Source of the DNA: Thermoplasmatota archaeon | Lineage (GTDB): Archaea; Thermoplasmatota; Thermoplasmata; Thermoplasmatales; Thermoplasmataceae | Direction of reading: 5' to 3' | DNA length: 43,269 nt | Assembly: GCA_023379825.1 (NCBI GenBank) | Contig: JAMCPQ010000031.1 | Coordinates: forward strand, 1-43,269 | Shown: piece by piece, positions 1 to 43,269 of the stretch | Layout: each line of letters begins with the position of its first letter | Numbering within the stretch: the first letter of the stretch is position 1 | The notes under the pieces: generated by a model | What the model was told of the DNA's origin: nothing | The model's input: the letters and a program-made list of their open reading frames with translations, nothing else | Databases searched by the model: none | Made by a program: the position numbers and the translations under genes

Positions 1-242
1 TACACCAGTGTTACGTTATAGGGTAGGAAGAATGGAAGAACGTTAATTATTACTGTACTGTTCTGCTTTAAATCAATCATAGTACCCGCTTGGACAAGAA
101 CAGAGCTTGATCCCCGGGAAAACCCATCTTGATATCCAATATCCTTACCATGGATGAGGCCAAGCTCATAAAATCCTACTGATGCAGAAATTAATGCAAC
201 TGTTACTACAGTGGCAATGATAAGATCTCTTTTCCTCCACAC
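1..242 (-). CDS. Membrane-anchored protein, N-terminal fragment (runs off window edge)
   Basis: Only the first 80 codons are present; the gene continues beyond base 1. The reading frame opens with GTG at 242-240, and an in-frame TAG lies two codons upstream, so the start is well bounded. The protein begins VWRKRD, then a hydrophobic segment at about residues 7-23 (a signal anchor or signal peptide), followed by a polar part that would lie outside the cell. There is no Shine-Dalgarno; a TATA-like element at 263-272 places the transcription start at or next to the GTG, so the mRNA is probably leaderless. I do not recognise the family. The fragment is too short to assign function. Confidence 0.6.
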   Translation of the reverse strand, partial: MWRKRDLIIATVVTVALISASVGFYELGLIHGKDIGYQDGFSRGSSSVLVQAGTMIDLKQNSTVIINVLPFFLPYNVTLV

Positions 243-262
243 AGTCTAAAATTATCTTCATT

Positions 263-272
263 CTATATAATA
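263..272 (-). promoter_or_regulatory. TATA box of the partial membrane protein
   Basis: On the minus strand this reads TATTATATAG, centred about 26 nt before the GTG at 242. That spacing fits a leaderless archaeal transcript. Confidence 0.45.
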
Positions 273-339
273 TCAGCGAATCTCTCAGCTCAGATGGAAC
301 TCTTAAGATCCATTCTTATAGAAAGTCACTGAAAGGATT

Positions 340-410
340 GCGGGTGCCGGGATTTGAACCCGGGTCATAGGCTTGGGAAGCCCATGTGATAACCCCTACA
401 CTACACCCGC
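340..410 (-). tRNA. tRNA-Gly (anticodon CCC)
   Basis: On the minus strand a 71-nt cloverleaf can be drawn. The 7-bp acceptor stem is GCGGGTG/CACCCGC. The T arm contains GGGTTCAAATCCC. The anticodon arm is TGGGC-TTCCCAA-GCCTA, giving anticodon CCC (reads GGG). No CCA end is encoded and there is no intron. Confidence 0.93.
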
Positions 411-424
411 TCGTTTACTTGCAT

Positions 425-430
425 AAAAAA
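425..430 (-). terminator. Possible oligo-T terminator of gdhA
   Basis: On the minus strand a run of six T follows the gdhA stop codon by about 24 nt. Oligo-T tracts are the usual intrinsic termination signal in archaea. There is no hairpin, so the call is weak. Confidence 0.3.
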
Positions 431-453
431 GATGGGTAAAATGTTTTGGTTGG

Positions 454-1704
454 TTAATACCAACCTCTCAGTTTCATTGCGTCAGCTACTCTTTTGACCG
501 AGACTATGTATGCACCAGTTCTGTTGTCCACGTTATGGGACTTTGCAGTGAATAATACATCGTGTGTGGCCTGGTTCATTTTAAGCCTCAGTCTGTCATA
601 AACTTCCTGCTCTGTCCAGTAATATCCTCCCTGGTTCTGCACCCATTCAAAGTATGATACAGTTACTCCTCCGGAGTTAGCAAGGAAGTCTGGCAGAACC
701 ATTACCTTGTTCTTGAAGAGTATCTCATCAGCTTCTGGAGTGGTCGGACCGTTTGCGAGCTCAAGAACAATCTTTGCCTTGATCTTTGATGCGTTGTCGC
801 CTCTAATCTGATTCTCTATAGCTGCAGGGATCAAAACCTCCACTGGAAGTTCGAGAAGCTCCTCGTTTGATATGTTTTTGGCACCTGGGAAGTTCGAGAC
901 TGAGCCTGTCTTTTTCTTGTGATCCATCACCTTATTGTAATCAAGTCCGGATTCAAGATATATGCCCCCCTTTGTATCAGATATTGCAACTACCTTTGAT
1001 TTGAACATCTCAGAAACAAGCTTCATGGCAAACTGGCCAGCATTTCCAAAGCCCTGTATTGCCACCTTTACCTTTGAGAGGTCCAGAGCGATACTCTTTG
1101 CAGCCTCCTCCAGAACATACATTCCGCCTCTTGCTGTTGCATCTCCTCTTCCAAGGGAACCTCCAATCTCCAGGGGTTTTCCTGTGATAACTCCAGGAGC
1201 AGAATGGCGTGCAATCTTCTCATATTCATCCATCATCCATGCCATTATCTGAGGAGTTGTGTAAACATCAGGGGCGGGAACGTCAATCTCCGGCCCTATG
1301 AATTCATAGGCAGCCCTTACATATCCTCTGCTGAGTCTTTCAAGCTCTCCCTGACTCATCTTCTTTGGATCGCATATTACTCCACCCTTGCCTCCTCCAA
1401 GAGGAAGGTTTGTTATTGCCGTCTTCCATGTCATCCACGCTGAAAGTGCCTTGACCGTGGAGAGTGTTTCATCCGGGTGGAACCTTATTCCGCCTTTTGC
1501 CGGTCCCCTGGCATTATTGTATCTTACTCTGAAGCCTTGAAATACCTTTGTTTTGCCATCATCCATCTTTACCGGAATGCTGAACTGAAAAATGTTCATC
1601 GGACTGCTCAGCAATTCCAGAGCCTGTCTGTCCAGTTTCATCACTTCAGCGGCCTTGTTCAGCTGCTTTAAAGCGATTTCAAAAGGATCCAAGTTTTCTG
1701 ACAT
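454..1704 (-). CDS. gdhA: Glutamate dehydrogenase
   Basis: Catalyses reversible oxidative deamination of glutamate to 2-oxoglutarate and ammonia with NAD(P), in the cytoplasm. The 416-aa length is the usual hexameric GDH size. Visible motifs are the substrate-binding region [11 protein letters not shown] (67-77), the catalytic-lysine segment [10 protein letters not shown] (Lys106), the catalytic aspartate in DVPAPDV (Asp146) and the nucleotide-binding GFGNAG (218-223). The ATG start is preceded by AAGGTAG about 6 nt upstream, and this element is part of a hairpin at 1714-1739. It is transcribed alone, divergently from the DUF998 gene. It probably links amino-acid catabolism to the citric-acid cycle. 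Leu/Phe dehydrogenases are related, but the sequence around Lys106 and the length fit GDH. Confidence 0.95.
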
Positions 1705-1713
1705 ATTTCTCTA

Positions 1714-1739
1714 CCTTCTGTCCCGGTGGGACAGGAAGG
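1714..1739 (-). promoter_or_regulatory. Imperfect palindrome/hairpin in the gdhA leader
   Basis: The arms CTGTCCC/GGGACAG (7 bp, 3-nt loop) are extended by CCTT/AAGG across one bulged base, giving 11 bp in total. It begins at the transcription start predicted from the TATA box at 1761-1768. Its 3' arm carries AAGG(T), the only Shine-Dalgarno-like sequence before the gdhA ATG. It may be an RNA hairpin hiding the ribosome site or a DNA operator at the start point. Confidence 0.55.
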
Positions 1740-1760
1740 TATTACTAGGGATTAGATTAA

Positions 1761-1768
1761 CTTTATAT
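1761..1768 (-). promoter_or_regulatory. TATA box of gdhA
   Basis: Minus strand ATATAAAG. The predicted start of transcription is near 1738-1740, leaving a leader of about 35 nt. This is unusual for a first gene in this window, most of which look leaderless. Confidence 0.45.
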
Positions 1769-1804
1769 GATATGTTCTGACATGGATATTTTTTAGCAGC
1801 GAAC

Positions 1805-1812
1805 AATTATAA
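1805..1812 (+). promoter_or_regulatory. TATA box of the DUF998 gene
   Basis: AATTATAA centred about 27 nt before the ATG at 1836, consistent with a leaderless mRNA. Confidence 0.45.
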
Positions 1813-1835
1813 GAGCCTGTGACAATTCTATTTAA

Positions 1836-2468
1836 ATGAATGAAACAAAAAATGTCACAAATGAAAAGTCCGGAATCGGCTCCTCCAGGATGTCCATGGC
1901 CGCTGGAACTGCCGGTCCACTGATTGCTCTTATCTTTCTTGTAACTGACATACTTATTTCACCATGGTTCAGCTGGTACAAAAGTGCACTTTCTGACCTT
2001 GGAGTCCACACATACGGCTACCTTTTCAATTCCGGCCTCATTATTGAGGGGTTACTGAATATAGTATTTGTTTATGGCCTTCGCAGATACTTTAAGCTGA
2101 AATCCTACATAAGCGCGATTCTTATTATCGCAGGCGTAAGCCTAGCATTTGTTGGAGTCTTCAATGAACACTTCGGGGCAATCCACCTTGTGCTGGCCCT
2201 GATTTATTTCATTCTGTTTCCCACAGGGATAGTATTATTTTCGCTTTCGGGAATTGAGAAGAGAAAATATGAAGCCCCCATGGGAATAGCTCTTTCAATC
2301 ATCGGTCTTGCATTCATAATTGTCGGGATACTGGAGGTATTCAAATTGGTCAGTACCCCACTTGCCCTTGGATTTTATGAATTTGTGGAGGCCATTGCTC
2401 TTATAATATGGTCAGTGGAGGTATCACTTTCAAGGATCATTTACCCTTCCATAAACAGAACCACCTGA
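1836..2468 (+). CDS. DUF998 family membrane protein
   Basis: A 210-aa protein with about six transmembrane helices after a short polar N-terminus. The segment reading SPWFSWYKSALSDLGVH (about residues 43-59) is the hallmark of the DUF998 family: a first helix ends in a tryptophan-rich stretch followed by LSDLG. The family consists of small archaeal and bacterial integral membrane proteins with no established function. The start follows a TATA element at 1805-1812 by the distance expected for a leaderless transcript. No operon partner is evident, since mtnB downstream has its own TATA box. The family call is from sequence pattern; no function is implied. Confidence 0.75.
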   Translation: MNETKNVTNEKSGIGSSRMSMAAGTAGPLIALIFLVTDILISPWFSWYKSALSDLGVHTYGYLFNSGLIIEGLLNIVFVYGLRRYFKLKSYISAILIIAGVSLAFVGVFNEHFGAIHLVLALIYFILFPTGIVLFSLSGIEKRKYEAPMGIALSIIGLAFIIVGILEVFKLVSTPLALGFYEFVEAIALIIWSVEVSLSRIIYPSINRTT

Positions 2469-2528
2469 CCTGAAGATTCTATCCCCCATATTCCTTTTCC
2501 CAACATATCAAATTATGACCTTTGTTTT

Positions 2529-2537
2529 TATTATAAG
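2529..2537 (+). promoter_or_regulatory. TATA box of the mtnBDC cluster
   Basis: TATTATAAG lies about 22 nt (centre) before the mtnB ATG at 2555, so the transcript has almost no leader. Confidence 0.45.
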
Positions 2538-2554
2538 TTAACATACACCATAAA

Positions 2555-3205
2555 ATGCCCATAAACTGGAATAACGAACTTCAAACGGCTCTTTCCGCGC
2601 AGATTCCCAAAATAATACAGACTGGAAAATATCTTTATGACAGGGGCTGGCTATATGCCACCAGCGGGAACATTAGCTCGGTGGTTTCCTCCAGAGATGG
2701 GGTAATTGCTATAACTGAAAGCGGCACACCTAAAGGCAGTCTGACCCCCGAGAATATAATAGCAATAGACCGGGATATGAATGTTCTTAAGGGCACAGGA
2801 AAACCGAGCAGTGAAACACTTCTTCATATTGAACTTGTAAGTTCTGCCGGTGCAGGAGCTGTGATTCATACACACTCCGTATGGTCAAATGCAATTTCAG
2901 CCCATTTTTCTGATTCTGATGGAATATACCTGAGCGGATATGAGATGCTGAAAGCTCTTCAGGGCGTAAACACCCACAAGCATGAAGAATTTATCCCGCT
3001 TTTGGAAAATAGCCAGAATATGAAGGAAGTGTCAAATAAGATTCATGAGATGATGAAACAGAAAGAGGGGTTGCATGGTTTCATACTCCGGAAACATGGC
3101 CTTTATACATGGGGAAAGGACCTGAATGAGGGCCTCAGACATCTGGAGGCACTTGAATACTTGCTGGAAACTGAAGGAAGACTTCTTAGCTTCAAAGATA
3201 AATAA
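2555..3205 (+). CDS. mtnB: Methylthioribulose-1-phosphate dehydratase
   Basis: A class II aldolase/adducin-fold enzyme expected to dehydrate 5-methylthioribulose 1-phosphate to 2,3-diketo-5-methylthiopentyl 1-phosphate in the methionine salvage pathway. The zinc site is visible as His105 and His107 (HTHSVW) plus His180 (KHGLYTWG). Conserved SSETLLH (85-91) and the HKHEEFIPLLEN stretch (140-151) match MtnB rather than fuculose or ribulose-phosphate aldolases. The length, 216 aa, is typical. It heads a plus-strand cluster with the next two enzymes of the same pathway, which supports the assignment. Confidence 0.88.
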   Translation: MPINWNNELQTALSAQIPKIIQTGKYLYDRGWLYATSGNISSVVSSRDGVIAITESGTPKGSLTPENIIAIDRDMNVLKGTGKPSSETLLHIELVSSAGAGAVIHTHSVWSNAISAHFSDSDGIYLSGYEMLKALQGVNTHKHEEFIPLLENSQNMKEVSNKIHEMMKQKEGLHGFILRKHGLYTWGKDLNEGLRHLEALEYLLETEGRLLSFKDK

Positions 3206-3236
3206 CTAAAAAGCATGATGGCATTGAGTGTTTTGT

Positions 3237-3791
3237 ATGGTAGTAGTGAGCATTCCAGATAAGGGCCGCACAATAACCGACAGGGCTGAAGCTGCTGAGT
3301 ATCTCGCTAGCATTGGCATTGAATACGATCACTGGGAATCAACGACTGATCTTGGTGAATCTCCAACCCAGGAAGAGGTTCTAAAGGCTTACAGCAAAGA
3401 TATAGAGGAACTCAAGAAAAGAGGAGGCTACAACACCGCTGACGTGATTGACATGAAGCCGGACACTCCGAAGCTGGATGGAATGCTGTCAAAGTTCAGC
3501 AGTGAACACTGGCATGATGAGGATGAGGTAAGATTCACTCTTGAGGGCAGAGGACTGTTTCATGTTCACCCGGAGAACGGAGATGTCACTGTAATCGAGG
3601 TCAGCAAGGGTGACCTGATCAGGATACCCAGAAATACCCTGCACTGGTTCAATCTGTGCGGAGAAAAGAGGATAAGGGCAATAAGGCTCTTTCAGAATAT
3701 GTCAGGGTGGACGCCATACTATTCCGGAAGCAGAATAGACTCAAGATACCAACCTGTATGCATGGGCCCTGCTTACATTCCTCCAGAATAA
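3237..3791 (+). CDS. mtnD: Acireductone dioxygenase
   Basis: A cupin enzyme that uses O2 to cleave acireductone in methionine salvage, giving 4-methylthio-2-oxobutanoate and formate with Fe2+. With the ATG at 3237 the protein is 184 aa. The metal ligands fit the family pattern: His91, His93 and Glu97 in HWHDEDEVRF, and His136 in PRNTLHWF. An in-frame GTG at 3228 would add three residues; I prefer the ATG because MVVVSIPDKG aligns better with a cupin N-terminus. It lies 31 nt after mtnB and just before mtnC, an order that follows the pathway closely. Archaeal copies of this O2-dependent enzyme are not common. Confidence 0.9.
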   Translation: MVVVSIPDKGRTITDRAEAAEYLASIGIEYDHWESTTDLGESPTQEEVLKAYSKDIEELKKRGGYNTADVIDMKPDTPKLDGMLSKFSSEHWHDEDEVRFTLEGRGLFHVHPENGDVTVIEVSKGDLIRIPRNTLHWFNLCGEKRIRAIRLFQNMSGWTPYYSGSRIDSRYQPVCMGPAYIPPE

Positions 3792-3809
3792 AAGAGGGTG
3801 GAACAATTC

Positions 3810-4523
3810 GTGATACAGCCAAAGGCGGTACTTCTTGATATAGAGGGGACGACAACCCCTATTGACTTCGTATACAGAAAGCTCTTTCCATATGCAAAGG
3901 AACATCTGAATGAGTTTCTCGATGCACATTCTGAAGATCCAGAGGTCAGGAAGTGTCTCAATGAATTGCAGCAGATTTATGGTCGCACTTACGGGGCGGA
4001 TTCGGTAAAAGATGGCAGAATAGACAGCACTGAACTTAGAAACTTTATCATTTCACTTATAGATTCTGACAGCAAGGCAACTGCGCTCAAGGATCTTGAA
4101 GCAATGATATGGAATTCAGGCTATGCAACCGGTGAACTCAAGGGCGAGGTGTACCCTGATGTCCCGTCGGCAATCAGAAGGTGGCATGATTCAGGAATAG
4201 TTGTATGTATATACTCATCAGGCAGCGTTCCGGCGCAGAAGGCCATTTTTTCCACAACCTCCTACGGTGACCTGACGAGATACATCTTTTCATACTTTGA
4301 CACAAATATAGGCCCGAAGTCCCGGCCTGAAAGCTATGAAAGGATCTCCGGCCTTATTGGTGTGGAACCTGCAAGGATTGCCTTTGTTTCAGATAGCCTC
4401 AATGAGCTTCAGGCTGCAGAGATATCCGGTTACATGACTTTTCTTTCAGTGAGACCCGGGATGAACCATTCTGGAGATGCCAAATACAGAGTGATAAGAA
4501 ACTTCTCGGAGCTTGGTTTCTAA
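3810..4523 (+). CDS. mtnC: Enolase-phosphatase E1
   Basis: A HAD-superfamily bifunctional enzyme that enolises and dephosphorylates 2,3-diketo-5-methylthiopentyl 1-phosphate to acireductone, the substrate of MtnD. The E1 signature LLDIEGTTTPIDFV carries the nucleophile region (Asp10, Glu12). Motif II is SSGSVPAQK, the lysine of motif III is in GPKSRPESY, and motif IV is FVSDSLNELQAA. I chose the GTG at 3810 because GAGGGTGG at 3794-3801 sits 8 nt before it; a GTG at 3798 in the same frame would add four residues but overlaps that ribosome site. The family is usually 220-250 aa; here it is 237. Confidence 0.88.
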   Translation: MIQPKAVLLDIEGTTTPIDFVYRKLFPYAKEHLNEFLDAHSEDPEVRKCLNELQQIYGRTYGADSVKDGRIDSTELRNFIISLIDSDSKATALKDLEAMIWNSGYATGELKGEVYPDVPSAIRRWHDSGIVVCIYSSGSVPAQKAIFSTTSYGDLTRYIFSYFDTNIGPKSRPESYERISGLIGVEPARIAFVSDSLNELQAAEISGYMTFLSVRPGMNHSGDAKYRVIRNFSELGF

Positions 4524-4672
4524 AGGTGCTTGTGGTCTTCAATTAAAGATTCTGACCGGATACCCGCCATATAATCAATCTCAGTTTTCCCCTTATATTG
4601 ATCTCTCTGAAGGAAAGAAAAGGATTAATTACAATTTAGATGATTCGCTTCCATAAGACTTCATAGATGTGA

Positions 4673-5422
4673 ATGACAATGCTGAAAATGACAATTTCAT
4701 TGAAAAACCTCAAGGAAATAGCGGATCTCCTTAACACAGTGGTAACTGAAGCTAAATTTAAAGTGACACCTGAAGGGCTGTCCGTTAAGGCAGTAGATCC
4801 AGCACATGTTGCCATGGTTTCCATGGATATTCCAAAGGGAGCTTTTGTTGAATACACCACTGACGGTGAAGAGGAGCTGGCGATTGATGTTGAAAGAGTC
4901 AAATCTGTTATAAAGCTGGCCTCACCAAGCGATCTTGTCACAATGAGCAGAGACGGAGGAAAGTTGAGGTTTGAAATCAGTACAATTGTCAAGAGTATAT
5001 CTCTGCTGGATAACAATTCCGTCACAACTCCAAGGGTTCCACAGATAAATTCAGAAAGTTATGTTGTAGTTTCCAAGGGCAACCTTGAACGTGGTCTCAA
5101 AGCAGCGGAAGATGTGTCTGATTCCATAAGACTGACTCTTAACGGAGAGGAGCTTAGGGCAAGATCTGTTTCTGATTCCGAGGAATCTGAAATGATCCTT
5201 CCCAGGGATATGCTCAAGGAGATTAAATGCACACAGACAATTAAAAGCTCATACCCCCTGGAATACCTTCTGAAGCTTGTTAAATCCCTGTCTAGCGCTG
5301 AGGACATCAAGTTAAGCTTCAAGGACGATTATCCACTGACCATTGAATTCAAATTTGGCCAGTCAAAGGATTCTGAATCAATTTCCGGGAACTTCCTCCT
5401 TGCTCCAAGAATGGAGCAATAA
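4673..5422 (+). CDS. pcn: DNA polymerase sliding clamp (PCNA)
   Basis: The homotrimeric ring that tethers DNA polymerases, FEN1 and ligase to DNA. At 249 aa it matches archaeal PCNA length. The N-terminal domain shows LKEIADLLNTVVTEAKF and the DPAHVAMVSMDIP loop; the C-terminal domain ends with FLLAPRMEQ, the usual clamp tail where partner PIP peptides dock. The ATG at 4673 is followed in frame by ATGs at 4679 and 4688; the last gives MTISLKNL, also a good start, so the true N-terminus is uncertain by up to five residues. No clear TATA box is seen at the leaderless distance. It is probably monocistronic. Confidence 0.93.
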   Translation: MTMLKMTISLKNLKEIADLLNTVVTEAKFKVTPEGLSVKAVDPAHVAMVSMDIPKGAFVEYTTDGEEELAIDVERVKSVIKLASPSDLVTMSRDGGKLRFEISTIVKSISLLDNNSVTTPRVPQINSESYVVVSKGNLERGLKAAEDVSDSIRLTLNGEELRARSVSDSEESEMILPRDMLKEIKCTQTIKSSYPLEYLLKLVKSLSSAEDIKLSFKDDYPLTIEFKFGQSKDSESISGNFLLAPRMEQ

Positions 5423-5446
5423 ACAAACTTCCAATCCTGTTTGTTT
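5421..5446 (+). terminator. Possible terminator hairpin after pcn
   Basis: AAACAAAC and GTTTGTTT form a perfect 8-bp inverted repeat with a 10-nt spacer, overlapping the last bases of the pcn stop codon and ending in TTTT. The stem is A/T-rich, so the evidence is modest. Confidence 0.3.
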
Positions 5447-5580
5447 TGAAGAATCCTTCACCAGCTTATTTTGAAACAGCGATCATATTTTATTCATAAG
5501 TTTCTAATGCAAGTTCAGAGATTTAGAAGCAATGTGATTCCTGCGTAACATTTTTAAAAGTTGGTTAACCATTTGGAAAC

Positions 5581-5654
5581 GGGCGGGGAGGGATTCGGAC
5601 CCCCGACCTGCAGCTTAGGAGGCTGCTGCCATATCCTGACTAGGCCACCCGCCC
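5581..5654 (-). tRNA. tRNA-Arg (anticodon CCU)
   Basis: A 74-nt cloverleaf on the minus strand. The acceptor stem is GGGCGGG/CCCGCCC. The T-arm contains GGGGGTCCGAATCCCT. The anticodon stem-loop is GCAGC-CTCCTAA-GCTGC, giving anticodon CCT (reads AGG). There is no encoded CCA and no intron. Confidence 0.93.
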
Positions 5655-5767
5655 ATCCTGAGGGGATTGTATCATTCTTTAAGTTTTTTCGCTGAATTTT
5701 GTAGTTGAGCCATCCCTAATTTGTTTTGTCCAGGTTAAATTAGTAATTCCATACTTAAAAAAGAAGA

Positions 5768-5775
5768 ATTAAATT
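5768..5775 (+). promoter_or_regulatory. TATA box of queD-queC
   Basis: ATTAAATT is centred about 27 nt before the queD ATG at 5799, so the queDC mRNA is probably leaderless. Confidence 0.4.
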
Positions 5776-5798
5776 GAATCTTACCATAAAGTGCCAGT

Positions 5799-6272
5799 AT
5801 GAAGATGACTATTGACGGGTGGGGCAATAATCTGAGATTTTCCTCCGCCCACTTTATTCCTGATCTTGGAAAATGCTCAAGACTGCATGGTCATGACTAT
5901 GCGGTTTCCATTGAACTGGAAGGTGAAATGGAAAATGGTATACTTGTGGATTACGGAGATGTCAAAAAGGTGATTAGAAAGGTTCTGGAAACTTATGATC
6001 ACAGGGTACTTGTTCCGACACTTGGAGTCAGGTCAACCGTAAATGTTCAACAGGAACAGGTAAAGGTGGAATACAGCGGAAAGACTATGAGTTTCTTCAG
6101 GGAGGATGTTTGCTTCATTGAAGCCGATATCTCCTCAAGCGAGAACCTGGCCTCCATTATCGGCTCGCAAATAAAGAAGGAACTTGGCGTTTACAAAAAC
6201 CTCAGCAATCTGACACTTACTGTTTATGAGGGCCCATCACAGGGTTCTTCGGTTCGTATTGACCTGAAATGA
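5799..6272 (+). CDS. queD: 6-carboxy-tetrahydropterin synthase (QueD)
   Basis: Converts 7,8-dihydroneopterin triphosphate to 6-carboxy-tetrahydropterin, the second step towards preQ0. In archaea preQ0 is inserted into tRNA at position 15 and becomes archaeosine. The zinc ligands are His18 (SSAHF), His30 and His32 in CSRLHGHDY. The catalytic cysteine, Cys26, gives the CxxxHGH spacing typical of QueD rather than pyruvoyl-tetrahydropterin synthase. The Asp-His pair is at YDH (66-68) and the substrate-binding glutamate is in VYEGP (Glu143). At 157 aa it is slightly longer than bacterial QueD. The stop overlaps the queC start (ATGA), so the two are translationally coupled. Confidence 0.9.
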   Translation: MKMTIDGWGNNLRFSSAHFIPDLGKCSRLHGHDYAVSIELEGEMENGILVDYGDVKKVIRKVLETYDHRVLVPTLGVRSTVNVQQEQVKVEYSGKTMSFFREDVCFIEADISSSENLASIIGSQIKKELGVYKNLSNLTLTVYEGPSQGSSVRIDLK

Positions 6273-6961
6273 AGGAAAAAGCTGTGGTTCTGCTATCCGG
6301 TGGGCTTGATTCCTCTACAGTGCTAGCCTATGCCATTGAAAGGGGTTTTGAATGCACTGGACTCACCTTTAATTATGGACAGCGCCATGCCAGGGAGAAT
6401 AACTCAGCAAGGGCCATTTCCTCCAGATATGGCATTGAATTGAAAGATGCAAGAATTAACCTTTCTGAATTTATAAAAAGTTCCCTGACCGGTTATGGCA
6501 GCGTTGAGCACAGAGACATAGAGAGCATTGAGGAAAGTTTACCTAATACCTATGTCCCTGCCAGAAACATTATCATGATTTCCATTGCGGCTGGACTCCT
6601 TCAGACCATAGGAGGGAATACAATCTTCATAGGGGCAAACGCACTTGACTATTCTGGATATCCAGACTGCAGGCCCGAGTTTTTCAACGCGATGGAGAAG
6701 GCAATTAACACAGGGACAGGATCAGTGGGCAGTAACCAGATCAGAATTTCAGTACCTCTTCAATATCTCAGAAAATCCGAAATAATTAAAATGGGTATGA
6801 AGATGGGAGTCCCTTATGAACTGACATGGTCATGCTACGAAGGCAATGAGGAAGCCTGTGGAATGTGCGATTCATGCCAGTTGAGGCTCAGAGGATTCAT
6901 GGAGGCGGGAGTTCCTGATCCCATAAAATATTCAAAATATCCGGAATTCTACAAAAAATAG
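6269..6961 (+). CDS. queC: 7-cyano-7-deazaguanine synthase (QueC)
   Basis: An ATP-dependent enzyme that turns 7-carboxy-7-deazaguanine into preQ0, the precursor of archaeosine in tRNA. The PP-loop ATP-binding motif is SGGLDSS (10-16). The structural zinc site is made of Cys189, Cys197, Cys200 and Cys203 near the C-terminus (CYEGNEEACGMCDSC). The length, 230 aa, is normal. It overlaps queD by 4 nt. The other genes of the pathway (queE, GTP cyclohydrolase, archaeal TGT) are not in this window. It converges with mdh, whose stop lies 13 nt away on the other strand. Confidence 0.93.
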   Translation: MKEKAVVLLSGGLDSSTVLAYAIERGFECTGLTFNYGQRHARENNSARAISSRYGIELKDARINLSEFIKSSLTGYGSVEHRDIESIEESLPNTYVPARNIIMISIAAGLLQTIGGNTIFIGANALDYSGYPDCRPEFFNAMEKAINTGTGSVGSNQIRISVPLQYLRKSEIIKMGMKMGVPYELTWSCYEGNEEACGMCDSCQLRLRGFMEAGVPDPIKYSKYPEFYKK

Positions 6962-6974
6962 TGGGAAATTGAAT

Positions 6975-7943
6975 TTATTTAGAGAGAAATTCGTCAACTT
7001 TCCTGCAGTTTTCTCTTACAGAGTCAACTGTCTTCTTCCACAGGGCCAGCTCATCTTCATTGAAGTCAATGTCCATTATCTGTTCCACTCCGTTGGACCC
7101 TATTTTTATAGGAACCCCGATGAAAATTCCCTCAGCACCGTAATGCTTTGCATGAGACCCGGAAAGGTAAGCGGCGCATGGGATCACGCGCATCTTGTCA
7201 CGCACAATGGACTCTGCCATGGCTGTAATTGATATTCCGGGAGCATAGTAAGCGCTTCCTGTCTTCAGATAATTCACGATCTCCCCTCCACCGAATCTTG
7301 TTCTCTTTATTATTTCGTCAATTTTTTCCTTTGAGAGGAGGTTAGATATTGGTATTCCACCAACACTTGAATATCTGATGAATGGAACCATGTCATCTCC
7401 GTGTCCACCTATTACAAAAGCAAGGACATCCTCAACGGAAACATTCAGTTCCTGTGCAAGAAAAGTCCGGAACCTTGCACTGTCGAGTGAGCCACCTAGC
7501 CCCATGATCCTCTCAGGCTTGAACCCGGATACCTTGTAGAAAGCATACGCCATGATGTCTGCGGGATTGGATACAACTATGACTCTGGCTTCCGGAGCAT
7601 ACTGTTTGACGTTTTTCGCGACATCAGACATAATTTCCAGATTTTTGTTAAGGAGGTCATCCCTGCTCATTCCAGGCTTTCTGGCAAGTCCTGCCGTTAC
7701 TACGACAACATCACTGCCTTTCAGATTCTCATATTTTGACCTGTCCACTGTTGTGAAACCGTAAACTTTAGAGTCTGACTTCCAGTGGGGCTGACCTTCC
7801 AGCATATCAAGTGCCTTTCCTTCAGGCACTCCTTCTACCACATCAAAAAGATATACATCCCCTAGCTCTTTCAATGCAAGAAACTGAGCGAGTGTTGCAC
7901 CCACATTTCCTGCCCCTATTACAGAAATCTTTGTTCGAGGCAT
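6975..7943 (-). CDS. mdh: Malate dehydrogenase (LDH-like type)
   Basis: Interconverts malate and oxaloacetate with NAD(P)H in the citric-acid cycle. The 322-aa protein has the dinucleotide motif GAGNVG (10-15). The substrate-specificity arginine in LARKPGMSR (Arg88) is the position that is Gln in lactate dehydrogenases, and Arg94 completes the pair. Asp154 and the catalytic His181 lie in GGHGDDMVP. The Arg at 88 favours malate over lactate. The ATG follows a TATA element at 7963-7972 by about 24 nt with no Shine-Dalgarno, so the mRNA is probably leaderless. It is monocistronic, convergent with queC. Confidence 0.92.
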   Translation of the reverse strand: MPRTKISVIGAGNVGATLAQFLALKELGDVYLFDVVEGVPEGKALDMLEGQPHWKSDSKVYGFTTVDRSKYENLKGSDVVVVTAGLARKPGMSRDDLLNKNLEIMSDVAKNVKQYAPEARVIVVSNPADIMAYAFYKVSGFKPERIMGLGGSLDSARFRTFLAQELNVSVEDVLAFVIGGHGDDMVPFIRYSSVGGIPISNLLSKEKIDEIIKRTRFGGGEIVNYLKTGSAYYAPGISITAMAESIVRDKMRVIPCAAYLSGSHAKHYGAEGIFIGVPIKIGSNGVEQIMDIDFNEDELALWKKTVDSVRENCRKVDEFLSK

Positions 7944-7962
7944 AGCCGTATATGTCTTCTAC

Positions 7963-7972
7963 AAAAATAAAC
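7963..7972 (-). promoter_or_regulatory. TATA box of mdh
   Basis: Minus strand GTTTATTTTT, centred about 24 nt before the mdh ATG; fits a leaderless mRNA. Confidence 0.4.
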
Positions 7973-7989
7973 ATGTCGTGGTTTATGGT

Positions 7990-8571
7990 TCACGAGGGTT
8001 TTGGCTGGGCTCTGGACTCACTTTCCATTATTTTCTTGTAAAGAAGTTCAAGCTTACCGTTTATTTCGCTTATGTCATTTGCAATTTTCGGGATTTTCTC
8101 TGCATATACCTTATTCATATGGTCCACAACTTTGATCAGATGCTCCACACGGGTCTGAAGGACCTCTACACTTGCCTTCTCCTTCTGAGGGCTTGATGGG
8201 ACAGGCTGACCATCCTTGGCATATATTCCAAGTGGCTTTGACATGTCGATGAGAAAATCTCTTGCAGTATAATATTTTGAAAAGATGTAATCGGAAAGTT
8301 TCATCTCCCTTTCAAGAGCGTATTTGCATTCCCACTCTTCCAGATCCTTAATGGAACCGTTTATGAATATGATCTTTATACTTGCATCACTGCAAACCGG
8401 GCATTCGAAAGTCTGGATGCGCTCCTCGATTCTGCCGGTGAGCTCGCTGATCACGGAGAAAGGCAGTTTACCTTTAAGCTTTGAGATCTCCTCCCTGAGC
8501 TCGATAAGCCGCTTATACCTGTTTGTGGAATTTATCTTATTCCTTAGGTCTCCATAGTCTTCGCTTTCCAA
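7990..8571 (-). CDS. Unknown protein with one CPVC motif and C-terminal coiled coil
   Basis: I do not recognise this 193-aa protein. Its first half is charged and helical, with ELREEISKLKGKLP near residues 25-38. A single CPVC pair lies around residue 57, followed by a short hydrophobic IKIIFING stretch. The end (about 130-185) is strongly heptad-like, alternating leucine/isoleucine with lysine and glutamate, and looks like a coiled coil; the last residues are Pro/Lys-rich. One CxxC alone could bind zinc only as a dimer or act as a redox pair. The start is TTG at 8571, with GGGAG upstream and a TATA element at 8598-8608. It is a separate transcript next to mdh. Confidence 0.6.
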   Translation of the reverse strand: MESEDYGDLRNKINSTNRYKRLIELREEISKLKGKLPFSVISELTGRIEERIQTFECPVCSDASIKIIFINGSIKDLEEWECKYALEREMKLSDYIFSKYYTARDFLIDMSKPLGIYAKDGQPVPSSPQKEKASVEVLQTRVEHLIKVVDHMNKVYAEKIPKIANDISEINGKLELLYKKIMESESRAQPKPS

Positions 8572-8597
8572 ATCTCTCCCACATTTATCATCCTAGC

Positions 8598-8608
8598 ATT
8601 TAAATAGA
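8598..8608 (-). promoter_or_regulatory. TATA box of the CPVC/coiled-coil gene
   Basis: Minus strand CTATTTAAATG, about 32 nt (centre) before the TTG start, allowing a leader of only a few bases. Confidence 0.35.
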
Positions 8609-8773
8609 TAATGCATTAAAATCATGTCTGGATGCGAAATTTAATGATTGACTTATTCAATTTTCATATAAGAGGAAAAATTTGAAATTTATCCAGAAAT
8701 AATTAATATCTCTTAATTTAGGGATAGCTCCTAAAGCGGGAATTTGTTCATGTGGTATGATTATTATAGGCAA

Positions 8774-8784
8774 GAATTAAATAT
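8774..8784 (+). promoter_or_regulatory. TATA box of the DUF835/GvpD-like pair
   Basis: AATTAAATATG is centred about 21 nt before the ATG at 8799 and 26 nt before the in-frame ATG at 8805. The second ATG may therefore be the true, leaderless start. The remaining upstream stretch back to 8572 is AT-rich and I see no other feature in it. Confidence 0.35.
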
Positions 8785-8798
8785 GACATGACATTTTA

Positions 8799-9659
8799 AT
8801 GTTAATGATCATTGCTTATGACAGATCGGGGACAAAGAAGGAATATCTGAAGGATCTTCTTGACCCGACCGGCATTCCTTATGACATTACAACATCGATT
8901 TCCGCAACCCTGGTCAAGAAACTTCACCCCACAAGTATTGTATGGATCAATGATGATGAGATTTCAAAGGAGGAGCAGGAGTTTTTTTCAGCGCCAAGCA
9001 GGGAATTTCTACTTATTGTTCTCTCAAAGGAACCCTTAGAGCTGCCGGATACCATACGTTATAGTTCCGAACATATCATTACAAATTCAGATCCTGTAAG
9101 TGAGGTCAGAAAACGCCTTCGACAGGCTCTTACAAATCACAGGGTAAGAAGATTGAAAGACCTGAATGAAATGTCCATTTATCTTTCTAAAAATGGCCTT
9201 TATCCCGGAAATGTATATTTTACTGAACCTGAATATGCCGATAAATTCCTTGAGATACTCCTTGCAAAGGAAGTAGATAAGGATAAGATCCTTGTAGTTT
9301 CCAGATTCAATCTGGCCCTGGAGCTCCCTGAAGCCCTCAATGAGAATAACTTCATCTGGGTGACTGATTCTATAGGGACACAGAGGAACAGGCCTGTAAA
9401 TCTTACATTTATTGTTGAGAATATTACAAGAAAGATTCTTGAGGGCAAGGCAACCATTGTTATGATCGATCTTTTTGATTTCCTTCTTGTTTATCACTCT
9501 TTCCAGGAGATCGGCAAAGCCTTTGAGCAGATCAAGAGTGCTGCCATGGAAAAAAACTGCTATCTGATGATAGTGCTAAGTATGAATACCATGGAAAGTA
9601 TTCAGTATGGTCAGATAACAAGGTATGGGTTGAACTGGAAACCCCCTGAAAATGACTGA
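8799..9659 (+). CDS. DUF835 domain protein with N-terminal receiver-like region
   Basis: A 286-aa cytoplasmic protein. Residues about 1-115 begin with a hydrophobic beta strand (MLMIIAYDRSG) and alternate strands and helices like a degenerate receiver-type fold, but no phospho-acceptor Asp pattern is convincing. Residues about 130-280 resemble DUF835, a RecA/KaiC-like archaeal domain lacking the P-loop: a substrate-like strand at KILVVSRFN, the FIWVTDSIG strand, and a Walker-B-like strand TIVMIDLFDFLLVYHSF. The gene overlaps the following ATPase gene by 8 nt, so the two are almost certainly co-translated. DUF835 proteins are suspected signalling or scaffold partners, but none has a firm role; the pairing is the best clue. 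Confidence 0.6.
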   Translation: MLMIIAYDRSGTKKEYLKDLLDPTGIPYDITTSISATLVKKLHPTSIVWINDDEISKEEQEFFSAPSREFLLIVLSKEPLELPDTIRYSSEHIITNSDPVSEVRKRLRQALTNHRVRRLKDLNEMSIYLSKNGLYPGNVYFTEPEYADKFLEILLAKEVDKDKILVVSRFNLALELPEALNENNFIWVTDSIGTQRNRPVNLTFIVENITRKILEGKATIVMIDLFDFLLVYHSFQEIGKAFEQIKSAAMEKNCYLMIVLSMNTMESIQYGQITRYGLNWKPPEND

Positions 9660-11118
9660 GTCGTTGAAGATCGATATTATGCAAAAGACAGATCTCTTTG
9701 GAACCGTCGAGACTTTCTTCGTACAGCCATATGGGAAATCCCTGATAATAAAAGGGCGGCCCGGTGCTGGAAAAACCACATTCGCTTTAGGTTTCCTTGA
9801 AAGGGTAATGGACAGAGTTCCTGTATGCTATCTCTCTTCCAGATTTTCCGATGCTTCACTGTATGGAACTTATCCATGGCTTGAATCAGTTTCACTTAAA
9901 AATCTCGCTGACAAACTTCCTGATTCCCTGACCAATGTGTCTACAGAGTCCCTGAAGAAACTGGAAAAGTTGATTGAAGAAGGAAAAATGGGCAGTGACT
10001 CTTATGGCCTGATTCTGAATATTTCCGATCTTCTTCCGGAGATCAGGGCAATCTATTCCTTTGTGGAGGTCAATCAGGGAAATTCGCCGCTTATCGTTAT
10101 AGACTCAATAGAATCTCTTTCAGAAAAATATGACGTTAACGAACAGACCCTCTTCTCGATGCTCTATTCTGATCTTGTTGAACGTTCCGGTGCGAATCTT
10201 ATCTGCATTCTTGAGGCAAGGGAAAACGTGAAGCTGGAATACTTCGCTGATGGAGTTCTCTCAATGGATTACATGCTTGAAGAGGGAATTCTAATAAGGA
10301 AAGCTACCATGGAAAAACTGAGAGGTGTTTCAATTGGCACATCCCCTGTGTTCTTTTACTCTCTGGAGGATGGAAAATGCCGTGCTTTCTCAAAAGATAC
10401 CATAATATATCCAGAGGGCAGGTTTACCAGGTCACTCTCACTTAGCAAAGCCCTCTTTGAGGTGCCACTAACAACATCTGAATTTGAAAAAATTACACCG
10501 GACAAGACCCCAAAGGTATCCCTTGGTACACTCATCATGCTTCACAGGGTGGGTTCATCCCCTGCAGTGGACGATATCCTTAACCTTATGAAAAACAACC
10601 TGATTAAAAATGCCATACTTCAGGAGAGAGGTGTCATGGATGTTACTTCAAGCAGCTATGAAACGTCCAGGGTCATGTCAAACTGCCTGGACCCTGATTC
10701 ACTTAAACATTACATAACAGCAGAGAAATCCAAGCGTTCGAACTCCTTTGTAATTAACCTTGAGGGGAAGGGAATTCTAGAAGACTTTCCAAACGAAGTA
10801 ATAGACTTCTTTTTATCCTCATCCTCCAGGCCCCATCTCTACTTCTTCTCATATGATTTCATGAGATTTACCTACGGAGAGAATTTCTTCGGAGATCTCA
10901 TAAATCTTGCAAACTCCATAAGAACAACAGGAGCTATTTTCCTTATTGTGGATGATGACAGCTACTCTAAAATAAGCCATTATGCCTCTTTCACAATTCA
11001 TTTTCGCGACATTGGTGGATATATATTCGTAAATTCAAACGAAAAGGAATCCTATCTTTCCTCGGTTGTGTATGATTCTGAAGGATGGCCAGACCTGGAA
11101 CTTCATCAGGTAGTTTAA
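9652..11118 (+). CDS. GvpD/KaiC-like P-loop ATPase
   Basis: A 488-aa RecA-superfamily ATPase. The Walker A motif is GRPGAGKTT (35-43), and a Walker B-type strand PLIVIDSIESL lies near residues 145-155. The region past about 260 looks like a second RecA-like domain without its own P-loop. It has a hydrophobic strand LYFFSYDFMRF and a late strand GAIFLIVDDDS. The two-part layout resembles GvpD, the P-loop regulator of haloarchaeal gas vesicles, and KaiC-family archaeal ATPases. No gas-vesicle structural gene is present, so a role in vesicles is unlikely here. The ATG overlaps the DUF835 gene. Related families to exclude are RadA and circadian KaiC proper. Confidence 0.6.
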   Translation: MTESLKIDIMQKTDLFGTVETFFVQPYGKSLIIKGRPGAGKTTFALGFLERVMDRVPVCYLSSRFSDASLYGTYPWLESVSLKNLADKLPDSLTNVSTESLKKLEKLIEEGKMGSDSYGLILNISDLLPEIRAIYSFVEVNQGNSPLIVIDSIESLSEKYDVNEQTLFSMLYSDLVERSGANLICILEARENVKLEYFADGVLSMDYMLEEGILIRKATMEKLRGVSIGTSPVFFYSLEDGKCRAFSKDTIIYPEGRFTRSLSLSKALFEVPLTTSEFEKITPDKTPKVSLGTLIMLHRVGSSPAVDDILNLMKNNLIKNAILQERGVMDVTSSSYETSRVMSNCLDPDSLKHYITAEKSKRSNSFVINLEGKGILEDFPNEVIDFFLSSSSRPHLYFFSYDFMRFTYGENFFGDLINLANSIRTTGAIFLIVDDDSYSKISHYASFTIHFRDIGGYIFVNSNEKESYLSSVVYDSEGWPDLELHQVV

Positions 11119-11120
11119 AG

Positions 11121-11474
11121 TCATTTCACCTCCAGAACATGGATATCTGATAATGACATAATTCTGGCAAAGTCGTCCCTTTCAATTTTCAGTTCCGACA
11201 TTATCTCGATTGAAATGTCGCATATGATTCTAAACACAGAAACAACCATGCTGCTGAAATCTGCTCCGGATAATTCAACCAGAGTTTTCAGTCGGTTTCC
11301 GCTGATATCGAATGATACCTTCACACCTGTCTGAACAGCCATCGATGAAATGATTGTTGACCTGCATTTTTCAAGTATCCTGGATCCACCATTGCCCTCT
11401 GATGAGATGACCTCATCCATCAATGGTTCAGGAAGTACAAGTGTTCCACTGGCCCTGATCCTGATTGCATTCAT
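11121..11474 (-). CDS. Small unknown protein
   Basis: I do not recognise this 117-aa protein. It starts with a basic beta strand (MNAIRIRASGTLVLPE), then a glycine-rich turn (SEGNGGSRI), an amphipathic segment, a strand VKVSFDISGNRLKTLVEL, and a hydrophobic helix (about 75-97) before a charged end. There is no membrane segment or cysteine motif. The alternating strand-helix pattern suggests a small alpha/beta fold. It converges with the GvpD-like ATPase gene (2-nt gap) and diverges from hemB (41 bp between starts), with AAATTAAC at 11503-11510 as a possible TATA element. Confidence 0.55.
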   Translation of the reverse strand: MNAIRIRASGTLVLPEPLMDEVISSEGNGGSRILEKCRSTIISSMAVQTGVKVSFDISGNRLKTLVELSGADFSSMVVSVFRIICDISIEIMSELKIERDDFARIMSLSDIHVLEVK

Positions 11475-11484
11475 TACTTGCCAT

Positions 11485-11493
11485 AGATTAAAT
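11485..11493 (+). promoter_or_regulatory. TATA box of hemB
   Basis: AGATTAAAT is centred about 27 nt before the hemB ATG at 11516, giving a leaderless mRNA. It lies inside the 41-bp region shared with the divergent small gene. Confidence 0.45.
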
Positions 11494-11515
11494 TCCTGTA
11501 TGAAATTAACGTTTC

Positions 11516-12475
11516 ATGTTCCCTGTTCAGAGACTCAGAAGAAACAGAACGGATGAAAGGATCAGGAATCTTCTTGCAGAAAGCAGCCCCGACAAGTCAA
11601 AAATGATCATGCCTGTCTTTGTGAGCGAGGATGCAACCCAGCCGGAGCCAGTAAGTGGAATGAAGGGCATTTTCAGATATCCCGTCGATATGGTCGGAGA
11701 GTATTGCAGCAAGCTTGATAATTACGGACTGGGGGGCATTCTGCTATTTGGTGTTCCATCCAGGAAGGATGAGATCGGATCCGAATCCTATAACGATAAA
11801 GGTGTTGTTCAGGAGGCCATCAGGAAAATTAAGGTCTCATCGGGAATACCTGTGATTGCCGACCTCTGCATGTGCGAATACACAAGCCATGGACATTGTG
11901 GCATATTGAATGGAAATTATGTGGACAATGATCTTACTCTTGACTCCTATTCAAAGATTGCTCTTTCCTATGCAAGAGCAGGAGTGGACATAATTGCGCC
12001 GAGCGGCATGATGGATGGCCAGGTCTCGGCTATCAGGAATGCACTGGACAAGTCTGGATTTTCCAGGATTCCCATAATGAGTTACAGTTCCAAATATGCG
12101 TCCTCACTCTACGGCCCCTTCAGAGAGGCAGCAGGCTCCTCCCCTTCTTTTGGGGACAGAAGATCATACCAGATGGATTACAGAAATTCCAGAGAAGCCA
12201 TCAGAGAAAACAGTGCAGATGAATCTGAGGGAGCAGATATCCTGATGGTGAAGCCTGCAATTTTCTATCTCGATGTCATATACAGATCCAGACAGAACAC
12301 AAATCTGCCCATAGCGGCATACAGTGTCAGCGGGGAATATTCCATGATATATAATGCAGTTGAATCCGGAACACTTTCAAAAGACTTCATAAACGAATCG
12401 CTGACTGCTCCATTCAGGGCCGGTGCCGACATTCTTATCACATATTTTGCTGAGAGCTATGCCAGGGATCATTGA
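11516..12475 (+). CDS. hemB: Delta-aminolevulinic acid dehydratase (porphobilinogen synthase)
   Basis: Condenses two 5-aminolevulinate molecules into porphobilinogen, an early step of heme and corrinoid synthesis. The 319-aa protein has the zinc-cysteine cluster ADLCMCEYTSHGHC (Cys118, Cys120, Cys128), so it is a zinc-type enzyme. The two Schiff-base lysines are Lys193 (SYSSKYASSLYGPF) and Lys246 (MVKPA). Start, length and motifs are all normal. No other heme gene lies beside it, so it is probably monocistronic. Its promoter overlaps that of the divergent small gene. Confidence 0.95.
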   Translation: MFPVQRLRRNRTDERIRNLLAESSPDKSKMIMPVFVSEDATQPEPVSGMKGIFRYPVDMVGEYCSKLDNYGLGGILLFGVPSRKDEIGSESYNDKGVVQEAIRKIKVSSGIPVIADLCMCEYTSHGHCGILNGNYVDNDLTLDSYSKIALSYARAGVDIIAPSGMMDGQVSAIRNALDKSGFSRIPIMSYSSKYASSLYGPFREAAGSSPSFGDRRSYQMDYRNSREAIRENSADESEGADILMVKPAIFYLDVIYRSRQNTNLPIAAYSVSGEYSMIYNAVESGTLSKDFINESLTAPFRAGADILITYFAESYARDH

Positions 12476-12508
12476 AGCTTTGCACCTAACTAAATCGTAT
12501 TTATATCG

Positions 12509-12524
12509 TTTTATAATCATGATT
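12509..12524 (+). promoter_or_regulatory. Promoter and palindrome before peroxiredoxin
   Basis: TTTTATAATC (from 12509) is at the distance for a leaderless start at 12538. AATCATGATT (12515-12524) is a perfect 10-bp palindrome overlapping its downstream edge, where an archaeal repressor could block transcription. A second AT-rich box (TTTATATC, 12499-12506) would give a 9-nt leader; GGTGA at 12526-12530 is a possible Shine-Dalgarno in either case. Confidence 0.4.
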
Positions 12525-12537
12525 TGGTGATAAAAAA

Positions 12538-13152
12538 ATGCCAGTACATCTAGGACAGAAAGTGCCAGACTTTACCGTGAATACTACCCAGGGGCCCATA
12601 ACTTTTTCGGACCTTAAGGGAAAGTGGGTTCTGCTGTTTTCACACCCAGCTGATTTCACGCCTGTGTGCACGACAGAATTCCTCGGTTTCACAGAGAATT
12701 ACGAAGAGTTCAAGAAACTTGGAGTAACTCTTATAGGGCTCAGCGTAGACAGCATATACAGCCACATTGCATGGCTGAAGGATATCAAGGATAAATATGG
12801 CGTTGAGGTTCCTTTCCCTGTAATTGCAGATATTGACAAGGAAGTTGCCCAGGAGTTTAATCTCATGGACCCCAAGGTTGGAACAACTGTCAGGGGAGTT
12901 TTCCTCATTGATCCAAACCAGATAGTGAGATGGATGGTTTACTATCCTGCCGAAGTTGGAAGGAACATGCGCGAAATACTCAGGGTTGTCAAGGCATTCC
13001 AGTTCAACTGGGACAAGAAACTGGCAACAGGAGTGAACTGGGAACCGGGCCAGGAGGGAATTGCATCTGCCCCCAATACCCTGAAAGGAGCACTTGAAAG
13101 GGAGAAGGAACCGGGCGCAGAGAGATGGTACCTCAAGAAAGTCAAGGCATGA
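12538..13152 (+). CDS. 1-Cys type peroxiredoxin
   Basis: Reduces hydrogen peroxide and organic peroxides. The 204-aa protein carries the Prx signature FSHPADFTPVCTTEF with the peroxidatic Cys44. It is the only cysteine in the protein, so reduction needs an external thiol or a cysteine of a partner. The long C-terminal arm (WDKKLATGVNWEPGQ onward) places it with the Prx6-like archaeal enzymes that assemble as decamers. The small gene at 13156 begins 3 nt after its stop, suggesting one transcript. Confidence 0.93.
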   Translation: MPVHLGQKVPDFTVNTTQGPITFSDLKGKWVLLFSHPADFTPVCTTEFLGFTENYEEFKKLGVTLIGLSVDSIYSHIAWLKDIKDKYGVEVPFPVIADIDKEVAQEFNLMDPKVGTTVRGVFLIDPNQIVRWMVYYPAEVGRNMREILRVVKAFQFNWDKKLATGVNWEPGQEGIASAPNTLKGALEREKEPGAERWYLKKVKA

Positions 13153-13155
13153 GGT

Positions 13156-13491
13156 ATGGTCGATTGTGCAATGTTCAACATCAGCCTGAAGGGAATCCAC
13201 CCTTCAGTGATCTGTGTTGAAATGGACAGAGTGGGAAATGCTGTGGATGCCCTTCAGGAGGTTCTGACTTCCGATTATCCTGAGGAGAGCATGCAGGAGT
13301 TCATTGAGAGTTTTGCCAGAACTGATGAGGTTATGCCAACAGACAAAACACTGGGATTTGTCGTTGCAAACAGTGAAAAGAAGGCTATTTCATTTTCTTT
13401 CGCAAACCTGAATGACGAACAGAAGAATCTGATTACCACCAAATCCCGTATGTACAGAAATTCTGGTTTTAACGTTGAAATTGACCTCTGA
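13156..13491 (+). CDS. Small unknown protein downstream of peroxiredoxin
   Basis: A 111-aa soluble protein that I do not recognise. It has two early cysteines (Cys4 and Cys20), an acidic middle with DYPEESMQEFIESF, and ends with RNSGFNVEIDL. There is no signal peptide. The ATG lies 3 nt after the peroxiredoxin stop, so co-transcription and a linked role are likely. Because the peroxiredoxin has a single cysteine, this protein could in principle be an accessory or thiol partner, but nothing in the sequence proves it. Confidence 0.6.
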   Translation: MVDCAMFNISLKGIHPSVICVEMDRVGNAVDALQEVLTSDYPEESMQEFIESFARTDEVMPTDKTLGFVVANSEKKAISFSFANLNDEQKNLITTKSRMYRNSGFNVEIDL

Positions 13492-13508
13492 AAATGCTTT
13501 CAGGAATG

Positions 13509-13516
13509 TTTAAATA
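13509..13516 (+). promoter_or_regulatory. TATA box of tatA-tatC
   Basis: TTTAAATA is centred about 26 nt before the tatA ATG at 13538, indicating a leaderless mRNA and a transcript separate from the peroxiredoxin. Confidence 0.45.
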
Positions 13517-13537
13517 AACATTTTTGATTTCAAAATA

Positions 13538-13837
13538 ATGTTTGACAGCCCAATCGACTGGATAATAATTATCGCGGTCGTCCTGCTGCTCTTTGGAAGT
13601 ACAAAGAAGATACCTGAATTCGCAAGAAATATTGGCCGGGCTACCGGTGAATTCAAGCGGGGACAGATGGAGATCAAGAATGAATTGTCAAAGGCAGTCA
13701 ATGGTCCTGTGGATTCCCCTGTAAAGAAGGAGGCAGATTACAGTCAGATAGCCAGAGATCTAGGCATAGACTCAGAAAACAAGAGCAAAGAAGAACTGCT
13801 CAATGAGATTAGACAGAAGATCAACTCTGAAAACTGA
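13538..13837 (+). CDS. tatA: Twin-arginine translocase subunit TatA
   Basis: The pore-forming subunit of the Tat pathway, which exports folded proteins. The 99-aa protein shows the TatA plan: a transmembrane helix (about 7-20, ending LLLFG), the FG hinge followed by STKKIPE, an amphipathic helix (ARNIGRATGEFKRGQ), and an acidic, flexible tail. It overlaps tatC by one base (TGATG), so the two are translationally coupled. No TatB-like gene is present; archaeal Tat systems usually have only TatA and TatC. Confidence 0.92.
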   Translation: MFDSPIDWIIIIAVVLLLFGSTKKIPEFARNIGRATGEFKRGQMEIKNELSKAVNGPVDSPVKKEADYSQIARDLGIDSENKSKEELLNEIRQKINSEN

Positions 13838-14661
13838 TGTCCGACGATGATTTCCTGCCAATTATCCTGAGAAATGTCTCAGAGTTAAGAGTCAGGTTTA
13901 TCAGTTTTTTGAAAGTTTATGGTATTTTTTTTGTTGTATTTCTTCTTTTCAGAGTCTCCGATTACAACATCTTCGGTTATCGAATTCCGCTGCTGAAACT
14001 CGATGTCACAGACAACATCGGGGCACAGTTTCTGCATATTCTGGAACTGCATATCCTTCCCAGCGGCACAAAGTTACTAATTCTGAAACCCGCAGATGGT
14101 GTGGCAACGGATTTCCTCATAATTCTTTTCCTCGCGCTTGTTGTCACGATGCCTTACCTGTTATACCAGATATTGCAGTATATAGAACCGGCACTGAAAA
14201 AGCATGAAAGGGAACTGGTCCACAGTATACTGTTCCCTGCATCTGCCCTTTTCTTTGCGGGAGCATTCTTCGGGATATATTTTGTAGCACCCGAACTTTT
14301 CAGGATATTCAATGACTTTGACATTGGCCTAGGGGCCATAGAAAGTGTGGGTCTGATGAGTTTTGAGTCCTTCCTGATCCTTTACATTCTTCTGTTTGGA
14401 CTCTCCTTTGAGGTGCCTGTCTTCATGTACGGCCTGACCCGTTCGGGACTTGTTCCTGCAGAATACTGGAGAGCGCACTGGAGATATGCTATTGTGATAT
14501 CACTTGTCATTGGCATGATCTTTTCACCAGGAGTCACAGGATTCACAATGATAGTCATAGCAATCCCGATGATATCGCTCTACTTCGTCGGAGTATATTT
14601 CGCGGAGAGATGGGTAAGGAAATCGGAAGAGGCATCAAAGAGAGTTTCGGAAGCGCTCTAG
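13837..14661 (+). CDS. tatC: Twin-arginine translocase subunit TatC
   Basis: The receptor subunit that recognises twin-arginine signal peptides. The 274-aa protein has six predicted membrane helices and the TatC features LRNVSELRVRFISFLKV near the N-terminus (with an ELR motif) and FEVPVFMYGLTRSGLV in the middle; the glutamate in SFEVPV is the conserved TatC residue. It is coupled to tatA. The last 27 nt overlap the 3' end of the crotonase gene on the other strand. Likely clients in this genome are Rieske- or cofactor-containing exported proteins, none visible in the window. Confidence 0.93.
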   Translation: MSDDDFLPIILRNVSELRVRFISFLKVYGIFFVVFLLFRVSDYNIFGYRIPLLKLDVTDNIGAQFLHILELHILPSGTKLLILKPADGVATDFLIILFLALVVTMPYLLYQILQYIEPALKKHERELVHSILFPASALFFAGAFFGIYFVAPELFRIFNDFDIGLGAIESVGLMSFESFLILYILLFGLSFEVPVFMYGLTRSGLVPAEYWRAHWRYAIVISLVIGMIFSPGVTGFTMIVIAIPMISLYFVGVYFAERWVRKSEEASKRVSEAL

Positions 14662-15372
14662 ATCCATGATGCTTTTGCAGGATACCCTGTATACCTGAAA
14701 GAAAAGTCTGTCCGAATCAATTCTTGGGACCTCAGGCCTCTTCACCACCTTATAGTTTGAAAGATAGTCCGGGTTCAGTGACCTGCAGTAGTTCAGTATC
14801 TCACGCCTGAAATTGCTGTAATCAACAACATTGTCAACAAGCCCAAGCGCTTTGGCCTCATCAGAATGCATCAGGTCACCTGACTTCAGGCGGGAATAGG
14901 CTTCGCCTGTCATGTTCAGGGTTGTGTCTGTTAGTATGCCGGTGAATGGTGGCATTCCATACTTTAGCCCGGGCATACCAAGCTTTGCCCTTGATGAAAC
15001 GATGGTCAGATCGCAGGCAAGTGTCAGTTCCAGACCAAGATCCAGGGCATAACCGTTGATGCCCGCAAGGAAGTAGTGACGTGATGCCCTGATCATTCTC
15101 ACTGCCGAGAGAGCCAGGTCCCTGGCTTCCCTTACTGTTGAGTTGTTGCTTTCCTCATTGCAGTTGGAAGAGTATCCCATGCAGAATGACCTGTCTCCCT
15201 TTCCAGTAAGGAGAACGACCCGGGGATCATCATCCGGTAGAGCCGAAAGAACTGAGTAGAGATCGTCAAGCCCCTCAATGTTCAGGGTGTTGTTGACACC
15301 ATTGTCTATCTCCAGTACTGACACATATTCTGATATGTTCTGAAGTTTTATCTGTGCAGCTTTCTGGATCAT
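14635..15372 (-). CDS. Crotonase-family protein (enoyl-CoA hydratase/isomerase-like)
   Basis: A 245-aa member of the enoyl-CoA hydratase/isomerase superfamily. The oxyanion-hole segments are recognisable: SFCMGYSS (about 63-69) and INGYALDLGLELTLACDL (about 105-122). Glu115 occupies the first catalytic glutamate position. The second (in rat hydratase the Glu of PEI) is replaced by Gly135 in LGMPGLKYG. It may therefore be an isomerase, hydrolase or other crotonase rather than a hydratase. The ATG sits about 28 nt from a TATA element at 15397-15404. It overlaps the tatC 3' end by 27 nt, tail to tail. Confidence 0.75.
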   Translation of the reverse strand: MIQKAAQIKLQNISEYVSVLEIDNGVNNTLNIEGLDDLYSVLSALPDDDPRVVLLTGKGDRSFCMGYSSNCNEESNNSTVREARDLALSAVRMIRASRHYFLAGINGYALDLGLELTLACDLTIVSSRAKLGMPGLKYGMPPFTGILTDTTLNMTGEAYSRLKSGDLMHSDEAKALGLVDNVVDYSNFRREILNYCRSLNPDYLSNYKVVKRPEVPRIDSDRLFFQVYRVSCKSIMDLERFRNSL

Positions 15373-15396
15373 AATGCATAAAAAGGGGCTGAATGG

Positions 15397-15404
15397 TTAA
15401 AAAA
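15397..15404 (-). promoter_or_regulatory. TATA box of the crotonase gene
   Basis: Minus strand TTTTTTAA, centred about 28 nt before the ATG at 15372; fits a leaderless or nearly leaderless transcript separate from the nuo operon. Confidence 0.35.
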
Positions 15405-15439
15405 ATTATGTGTATGTCTTCATGTATGAAGTTTGCAGG

Positions 15440-15697
15440 TCAGTACATGGTCAGATTGAATTTTCTATCTGCCAGCTCATATGTTTGACGGTCCCTGATC
15501 CCAAGTGCTGAGCTGAGCTTTCCCATCATCTCCCCCTGATCGGGATCGTACTTCTCCCTGCCCATAACAAGCCTTCCGGCTTTGTCATCAAAATATATCT
15601 GCTCGCCGAATTTTTTCAGGCAGTGGATGACCTCAGCTGCTTCCTCTTCCTCTCCATGAAAATGTTTGAAGCAATCCGTAAAATGGGGTTTTGTCAT
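15440..15697 (-). CDS. Unknown protein at the 3' end of the nuo operon (85 aa)
   Basis: I do not recognise this small soluble protein. The N-terminal part is rich in possible metal ligands: Cys9, His12, His14, an acidic run (GEEEEAAEV), His24 and Cys25 with nearby glutamates. The rest is charged (FDDKAGRLVMGREKYDPDQG) and ends LNLTMY-like hydrophobic. The ATG overlaps the stop of the 122-aa gene by 4 nt (ATGA), which itself follows nuoN by 6 nt, so it is co-translated with complex I. It could be a peripheral subunit, an assembly factor or a docking piece for an electron donor; none is proven. Confidence 0.65.
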   Translation of the reverse strand: MTKPHFTDCFKHFHGEEEEAAEVIHCLKKFGEQIYFDDKAGRLVMGREKYDPDQGEMMGKLSSALGIRDRQTYELADRKFNLTMY

Positions 15698-16062
15698 CTG
15701 TCATCACACCTCTTTGAATCATATTCAGGATACCGGATATTATATCTGTCCAGAGAGAGCTGGACAGTGTAAGAAAGGTTCTCCAGGGCAGAAATATCCT
15801 GATCGGGAGAAAGTACCTTCATAAATGATGGGATCCGGGATATCTGCTCTTTGAACTCATCCACAGTGATTGCCCCATTGATGACCTGGCGGAAACATTC
15901 CAGCATTGCCATATGATCCCTGATATCATCCCGCGGTTTTCTGCTCACCCTCATGATGTATTTCAGCTTCTTTGTCTTTCGTTCAATGAGGTCCATTGCA
16001 ATACTGGGTTCCCCGTATATCAGGGAACTTCTTATTATTTCAAGATCAGACAACATTGTCAC
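15694..16062 (-). CDS. Unknown protein following nuoN (122 aa)
   Basis: A mostly helical soluble protein that I do not recognise. It is rich in charged residues (RKTKKLKYIMRVSRKPRDDIRDH) with one CFRQ cysteine and a KRCDDR end. There is no membrane segment, so it is not an integral complex I subunit. The start ATG lies 6 nt after the nuoN stop, and its own stop overlaps the next gene by 4 nt. Its place in a tightly packed operon with 12 complex I genes suggests a lineage-specific accessory or assembly role. That is inference from position only. Confidence 0.65.
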   Translation of the reverse strand: MTMLSDLEIIRSSLIYGEPSIAMDLIERKTKKLKYIMRVSRKPRDDIRDHMAMLECFRQVINGAITVDEFKEQISRIPSFMKVLSPDQDISALENLSYTVQLSLDRYNIRYPEYDSKRCDDR

Positions 16063-16068
16063 TGGAAA

Positions 16069-17529
16069 TCACCCGAAAATTCCTCCAGCCGCACTTATGA
16101 GAGTGGGCATGAATGATGCTATTATCCCTATAAAGAACAGAGCTATCGTAATGATCGCGGCAGCAACGACCGGAGCTTTGGCACTGAATGGGACCGCCCC
16201 ATCCCCTTCCTTCGGATCTCTCGCAAACATGTATGTGATCACTCTGAAATAATAGAAGACAGATATTGCGCTATTGAGGATTGCAATCACTGCAAGCCAC
16301 CAAAGGCTCCCTTCAATTAGGGCAAGGAACAGGTAATATTTGGCAAGGAACCCTCCAGTGAGTGGAATACCTGCAAGTGCCAGCATTATAACAGAAAGGC
16401 TGACTGCAGTGGCCGGAGAACGCTTTCCGAGTCCGGACACATCCTCAAGTTCCACATTATCCTTGGGAACGGCATTCATTGTTATGAAGGCACCTCCTTT
16501 CATGAAGATGTAAACAAGAGAATAGAACATTCCAGCCGCTATGGCAAATTCTGATACCGTAGAAGTGGGGCTTCCACTTCCCGCAACAACTGCCAGAACC
16601 AGAACAAGATAGCCTGCCTGAGCTATGCTTGAGTAAGACAGTATCCTCTTCAGGTTGCTCTGTGACAGAGCAGAGATATTACCATAGGTCATTGTTATAA
16701 TTGATAGTATCACAAACAGATAAAAGACGGCGGTGTGATCAAATGCAAAGCCGGAGAGGAACACTTTGAGTATTACCATAAATGCAAGGATCTTGCTTCC
16801 TGCAGCCAGAAAGGCTGATACCGAATTCTCTGTTCCATCATATGTATCAAGAGCCCACTGGTGAAATGGAAATAATGCCAGTTTGAAGCCGAAACCTATT
16901 ATGAGGAATGCCAGAGCAATTGTTATCTCAGGGGAATTTATAACATGGGACAGGGCTGATGAGCTTATGCTGAAAGTTCCAGTGCCAAGGTAATAGAAGC
17001 TGGCGCCGAAAAGAATGAATGCAGTTGCTATTGTTCCTGTAAAGAAGTATTTTATGGAAGCTTCCAGGTTTCTCCTGGTTTTTCCAAAACTTGACAGAAC
17101 ATATGTTCCAATACTTACCGATTCAAATGCAATAAAGAGCGCGATGAGATTGTAGCTGAAGGCTGCCACAACCATTCCCACATTGAGGAAAAGCAGAGTG
17201 GAGTAAAATATCTCTGATTTGCTGTAATTTTTTGTTGAGAACGGGTAGCAGATGAACATTGAGGAAATGAGCATTATTATGGCGAAATATTTGCCAAAGT
17301 TATTGAACACCATTACTCCAGAATACGCACTTCCTGATGATGGATCCAGGAAAAATACTAGAAGAGCTGCTATGCCAAGACCTGAAAATGTAATCCAGGA
17401 TATTGCCCTCTCCCCTATATTTCTTACACCAGTCCAGAGTATTGCGAACCCCAGAAGACCCAGAAATATTTCCGGAATGAGATGAATGAATGTGGCTGTG
17501 GAACCTATACCTAAATCAATCGAAGACAT
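16069..17529 (-). CDS. nuoN: Complex I proton-pumping subunit NuoN
   Basis: An antiporter-like membrane subunit of the complex I arm, 486 aa with about 14 helices. The conserved region LFPFHQWALDTYDGTENSVS (middle of the protein) and the KILAF helix are typical of NuoN/ND2. The first helix starts near residue 13 (FIHLIPEIFLGLLGF). The ATG begins immediately after the nuoM stop with no gap. The operon continues with two small unknown genes. Confidence 0.92.
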   Translation of the reverse strand: MSSIDLGIGSTATFIHLIPEIFLGLLGFAILWTGVRNIGERAISWITFSGLGIAALLVFFLDPSSGSAYSGVMVFNNFGKYFAIIMLISSMFICYPFSTKNYSKSEIFYSTLLFLNVGMVVAAFSYNLIALFIAFESVSIGTYVLSSFGKTRRNLEASIKYFFTGTIATAFILFGASFYYLGTGTFSISSSALSHVINSPEITIALAFLIIGFGFKLALFPFHQWALDTYDGTENSVSAFLAAGSKILAFMVILKVFLSGFAFDHTAVFYLFVILSIITMTYGNISALSQSNLKRILSYSSIAQAGYLVLVLAVVAGSGSPTSTVSEFAIAAGMFYSLVYIFMKGGAFITMNAVPKDNVELEDVSGLGKRSPATAVSLSVIMLALAGIPLTGGFLAKYYLFLALIEGSLWWLAVIAILNSAISVFYYFRVITYMFARDPKEGDGAVPFSAKAPVVAAAIITIALFFIGIIASFMPTLISAAGGIFG

Positions 17530-19002
17530 CTAAAGACCTCCTGTATATGCTGTGAGTAAACCGAAGAGCAGATTTGGGAATATGCCCAGAATAAGGATAA
17601 CAACAAGGCTTGCACCAAGGACAACAGTCTGGTAGGTCCCTGAGTCTCTTATGCGGCCAAGATTCTCGTTGTATGGACCATAAAGGGATCTCTGCGCAGC
17701 CCATATGTGATATGATGCAGTGAGTATCATCCCGAAGATAACAAGAAGAATAACCCATCCTATAGCCTGGAAGGACCCCACCAGGACTGAGAACTCCCCT
17801 ATAAACCCTGCCATTCCCGGAAGGCCCAGAGAGGCAAGCAGTCCTGCCAGCAGGAAGGAGGCAAGGAACGGGGTCTCCCTGAATATTCCACCCATTTCAT
17901 GAATATTCTCCTTTCCTGTTGATCTCTTTATGAAATAGAGTGCTGAGAAAACAAAAGCCATGATCAGGCCATGTGCCACTATCTGAAACATTCCGCCGGA
18001 AAGTTCCAGTGTTTTCTCATAACCGGTTTCGAGTCCTCCTGCTCCGAAAGCAAGAACCACAAATCCCATTGAGGCAGCGCTTGCAAGAGCCATCATTCTC
18101 TTGAGGCTGGACTGCATCATTGCCGCCAGCGCAAAATAGACAAGGCTGATTATGCCAAGTGCAATGAGGAATGACAGGACAAATGTCCCAAGAGACTGAG
18201 TGACTGGAAGAAGAATTCCAAACAATCCAAGTCCCCCCATCAGAGAAAGTCCACCTGAAAGTATAACTGTTGCAGGATAGGGGGCCGATTCATAAGAATC
18301 AGGTAGCCAGGAGTGAAGTGGAAATACTGGCATCTTGACCAGAAACGCAAAAAGGAAACCGAATATGGTGAAGTCCCTCCAGAATACTGGCATGTATGAG
18401 AAAGTGCTGTTTGTCATGAGTGAGCCTATCTGGAATGTCAGCACTCCCGTCTGGTCAAAGTGATAGGTGTACACAGCGAATATTGACAGGAGGAGAAACA
18501 CTGAGCCGATATGGGTATATACGAAGAATTTGAGACCTACACTCTCCTTTCTGAAACTCCCGAACTGTGCTATCATGAAATATACAGGTATGAGGACAAC
18601 CTCCCAGAATATGTAGAAGAACAGGAAGTCCCTGGAGATAAGTACCCCAATCAGACCGGACTCAGTGGTCAGAATATAGCTGAACATCACCCTGTCAAGT
18701 TCCTTTTTCTCTGCTATAAGGGTTGAGATGAATATCACTATCACTGACAGTATGAGAAGTGCATCCGTGAAGCCGCTGACCCCGGTGGAGAAGTTTATTC
18801 CTATTGATGGAGCCAGCGAATATGAAACCCGGGAAATAAACCCGCCTGTGTAGCCTGAACTGAACCTTACAAAGCTGTATATCAGAACAAGGGCCACAAA
18901 AATCCCTGCAAAAGCTGTAGCAAAACGATCCCTGTTCTCCCTGATGAAGAATGACAGTATTGCGACGACTATAGTTGCCAGAAAGATTAGAAATATAAAC
19001 AG
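17530..19002 (-). CDS. nuoM: Complex I proton-pumping subunit NuoM (probable CTG start)
   Basis: An antiporter-like subunit with about 14 helices and the NuoM/ND4 signature FPLHSWLPDSYESAPYPATV. The first ordinary start codon in frame is GTG at 18897, but it would remove the first helix. Upstream, the frame is open and encodes a good first helix (LFIFLIFLATIVVAILSFF) and the loop RENRDRFATAF before it reaches a stop at 19026-19024. There is no ATG, GTG or TTG in that stretch. CTG at 19002-19000 follows the nuoL stop by one base and sits 7 nt after GGGGGTG, a strong Shine-Dalgarno. This gives 490 aa, the normal NuoM length. Other non-standard starts cannot be excluded. Confidence 0.85.
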   Translation of the reverse strand: MFIFLIFLATIVVAILSFFIRENRDRFATAFAGIFVALVLIYSFVRFSSGYTGGFISRVSYSLAPSIGINFSTGVSGFTDALLILSVIVIFISTLIAEKKELDRVMFSYILTTESGLIGVLISRDFLFFYIFWEVVLIPVYFMIAQFGSFRKESVGLKFFVYTHIGSVFLLLSIFAVYTYHFDQTGVLTFQIGSLMTNSTFSYMPVFWRDFTIFGFLFAFLVKMPVFPLHSWLPDSYESAPYPATVILSGGLSLMGGLGLFGILLPVTQSLGTFVLSFLIALGIISLVYFALAAMMQSSLKRMMALASAASMGFVVLAFGAGGLETGYEKTLELSGGMFQIVAHGLIMAFVFSALYFIKRSTGKENIHEMGGIFRETPFLASFLLAGLLASLGLPGMAGFIGEFSVLVGSFQAIGWVILLVIFGMILTASYHIWAAQRSLYGPYNENLGRIRDSGTYQTVVLGASLVVILILGIFPNLLFGLLTAYTGGL

Positions 19003-19003
19003 A

Positions 19004-20911
19004 TTAAAGCACCCCCAAAATCTCTATTATTATGAAAATTACAGATATTCCTATTATGAGAAATATGAAATAATTCTCAATAACACCATTCTGCAGCTTT
19101 CTGAAGAATGCACCCAGATTCAGTGTACCGTCGCCAACTCCCTCAACTCCACGGTTGTATGATGCTTCAAAGCTGGCGGTTGCGCCTGAAAAAGCAGCAA
19201 TAAACCTTTCTGCAATAACGTTTGTGAAGAGCCTGTCCAGGTAGAATTTGTTCTTGACAATGCGGTATCCCAGATTCTTTGAAATATCGATTTTTTTGTA
19301 TCTTTCTGTGCCGTATATGAAATATGTAACTATAATTCCAATTGCCATCAGTGTTATTGGAATTGCCTCTATATACAGCGGTATTGAGGGAACAACCGCC
19401 TGCGAATAGACATACCTATAGAAATATGGCTGGATGAGCCCAAGAAACAGTGCACCTGCGCCAAGGATCATGAGAGGGATAAGTACCACCGGCTTGGGAT
19501 CGTGAGCTTTCTCAGCCAGATAGGACCTCGGTTTTCCCAGTGCAACCCTGAAGAACATTCGGAATGTGTATAGAGCGGTAAGGAGTGAGCCTCCTGCCAG
19601 TAGAATCCATGGAATGATTGCATAAGGGGAGCCGGATTTCTCAAAATAAATCCATGATGCTGCAATGATGGAATCCTTGGAAAAGTATCCTGCTGTTCCT
19701 GGAAAAGCCACAAGTGCCAGTGAACCTATGAGCAGAAGAGTAACGGTTATTGGCATGCGTCTCCACAGACCGCCCATTTCCCGGGTATCCCTGAGATCCA
19801 TGAGGGCAATGAGTATTGCTCCTGCACACATGAAAAGAAGAGCTTTGAAGTCAGCATGAACTACCAGGTGAAACATTCCATAGGATACTCCAGAATAACC
19901 TATCACGGAACCGAGACCGATTGCCGCCATCATGTATCCGATCTGGCTGATTGTTGAGTAAGCCAGGATTCTCTTGATGTCATTTACCACTATACCAATT
20001 ATTCCGGCAAAGAATGCTGTGAACGCACCCACTGCAACCACGGAGTAAAGGGCGAATGGTGCTGAGTAATAGAATATAGGAAAGACGCGGGCTACCAGAT
20101 ATACTCCTGCAGTGACCATTGTAGCAGCATGTATAAGTGCCGATACAGTTGTGGGTCCCTCCATTGCATCTGGAATCCAGACATGGAGAGGAAATTGAGC
20201 CGATTTTCCAGCTGCTGCACCGAGAAACAGAACAGCAACTGCACCCAGTGTATTGGGTCCCACATATGAGGCTATGGACTGGGCATGGTTTATCAGGAAC
20301 GGAATGTCCAGAGGACTGACTCCGGAAGTAAGACCCGGGTAACCCATGAGTGAGAAATAAAGAATAGCCATACCTATGAGGAAGAGAAGGTCTCCTACTC
20401 TCGTTACAATGAATGCCTTCTTTGCCGCTGATGTGGCATTAGGCTTGAAGAACCAGAATCCAACAAGTAGATAGGAACAGAGACCCACCAGTTCCCAGAA
20501 CAGGAAGAAAAGGACAAGATTTGAAGATACCACAAGTCCCAGCATTCCTGAAGTGAAAAGGGCCGTTTCCGCAAAATAGATGTGTCTGTTCGGGTCCTCT
20601 CCCATGTAGTACATTGCAAAAATGTGAATCATAAGAGAGACGAATGACACCATAAGAACCATTACGAGGGCAAGATGATCTATGTAGATTCCGGCATTTA
20701 TGTTGAAGAACCAGTTATATGAATTATCTATGGGACCGGAAGACTGAACCCTGAAAAATGCCAGAATGGAGAAAACGAGTGAAAGCCCGATAGCCAATGA
20801 GGCAATGGGGCCAGCGAGCCTCCTGTCATGCCGGCCGAGAGCAAAACTGAGGAATGCCCCCACGATTGGTGTGATGAAGATTAACCAGCCATATATGTAC
20901 ATAGTTACCAC
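19004..20911 (-). CDS. nuoL: Complex I proton-pumping subunit NuoL
   Basis: The distal antiporter-like subunit, 635 aa with some 15-16 helices and a long C-terminal amphipathic stretch (about 530-600) expected to form the lateral helix along the membrane arm. The signature FPLHVWIPDAMEGPTTVSAL and the HAATMVTAGVYL helix are clear, as is the HADFKALLFMCAGA lysine helix. It overlaps nuoK by 7 nt, and its last codons supply the G-rich ribosome site of nuoM. Confidence 0.95.
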   Translation of the reverse strand: MVTMYIYGWLIFITPIVGAFLSFALGRHDRRLAGPIASLAIGLSLVFSILAFFRVQSSGPIDNSYNWFFNINAGIYIDHLALVMVLMVSFVSLMIHIFAMYYMGEDPNRHIYFAETALFTSGMLGLVVSSNLVLFFLFWELVGLCSYLLVGFWFFKPNATSAAKKAFIVTRVGDLLFLIGMAILYFSLMGYPGLTSGVSPLDIPFLINHAQSIASYVGPNTLGAVAVLFLGAAAGKSAQFPLHVWIPDAMEGPTTVSALIHAATMVTAGVYLVARVFPIFYYSAPFALYSVVAVGAFTAFFAGIIGIVVNDIKRILAYSTISQIGYMMAAIGLGSVIGYSGVSYGMFHLVVHADFKALLFMCAGAILIALMDLRDTREMGGLWRRMPITVTLLLIGSLALVAFPGTAGYFSKDSIIAASWIYFEKSGSPYAIIPWILLAGGSLLTALYTFRMFFRVALGKPRSYLAEKAHDPKPVVLIPLMILGAGALFLGLIQPYFYRYVYSQAVVPSIPLYIEAIPITLMAIGIIVTYFIYGTERYKKIDISKNLGYRIVKNKFYLDRLFTNVIAERFIAAFSGATASFEASYNRGVEGVGDGTLNLGAFFRKLQNGVIENYFIFLIIGISVIFIIIEILGVL

Positions 20912-21204
20912 TTTATCTCCTTCAGCAGAGAGAGAACAACCTTGCCCACTCTTCTGTATGTAGCCGTTAAAAGGCTGAGTCCGATCACAGATTCAACTGC
21001 ACCAATGGCAATTCCGAAAAGTGCCATTATGATTGGTGAAATTGTAGAGTAATATATTGCAACAGCAACAAGATTGAGGATTGCTGCATTGATTATGATT
21101 TCAATAGAAATCAGCATCTTTATTCCTATGTTTGAGGTCATTACACCGTAAAGCCCTATAACAAACAGGAGAAGGGAAAGAAAACTGACAAGGAAAATAT
21201 CCAT
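20905..21204 (-). CDS. nuoK: Complex I membrane subunit NuoK
   Basis: A 99-aa subunit with three helices and the conserved glutamates in MLISIEIIINAAILNLVAV and GAVESVIGLSLL, both needed for proton movement. It overlaps the preceding nuoJ2 stop by one base (TGATG) and nuoL by 7 nt. The length is normal for NuoK. Confidence 0.93.
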   Translation of the reverse strand: MDIFLVSFLSLLLFVIGLYGVMTSNIGIKMLISIEIIINAAILNLVAVAIYYSTISPIIMALFGIAIGAVESVIGLSLLTATYRRVGKVVLSLLKEIKW

Positions 21205-21422
21205 CAGTTATCCCTCCATGAGATATAGAACATACCAATTATTCCTGCCACGAGGATCAGGGAAAGAAGCTCAAATGGAACAACATAGTTCCCGAAAAGC
21301 TCCCTGCCGATAAGGGAAATATTCTGTGATTGAGGTGTAAAGGACCCACCTATCTTCACTGTCTCAATGCCGAAAACTATCAGAAACAGTCCGGATGCTA
21401 CCGCTGCAAGTTTCTTATTCAA
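21204..21422 (-). CDS. nuoJ2: Complex I subunit NuoJ, C-terminal half (separate gene)
   Basis: A 72-aa protein with two helices (KLAAVASGLFLIVFGIE and FELLSLILVAGIIGMFYIS) joined by the loop SQNISLIGRELFGNYVVPF, which matches the C-terminal half of NuoJ. A longer frame from TTG at 21458 is possible, but TTG at 21422 is preceded by GGAGG at an 8-nt spacing and gives MNKKLAAVA, a better membrane-protein N-terminus. The start overlaps the nuoJ1 stop by 8 nt. NuoJ split into two genes is also known in other archaea. Confidence 0.85.
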   Translation of the reverse strand: MNKKLAAVASGLFLIVFGIETVKIGGSFTPQSQNISLIGRELFGNYVVPFELLSLILVAGIIGMFYISWRDN

Positions 21423-21663
21423 CTTCCTTACCTCCTGTAAGCATAAGACTGAACACAATCAATGTAACAATTGCGCCTATGAAAACCAGAAGTTCAATTG
21501 CCCCTACAATGCTCCCACCAAGATATATGAAAAGTGCAGATAGGACGAAAAGGAACGCCATCAGATAGATTGCACTGTGTGTCAGGTTCTTCTCCGACAC
21601 CGTTTTCATTGCCAGTGGAACCAGGATTATGGCGAATATGATGAATATTATTGTATATATCAC
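21415..21663 (-). CDS. nuoJ1: Complex I subunit NuoJ, N-terminal half (separate gene)
   Basis: An 82-aa protein with three helices. The AIYLMAFLFVLSALFIYLGG and GAIELLVFIGAIVTLIVF segments match helices 2-3 of NuoJ/ND6, including the glutamine/glutamate-containing IELLVFIGA motif with its pi-bulge region. The GTG start overlaps the nuoI stop (GTGA). The second half of NuoJ is the next gene, in another frame. Neither half looks decayed, so this is a genuine split and not a mutation. Confidence 0.87.
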   Translation of the reverse strand: MIYTIIFIIFAIILVPLAMKTVSEKNLTHSAIYLMAFLFVLSALFIYLGGSIVGAIELLVFIGAIVTLIVFSLMLTGGKEVE

Positions 21664-22094
21664 TTTATCACCTCATCCTCGGACAGGCTCAGCTCGTCTG
21701 GGGAATAGGTGAAACTGTTTCTCGTCCTTGATGTTTCAAAAACATGGGTCAGGTAGATGGCATCTGTGGGGCAAATCTCCTCGCAGTTCCTGCATACAGT
21801 GCAGGTGCCAAAATTCACATCAGGGTAGATCTTTCTCTTGTTTCTTGGATTCTCCCTTTCCACCTTGTTCATGTGTATGCTCAGATTAGGACACACCTGC
21901 TCACACAAGGTACAACCCACACAGTCATCGAGGCTCAGAAAGATTCTGAACCTGAAACGATCTGGCATCGGTTTCCTCTCTTCAGGATACTGAGTTGTGA
22001 CGGGTTTCTGGAATATGTGTTTTCCAACGATCCACATGGCCTTCAGTGTCCCTACAAGGGGAAGCTCTTTCTTAGGTTCCTTTACTTCTATCAC
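21660..22094 (-). CDS. nuoI: Complex I iron-sulfur subunit NuoI
   Basis: A peripheral ferredoxin-like subunit carrying two [4Fe-4S] clusters: Cys58/61/64 with Cys108, and Cys98/101/104 with Cys68, in CVGCTLCEQVCP and CTVCRNCEEICP. The frame is open further upstream inside nuoH, but that part encodes a Ser/Asn/His-rich tail. The GTG at 22094-22092 overlaps the nuoH stop, follows GGGGGTG by 5 nt, and gives 144 aa starting MIEVKEPKKE. Without NuoEFG, this subunit is the most exposed entry point for electrons. Confidence 0.9.
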   Translation of the reverse strand: MIEVKEPKKELPLVGTLKAMWIVGKHIFQKPVTTQYPEERKPMPDRFRFRIFLSLDDCVGCTLCEQVCPNLSIHMNKVERENPRNKRKIYPDVNFGTCTVCRNCEEICPTDAIYLTHVFETSRTRNSFTYSPDELSLSEDEVIK

Positions 22095-23131
22095 AGACCC
22101 ACCCCCAGAGTTATAATTCCTGCTATTATGAGATTGATGATTGAGATTGGAAGAAGATACTTCCAGCCCATGTTGACAAATCTGTCGATCCTTATTCTCG
22201 GTACCGAAAGCCACACTGTGAATGCAATGAGCACCAGCACCACTGTCTTGATGAGCAGATAAACAAATCCGGCATCTGATGAGAACGGCCCGTTATAACC
22301 TCCAAGATAGAGCAGAGATACCATCATTGAACTGAGGAAAATGCTTCCAAAAAGTCCCATATAGAACATTCCGAATCTCATGCCACTGTATTCTGTGGAA
22401 TGCCCAGAAACCAGCTCACTGTCACTTTCACCCATATCAAATGGTGAATATGAGGCCCTTGCAATCATTGATATGAAGAACACTAGAAGGCCTATTACCT
22501 CTGGAATTCCAAAAGGTATTATCTGGCTTGAGACCAGATCTGAAAGGTTGAGCGGCTCAGATGTCCTTGCAGATGCCATCATAACAAGGGCAATTACAGA
22601 GATCATCATTGGAACCTCAAACGATACATCCTTAGCAACGCCCCTCAGCGCACCAAGAATGGCATATTTGTTTCTTGAACTGACACCGGCAAGTATCTCG
22701 CCTATGGGCATGATGGCAATTGCTGCAAACAGCAGTATCACACTTACGTTGGAGTGTGTAATTGTGAGGGAACCTATCCAGTAGAAATCCCCATAAGGAA
22801 GAATAGCAAATGACATCACCAGACCTATGAAGACGATGAGAGGCGCTATCCTGAATGGAAGATCGTCTCTTCCCTTGGGCAGAATACTCTCCTTCCCTGC
22901 AAGCTTCAGTCCGTCAGCCATAAGCTGCAGAAGACCGAATTTCCCAACCCTGTTTGGCCCGATTCTTAACTGGACCCTTGCCATGTACTTTCTGAAAAGA
23001 TAGATCATGAAGACAAGGACTATGGTTACAAAAATAACAAGAAATATGGATTCAAATAGGTAAGCCAGTATGTAGGCAACATAATGTGTAAGGGGGGCAA
23101 AGAAGTGGGCAAGGCGGGTTAGTACATCCAT
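22091..23131 (-). CDS. nuoH: Complex I membrane subunit NuoH
   Basis: The subunit that links the quinone-binding site to the proton channel, 346 aa with eight or nine helices. The conserved loops RIGPNRVGKFGLLQLMADGL and EVPMMISVIALVM, and the acidic SPFDMGESDSELVSGHSTEY stretch, define NuoH/ND1. The ATG overlaps the nuoD stop by one base (TAATG). The last codons overlap the nuoI GTG. Confidence 0.95.
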   Translation of the reverse strand: MDVLTRLAHFFAPLTHYVAYILAYLFESIFLVIFVTIVLVFMIYLFRKYMARVQLRIGPNRVGKFGLLQLMADGLKLAGKESILPKGRDDLPFRIAPLIVFIGLVMSFAILPYGDFYWIGSLTITHSNVSVILLFAAIAIMPIGEILAGVSSRNKYAILGALRGVAKDVSFEVPMMISVIALVMMASARTSEPLNLSDLVSSQIIPFGIPEVIGLLVFFISMIARASYSPFDMGESDSELVSGHSTEYSGMRFGMFYMGLFGSIFLSSMMVSLLYLGGYNGPFSSDAGFVYLLIKTVVLVLIAFTVWLSVPRIRIDRFVNMGWKYLLPISIINLIIAGIITLGVGL

Positions 23132-24261
23132 TATCTGTCCACCTCTCCAAAAACAAGGTCAATTGTCCCGGAGATGGCAATCAGATCTGCAATGAGAACA
23201 TCCTTACCAAGATGCCTTATAACAGAAAGATTCCTCAGAGAAGGGCTCCTGACCCTTACTCTGTAGGGTTTAACGCCACCATCTCCAACAAGATATACTC
23301 CGAACTCTCCCTTGGGAGATTCTGTTCTTGCGTAAACTTCACCTTCTCCCCTCAGCCTTATCATCAGCGATTTCTTGGCTTTTGGGTTGAAATATGGTCC
23401 GTCCGGTATTTTTTTAATGGCCTGCTTTACTATCCTGACAGACTGCCTCATCTCCTCAAACCTTACAAGAAATCTTGCAAGATTGTCTTTCTTGTAAGAA
23501 ACCGGGATATCGAAGTTCAGCTTGTCATATACAAGATAAGGTTCTGCCTTTCTTACGTCATACTCTATACCTGAGGCACGAAGCATGGGTCCTGTAACGG
23601 CATACTGAATGGCCACATCCGGCTCCAGTATTCCGATACCCTTGTTTCTTGACATGAATATATCATTCTTCACGAAAGCATTGAATATCTCTTCCAGTTT
23701 GTCGGGGAATTCTTTGGTGAACTCTTCGATCATGTAGATTATATTCTCGTTTATGTCCTGATATACACCACCAATACTCATGTAATTGGTCTCCTGCCTT
23801 GACCCGCATATTTCAGTGAATATACGGAGAATTTTTTCCCTCTGAACAAAACAGTAGAAGAATGGAGACAGCATTCCGAGATCAAGTCCGAACGCCCCGG
23901 CCCATACAAGATGTGCTGCAATTCTTCCAAGTTCCGCCATGATTACTCTGATCCACTGAGCCCGTTCGGGTGGAGGTATATTGAGAAGCTTTTCAGCAGC
24001 TTCCAGGTAGCCAACCTCCATATTCATTGCGGCTACGTAATCCATCCTGTCAAAATATATCAGGGAATCACAGTAGTAATCCAGTTCGCATATTTTCTCT
24101 GCGTTCCTGTGGAGATAACCGATTATTGGCTCAACCTCCTTGACTGTCTCCCCGTCCAGCTTAACCTTGAGACGCAGAACACCGTGTGTCGAAGGATGCT
24201 GCGGACCCATGTTCAGTTCCGTCCATTCCCTGTGTTCATTTTTCTGCTCTTCCTGAATCAT
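23131..24261 (-). CDS. nuoD: Complex I 49-kDa subunit NuoD
   Basis: The quinone-site subunit, derived from the [NiFe]-hydrogenase large subunit, 376 aa. Near the N-terminus NMGPQHPSTHGVLRL is the hallmark, with the quinone-interacting histidine of the HPSTHG loop. GYLHRNAEKI, DRMDYVAAM and the C-terminal DLIAISGTIDLVFGEVDR are all conserved. The hydrogenase nickel-binding cysteines are absent, as in true complex I. It begins 2 nt after the nuoC stop. Confidence 0.95.
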   Translation of the reverse strand: MIQEEQKNEHREWTELNMGPQHPSTHGVLRLKVKLDGETVKEVEPIIGYLHRNAEKICELDYYCDSLIYFDRMDYVAAMNMEVGYLEAAEKLLNIPPPERAQWIRVIMAELGRIAAHLVWAGAFGLDLGMLSPFFYCFVQREKILRIFTEICGSRQETNYMSIGGVYQDINENIIYMIEEFTKEFPDKLEEIFNAFVKNDIFMSRNKGIGILEPDVAIQYAVTGPMLRASGIEYDVRKAEPYLVYDKLNFDIPVSYKKDNLARFLVRFEEMRQSVRIVKQAIKKIPDGPYFNPKAKKSLMIRLRGEGEVYARTESPKGEFGVYLVGDGGVKPYRVRVRSPSLRNLSVIRHLGKDVLIADLIAISGTIDLVFGEVDR

Positions 24262-24263
24262 TT

Positions 24264-24722
24264 TTACCAGCCGTCTCCGGGATCAAAGGTGGCATAATCG
24301 TCACCATTCTCGTCCATATTTATGTACTGTACTTTGGAAAGATCGTAATTCTTCCTCAGAGGATGCCCGACCCATGAATCTGGAAGAAACAACCTCTTCA
24401 GGTTTGGATGGCCTTCGAAAACTATTCCCATGAGATCATACTGCTCTCTCTCATCCCAGTCAGCACTCTTGAAGAGTCCGGTAGCGCTTGGGACTCTTTC
24501 GTCAAGGGTTTCCGTTTTCACGACCACATATTCATTTTTGGTCAAGTTGTGAAGATGGTATACCACTTCCAGCTTGGATTTCCTGTCAATACCGGTGATA
24601 AGGGAGAGATGAGTGAATCCATTATCCTTAAGATCAGAAAGAAGAGCAAGCAGGTTTTCCTTAGCCACTTTCAGTACCTTCCTTCCGTCTTTACCTGTTG
24701 TTTCCTCCAGAACCTCTACCAT
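24264..24722 (-). CDS. nuoC: Complex I 30-kDa subunit NuoC
   Basis: A hydrophilic connecting-module subunit of 152 aa. The signature is WDEREQYDLMGIVFEGHPNL (about 89-108), followed by RLFLPDSWVGHPLRKNY. It is a separate gene and not fused to NuoD. It lies between nuoB (4-nt gap) and nuoD. Confidence 0.93.
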   Translation of the reverse strand: MVEVLEETTGKDGRKVLKVAKENLLALLSDLKDNGFTHLSLITGIDRKSKLEVVYHLHNLTKNEYVVVKTETLDERVPSATGLFKSADWDEREQYDLMGIVFEGHPNLKRLFLPDSWVGHPLRKNYDLSKVQYINMDENGDDYATFDPGDGW

Positions 24723-24726
24723 ATAA

Positions 24727-25191
24727 TCACCTGTCCGTCTCGTTTCTGATCTTCTTCTGAAGAAGCATTATACCATGGGTAAGTGCCTCCGGTGTAGGGG
24801 GACATCCAGGCACATAAACATCTACTGGCACAACTTTATCTACACCAAGAACCACAGAATAACCCTGATTGTAAGGTCCGCCCTGTATAACGCATACTCC
24901 CATGGCAATGACATATTTCGGGTAGGGCATCTCTTCGTAAAGCCTCCTGACTCTGGGCGCCATTTTCTTTGTGACAGTTCCTGCCACAATCATCAGGTCA
25001 GACTGCCTTGGAGAATTTCTGAAAACCTCACTGCCAAAGCGTGCTATATCCATATCAGCTGCCTGGATAGCCATCATCTCAATGGCACAGCAGGCCAGAC
25101 CAAATGTTAATGGCCATAGAGAATTGCTTCTGCCCCATTCCATAGCCTGCTCCAGGGTTGTTGTCACCACACCTCCATCGCCTGTTTTCAT
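24727..25191 (-). CDS. nuoB: Complex I subunit NuoB (cluster N2)
   Basis: The subunit that holds the last iron-sulfur cluster (N2) before quinone, 154 aa. The ligands are the tandem Cys34-Cys35 ([10 protein letters not shown]), Cys100 (AMGVCV) and Cys130 ([12 protein letters not shown]). The family usually has Ser or Ala in the second position of MGxC; here it is Val. The ATG overlaps the nuoA stop by 4 nt. Confidence 0.95.
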
Positions 25192-25625
25192 TTAAGCCAC
25201 CTCATATAGCCCTCTTTAAAGGCATAACTTACAACAAACAGAGGCATTGCAAGGAATGCAAGTGTTTCAAGAAAAGGAATCAGGCCAAGTTTCATAAAGT
25301 CAAAGGCCCATGGAAAAAGCAGAACCATATCAACATCGAAAAGTATGAAAAGCAATATTATGACGAAATACTGCACATTTATTGAAGAGCGGAAATCCCC
25401 CCTGGAAACCTCACCGCTCTCATAGGGCTCAAGATATTCTCCATTCTTTACAGGAGGGCCAATCTCCCTTGATGCGTTTTCTATAATAACGTCGGGCTTG
25501 AGAGAGATCTTCTGGCTTCGTTTGAATCTGTTAGCCCCAATGGTTGGCAGCACCATATAGATTGTAATTAACCCCCCGATTATTAACACAAGGACAATCA
25601 GCAAAGGGATGTAGCCATCCAACAT
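25188..25625 (-). CDS. nuoA: Complex I membrane subunit NuoA
   Basis: A small membrane subunit of 145 aa with three helices. The middle shows [13 protein letters not shown], close to the family's FDVE.xFLFPWA; Asp replaces the usual Glu. Between helix 1 and helix 2 is a loop with [16 protein letters not shown]. It is the first gene of the operon, and the ATG is about 25 nt from the TATA element at 25646-25654 with no Shine-Dalgarno, so the nuo mRNA seems leaderless. Confidence 0.93.
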
Positions 25626-25645
25626 TGAATCGTAATCGCACGAAT

Positions 25646-25654
25646 CTATTTAAG
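25646..25654 (-). promoter_or_regulatory. TATA box of the nuo operon
   Basis: Minus strand CTTAAATAG, centred 25 nt before the nuoA ATG. It is the only promoter I can place for the 14 genes that follow. Confidence 0.5.
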
Positions 25655-25695
25655 AATTTTAGAAGAATGTTGAAATTTTGACACGTGCCCATGCT

Positions 25696-27501
25696 TTAAC
25701 TGGATTTTCTCACTTTCTTGTACATCTCCATGGCTACTGCAGGGTTGAATTTTTTATCAGTTAAACCCCTCAAACGAGGGATAAGATTTTTCTCTGAAAT
25801 ATCTGGTATTGAAGCGGCTTTCTCAACAAGCAACGAAAGGTCACCGGATGAGAGGAAAGATTTTCTGACCTCTTCCCATGCTTTTTCTTGAGGAGTATTA
25901 TCTTCGAAATGTATTTTCATTGCATATTCTATGGTCTCTCTGTCCAGATCAAAAGCCGGTGCCTTTTTCATAAGTTCAGCAACCTCTTCTCCCCTGATCT
26001 CCCTACCTGCGGTCTTTGAGATTTCAGGAATGATGTGAAGCAAAAGCCTGGAAGAAAGTGAACCGTCTCTGATGATCTCGAGGAAAAGGAGAAATTCATG
26101 CAGCATACCCTTCCTGACAATTGTTTCCGAATCCTGAATGGATATTCCATATTTTTCCGAAATGTCTGAAATGACAGATTCCACTGGCACTGGTTTGATT
26201 TTTTCAGCTTCTTCCATAAAGGGGAGTATATTGATGACTGGCACATCAGTTTCAGGATACATTCTTGCCCCGCCCGGAAGTGGCCTTAGAAAGGAGGTTG
26301 TGCCATCCTGGTTCAGATAACGTGTCTCGGAGAGAGTCATATCACATATTGTTTTTAACCTTGAATTGAGTTCGGTTTCCATTAATTCTTTCAATTGGGG
26401 TCTCATCGTAACTATGATGAATGCATCTCCATCACAGCATCCGAGTTTCTCTCTGATCGGTCCTATCTCATGATCTATACCGAAGGCCGGAAGTTCATCC
26501 GAATGCATTAGGCCACCACCTCCGAAAGCTTTCACAATATCAGAAAGCTCCTTTCCAAGCCTCAAATCTCCTTTTTTCATTATACCTGCGCATCCTGTCA
26601 GCCTTGAAACATATATGGAAAGTCCTGATTTCATTGATTTCCTGAGGATGTTCGAGGTCGTCTTTTCGAATAAATCACCGGATTCCGTGAGAGAAATGTG
26701 TGGTATTCCCGCACCCTTCAGAAATTCTGAAACTTTCCTTAGGCCATTCTGCCTTTCCATCTCATACCTTATGCATGATTCTATGTCAGATAGCTTCTGG
26801 ACACCTTTTATCTCAACTCTTCCAAACCCCATTGAGAAATTTACGTCCTGCCTTATGGAATCTGCCCCTTTCCTCAGCCAGCCTGCGGCGATGAGCGGGG
26901 CACCTATGATCTCTGCCACTTCCCTGGCGTGTTCAGGGGATTTTATATCCGGTTCGGTGGATATTTCCATCAGTGGTATTCCAAGCCTTCCAAGGCTGTA
27001 TTCAACAGTACTCCCTTCCTGTTCTATCTTCCTGCAGGAATCCTCCTCGAGACAGATTGATGAAATTCTCACCGGCCCCATTCCTGTTTCAATCCTGCCT
27101 CCAATGCCAATTATGGCCGTTCTCTGAAAGCCGGATGTGTTTGAACCGTCCACAACAATCTTTCTCATATACTGCACATGGGACATTGTGATGCAATTCA
27201 GGTACATTGAAGTGGAAATTGCCTTTTTCATTGCTTCGTGGTTAATATCCTGAGGTGGCTCCTCATCCGCATCAACAAGACAGGAATTGTCTGTTATGGT
27301 ATACTGAAAGGACCTGTCCCTCTTTCGTTCATAAATTACAGCAGGGTCTGTATCACCTGTTTCGCCGCTTGTTGTGCCCAGCACCCTGAAGAATTTTCCA
27401 ATATCCTCCTTTGCTGTTTCGGTGGGACAGTGGCAGAAGAGCTTCTTTCCAGATAGTTGAAGATGGACTTCGAGACCTATCTTTATTGGATTCTGGTTCA
27501 G
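25696..27501 (-). CDS. gatE: Glu-tRNA(Gln) amidotransferase subunit E (probable CTG start)
   Basis: Works with GatD to turn Glu-tRNA(Gln) into Gln-tRNA(Gln), the archaeal route to glutaminyl-tRNA. The first ordinary in-frame start is GTG at 27384, but it would delete conserved N-terminal sequence. Upstream, the frame encodes IKIGLEVHLQLSGKKLFCHC, the GatB/GatE signature. No ATG, GTG or TTG occurs before the frame closes. CTG at 27501-27499 overlaps the gatD stop as CTGA and follows GGAGGTG by 5 nt, giving 601 aa, the usual GatE size. ATT one codon earlier is the only rival. The C-terminal part is the helical YqeY-like tail domain (about 480-601). Confidence 0.9.
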   Translation of the reverse strand: MNQNPIKIGLEVHLQLSGKKLFCHCPTETAKEDIGKFFRVLGTTSGETGDTDPAVIYERKRDRSFQYTITDNSCLVDADEEPPQDINHEAMKKAISTSMYLNCITMSHVQYMRKIVVDGSNTSGFQRTAIIGIGGRIETGMGPVRISSICLEEDSCRKIEQEGSTVEYSLGRLGIPLMEISTEPDIKSPEHAREVAEIIGAPLIAAGWLRKGADSIRQDVNFSMGFGRVEIKGVQKLSDIESCIRYEMERQNGLRKVSEFLKGAGIPHISLTESGDLFEKTTSNILRKSMKSGLSIYVSRLTGCAGIMKKGDLRLGKELSDIVKAFGGGGLMHSDELPAFGIDHEIGPIREKLGCCDGDAFIIVTMRPQLKELMETELNSRLKTICDMTLSETRYLNQDGTTSFLRPLPGGARMYPETDVPVINILPFMEEAEKIKPVPVESVISDISEKYGISIQDSETIVRKGMLHEFLLFLEIIRDGSLSSRLLLHIIPEISKTAGREIRGEEVAELMKKAPAFDLDRETIEYAMKIHFEDNTPQEKAWEEVRKSFLSSGDLSLLVEKAASIPDISEKNLIPRLRGLTDKKFNPAVAMEMYKKVRKSS

Positions 27502-28730
27502 AATTCCACCTCCCTTGATAGCAGTTCTCCACGCATATCTGTGATCATCATCTCTTTGAACTTATCAGCAGGATAGTTCGCAGCAACATGCATGGCCTTC
27601 ACAAGGGCTGTCTCCGGGAACATGTCACCCAGAGGTATCACCCCCAGTTCAGTCAGCTGCCTTCCAGTGGAGTAAACGTCCATGTCAACGCGTCCGCCAA
27701 GGCACTGTGTCGTCATCATGAATTTCGTACCATCTCTGGTAAGAGATTTAAGGGAATCAAACAGCCTTGAAGAGATGTGCCCCATTCCCGTGCCGGCAAT
27801 CACCACAATATTTTTCCCGCTGCACATAGCGTGAAAATCGTCCGGACCCATCAGAGGATGGAAATAGACCAGTGCTGCCCTTTTCTCCAGGGAAGAGGAG
27901 AAACTGACCTTTTCCATAGAACATGGAATGGTTCCCGGTTCAACTGTGCTTGAACGGTTGCTGTACAGTGCCATAGGGGGTACCCCGGGTGATCGGAATG
28001 CATCCCTTCTCGAGGAATGCATTTTTCTTGTCCGCACGCCTCTCAGCAGCGAAACAGAGGTATCGGAAATGGAATTGTGCATGCATATCCCAACCTCGCC
28101 TATGTTCTGTCTGCTGAATTCCAGTGCTGCCTCAAGATTCAGGTATGCATCGGTACTTGGCCTGTCAGAACTCCTCTGTGAACCCACAAGAATGACAGGT
28201 CTCTTCAGTGAACTGAACATGAATGCAAGAGCAGATGCCGTGTAAGACATGGTGTCAGTTCCATGTAGTATTATGCAGCTTCTCCCTTTTTCCTGAGCTT
28301 CATGTACTATTTTTCCTATCCTCTGCCAGATCTCAGGGGTCATGTTTTCGCTGAGAATTGGCTCCATCAGCTTAACCTCATACCTGAAGGAAGTTATGTT
28401 CGGGATATTTTCACCAAGAATTCCCGGATCAAAGACAGGGGTGACAGCCCCGGTTAGGTAATCCACCCTGCTTGCAATAGTTCCGCCTGTTGCAATTATC
28501 TCAACTTCTGCTTCCTTGTTCTCTGACGGAGGGGAAGAATGATGAGAAACTGTAATCTCCTCCCTGTGAATAATTTCAATTGAATCAACAGGGACAGATA
28601 TGTTGTAACCGCTGCTCAGTTTTATATTGTACTGTCTTGAATCATGGCTCACCAGAATCCCTGACATTTCCATCTTCTGATAGATGAATTTAATCCTTTC
28701 TCCCGATTTTGCAGTTGCGCTTGACGACAT
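27498..28730 (-). CDS. gatD: Glu-tRNA(Gln) amidotransferase subunit D
   Basis: Hydrolyses glutamine or asparagine to supply ammonia to GatE. The 410-aa protein has an N-terminal beta-barrel (about 10-60; KFIYQKMEMSGILVSHD) and an asparaginase-like catalytic domain with ATGGTIAS (80-87) and LHGTDTMSYTA (155-165), holding the catalytic threonines and aspartate. It ends four bases inside gatE, and its final codons (AGGGAGGTG) form the ribosome site for gatE. The start is 37 nt after the DUF72 gene, so the pair belongs to the same minus-strand transcript. Confidence 0.93.
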   Translation of the reverse strand: MSSSATAKSGERIKFIYQKMEMSGILVSHDSRQYNIKLSSGYNISVPVDSIEIIHREEITVSHHSSPPSENKEAEVEIIATGGTIASRVDYLTGAVTPVFDPGILGENIPNITSFRYEVKLMEPILSENMTPEIWQRIGKIVHEAQEKGRSCIILHGTDTMSYTASALAFMFSSLKRPVILVGSQRSSDRPSTDAYLNLEAALEFSRQNIGEVGICMHNSISDTSVSLLRGVRTRKMHSSRRDAFRSPGVPPMALYSNRSSTVEPGTIPCSMEKVSFSSSLEKRAALVYFHPLMGPDDFHAMCSGKNIVVIAGTGMGHISSRLFDSLKSLTRDGTKFMMTTQCLGGRVDMDVYSTGRQLTELGVIPLGDMFPETALVKAMHVAANYPADKFKEMMITDMRGELLSREVEF

Positions 28731-28767
28731 TACATTCAGCCCTTCTCTGATAACCCTATCACAGCAC

Positions 28768-29568
28768 TCAGAATAATTTTGTTCTATCTCCCTTTACTCC
28801 TGCCAGATCCATCATCAGAATTGCGTTTCTGGTTGCCTTACCCCCGGGGTGGTTGTTGAAATACACAAAAATATCATCCGCTGAATGTTTGCTGATCGCT
28901 GTCCAGATAGATCTGAGCTCGTCCTCCGTATATAGATAGTCATATCTTGCCATGCCCTGACCTTTACTGTCCCATGAGGATATATTCCTGCCATGCAGGC
29001 GCACATAATCCCAGTTTTCCTGCAGAACATTACCTGAATCTATCAAGAAATCAGGGCTGTCTGGAATGACAAGTCCAGAGTTGCGGTTCAGAATAGATTT
29101 TACTGACGTAATTGAATTTAAAATATCTGTGTTCCTGATCTCAACTCGGGGGTTTATGCCATTGATATCAGAATCATCAAACACCGAACTGAGGTTATTT
29201 ATCTCCTTCTCCCCATAGAAAGGAGGTATCTGGAAAAGAGTCATACCGAGTATGCCGGAGTCCCTCATTGGCCATACAGTATCCTCAAGAAATTTATCCA
29301 TAAGGAAAAGTGCCTGTTCTGATCCCTGAGAAATAGCCTCATGTGTCATGGTTCTGGGAGCTTTGACAGAAAACCTGAAACCTGTTCCGGAGAATCTCCT
29401 TATCCATGAATTCAGGAGTTTCGGTGAAATGTCTCCATAAAAGGATGAATTCAGCTCCACTGTATTGAAAACAGTAGAGTAGTACTCAAGCTTATCTTTT
29501 GTACCTCTAGGATAGAAAGGCCCCACCCACTCCGGGTAGGACCATCCTGAGCATCCTATGTGTATCAA
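28768..29568 (-). CDS. DUF72 family protein (YecE-like TIM barrel)
   Basis: A 266-aa TIM-barrel protein. The start IHIGCSGWSYPEWVGPFYP and the segments YYSTVFNTVELNSSFYG, FRFSVKAPRTMTH, YVRLHGRN and IFVYFNNHPGG are diagnostic of DUF72. The family is widespread and structurally related to xylose isomerase, with a possible metal or sugar site, but the activity is not settled. The ATG overlaps the acyl-CoA dehydrogenase stop by 4 nt, and gatD follows. The mixed neighbours (fatty-acid enzyme and tRNA enzyme) give no clear function. Confidence 0.88.
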   Translation of the reverse strand: MIHIGCSGWSYPEWVGPFYPRGTKDKLEYYSTVFNTVELNSSFYGDISPKLLNSWIRRFSGTGFRFSVKAPRTMTHEAISQGSEQALFLMDKFLEDTVWPMRDSGILGMTLFQIPPFYGEKEINNLSSVFDDSDINGINPRVEIRNTDILNSITSVKSILNRNSGLVIPDSPDFLIDSGNVLQENWDYVRLHGRNISSWDSKGQGMARYDYLYTEDELRSIWTAISKHSADDIFVYFNNHPGGKATRNAILMMDLAGVKGDRTKLF

Positions 29569-30710
29569 TGGTCCCTCAAAATATCCCTGGCAATTATGAC
29601 CCTCTGAATCTGATTCGTGCCCTCGTAAATCTGGGTTATCTTTGCGTCCCTCATGTGCCTCTCAGCATTCATGTCAGTGGTGTAACCGTATCCGCCGAAT
29701 AGCTGGAGGGCATCGGTGGTAATCTGCATTGCAACATCCGAGGCATAGAGTTTAGCCATGGATGATATCCTTACCGAGTCCTCGTGACGATCCCACATCT
29801 CAGCTGCCCTGTATGTCAGTAACCTGGCTGCCTCAAGTTTTGTAGCCATATCTGCTATCATGAACTGGATTCCCTGGAAATCCGCTATCCTCGTGTTGAA
29901 CTGCTTCCTCTGCTTTACATAATCAATTGCCTCGTCAAGAGCACACTGTGCTATGCCCAGAGCCTGAGCTGCGATACCAATTCTGCCGGAATCCAGTGTC
30001 TCCATTACTACCCTGAAGCCTTTGTTTTCCTCACCCAGCAGGTTATTTAGAGGGACCTTTACATTTTCAAATACAAGTTCAACGGTGCTGCTTCCGCGTA
30101 TTCCCATCTTGTCTATATCCCTGCTAATTTTGAACCCTTCAGAATCTGAATCCACCACAAAAGTGCTTATTCCCCTGTGCCCCATTGACGGATCTGTTAC
30201 AGCATCCACCACAAAGAATCTGGCCAGTCTCCCGTTGGATATGAATATCTTGCTCCCGTTGAGGACGTAGTGATCTCCCTTCTTTTCTGCACTTGTGCGG
30301 ATAGAGGCAGCATCGCTGCCTGCTCCTGCCTCTGTCAGTGCAAGGCCCCCTATCTCTCCCGATGCTACCCTTGGAAGGTATCGCTTCTTCAGATCCTCAC
30401 TGCCAAACATTATAACCGGATCTGCAAAGAGTGTGAGTGCACCGTCAAGAACCAGAGCTGTACTGGGACAGGCACTGGAAAGTTCCTCAATGAGTCTTGT
30501 CAGGAAGCTGAACGAAAGCCCGGCACCGCCATATTCCTTAGGAATGCAGGCCGCAAAAAGGCCAAGGTCCCTCATTCTCTGTATTATCTTTTCAGGAACC
30601 TTCTTCTCCCGGTCAATCTGACCTGCCAGTGGTTTCAGTTCGTTATTGGCAAAACTTGCAACGTATTTGAGGACTGTCTCCTCGTCCTCTGTGAGATGAA
30701 TTCCCGCCAT
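29565..30710 (-). CDS. Acyl-CoA dehydrogenase
   Basis: A FAD enzyme forming the 2,3-double bond of acyl-CoA in fatty-acid or branched-chain amino-acid breakdown. The 381-aa protein has the family signatures ALTEAGAGSDAASIRT and QLFGGYGYTTDMNAERHMRD, and the catalytic base Glu363 in IYEGTNQIQR, the position used by short- and medium-chain enzymes. Electrons normally pass to ETF, which is not encoded here. The start is about 25 nt from a TATA element at 30731-30740. It leads a transcript with DUF72, gatD and gatE. Substrate specificity cannot be read from the sequence. Confidence 0.93.
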   Translation of the reverse strand: MAGIHLTEDEETVLKYVASFANNELKPLAGQIDREKKVPEKIIQRMRDLGLFAACIPKEYGGAGLSFSFLTRLIEELSSACPSTALVLDGALTLFADPVIMFGSEDLKKRYLPRVASGEIGGLALTEAGAGSDAASIRTSAEKKGDHYVLNGSKIFISNGRLARFFVVDAVTDPSMGHRGISTFVVDSDSEGFKISRDIDKMGIRGSSTVELVFENVKVPLNNLLGEENKGFRVVMETLDSGRIGIAAQALGIAQCALDEAIDYVKQRKQFNTRIADFQGIQFMIADMATKLEAARLLTYRAAEMWDRHEDSVRISSMAKLYASDVAMQITTDALQLFGGYGYTTDMNAERHMRDAKITQIYEGTNQIQRVIIARDILRDH

Positions 30711-30730
30711 TCTTTGTAATTTGCTTCAGG

Positions 30731-30740
30731 GATAAAAAAA
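30731..30740 (-). promoter_or_regulatory. TATA box of the acyl-CoA dehydrogenase-DUF72-gatDE unit
   Basis: Minus strand TTTTTTTATC, centred about 25 nt before the ATG at 30710, so a leaderless start is likely. It is also the oligo-T tract that could terminate the upstream DUF3501 transcript. Confidence 0.4.
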
Positions 30741-30752
30741 TTGGTAGTGGAA

Positions 30753-31322
30753 TCAGAGCTCTTTTTTGAGAGACTCAAGAAGGTCTCCGTCAATTCTGGC
30801 AGATTCACGGTATCCTTCCTTTCTTGTTTCGATGTATACATAATGAGAATCCCTGAATTTTTCCTTCTGAGAACTGTTGAACCGGAATCTGAGATACTGT
30901 AGCGTCGATTCGAGGACTTCAGTTGATCTTCCTTCCTCAGGGATTGCCCTAATCTCAGAGCCGTCGAATGTTATATAGACTGTCTTTTCAATACCAGCAA
31001 GTCTGGGAAGCTCTCTCAAGAGAGTTTTCTCATCTGATATTTCTATGAACATTGAAACACTGAGCTCCCCCTCCGCGGGAAGGAGGTCGCTGTATACCCT
31101 GATCAGACGCTGAATCTCTTCCTCATCGTGTATATTCTCAATCAGGATCATCTCATTGATCTGATTCAGAACCGTCTCCCTTGACTCGAATAGAAAACTG
31201 AATGTCTTTGTGCTGAGCCTTCTTTTCTTCTTCAGGCCGATAATTCTTCTGGTTTCCTCCTGTCTGCGTTTTTCATAAATTTCAGGGAGGAGAACTTCGT
31301 CTCTCCCTATTGTTGAGTTCAT
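30753..31322 (-). CDS. DUF3501 family protein
   Basis: A 189-aa protein matching DUF3501. The N-terminus has LLPEIYEKRRQEETRRIIGL, then FSFLFESRETVLNQINEM, then YSDLLPAEGELSVSMFIEI, which together mark the family. It is soluble and of unknown function. It follows the rubrerythrin gene by 14 nt. DUF3501 genes elsewhere are commonly next to rubrerythrin and iron-sulfur oxidoreductase genes, so an oxidative-stress or metal role is likely; this is by association only. Confidence 0.8.
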   Translation of the reverse strand: MNSTIGRDEVLLPEIYEKRRQEETRRIIGLKKKRRLSTKTFSFLFESRETVLNQINEMILIENIHDEEEIQRLIRVYSDLLPAEGELSVSMFIEISDEKTLLRELPRLAGIEKTVYITFDGSEIRAIPEEGRSTEVLESTLQYLRFRFNSSQKEKFRDSHYVYIETRKEGYRESARIDGDLLESLKKEL

Positions 31323-31336
31323 AGGCTACCGCCATC

Positions 31337-31756
31337 TTATTTCGGAAGAGCCTTAAGGGTGTCCTCATACTTCTTTGCGTGTGACTTCTCAGCCTTTGAT
31401 AGGATTTCAAACCAGTGAGCTATATCATCAAACTGCTCCTCTCTTGCAACCTTTGCAAAACCAGGGTACATCTGACTGTATTCGTAAGTCTCACCTGCTA
31501 TGGCAGACTTGAGGTTCTGCTCTGTAGTTCCTATTGGTTCGCCTGTGACTGGGTCGCCCACAGCTGCGAGATATTTCAGATGGCCAAATGCATGGGCTGT
31601 TTCACCGTCTGCTGTTGACCTGAAAATTGATGCTACCTCCTGAAGGCCCTCCTCGTCTGCCTTCTGCGCAAAATATAGATATCTTCTGTTAGCCTGGGCC
31701 TCACCTGCAAATCCTGCCTTGAGATTTTCCAGAGTCTTGCTTTTGCTTAGTTCCAT
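31337..31756 (-). CDS. Rubrerythrin-type diiron protein without rubredoxin domain
   Basis: A 139-aa ferritin-like four-helix protein expected to reduce hydrogen peroxide with a diiron centre. The ligands appear as Glu19 (AGEAQAN), Glu52 and His55 (DGETAH), Glu89/Glu92 (AGETYEY), and Glu123 with His126 (KAEKSH). The rubredoxin-like zinc/iron domain of classical rubrerythrins is missing, as in sulerythrin from Sulfolobus. The ATG has GGTGA 5 nt upstream and a TATA element at 31786-31795. It is transcribed with the DUF3501 gene. Confidence 0.93.
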   Translation of the reverse strand: MELSKSKTLENLKAGFAGEAQANRRYLYFAQKADEEGLQEVASIFRSTADGETAHAFGHLKYLAAVGDPVTGEPIGTTEQNLKSAIAGETYEYSQMYPGFAKVAREEQFDDIAHWFEILSKAEKSHAKKYEDTLKALPK

Positions 31757-31785
31757 TTCTTCACCGCCACTAGATTACCAGTTAG

Positions 31786-31795
31786 TATAAAAAAT
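31786..31795 (-). promoter_or_regulatory. TATA box of rubrerythrin-DUF3501
   Basis: Minus strand TTTTTTATAC. The predicted transcription start is near 31764, giving a leader of about 8 nt that holds part of the GGTGA ribosome site. Confidence 0.4.
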
Positions 31796-31821
31796 TTATA
31801 GGACCACTTATTTGTTGATAT

Positions 31822-32976
31822 TTATACTAATTTAGCCCTCCTCTGTGCAAGCAAAAATACGCCAAGATCAAGAGGGACCTCTGATTCACCTTTCTTTATA
31901 CTGAGCATTTCTCCGCCATATTTTATGTTATAATCATCTTCCAGAGATATATTAACAGTTGAATCTCTCCATATTCTGACGCGGCACTCCTTTAGAGGAT
32001 CATAATTTCTCAGTTCCTCAATACCCACTGCTGTAACTGCAAGGCCGGTTTTTCCATGCAGGCTTCCGGGAAGCCTGATTAATCTGTGTATGTCTGTTGT
32101 TACTGGCTCATCTATCTCACACATGATTTTCTCTTTCACTCCATTGATGACCCTGTTCAGAACAAGTTTATCCTGTTCATCAAGATGCAGATACTTCTCA
32201 GGGCCAGGTCTGGAGAAAACTGATAATTTATTTTCGGCCGTTGAACCAACTGCAGTTTTTCTCAATCTGGATACATACGGATGAACTTTTCTGCCATCCC
32301 CCAGAGCTTCCCTGAAGATTCCGTTCTCTGATGCCTCGATGTCAGAATACACGTTGCAGAATTCCCTGTCAATTTCGTCACGCCAAATTCCTGTTACTCC
32401 TGTTCCGTCGTTGATCATCCTTGGTAGTGAAAGGGAATCCAGGCCTTCTCCTCTTATGTAGTTTGTGATCTCTCTCCGTGAATCTGAATTGAGAGAGTAT
32501 ATGGATTCATTTTTCACATGAATATGGTATCCTCTTCCTCCGGAAAATGTCACAAGAATGGATTCCTGGTCAAGGCCAATATCACCAAGAAGAAATCTCT
32601 CCAGCAATCGCACAGTGTGTTCCCTCACCACATCGAGTATCTGATCGTATCTTGGGTTTCCTTGTACCTTTATATGATCAGCATCAAGGTCAAAAATGAG
32701 TTCAGCCCCCATCCATTCTTTATCTGCCATAACACGCTCCTCAGGCTTTCTGTAATATGCTGTGGAATAATAGAGATGCCTGGGAACTGTTCGTGCCCCG
32801 AAACTCCGGAGATCATTCATGCCCTTCACGGATCTGTGCCTGATCATTGACCCCATAAATGGTATGAATCCTATCTCTCTCTGATGTATGAGGTCAACAG
32901 GATCAGGGGACCATGACCGGTAATAATCCCTGAAGGCATTTCTGATGAATATCTCTGGATTCTGCTCTCTTATCAA
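31822..32976 (-). CDS. priS: DNA primase small (catalytic) subunit
   Basis: Synthesises RNA/DNA primers for replication together with PriL, which is not in this window. The 384-aa protein has the catalytic acidic pair Asp96 and Asp98 in LIFDLDADH, the FSGGRGYHIHV loop (144-154) and the LIRLPGSLHGKTG segment near residue 300, all hallmarks of archaeo-eukaryotic primases. The start is a TTG at 32976, about 24 nt from the centre of the palindromic TATTAATA at 32997-33004. There is no Shine-Dalgarno, so initiation on a leaderless TTG is implied. Confidence 0.93.
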   Translation of the reverse strand: MIREQNPEIFIRNAFRDYYRSWSPDPVDLIHQREIGFIPFMGSMIRHRSVKGMNDLRSFGARTVPRHLYYSTAYYRKPEERVMADKEWMGAELIFDLDADHIKVQGNPRYDQILDVVREHTVRLLERFLLGDIGLDQESILVTFSGGRGYHIHVKNESIYSLNSDSRREITNYIRGEGLDSLSLPRMINDGTGVTGIWRDEIDREFCNVYSDIEASENGIFREALGDGRKVHPYVSRLRKTAVGSTAENKLSVFSRPGPEKYLHLDEQDKLVLNRVINGVKEKIMCEIDEPVTTDIHRLIRLPGSLHGKTGLAVTAVGIEELRNYDPLKECRVRIWRDSTVNISLEDDYNIKYGGEMLSIKKGESEVPLDLGVFLLAQRRAKLV

Positions 32977-32992
32977 TGAAACTCAATAGGAG

Positions 32993-33004
32993 AATATATT
33001 AATA
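32993..33004. promoter_or_regulatory. Shared bidirectional TATA element of priS and the S53 protease
   Basis: AATATATTAATA contains two overlapping palindromes, AATATATT and TATTAATA. The centre of TATTAATA (33000.5) lies 24-25 nt before the priS TTG on the left and 27-28 nt before the protease ATG on the right. One element could position TBP for two leaderless transcripts. Confidence 0.5.
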
Positions 33005-33027
33005 GGATTTCTTATTGTGCACGGAAT

Positions 33028-34059
33028 ATGCAGATAAAGAGGATTCTGCTGTTGCTCATTACTTTTATCATGGTTTTCCTTCTCCTTTTCACATCATTCT
33101 CCACTCTAATGTCCACTAGCAAAATTGATGTGGCGGACATAACTGATTCTTCCTCGCCTGTAAGCCTGAAGAACAGAACCCAGTTTACTGTACTTCTCAA
33201 TCCACAACCGGGAAGCCTTTCCATCTTGAACTCTAATCTTGAGAGATATGCTGTAAATTTGCATCCCTCTGGTGGGCTGGTAACATTCATGGTTCCGGAT
33301 GGAGATTTCAATTCCCTGAACAGAACCCTTTCCCTTATGAAAGGAGGAGCTGTGGAGAATTTTTTTTCTGTCAATCAAACACAGCCTGTTTCCACTGATC
33401 TTCTATACAGCAATGTGACACCTTACCAGGTGGCACCCTTTGCCTATCCCCCCTCTCTTATAGCCAGAGCATACAATTTCACCCAGGCTTATTCCCATAA
33501 TGACTATGGGCAGGGCATCACCATAGGAATAGTGGATGCATACGGAGATCCCAATATCCAGTATGATCTGAACGCATTTGATCACTTAAATGACCTGCCA
33601 ACCATTAACCTGACCATAAGCTATCCTTCAGGTATTCCGCTTAGTGTGAGCAGGCAATGGGCTATTGAAACATCCACTGATGTGGAATGGGCCCATGCAA
33701 TGGCTCCGGATGCAAGTATAAGACTCTTCATAGCACCAAATGACGGCCTGACCACCCTGATGAATGTGACCTCCATGGTCATCACACAGGGACTTGCAAA
33801 TATCATATCATTGAGCTGGGGAATCCCTGAAAGCACCATTTCAGGTGCCGAGATCGGCACATATTCAGAGATGATTCAGGAAGCACAGTTCAGAGGGATT
33901 TCGGTTGTTGCAGCCAGCGGTGACCAGGGTGCCCTGGACGGGGCCTCCGTGCCCACAGTAAATTTTCCAGCCTCTGACCCTTATGTCCTCTCGGTAGGAG
34001 GGACTTCCCTTTCTTTCCTGAACAACAATGCAATTGTTCAGGAGGGGTGGGGGGGGTAA
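33028..34059 (+). CDS. S53 (sedolisin/kumamolisin) protease, N-terminal part before a frameshift
   Basis: The first 343 codons of a secreted acid serine protease. It opens with a basic-hydrophobic signal anchor (about 5-28) and a prodomain region. The catalytic domain follows, with the Glu214/Asp218 pair (IETSTDVEW), the SLSWGIPES strand and the oxyanion Asp299 (AASGDQG). The frame stops at TAA right after a run of eight G (34049-34056). The catalytic serine lies beyond, in the +1 frame, in the next feature. Removing one G joins QEGWGG to NISGKTYG and restores a continuous 1134-aa protein. It may be a sequencing or assembly error, a phase-variable switch, or a real break. Confidence 0.88.
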   Translation: MQIKRILLLLITFIMVFLLLFTSFSTLMSTSKIDVADITDSSSPVSLKNRTQFTVLLNPQPGSLSILNSNLERYAVNLHPSGGLVTFMVPDGDFNSLNRTLSLMKGGAVENFFSVNQTQPVSTDLLYSNVTPYQVAPFAYPPSLIARAYNFTQAYSHNDYGQGITIGIVDAYGDPNIQYDLNAFDHLNDLPTINLTISYPSGIPLSVSRQWAIETSTDVEWAHAMAPDASIRLFIAPNDGLTTLMNVTSMVITQGLANIISLSWGIPESTISGAEIGTYSEMIQEAQFRGISVVAASGDQGALDGASVPTVNFPASDPYVLSVGGTSLSFLNNNAIVQEGWGG

Positions 34060-36433
34060 TATAAGCGGTAAAACCTATGGGAGCGGTGGTGGATACAGCA
34101 AGTACTTTTCCAGACCCGCTTATCAGAACGGAGTAAAGAACATAACTGATATGAGGGGTGTTCCTGATGTGGCCATGGATGCGGACAATTATACAGGCAT
34201 TCAGGTCATTACAGGTGGAGGGCAGTACCAAATAGGAGGCACGAGCATAGGTGCTCCAATCTGGAGCGCAGTAATTGCCCTGATTGACAGTGCTGAAAAT
34301 TCAACCATTGGTAACCCGGATCCCCTATTCTATCAGATCTATCATTCATCTTACTATAATAGATCATTTTCTCCTATTTATTATGGCTCAAATGGATATT
34401 ATTCCAATTCGGCTGGATGGAATCCTGTGACCGGACTTGGGACCCCAGACGTGTGGCAGCTTATTGAAACCTCAGCAATGTTCCTCTCCCCCTATGGAGC
34501 AAGGCTGGGATTCATTCCAGACAAAGGGAATTTCAGCGGTCTGATGAGCAATCTTTCACTCAGGGGAAAATTATCGGATTCCATAATGACAGATTCATCT
34601 TATTCAAACTCCTCCGATTTCTTTTACGTTTCTCTATACGCAGATCAAAACCAGTATGTGGAATCAGGCATTGTTCTTCATAACGGTACCTACAGGGCAA
34701 TGATGTATCTTAGAAATTATGAACTGAACCGAACAATTACTGGTCCTGTAATGAACATACCTGTCTCTAAGAATTTCACCCTGAACCTCACTGCTGATGG
34801 GACAGATATCAGATCATGGTCTGGTGGCATACCCCTTAGCATGAATGCATTTCTTAATTTCTCCGGTATGGCTCTTCCCTATGTGGGTGAGAGCATCATG
34901 GGCTCAAAAGATAACTATTCTTTCGTATACAATGCAACTTTCAGTAACACCAATGGGATATACAGAAATGGATCTTTAAACCTCACCACTGGGTCTTTAC
35001 ATAAATATTCCAGTGTAGAAAACAATTACAGCGATATTTCAGTCAGCGCTATGAAAGGGAATTTCACTTTTTCCAGAGGACTGATGGACCAGAATTCATA
35101 CGGCACTTCTCTGGCTCGTCGTCTGATTATGTTCAATGAAACATTTGCCTATCCCTCGAGGATATCGCTTTCCCTGTCCGGGAACATCACTGACGTTAAA
35201 TGGCTTATTAATGGGACAGCCTTGAATTCCGGCGTTAATTATTTCTATTCCACTGGCGGCTCCTATTCTGTTGAGGCAACCTACCCCGGAAACGGAACTG
35301 CCATAGCCTACAGGGAAGTGAACGTCCCTGCAGTCATGGAAACCGCCCTGAATGTGAATTCATCTGTCAGTTATGTTACCAGTGCACCTTATTTGGTTAC
35401 AGTGGATAATGGAATCAGTTATGCCGGAAAAACTGGCAGCAGGCAGAATATAGTTCTTGTGAACGGTACAGACACCATATCGCTATCATCAGCGGGGTTT
35501 AACAGTTCAGAATATCACCTTCCTGCCAGGAGTTACATCAATCTCTCTCTGGAACCCAGGATAACTGAATTCAGAATCTTTACCTTTCAGCCTGACTCAT
35601 CAGTGACTGTCGGGAAAACTGAAATATCAGGTATGAACGGAACTTTTGGGCCCTATCCTGCATATGTCAGGAATGCCATGAATATCACAGTCTCTTCTCC
35701 TGGTTACCATAACTACAGTGCCACAGTCAGGCCATACCCTGGATCTGAATATAATGCCACTGTATCCCTAAATCCCCTGAACACATCTCTGATCAAGGTT
35801 TCCGGGTATCTGTTCGATAATGTTTTTGGTTTTCTTGTCTCGGGCGGCATTATTTATTCGGACGGGCATAAGGTAGCCTTTGCCAACTCAACAGGATATT
35901 TCCAGTTCTATGCATCTCCCGGCAATACAAATATAACAGTGAAATCGCCTTATTATGAGGTTTACAATGGAGTGACAGATATAAGCGGAACGGTCTCTCC
36001 CTTGAAGATATACCTCAATCCGCTTGATGTGAGTATTTCGTCCAGAGTCATTCTGTCCATTGGGAGATACTTCCCATTTCTCTTCTATTTTTCATATATC
36101 TCATGGACACGGTACACGGGCCCGGATTTTTCCCATTATGTGATCTATGTATCCAGCAATCCCCAGTTTTCTGGGAGCAGCAGTATTATCCTGAACAAAG
36201 AAACAAGCAGCTATGCATTCCTTACAGGCATAACGCCGTTCCATGACAATTATGTAATTCTTGAGCTCTATCTGAACAACTCCCAGCAATACACTACGGA
36301 GAGCGTCAAGATATCATACTCCAACCCTTTCTTTACTGCCGCAAACGTTGCCATCACAGGAGGACTGGTCTTTTATCTCTGGCTGATGATTGACTACCTC
36401 TATTTCAGAAGAAAGAGGAACAGGATTGTGTAA
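34028..36433 (+). CDS. S53 protease, C-terminal part with catalytic serine and membrane anchor
   Basis: Continues the sedolisin in the +1 frame; homologous sequence begins at about 34058. It has YGSGGGYSKYFSRPAYQ, the catalytic serine in GGTSIGAPIW (codon at 34244-34246), and the calcium-binding AGWNPVTGLGTPD loop that ends the S53 domain. About 650 residues follow that are rich in Asn-x-Ser/Thr sequons. They include a PEGA-like module (about PDSSVTVGKTEISG onward), a carboxypeptidase-regulatory-like fold and an Fn3-like segment near SWTRYTGPDFSHYVIY. A last helix (about 775-794) and a basic RRKRNR tail anchor the protein on the cell surface. The first ten residues of the frame are probably not translated naturally. 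Confidence 0.85.
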   Translation: MQLFRRGGGGNISGKTYGSGGGYSKYFSRPAYQNGVKNITDMRGVPDVAMDADNYTGIQVITGGGQYQIGGTSIGAPIWSAVIALIDSAENSTIGNPDPLFYQIYHSSYYNRSFSPIYYGSNGYYSNSAGWNPVTGLGTPDVWQLIETSAMFLSPYGARLGFIPDKGNFSGLMSNLSLRGKLSDSIMTDSSYSNSSDFFYVSLYADQNQYVESGIVLHNGTYRAMMYLRNYELNRTITGPVMNIPVSKNFTLNLTADGTDIRSWSGGIPLSMNAFLNFSGMALPYVGESIMGSKDNYSFVYNATFSNTNGIYRNGSLNLTTGSLHKYSSVENNYSDISVSAMKGNFTFSRGLMDQNSYGTSLARRLIMFNETFAYPSRISLSLSGNITDVKWLINGTALNSGVNYFYSTGGSYSVEATYPGNGTAIAYREVNVPAVMETALNVNSSVSYVTSAPYLVTVDNGISYAGKTGSRQNIVLVNGTDTISLSSAGFNSSEYHLPARSYINLSLEPRITEFRIFTFQPDSSVTVGKTEISGMNGTFGPYPAYVRNAMNITVSSPGYHNYSATVRPYPGSEYNATVSLNPLNTSLIKVSGYLFDNVFGFLVSGGIIYSDGHKVAFANSTGYFQFYASPGNTNITVKSPYYEVYNGVTDISGTVSPLKIYLNPLDVSISSRVILSIGRYFPFLFYFSYISWTRYTGPDFSHYVIYVSSNPQFSGSSSIILNKETSSYAFLTGITPFHDNYVILELYLNNSQQYTTESVKISYSNPFFTAANVAITGGLVFYLWLMIDYLYFRRKRNRIV

Positions 36434-36443
36434 TGATAATATT

Positions 36444-37487
36444 TCACAATTCTGAAATTATCTTATCACGTGCCAGGGACATATTTCTCAGTTTTTCATA
36501 TCCGATCTCTCTTGATCTTGTCCTTAGTCCACAGTCCGGATTGAGCCTTATCAGTCCAGGATCTTCCACGTACCTCAGTGATTCTCTTATCCTGTCTGCT
36601 ATGAGATCTACACTTTCTATTGTGTCTATGTGAACATCTGTAACCCCGATACCCAGGAATTTTGGTTTTGATAGTGTGGAATTAATCTCGCTGAAATATC
36701 CAATGTCATTAAAGCCTGGTCTCGCCGATGGCCCCGTTCCAGGAGTAAGGAAATCACGGTTTGAGTATTCAAGGTTAAGACCGTTGAGCTCCAGTTCAGG
36801 AAGCCTGTCGTAAAGCATTCTGTAATCTTTGCTGTAACATACATGTATGGAGGTTTCCAGTCCCTTTATACCACGCACCGACCTGTTCACAGATTCTATG
36901 ACAATATCCATTTCTGATGGATGTGTTGTGGCTGCAGGCTCGTCTATCTGAATCTGCATAACTTCATCACCCCTGTATTTTTTCCAGATCCTTTGAATTG
37001 TTTCTATTTCCCCCCTTATGAGATCAGCAAAGGCATCAGCAAGCTGCAGCCTTGAACCATAATGGTCATTGAAGGACCAGTCTGCCATTGTGTATGGACC
37101 GGTTACTGGAATCTTCAGCGGAACTTTAGTCTGTTTAAGAATGAATTCCAGTTCCTCTGAGTGAGGCGATGATGTAAGTGATATCTCTCCTGCAACACTC
37201 CCCTTATTGTAATATCTGTTGTCGAACGATCTGACCTTTCCATGAAACTCTATATTTCTGATTCTCCTGGCAAGATATTCATACATTTCCCATCTGAACA
37301 TCTCACCTGCTATTCCTGAGTTCATCAGACCACTTTCATGAAAGATCTTAAGGGTTTCCAGAGCGGCTTTTCCGGCCAGCTCTGAAAATTCTGGTTTTCC
37401 TTCAATTGAGTGAAAAATCCTGCTCAGATATTCGGGCTTTCTGAAACTGCCAATCTCCTGCGTTATGAGTATATTCTTATCTGACAT
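36444..37487 (-). CDS. metE: Methionine synthase MetE catalytic (C-terminal) half
   Basis: Transfers a methyl group to homocysteine. The zinc ligands are His215 and Cys217 (IHVCYSKD), Glu240 (LNLEYSN) and Cys319 (NPDCGLRTR), exactly the MetE catalytic set. The IQIDEPAA motif is also present. The frame is open 69 nt further upstream, but the ATG at 37487 gives MSDKNILITQEIGSFRKP, overlaps the preceding gene's stop by 11 nt, and has GGGGGAT upstream, so I chose it (347 aa). Core MetE proteins without the N-terminal half are known in archaea; here that half is the preceding gene. The methyl donor (folate, corrinoid or another carrier) cannot be read from the sequence. Confidence 0.9.
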   Translation of the reverse strand: MSDKNILITQEIGSFRKPEYLSRIFHSIEGKPEFSELAGKAALETLKIFHESGLMNSGIAGEMFRWEMYEYLARRIRNIEFHGKVRSFDNRYYNKGSVAGEISLTSSPHSEELEFILKQTKVPLKIPVTGPYTMADWSFNDHYGSRLQLADAFADLIRGEIETIQRIWKKYRGDEVMQIQIDEPAATTHPSEMDIVIESVNRSVRGIKGLETSIHVCYSKDYRMLYDRLPELELNGLNLEYSNRDFLTPGTGPSARPGFNDIGYFSEINSTLSKPKFLGIGVTDVHIDTIESVDLIADRIRESLRYVEDPGLIRLNPDCGLRTRSREIGYEKLRNMSLARDKIISEL

Positions 37488-38373
37488 TGGAGCATCCCCC
37501 CAGAACACTGACTTTCCTGTCTGCAATAACTCTTGGTAGAAAGTCAAGATAGTCATTTGAAGTCAGCAATGTGTCCTCACCTGTGTTTTCAACCTTCTCC
37601 AGGATCAGGTCCCTGCTCTCAACTCTTGTGGAATGAGCATCCAGCAGTGCTATTCCCTTGAGCATTGAGTGATCTGCAACCAGATCTGATGAACTTCCGG
37701 AAGCATCAATCAGTGAATAGAATCTTTCTGATATTGATGACAGATTGTCTTTGCCAGGAGACTTGCTGAAGAATAATACTGTATCAGAAGGTTTCATTAT
37801 CTGTCTGTAAAGCGAATAATCAAATTTTCCCGGGTCTGAGACCTCAAACAGGAAGAGCTTTTTCTTCCCTGTTTTTTCAATGATCTGCCTGTACACTGTT
37901 AACATCCTCTCTATAAATTCCTCATTGACTGCACCTGAAATTTCAGACATACTCTGGAATGTCATCAATCCGGGAAGAAATGCCCATTCGCTCCTGCTTT
38001 GATAGAGCGGCAGGGGTAAACCCTCCTCCCCCTCTGCAAACATTCCCGGATCTGTTTTCAATGCAATGGGGCCATCCAGAACCGGAATACGGTAGAAGGT
38101 ATTTGTCTCCAGGTATCTTGTAAGGGGCCCAAGCCTGATTCCACTGACCATGGTGGAAAATGGCCTGAATATGTCATACCAGTTAAAGAGCGGTGCGGCC
38201 CAGTGAGTGAGACCTGATTCTGCCCACTGCGACTCAACCTGCTCTGTTTCCTGGCGTATTTCATTCTCAAGATCGGATGTACTGATGAGATGCCTTTCCC
38301 ATCTCCCTATTCTTATCCTGAGTTTCTCGCTCTTCGGGTAAATTCCAAAAACTAAAGTTTCAATTCTCCTCAT
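37477..38373 (-). CDS. MetE N-terminal-half-like protein
   Basis: A 298-aa protein resembling the N-terminal TIM barrel of cobalamin-independent methionine synthase: TLVFGIYPKSEKLRIRIGRW, then WAESGLTHWAAPLFNWYDIF, and LPGLMTFQSMSEIS in the middle. The zinc-site cysteines and histidine are absent. It is encoded between metF and the catalytic half: its ATG follows the metF TGA directly, and its stop overlaps metE by 11 nt. The two halves probably act together in place of a single MetE, with this one perhaps docking the methyl donor. The partner role is inferred from gene order. Confidence 0.75.
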   Translation of the reverse strand: MRRIETLVFGIYPKSEKLRIRIGRWERHLISTSDLENEIRQETEQVESQWAESGLTHWAAPLFNWYDIFRPFSTMVSGIRLGPLTRYLETNTFYRIPVLDGPIALKTDPGMFAEGEEGLPLPLYQSRSEWAFLPGLMTFQSMSEISGAVNEEFIERMLTVYRQIIEKTGKKKLFLFEVSDPGKFDYSLYRQIMKPSDTVLFFSKSPGKDNLSSISERFYSLIDASGSSSDLVADHSMLKGIALLDAHSTRVESRDLILEKVENTGEDTLLTSNDYLDFLPRVIADRKVSVLGGCSNVR

Positions 38374-39207
38374 TCAAATGCACTCCAGTATTTCTGCTGC
38401 AAGTTCTATTTTTCCCATTGGCATCAGATGAATCCCGTCCACGTAGCCCTTCAGATCATCATATGTTTCCTTTATGATCCTTGAGGAAGCCTCCTCAATG
38501 TTTTCAGCGTTTTCCAGTCTTTTCCGGTTATCCTCAGATATTCTGGAACCCATCTTTTCCAGAAACTGTATCTGACCTTTTCTGCTCAGCGGCATGAAAC
38601 CAGCAAGCAGTCGGTAATTTCTCCTGAGCAGCCATTCTTTCTTCAGCGCGGAGGAATCAAATATAATCTGTGATATGAAGAATCCTGAACCCTTTGAAAT
38701 CTTTGAACTTAAAATTGCCTCCTCCTGATCCCTGAATGGGTTCATTGCAGCTCCAATTGCGATCTCCTGCGACCTGTTCTCCTCGGGGAGAAGGTTTACC
38801 GATGACCTGACACATTCGATGAGACCCAGGGTATCAACCTCCCTTACCTCCCTGGAATTATTTTTTGGATTTATTGGGTCTCCAGATATTGTGAAGAAAT
38901 TTCTGATGCCTAGTTTCAGTGCCGTGAGCACCTGTGTCTGTATCTGAATCCTGTTCCTGTCTCTTGGTGTGATGTGGGGCACAGCGATCATATCACTTTG
39001 TGACGCGATCAGATAGGTTGCTATGACCGGATCTATGCCGGGTCCACCCATGGGATTGTCGGGAGATGTAATCATCCTGGCCTTTCCTTCCAGTCTGGAG
39101 ATTGCGGTTATGAGTTCGTCCATATTAAGAGACTTTCTGGGAACAACCTCCACCGACTTCAGAGGGCCGGAAAACGCAGTTACAAGATCATTTCTCACTT
39201 TTTGCAC
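38374..39207 (-). CDS. metF: Methylenetetrahydrofolate reductase family protein
   Basis: A 277-aa TIM-barrel flavoenzyme of the MetF family, predicted to reduce methylene-tetrahydrofolate (or a related archaeal C1 carrier) to the methyl form used for methionine. Typical segments are SVEVVPRKSLNMDEL, VPHITPRDRNRIQIQTQ, IRNFFTISGDP, and ISKGSGFFISQIIFDS; GDP near residue 109 and the QIIFD strand belong to the family core. It starts with GTG at 39207, about 22 nt after an AT-rich element, without a Shine-Dalgarno. It is the first gene of a metF-metE operon. The donor and cofactor in this organism are unknown. Confidence 0.87.
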   Translation of the reverse strand: MQKVRNDLVTAFSGPLKSVEVVPRKSLNMDELITAISRLEGKARMITSPDNPMGGPGIDPVIATYLIASQSDMIAVPHITPRDRNRIQIQTQVLTALKLGIRNFFTISGDPINPKNNSREVREVDTLGLIECVRSSVNLLPEENRSQEIAIGAAMNPFRDQEEAILSSKISKGSGFFISQIIFDSSALKKEWLLRRNYRLLAGFMPLSRKGQIQFLEKMGSRISEDNRKRLENAENIEEASSRIIKETYDDLKGYVDGIHLMPMGKIELAAEILECI

Positions 39208-39220
39208 ATATTGGCATAGG

Positions 39221-39233
39221 TAATAATAATTGT
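39221..39233 (-). promoter_or_regulatory. TATA region of the metF-metE operon
   Basis: On the minus strand CAATTATTATTA, centred about 20 nt before the GTG at 39207, consistent with a leaderless start. Confidence 0.35.
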
Positions 39234-39242
39234 TAATGAAAA

Positions 39243-39257
39243 TATTACTGATAGTAA
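39243..39257. promoter_or_regulatory. Perfect inverted repeat upstream of metF
   Basis: ATTACT-GAT-AGTAAT: two 6-bp arms with a 3-bp centre, just upstream of the metF TATA region and 9 bp from the end of the aldehyde dehydrogenase gene. The position suits an activator site or operator for methionine control; the regulator is unknown. Confidence 0.4.
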
Positions 39258-39265
39258 TTTAGGGA

Positions 39266-40819
39266 TCAGATATCGAACCTTACTCCCTGTGAAAGTGGAA
39301 TGTCCTTTCCGTAATTCACTGTGACAGTCTGCCTTCTCATGTACAGTTTCCAGGCGTCACTCCCGCTTTCCCTTCCTGATCCGGTGTCCTTCTCCCCTCC
39401 GAAAGCACCTCCGATTTCAGCACCGGCAGTGCTCGTATTCACATTTACTATTCCGCAGTCTGAGCCTGCATAGGAAAGGAACTGCTCCTCCTCCCTCAGA
39501 TTCTCAGTAAATATGGATGATGAGAGCCCCTGCGGTACAGAGTTGTGTATATTTATTGCCTCTTCCAGGGTACTGTACTTGAACACATAAAGTATTGGGG
39601 CAAATGTCTCAATTCTGGTAATCTCCATATCTGGCTTTGCCTCGACAAGTGCAGGTCTTACATAGAAACCATTTTCCAGACCTTTGACTTTAATCGGCTC
39701 TCCTGGAACTATTATTTTTCCACCCTGTTCCTTTGCCGTTTTAAGTGCCTCAGTGTGTTTCCTCACAGCATTGGCATCTATAAGCGGCCCAACCAGAATT
39801 CCTTCCTGTCTGGGGTTTCCCACCGGGACATTCTCATAAATGTCTTTCAGTCTCTTGAGGAATTCATCATAGATTGCTTGGTCAACCACCACTCTCCTTG
39901 TGCTGGTACACCTCTGGCCGGTTGTTGCCAGTGCACCGAATGCCACTCCTTTCAGGGCTATCTCCATGTTTGCATGCCTTGAAACTATGGCACAGTTGTT
40001 ACCTCCAAGTTCCAGGATAGTTCGACCAAGTCTCTCTGAAACTTTCTGATTCACACACTTTCCAGTTGCCGTGGAACCAGTGAACGATATGAGTTTAAGT
40101 CTGCTGTCCTCCGCCATCCAGTCTCCGACTTCACTACCTTTTCCATTAACAAGGGCAAATATCTGCGGAGCATCCATCTCCCTGAGGGTTTCGGAAATAA
40201 TTTTCATCACTCCAATTGATACCAGACCCCCCTTTGTTGATGGCTTCCAGAGAACCGTGTCACCGCATACAGCAGCAATGAAGGCGTTCCATGACCATAC
40301 TGCAGAGGGGAAATTGAATGCTGAAATCACCCCAATAGTTCCTATGGGGTTCCATATTTCCATCAGTCTGTGATCTTTTCTTTCACTTGTCATGGTGAGA
40401 CCATAAAGCTGCCTGGAAAGACCAGAGGCAAAATAAGCAATATCGATCATCTCCTGGATCTCTCCCTCACCCTCTGCTATGGTTTTTCCAGCTTCAAGTG
40501 AGACGAGCGCCCCCAGATTTGTCTTGTTTCTCTTCAGGGAATCCCCGATAGCCCTGATTATGTCTCCTCTTTTTGGGGGAGTGATCTCATTCCACTTTTC
40601 AAAAGCGCTGTCGAGGTATCTCACGGCGTTATCGTATTCGTTCCTATCTGCCAATGAAAAATCAGCGTTGCTGTGACCGTCAACCGGGCTTACAGAAGTA
40701 TATTTTTCCTTGCCTGAGGGTTCTACGAATTTTCCATAAAATATTCCGCTTTCCAGATGTTTTATGCCATTCTTCTGCAATGTCTGCTCCCTGAAGGAGC
40801 TGAAATCCTCTACTGACAT
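39266..40819 (-). CDS. Aldehyde dehydrogenase, ALDH7 (antiquitin) type
   Basis: A 517-aa NAD(P)-dependent aldehyde dehydrogenase. The catalytic Cys304 is in GQRCTSTRR and the general base Glu270 in LELGGNN. The subfamily is set by FNFPSAVWSWNAFIAAVCGD, LSSSIFT and the long C-terminal GSDCGIVNVNTSTAGAEI and GSGRESGSDAWKLYMRR stretches, which match ALDH7/antiquitin. These enzymes oxidise alpha-aminoadipic semialdehyde in lysine breakdown; other semialdehydes or detoxification are possible. It is a single gene between metF and the prenyl synthase, with no obvious TATA box at the leaderless distance. Confidence 0.88.
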   Translation of the reverse strand: MSVEDFSSFREQTLQKNGIKHLESGIFYGKFVEPSGKEKYTSVSPVDGHSNADFSLADRNEYDNAVRYLDSAFEKWNEITPPKRGDIIRAIGDSLKRNKTNLGALVSLEAGKTIAEGEGEIQEMIDIAYFASGLSRQLYGLTMTSERKDHRLMEIWNPIGTIGVISAFNFPSAVWSWNAFIAAVCGDTVLWKPSTKGGLVSIGVMKIISETLREMDAPQIFALVNGKGSEVGDWMAEDSRLKLISFTGSTATGKCVNQKVSERLGRTILELGGNNCAIVSRHANMEIALKGVAFGALATTGQRCTSTRRVVVDQAIYDEFLKRLKDIYENVPVGNPRQEGILVGPLIDANAVRKHTEALKTAKEQGGKIIVPGEPIKVKGLENGFYVRPALVEAKPDMEITRIETFAPILYVFKYSTLEEAINIHNSVPQGLSSSIFTENLREEEQFLSYAGSDCGIVNVNTSTAGAEIGGAFGGEKDTGSGRESGSDAWKLYMRRQTVTVNYGKDIPLSQGVRFDI

Positions 40820-40868
40820 GCTTCGGTTATTACCGGATCGGTTTAGAATTTTTCCGGAAGAAAATAGA

Positions 40869-41849
40869 TCAGATTTCCTGTATTCTCTGGACGACCATCA
40901 TTGCAAGCTCGATAAGCAGATCCAGATCAGGAGTCCTCCTAGTCCCTTTGATTGAATTTAGCGCCGTTTCAGTGAATGATTTGGCAATGGAAAATGAATA
41001 ATCAAGGGAACCTGAAGTAACAATTATCTCCTTTATTCTTTTGTCATTATCCTGATCTGCCGGGTCTTCCATAAGCCTGATAAATTCCTCTCTTTCCCGT
41101 GGTTTCACATTTGCCAGGGCATGGATGAAAGGAATAGTTATGGCACTGTGTTTCAGATCTGTGAACACAGGTTTTCCCATTTTATTTGGATCCCCAATAA
41201 CATCAAGGATATCATCTGTCACCTGGAATGCCATTCCCAGGTTGTAAGAGAAGTTCTTCAGGCTTTCCCTTACTTCGACAGGAGCCCCAGATGCCACAGT
41301 GGCACCCAGTGCACAAGCTTCAAAGAATTTGGCAGTTTTATTGCTTATTATCTGGAGATAGGTTTCCTCCTTCAAATCTATATTTCCAAGATTGACTGCC
41401 TCCAAAATCTGTCCTTCTGCAAGCCTGCTGGATGCATCCGCCATGATCTTTGATACTGCAGGACCATATCTGGATCCAAGTTCGTAGGCTTTGGCAAAGA
41501 GATAGTCCCCCACAACAATTGCATTATCTATGCCATAAATACTGTTCAGAGTGGGCCTCCCTCTTCTTGTTGCAGCTTTATCTATAATGTCATCGTGAAG
41601 AAGGCTGGCGGTATGGATCAGCTCATAACCTGCTGCTAAGTCAAGGATGTTCCGATAATCAGCATCAGTACTTATCTGATAGGCCAGAATCGTGAGCAGG
41701 GGCCTGAATCTCTTGCCTCCGGCCTCTATTGTATATCTGGACATAGAAAAGAGGTCCTCCTGATCAGACTGAATAGCTTCCAGAAGCCTGGAATTGACCT
41801 CAGAGACTTTTCGGCCAAGTCCTGAACCCCATTCATAAAAATCCTTCAT
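40869..41849 (-). CDS. Polyprenyl (geranylgeranyl/farnesyl) diphosphate synthase
   Basis: Builds the isoprenoid diphosphate used for archaeal ether lipids. The 326-aa protein shows GGKRFRP (44-50), the first aspartate-rich motif HDDIID (Asp86, Asp87, Asp90), the basic RRGRP (95-99) and the second aspartate-rich motif FQVTDDILDVIGD (about 208-220). The residue five places before the first motif is Ala81, a small side chain that would allow a C20 product. The start is about 24 nt from a TATA element at 41868-41877. Product length is an inference. Confidence 0.92.
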   Translation of the reverse strand: MKDFYEWGSGLGRKVSEVNSRLLEAIQSDQEDLFSMSRYTIEAGGKRFRPLLTILAYQISTDADYRNILDLAAGYELIHTASLLHDDIIDKAATRRGRPTLNSIYGIDNAIVVGDYLFAKAYELGSRYGPAVSKIMADASSRLAEGQILEAVNLGNIDLKEETYLQIISNKTAKFFEACALGATVASGAPVEVRESLKNFSYNLGMAFQVTDDILDVIGDPNKMGKPVFTDLKHSAITIPFIHALANVKPREREEFIRLMEDPADQDNDKRIKEIIVTSGSLDYSFSIAKSFTETALNSIKGTRRTPDLDLLIELAMMVVQRIQEI

Positions 41850-41867
41850 CGACTCACTTTCTATTCA

Positions 41868-41877
41868 GAATTTTAAC
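41868..41877 (-). promoter_or_regulatory. TATA box of the prenyl synthase
   Basis: Minus strand GTTAAAATTC, centred about 24 nt before the ATG at 41849; fits a leaderless transcript. Confidence 0.4.
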
Positions 41878-41945
41878 TATGCATTTAATTATTTTTGAAA
41901 AAAATCTTAATGAAATCCCAGAGTGCCAGAATCTGAAATGAAAAG

Positions 41946-41959
41946 GTTATTTCTATAAC
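41946..41959 (-). terminator. Possible terminator hairpin after alba
   Basis: On the minus strand GTTAT-AGAA-ATAAC forms a 5-bp stem with a 4-nt loop and is followed by CCTTTTC, about 25-38 nt past the alba stop. Confidence 0.3.
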
Positions 41960-41983
41960 AGATATTGGATAACCGGGAGAGAA

Positions 41984-42253
41984 TCAGCGGGTCAGTGTTA
42001 TCTCTATTGAGGAAACGTTTGACTCTCCTCTTTCTCCCTGTAACGTTTCTGTCGCCACTTTAATGGAGTCATACTTGGCTTCATGAATAAATTTGTGTCT
42101 TGTGATCTCCGCAATGTCTACTGCTTTGCTGATAGCCTTTCCCCTTGCTTTTATGACAATCCTGTCAACGTTGCTGTTGAACTGTGTCACAACAGCCAGT
42201 ACGTAATTCATGGTTGGTTTTTTGCCAACGAAGATGATGTTTTCTTCAGCCAT
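41984..42253 (-). CDS. alba: Alba-family chromatin protein
   Basis: A small basic protein that coats DNA and RNA. The 89-aa sequence has the family start IIFVGKKPTMNYVLAVVTQF, in which Lys11/Lys12 is the acetylated DNA-binding position of Sulfolobus Alba, then VDRIVIKARGKAISKAVDIAEI and the beta hairpin loop GERGESNVSSIEITLTR. An AAGGGAT element lies upstream of the ATG, and a TATA element at 42284-42292 leaves a leader of about 9 nt. It is probably monocistronic. Confidence 0.95.
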   Translation of the reverse strand: MAEENIIFVGKKPTMNYVLAVVTQFNSNVDRIVIKARGKAISKAVDIAEITRHKFIHEAKYDSIKVATETLQGERGESNVSSIEITLTR

Positions 42254-42283
42254 TGTAATCCCTTATTTTCCAATTAGACCTTA

Positions 42284-42292
42284 CTATTTAAC
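42284..42292 (-). promoter_or_regulatory. TATA box of alba
   Basis: Minus strand GTTAAATAG, about 35 nt (centre) before the alba ATG, so a short leader with a ribosome site is expected. Confidence 0.4.
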
Positions 42293-42382
42293 AATTACTC
42301 TCCCATATATTCGGCTCCGTGGCTATCCTATCTTCAACAGTTTGAATAATGAGTTGGGTGAATGCAAATTGGAAGAACAGTT

Positions 42383-42775
42383 CTAACTCATTCTGATAAG
42401 GGTATCTGTGTTCCGGATGCCTTCAATTTCCCTGAGTCCGTCAACCTTCTCATTGAGTTCTTCTATGGATTTGCAGTGAAAGTGGATGGCAATATCAAAT
42501 CTGCCTGAAAATTCATAGATTTCCTCGAATCTCCTGATAAAGTAATCCTTCAGGTACTGGCTCTTCTTCGGATCAATTCTGACAAATACAATAGCCTCAA
42601 TTCCATCATTCTTTGAAACTATTGTGAACTGCTTTATGATGTTTTTTTCCTGAAGAATCTTTATCCTCTTGCGTATTGCACCCTCAGAAAGATTAAGGCG
42701 CCTTCCGAGCTCAGAATTCGATATTCTGGAATTCATTCTCAGATTCTGGATGATTTTCCAGTCAATCTCGTCCAC
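42383..42775 (-). CDS. Lrp/AsnC-family transcriptional regulator
   Basis: A 130-aa regulator. The winged helix-turn-helix occupies about residues 1-50 (IDWKIIQNLRMNSRISNSEL then LNLSEGAIRKRIKILQE), and an effector-binding RAM-type domain follows with beta strands IVFVRIDP and FDIAIHFHC. Family members sense amino acids or act as global regulators; the target genes are unknown. It starts with GTG at 42775 and has a TATA element at 42793-42801. It is monocistronic between alba and a small unknown gene. The metF-metE operon or gdhA in this window would be natural targets, but that is only speculation. Confidence 0.9.
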   Translation of the reverse strand: MDEIDWKIIQNLRMNSRISNSELGRRLNLSEGAIRKRIKILQEKNIIKQFTIVSKNDGIEAIVFVRIDPKKSQYLKDYFIRRFEEIYEFSGRFDIAIHFHCKSIEELNEKVDGLREIEGIRNTDTLIRMS

Positions 42776-42792
42776 AATTACCTATAACTCCC

Positions 42793-42801
42793 GGTTTAAT
42801 C
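42793..42801 (-). promoter_or_regulatory. TATA box of the Lrp-type regulator
   Basis: Minus strand GATTAAACC, centred about 22 nt before the GTG at 42775; fits a leaderless mRNA. Confidence 0.35.
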
Positions 42802-42911
42802 TACTTTTCCAGAGTCTTGTAATGGAACGACGTGTTCAGACTTATTAATGCCAGAAGACCTTAATTATAGTCTTTCAGTGAGAGCAATATTAAACTTAAG
42901 TGAGATAATAA

Positions 42912-43211
42912 TCACCGATAAAGGGATTGCCCTTTGTTTTCATCATAAGGCTGTCCTTTTTTTATGAGTTCTTTCGGAACCTTGTTCATCCTTATAATGT
43001 TCGTTGCCTGTACCATATAGAGAGGGAGACCTGTGTTCGGGTCATTTCCGCCTTTCATTATTGCAACAATTTCCATCTTAATCTGGATAACTGAACCATC
43101 CTCCAGCTTGACTGTTATCCACTTTGGTTCTTCTTCCAGCTCAAAACCAACAAGCTCACCCTTATCCGGTATGCCTCCCTGAGGAATCATTGATAGCGAT
43201 TCATGAGACAT
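42912..43211 (-). CDS. Small beta-rich unknown protein
   Basis: A 99-aa soluble protein that I do not recognise. Its core alternates strands and turns: ELVGFELEEEPKWITVKLE, then VIQIKMEIVAIMKGG, then a NDPNTGLPLYMVQATN hairpin, suggesting a small beta barrel. There is no cysteine, and the C-terminus is charged and flexible (KKGQPYDENKGQ). The ATG follows a TATA element at 43233-43241 by 26 nt, so the mRNA is leaderless. No neighbour is close enough to suggest a role. Confidence 0.65.
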   Translation of the reverse strand: MSHESLSMIPQGGIPDKGELVGFELEEEPKWITVKLEDGSVIQIKMEIVAIMKGGNDPNTGLPLYMVQATNIIRMNKVPKELIKKGQPYDENKGQSLYR

Positions 43212-43232
43212 ATAAAAAGATAGAAGTGTCTG

Positions 43233-43241
43233 TTATATATT
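43233..43241 (-). promoter_or_regulatory. TATA box of the small terminal gene
   Basis: Minus strand AATATATAA, centred 26 nt before the ATG at 43211; one of the clearest leaderless promoters in the window. Confidence 0.5.
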
Positions 43242-43269
43242 CCGACTTGTTCGCTAAATTAATATCAAG

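Follow-up and report, generated by a model that had tools for sequence, protein, structure and literature searches.

The window analysed here is a 43,269-nucleotide stretch of the genome of a Thermoplasmatota archaeon, which carries on its reverse strand two adjoining genes, gatD (27498..28730) and gatE (25696..27501). The product of the former has Pfam matches to Asparaginase and Asparaginase_C, and the latter, a presumably essential gene encoding Glu-tRNA(Gln) amidotransferase subunit E, comprises 601 codons when read from a CTG codon at 27499..27501 and matches GatB_N (E=9.7e-48). GatD and GatE form an established complex, and these domain matches indicate that the overlapping pair encodes the subunits of one complex. 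The gatD stop codon occupies positions 27500-27498, giving a four-base CTGA overlap with the CTG at 27501-27499. In the original prediction this CTG was regarded as the gatE start, and the CTGA was described as the counterpart of ATGA overlaps elsewhere in the window; such 4-nt overlaps do occur at 5799..6272/6269..6961 and 24727..25191/25188..25625. A Shine-Dalgarno (SD) sequence, GGAGGTG, was found 5 nt upstream of the CTG on the same strand, as had been claimed (27507..27513, read 27513-27507). Its duplex with the assumed 16S rRNA 3' end has an energy of -14.7 kcal/mol; this and all other SD energies were computed with the standard archaeal anti-SD sequence, which may not be exactly that of the window genome itself. 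Two further codons of the same frame and strand are relevant, an ATT adjoining the CTG on its 5' side (27502..27504) and an internal GTG (27382..27384), the first canonical start codon in frame.

The gatE frame is open for 20 codons 5' of the CTG (GTT CAA AGA GAT GAT GAT CAC AGA TAT GCG TGG AGA ACT GCT ATC AAG GGA GGT GGA ATT), and the open stretch is bounded by TGA TAA. Reading of this stretch confirmed that there is no ATG, GTG or TTG in frame from the upstream in-frame stop to the GTG at 27384, which comes 39 codons after the CTG. The product of these 39 codons, LNQNPIKIGLEVHLQLSGKKLFCHCPTETAKEDIGKFFR, had been described as conserved GatB/GatE-type sequence, and the comparisons bear this out: an alignment of 28 homologues shows no variation at the residues G, L, E, H and Q of the N-terminal KIGLEVHLQL, and in the match to the solved GatE structure, PDB 1zq1_C (E=1.6e-90), the N-terminus is aligned from residue 6. 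The GatB/GatE catalytic domain is present with its conserved N-terminal strand included, and no canonical start is able to produce this conserved N-terminus.

One further genome represents the genus in this comparison, G001, and its GatE protein is 73% identical to that of the window species. The sequence at the gatE start, GGAGGTGGAATTCTGA, is the same in both species, including the CTG itself (G001 loci L002/L161), and no canonical start lies upstream of the CTG in G001. The first canonical codon of G001 gatE comes 74 codons after the CTG, and the position of the window GTG is occupied by an isoleucine codon. Over the 39 codons following the CTG, the two species differ at 3, 6 and 21 first, second and third codon positions, respectively. 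Judged from this comparison, the third-position-biased divergence marks the stretch as translated and under protein-level selection. A start at GTG 27384, leaving the 39 upstream codons untranslated, could be called by standard gene-finding software, this being the first canonical start, but it would delete the KIGLEVHLQL strand with its invariant residues, it is preceded by a weak SD (-3.3) at poor spacing, and it conflicts both with the isoleucine codon of the sister species and with the biased divergence upstream. This alternative, named in the original prediction, is thus extremely improbable.

The ATT codon is another rival, ATT being a known weak start, as in infC of E. coli. It is in frame and kept in both members of the genus, and AUU/AUA starts with an extended SD have a precedent in S. 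aureus (PMC13009471). However, the spacing between the SD and the ATT (27504-27502) is just 2 nt, the SD score of the ATT is -10.9 vs -14.7 for the CTG, and its conservation is accounted for by the GatD residues EF (GAA TTC) encoded in the overlapping frame. No ATT is present at that place in the other CTG-bearing lineages or in nuoM, both described below. Initiation at the ATT, a further alternative raised originally, is therefore very improbable, and the CTG remains the preferred start.

To place this start in a wider context, gatE starts were taken from 117 genomes of the order, largely metagenome assemblies, and 109 loci were scored by start candidates and SD pairing energy. In 17 genomes among the 109 scored loci, either no candidate other than CTG lay within reach or CTG clearly surpassed the others, namely the two genus members, L013, L051, L039 and 12 members of family f5 (g29 and g30). 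The original prediction had proposed an alignment of gatE starts in relatives; in this alignment CTG is kept in G001 and the corresponding column in sister genomes of CTG bearers holds ATG or TTG, which supports the CTG start. L013 (g17) is CTG-only; in its close g17 sisters this column reads ATG and the SD is weaker (-10.5 kcal/mol vs -16.2 in L013). L051 (g12) is likewise CTG-only, its g12 sisters having TTG and ATG, and L039 (g19) has CTG where its sister has TTG, with a weak-SD GTG also available in L039. Within f5, L104 and effectively L100 are CTG-only, and the CTG is common to 10 further genomes. Most f5 genomes also offer a GTG three codons upstream of the CTG, but this GTG falls within the SD-like stretch (GGGGTGAGATCT CTG) and lacks a good SD; L100 and L104 have lost it. 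L092 and L105, representing genera sister to the f5 CTG genomes, have ATG at the CTG column.

On a maximum-likelihood tree the CTG label needs six changes, every one of them forced by well-supported branches. The tree suggests that gatE switched to or from CTG separately about five or six times in the order, and the pattern in f5 could reflect either two gains or a single gain plus a loss. SD pairing is stronger in the 17 CTG cases, with a median of -11.7 kcal/mol, than in the 66 cases with ATG, where the median is -10.0 kcal/mol (Mann-Whitney p=0.0002, a value that treats related genomes as independent, the CTG being partly picked by its SD where alternatives exist). A scan of wider archaeal contigs with GatE found no loci; a scan with the alignment yielded 80 gatE loci, of which 76 were scorable, and in this wider sample a CTG-type start was found in f5 members only. 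As a separate observation, gatE of four g6 genomes (L056, L059, L065 and L067) offers only GTG or ATG, in either case with a weak SD and inside or beside the SD-like stretch, and the true start there could be an ATT, which stands at normal SD spacing.

A second gene of the window has the same kind of start. The nuoM-like gene (17530..19002, reverse strand; Proton_antipo_M E=9.3e-52) comprises 490 codons from a CTG at 19000..19002, which is located 1 nt after the TAA stop (19004-19006) of the nuoL-like gene upstream (19004..20911, same strand). Its SD, GGGGGTG (19010..19016), has a duplex energy of -12.1 kcal/mol. No ATG, GTG or TTG occurs in the nuoM frame before a GTG at 18897, and the 35 codons upstream of this GTG read as the first membrane helix. 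Differences between the window species and G001 after the nuoM CTG are distributed as 2/2/12 over the three codon positions. At the nuoM start column of 30 loci, the two genus members have CTG, and 28/28 others have ATG, GTG or TTG. In four g3 genomes (L126, L127, L129 and L130), a CTG stands directly 5' of the nuoM ATG start (CTG ATG), possibly an intermediate arrangement. The original prediction is supported for the gatE CTG itself and was too narrow in its range, as the switch extends to nuoM and, within the order, to several further lineages.

These data bear on two other explanations of the gatE locus. Over the 20 codons that lead up to the gatD stop, the gatD and gatE frames are both open, so a -1 ribosomal frameshift from gatD could in principle enter gatE and produce a fusion or shifted product. 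However, the slippery heptamer is missing at the end of gatD (GTG GAA TTC TGA), L013 has an in-frame TGA three codons 5' of its gatE CTG, leaving almost no room for a frameshift, and nuoM, where a stop is followed by a 1-nt gap, is hard to explain in this way; a frameshift is thus very unlikely. An assembly or sequencing error replacing ATG or GTG might be suspected in a draft genome that is 82% complete and comprises 53 contigs. Yet a second species has the same gatE codon, further genera and families have it independently, and the nuoM CTG is likewise present in both genus members. Because independent assemblies agree, this last alternative of the original prediction can be dismissed with near certainty, and a genuine CTG start is retained.

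The occurrence of CTG starts was then assessed in sampled stretches amounting to ~340 kb from the window genome and 222 kb from its sister. In a coding-potential scan of both samples, the clear long extensions were nuoM and, in the sister, gatE; with looser limits the scan returned gatE in both genomes, a helicase gene and one uninformative CTG-ATG case. The helicase gene, UvrD-like according to Pfam (L141 14837-17548, contig C1), has a CTG start that is CTGA-coupled to a cobO-like gene. In its relatives the start lies 7-16 codons 5' of the nucleotide-binding motif; the internal GTG, here only 2 codons before the motif, would be out of line as a start. In G001 the helicase protein reportedly has 100% identity, in contrast to GatE (73%), and contigs that are shared or misbinned may be the reason. 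When both genus genomes were searched with a strict SD pattern, gatE was the sole CTG-only start, and none of the loci read in five other genomes added a new one. At strong-SD positions before first canonical starts in the window genome, CTG was found in 3/18 cases vs 2.3% expected (p=0.008, with small numbers). Three genes, gatE, nuoM and the helicase gene, have CTG-only starts in the ~340 kb of the window genome, and on this genomic evidence the use of CTG starts there is rare but real. An MTHFR-like gene of the window (38374-39207) has a GTG start without an SD; the sequence before it is conserved in G001, in which a canonical start is absent for longer, and this gene may have an unusual start of another kind or a leaderless promoter.

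GGAGGTG-N5-CTG has a single exact occurrence in the window, and with one mismatch allowed it occurs 4 times vs 2.67 in shuffled sequences. Given this lack of excess over shuffles, the motif alone was not taken as evidence. The case for the gatE CTG is instead one of conservation, built on the biased divergence after the CTG and on the start-column alignment.

Taken with the rejection of the rival starts, this comparative evidence makes it very probable that gatE is translated from the CTG at 27501-27499, presumably by means of its SD, stop-coupled reinitiation and the normal Met-tRNAi, yielding full-length GatE. Ribosomes ending gatD would halt at the overlapping TGA, and the strong SD, GGAGGTG, within the last gatD codons would hold or re-recruit the small subunit. 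The initiator Met-tRNA (CAU) would then form an imperfect pairing with CUG, and the resulting full-length GatE would begin with Met. Initiation would thus use Met-tRNAi and would rely on the SD and on termination-reinitiation coupling, presumably with an output weaker than that from AUG.

An altered initiation machinery, through either a CAG initiator tRNA or a missing aIF1, was also considered. In Sulfolobus, aIF1 promotes discrimination against non-canonical starts (PMC6237735), and it is present in both genus members; the initiator tRNA was also found, with anticodon CAU, the A1-U72 pair and three G-C anticodon-stem pairs. The idea was not supported by these findings, made in an incomplete genome. 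As the initiator tRNA and aIF1 both look ordinary, it is likely that Met-tRNAi is placed on the CUG by the strong SD and the stop coupling, for which no special machinery would be required. Termination-reinitiation coupling is known for archaeal overlapping gene pairs, which often encode subunits of one complex (PMC10666635), and by analogy gatD-gatE, a stop/start overlap of 4 nt between subunits of one complex, fits this pattern. The archaeal 4-nt overlap is usually ATGA (or GTGA/TTGA) (PMC10666635), whereas that of gatD-gatE is CTGA. A wider and rather doubtful possibility is that CUG is a regular minor fourth start codon in Thermoplasmatales-like archaea, with gatE as a hotspot because weak stop-coupled initiation would tune GatE to GatD or to the Gln-tRNA supply.

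Archaeal start codons are given in a review as AUG, GUG and UUG (PMC7531240). A search of the literature, outside which most subscription journals lay, found no proven archaeal CUG start and one earlier proposal, HVO_1510 of Haloferax volcanii (PMC8305020). This archaeal case resembles gatE in that protein is expressed upstream of the first usable ordinary start and an in-frame CTG was proposed, but it is a single strain-variable case with a rival slippage explanation, and its CTG is not conserved across species or lineages. Replacement of a start codon by CUG in evolution, as in gatE, has been recorded in triplets of annotated prokaryotic genomes, where AUG-to-CUG switches proved very rare, affecting 2/61,358 AUG starts (PMC5622118); in gatE, about five or six independent switches appear to have occurred in one gene of one order. 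The best mechanistic parallel is provided by the bacterial AUU/AUA starts of infC, cvfC1 and ccpN (PMC13009471), which are likewise non-canonical starts kept in relatives with an unusually strong SD close by. They differ in being bacterial, in using AUU/AUA and in belonging mainly to regulators, and they were demonstrated by ribosome profiling and reporters, whereas the evidence for the CUG of gatE is comparative.

CTG is not considered as a start by Prodigal (PMC2848648), and therefore CTG starts go unseen. A gene finder restricted to ATG, GTG and TTG truncates proteins with CTG starts; in the window this concerns an enzyme of tRNA amidation and a subunit of complex I, the latter of which, nuoM, would lose its first membrane helix if begun at the ordinary start. 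The gatE and nuoM data provide conserved, multi-lineage comparative evidence for CUG initiation in archaea. The gatE start itself constitutes a natural series, with ATG, TTG and CTG at one site and with varying SD strength, for the trade-off between start codon and SD in archaea.
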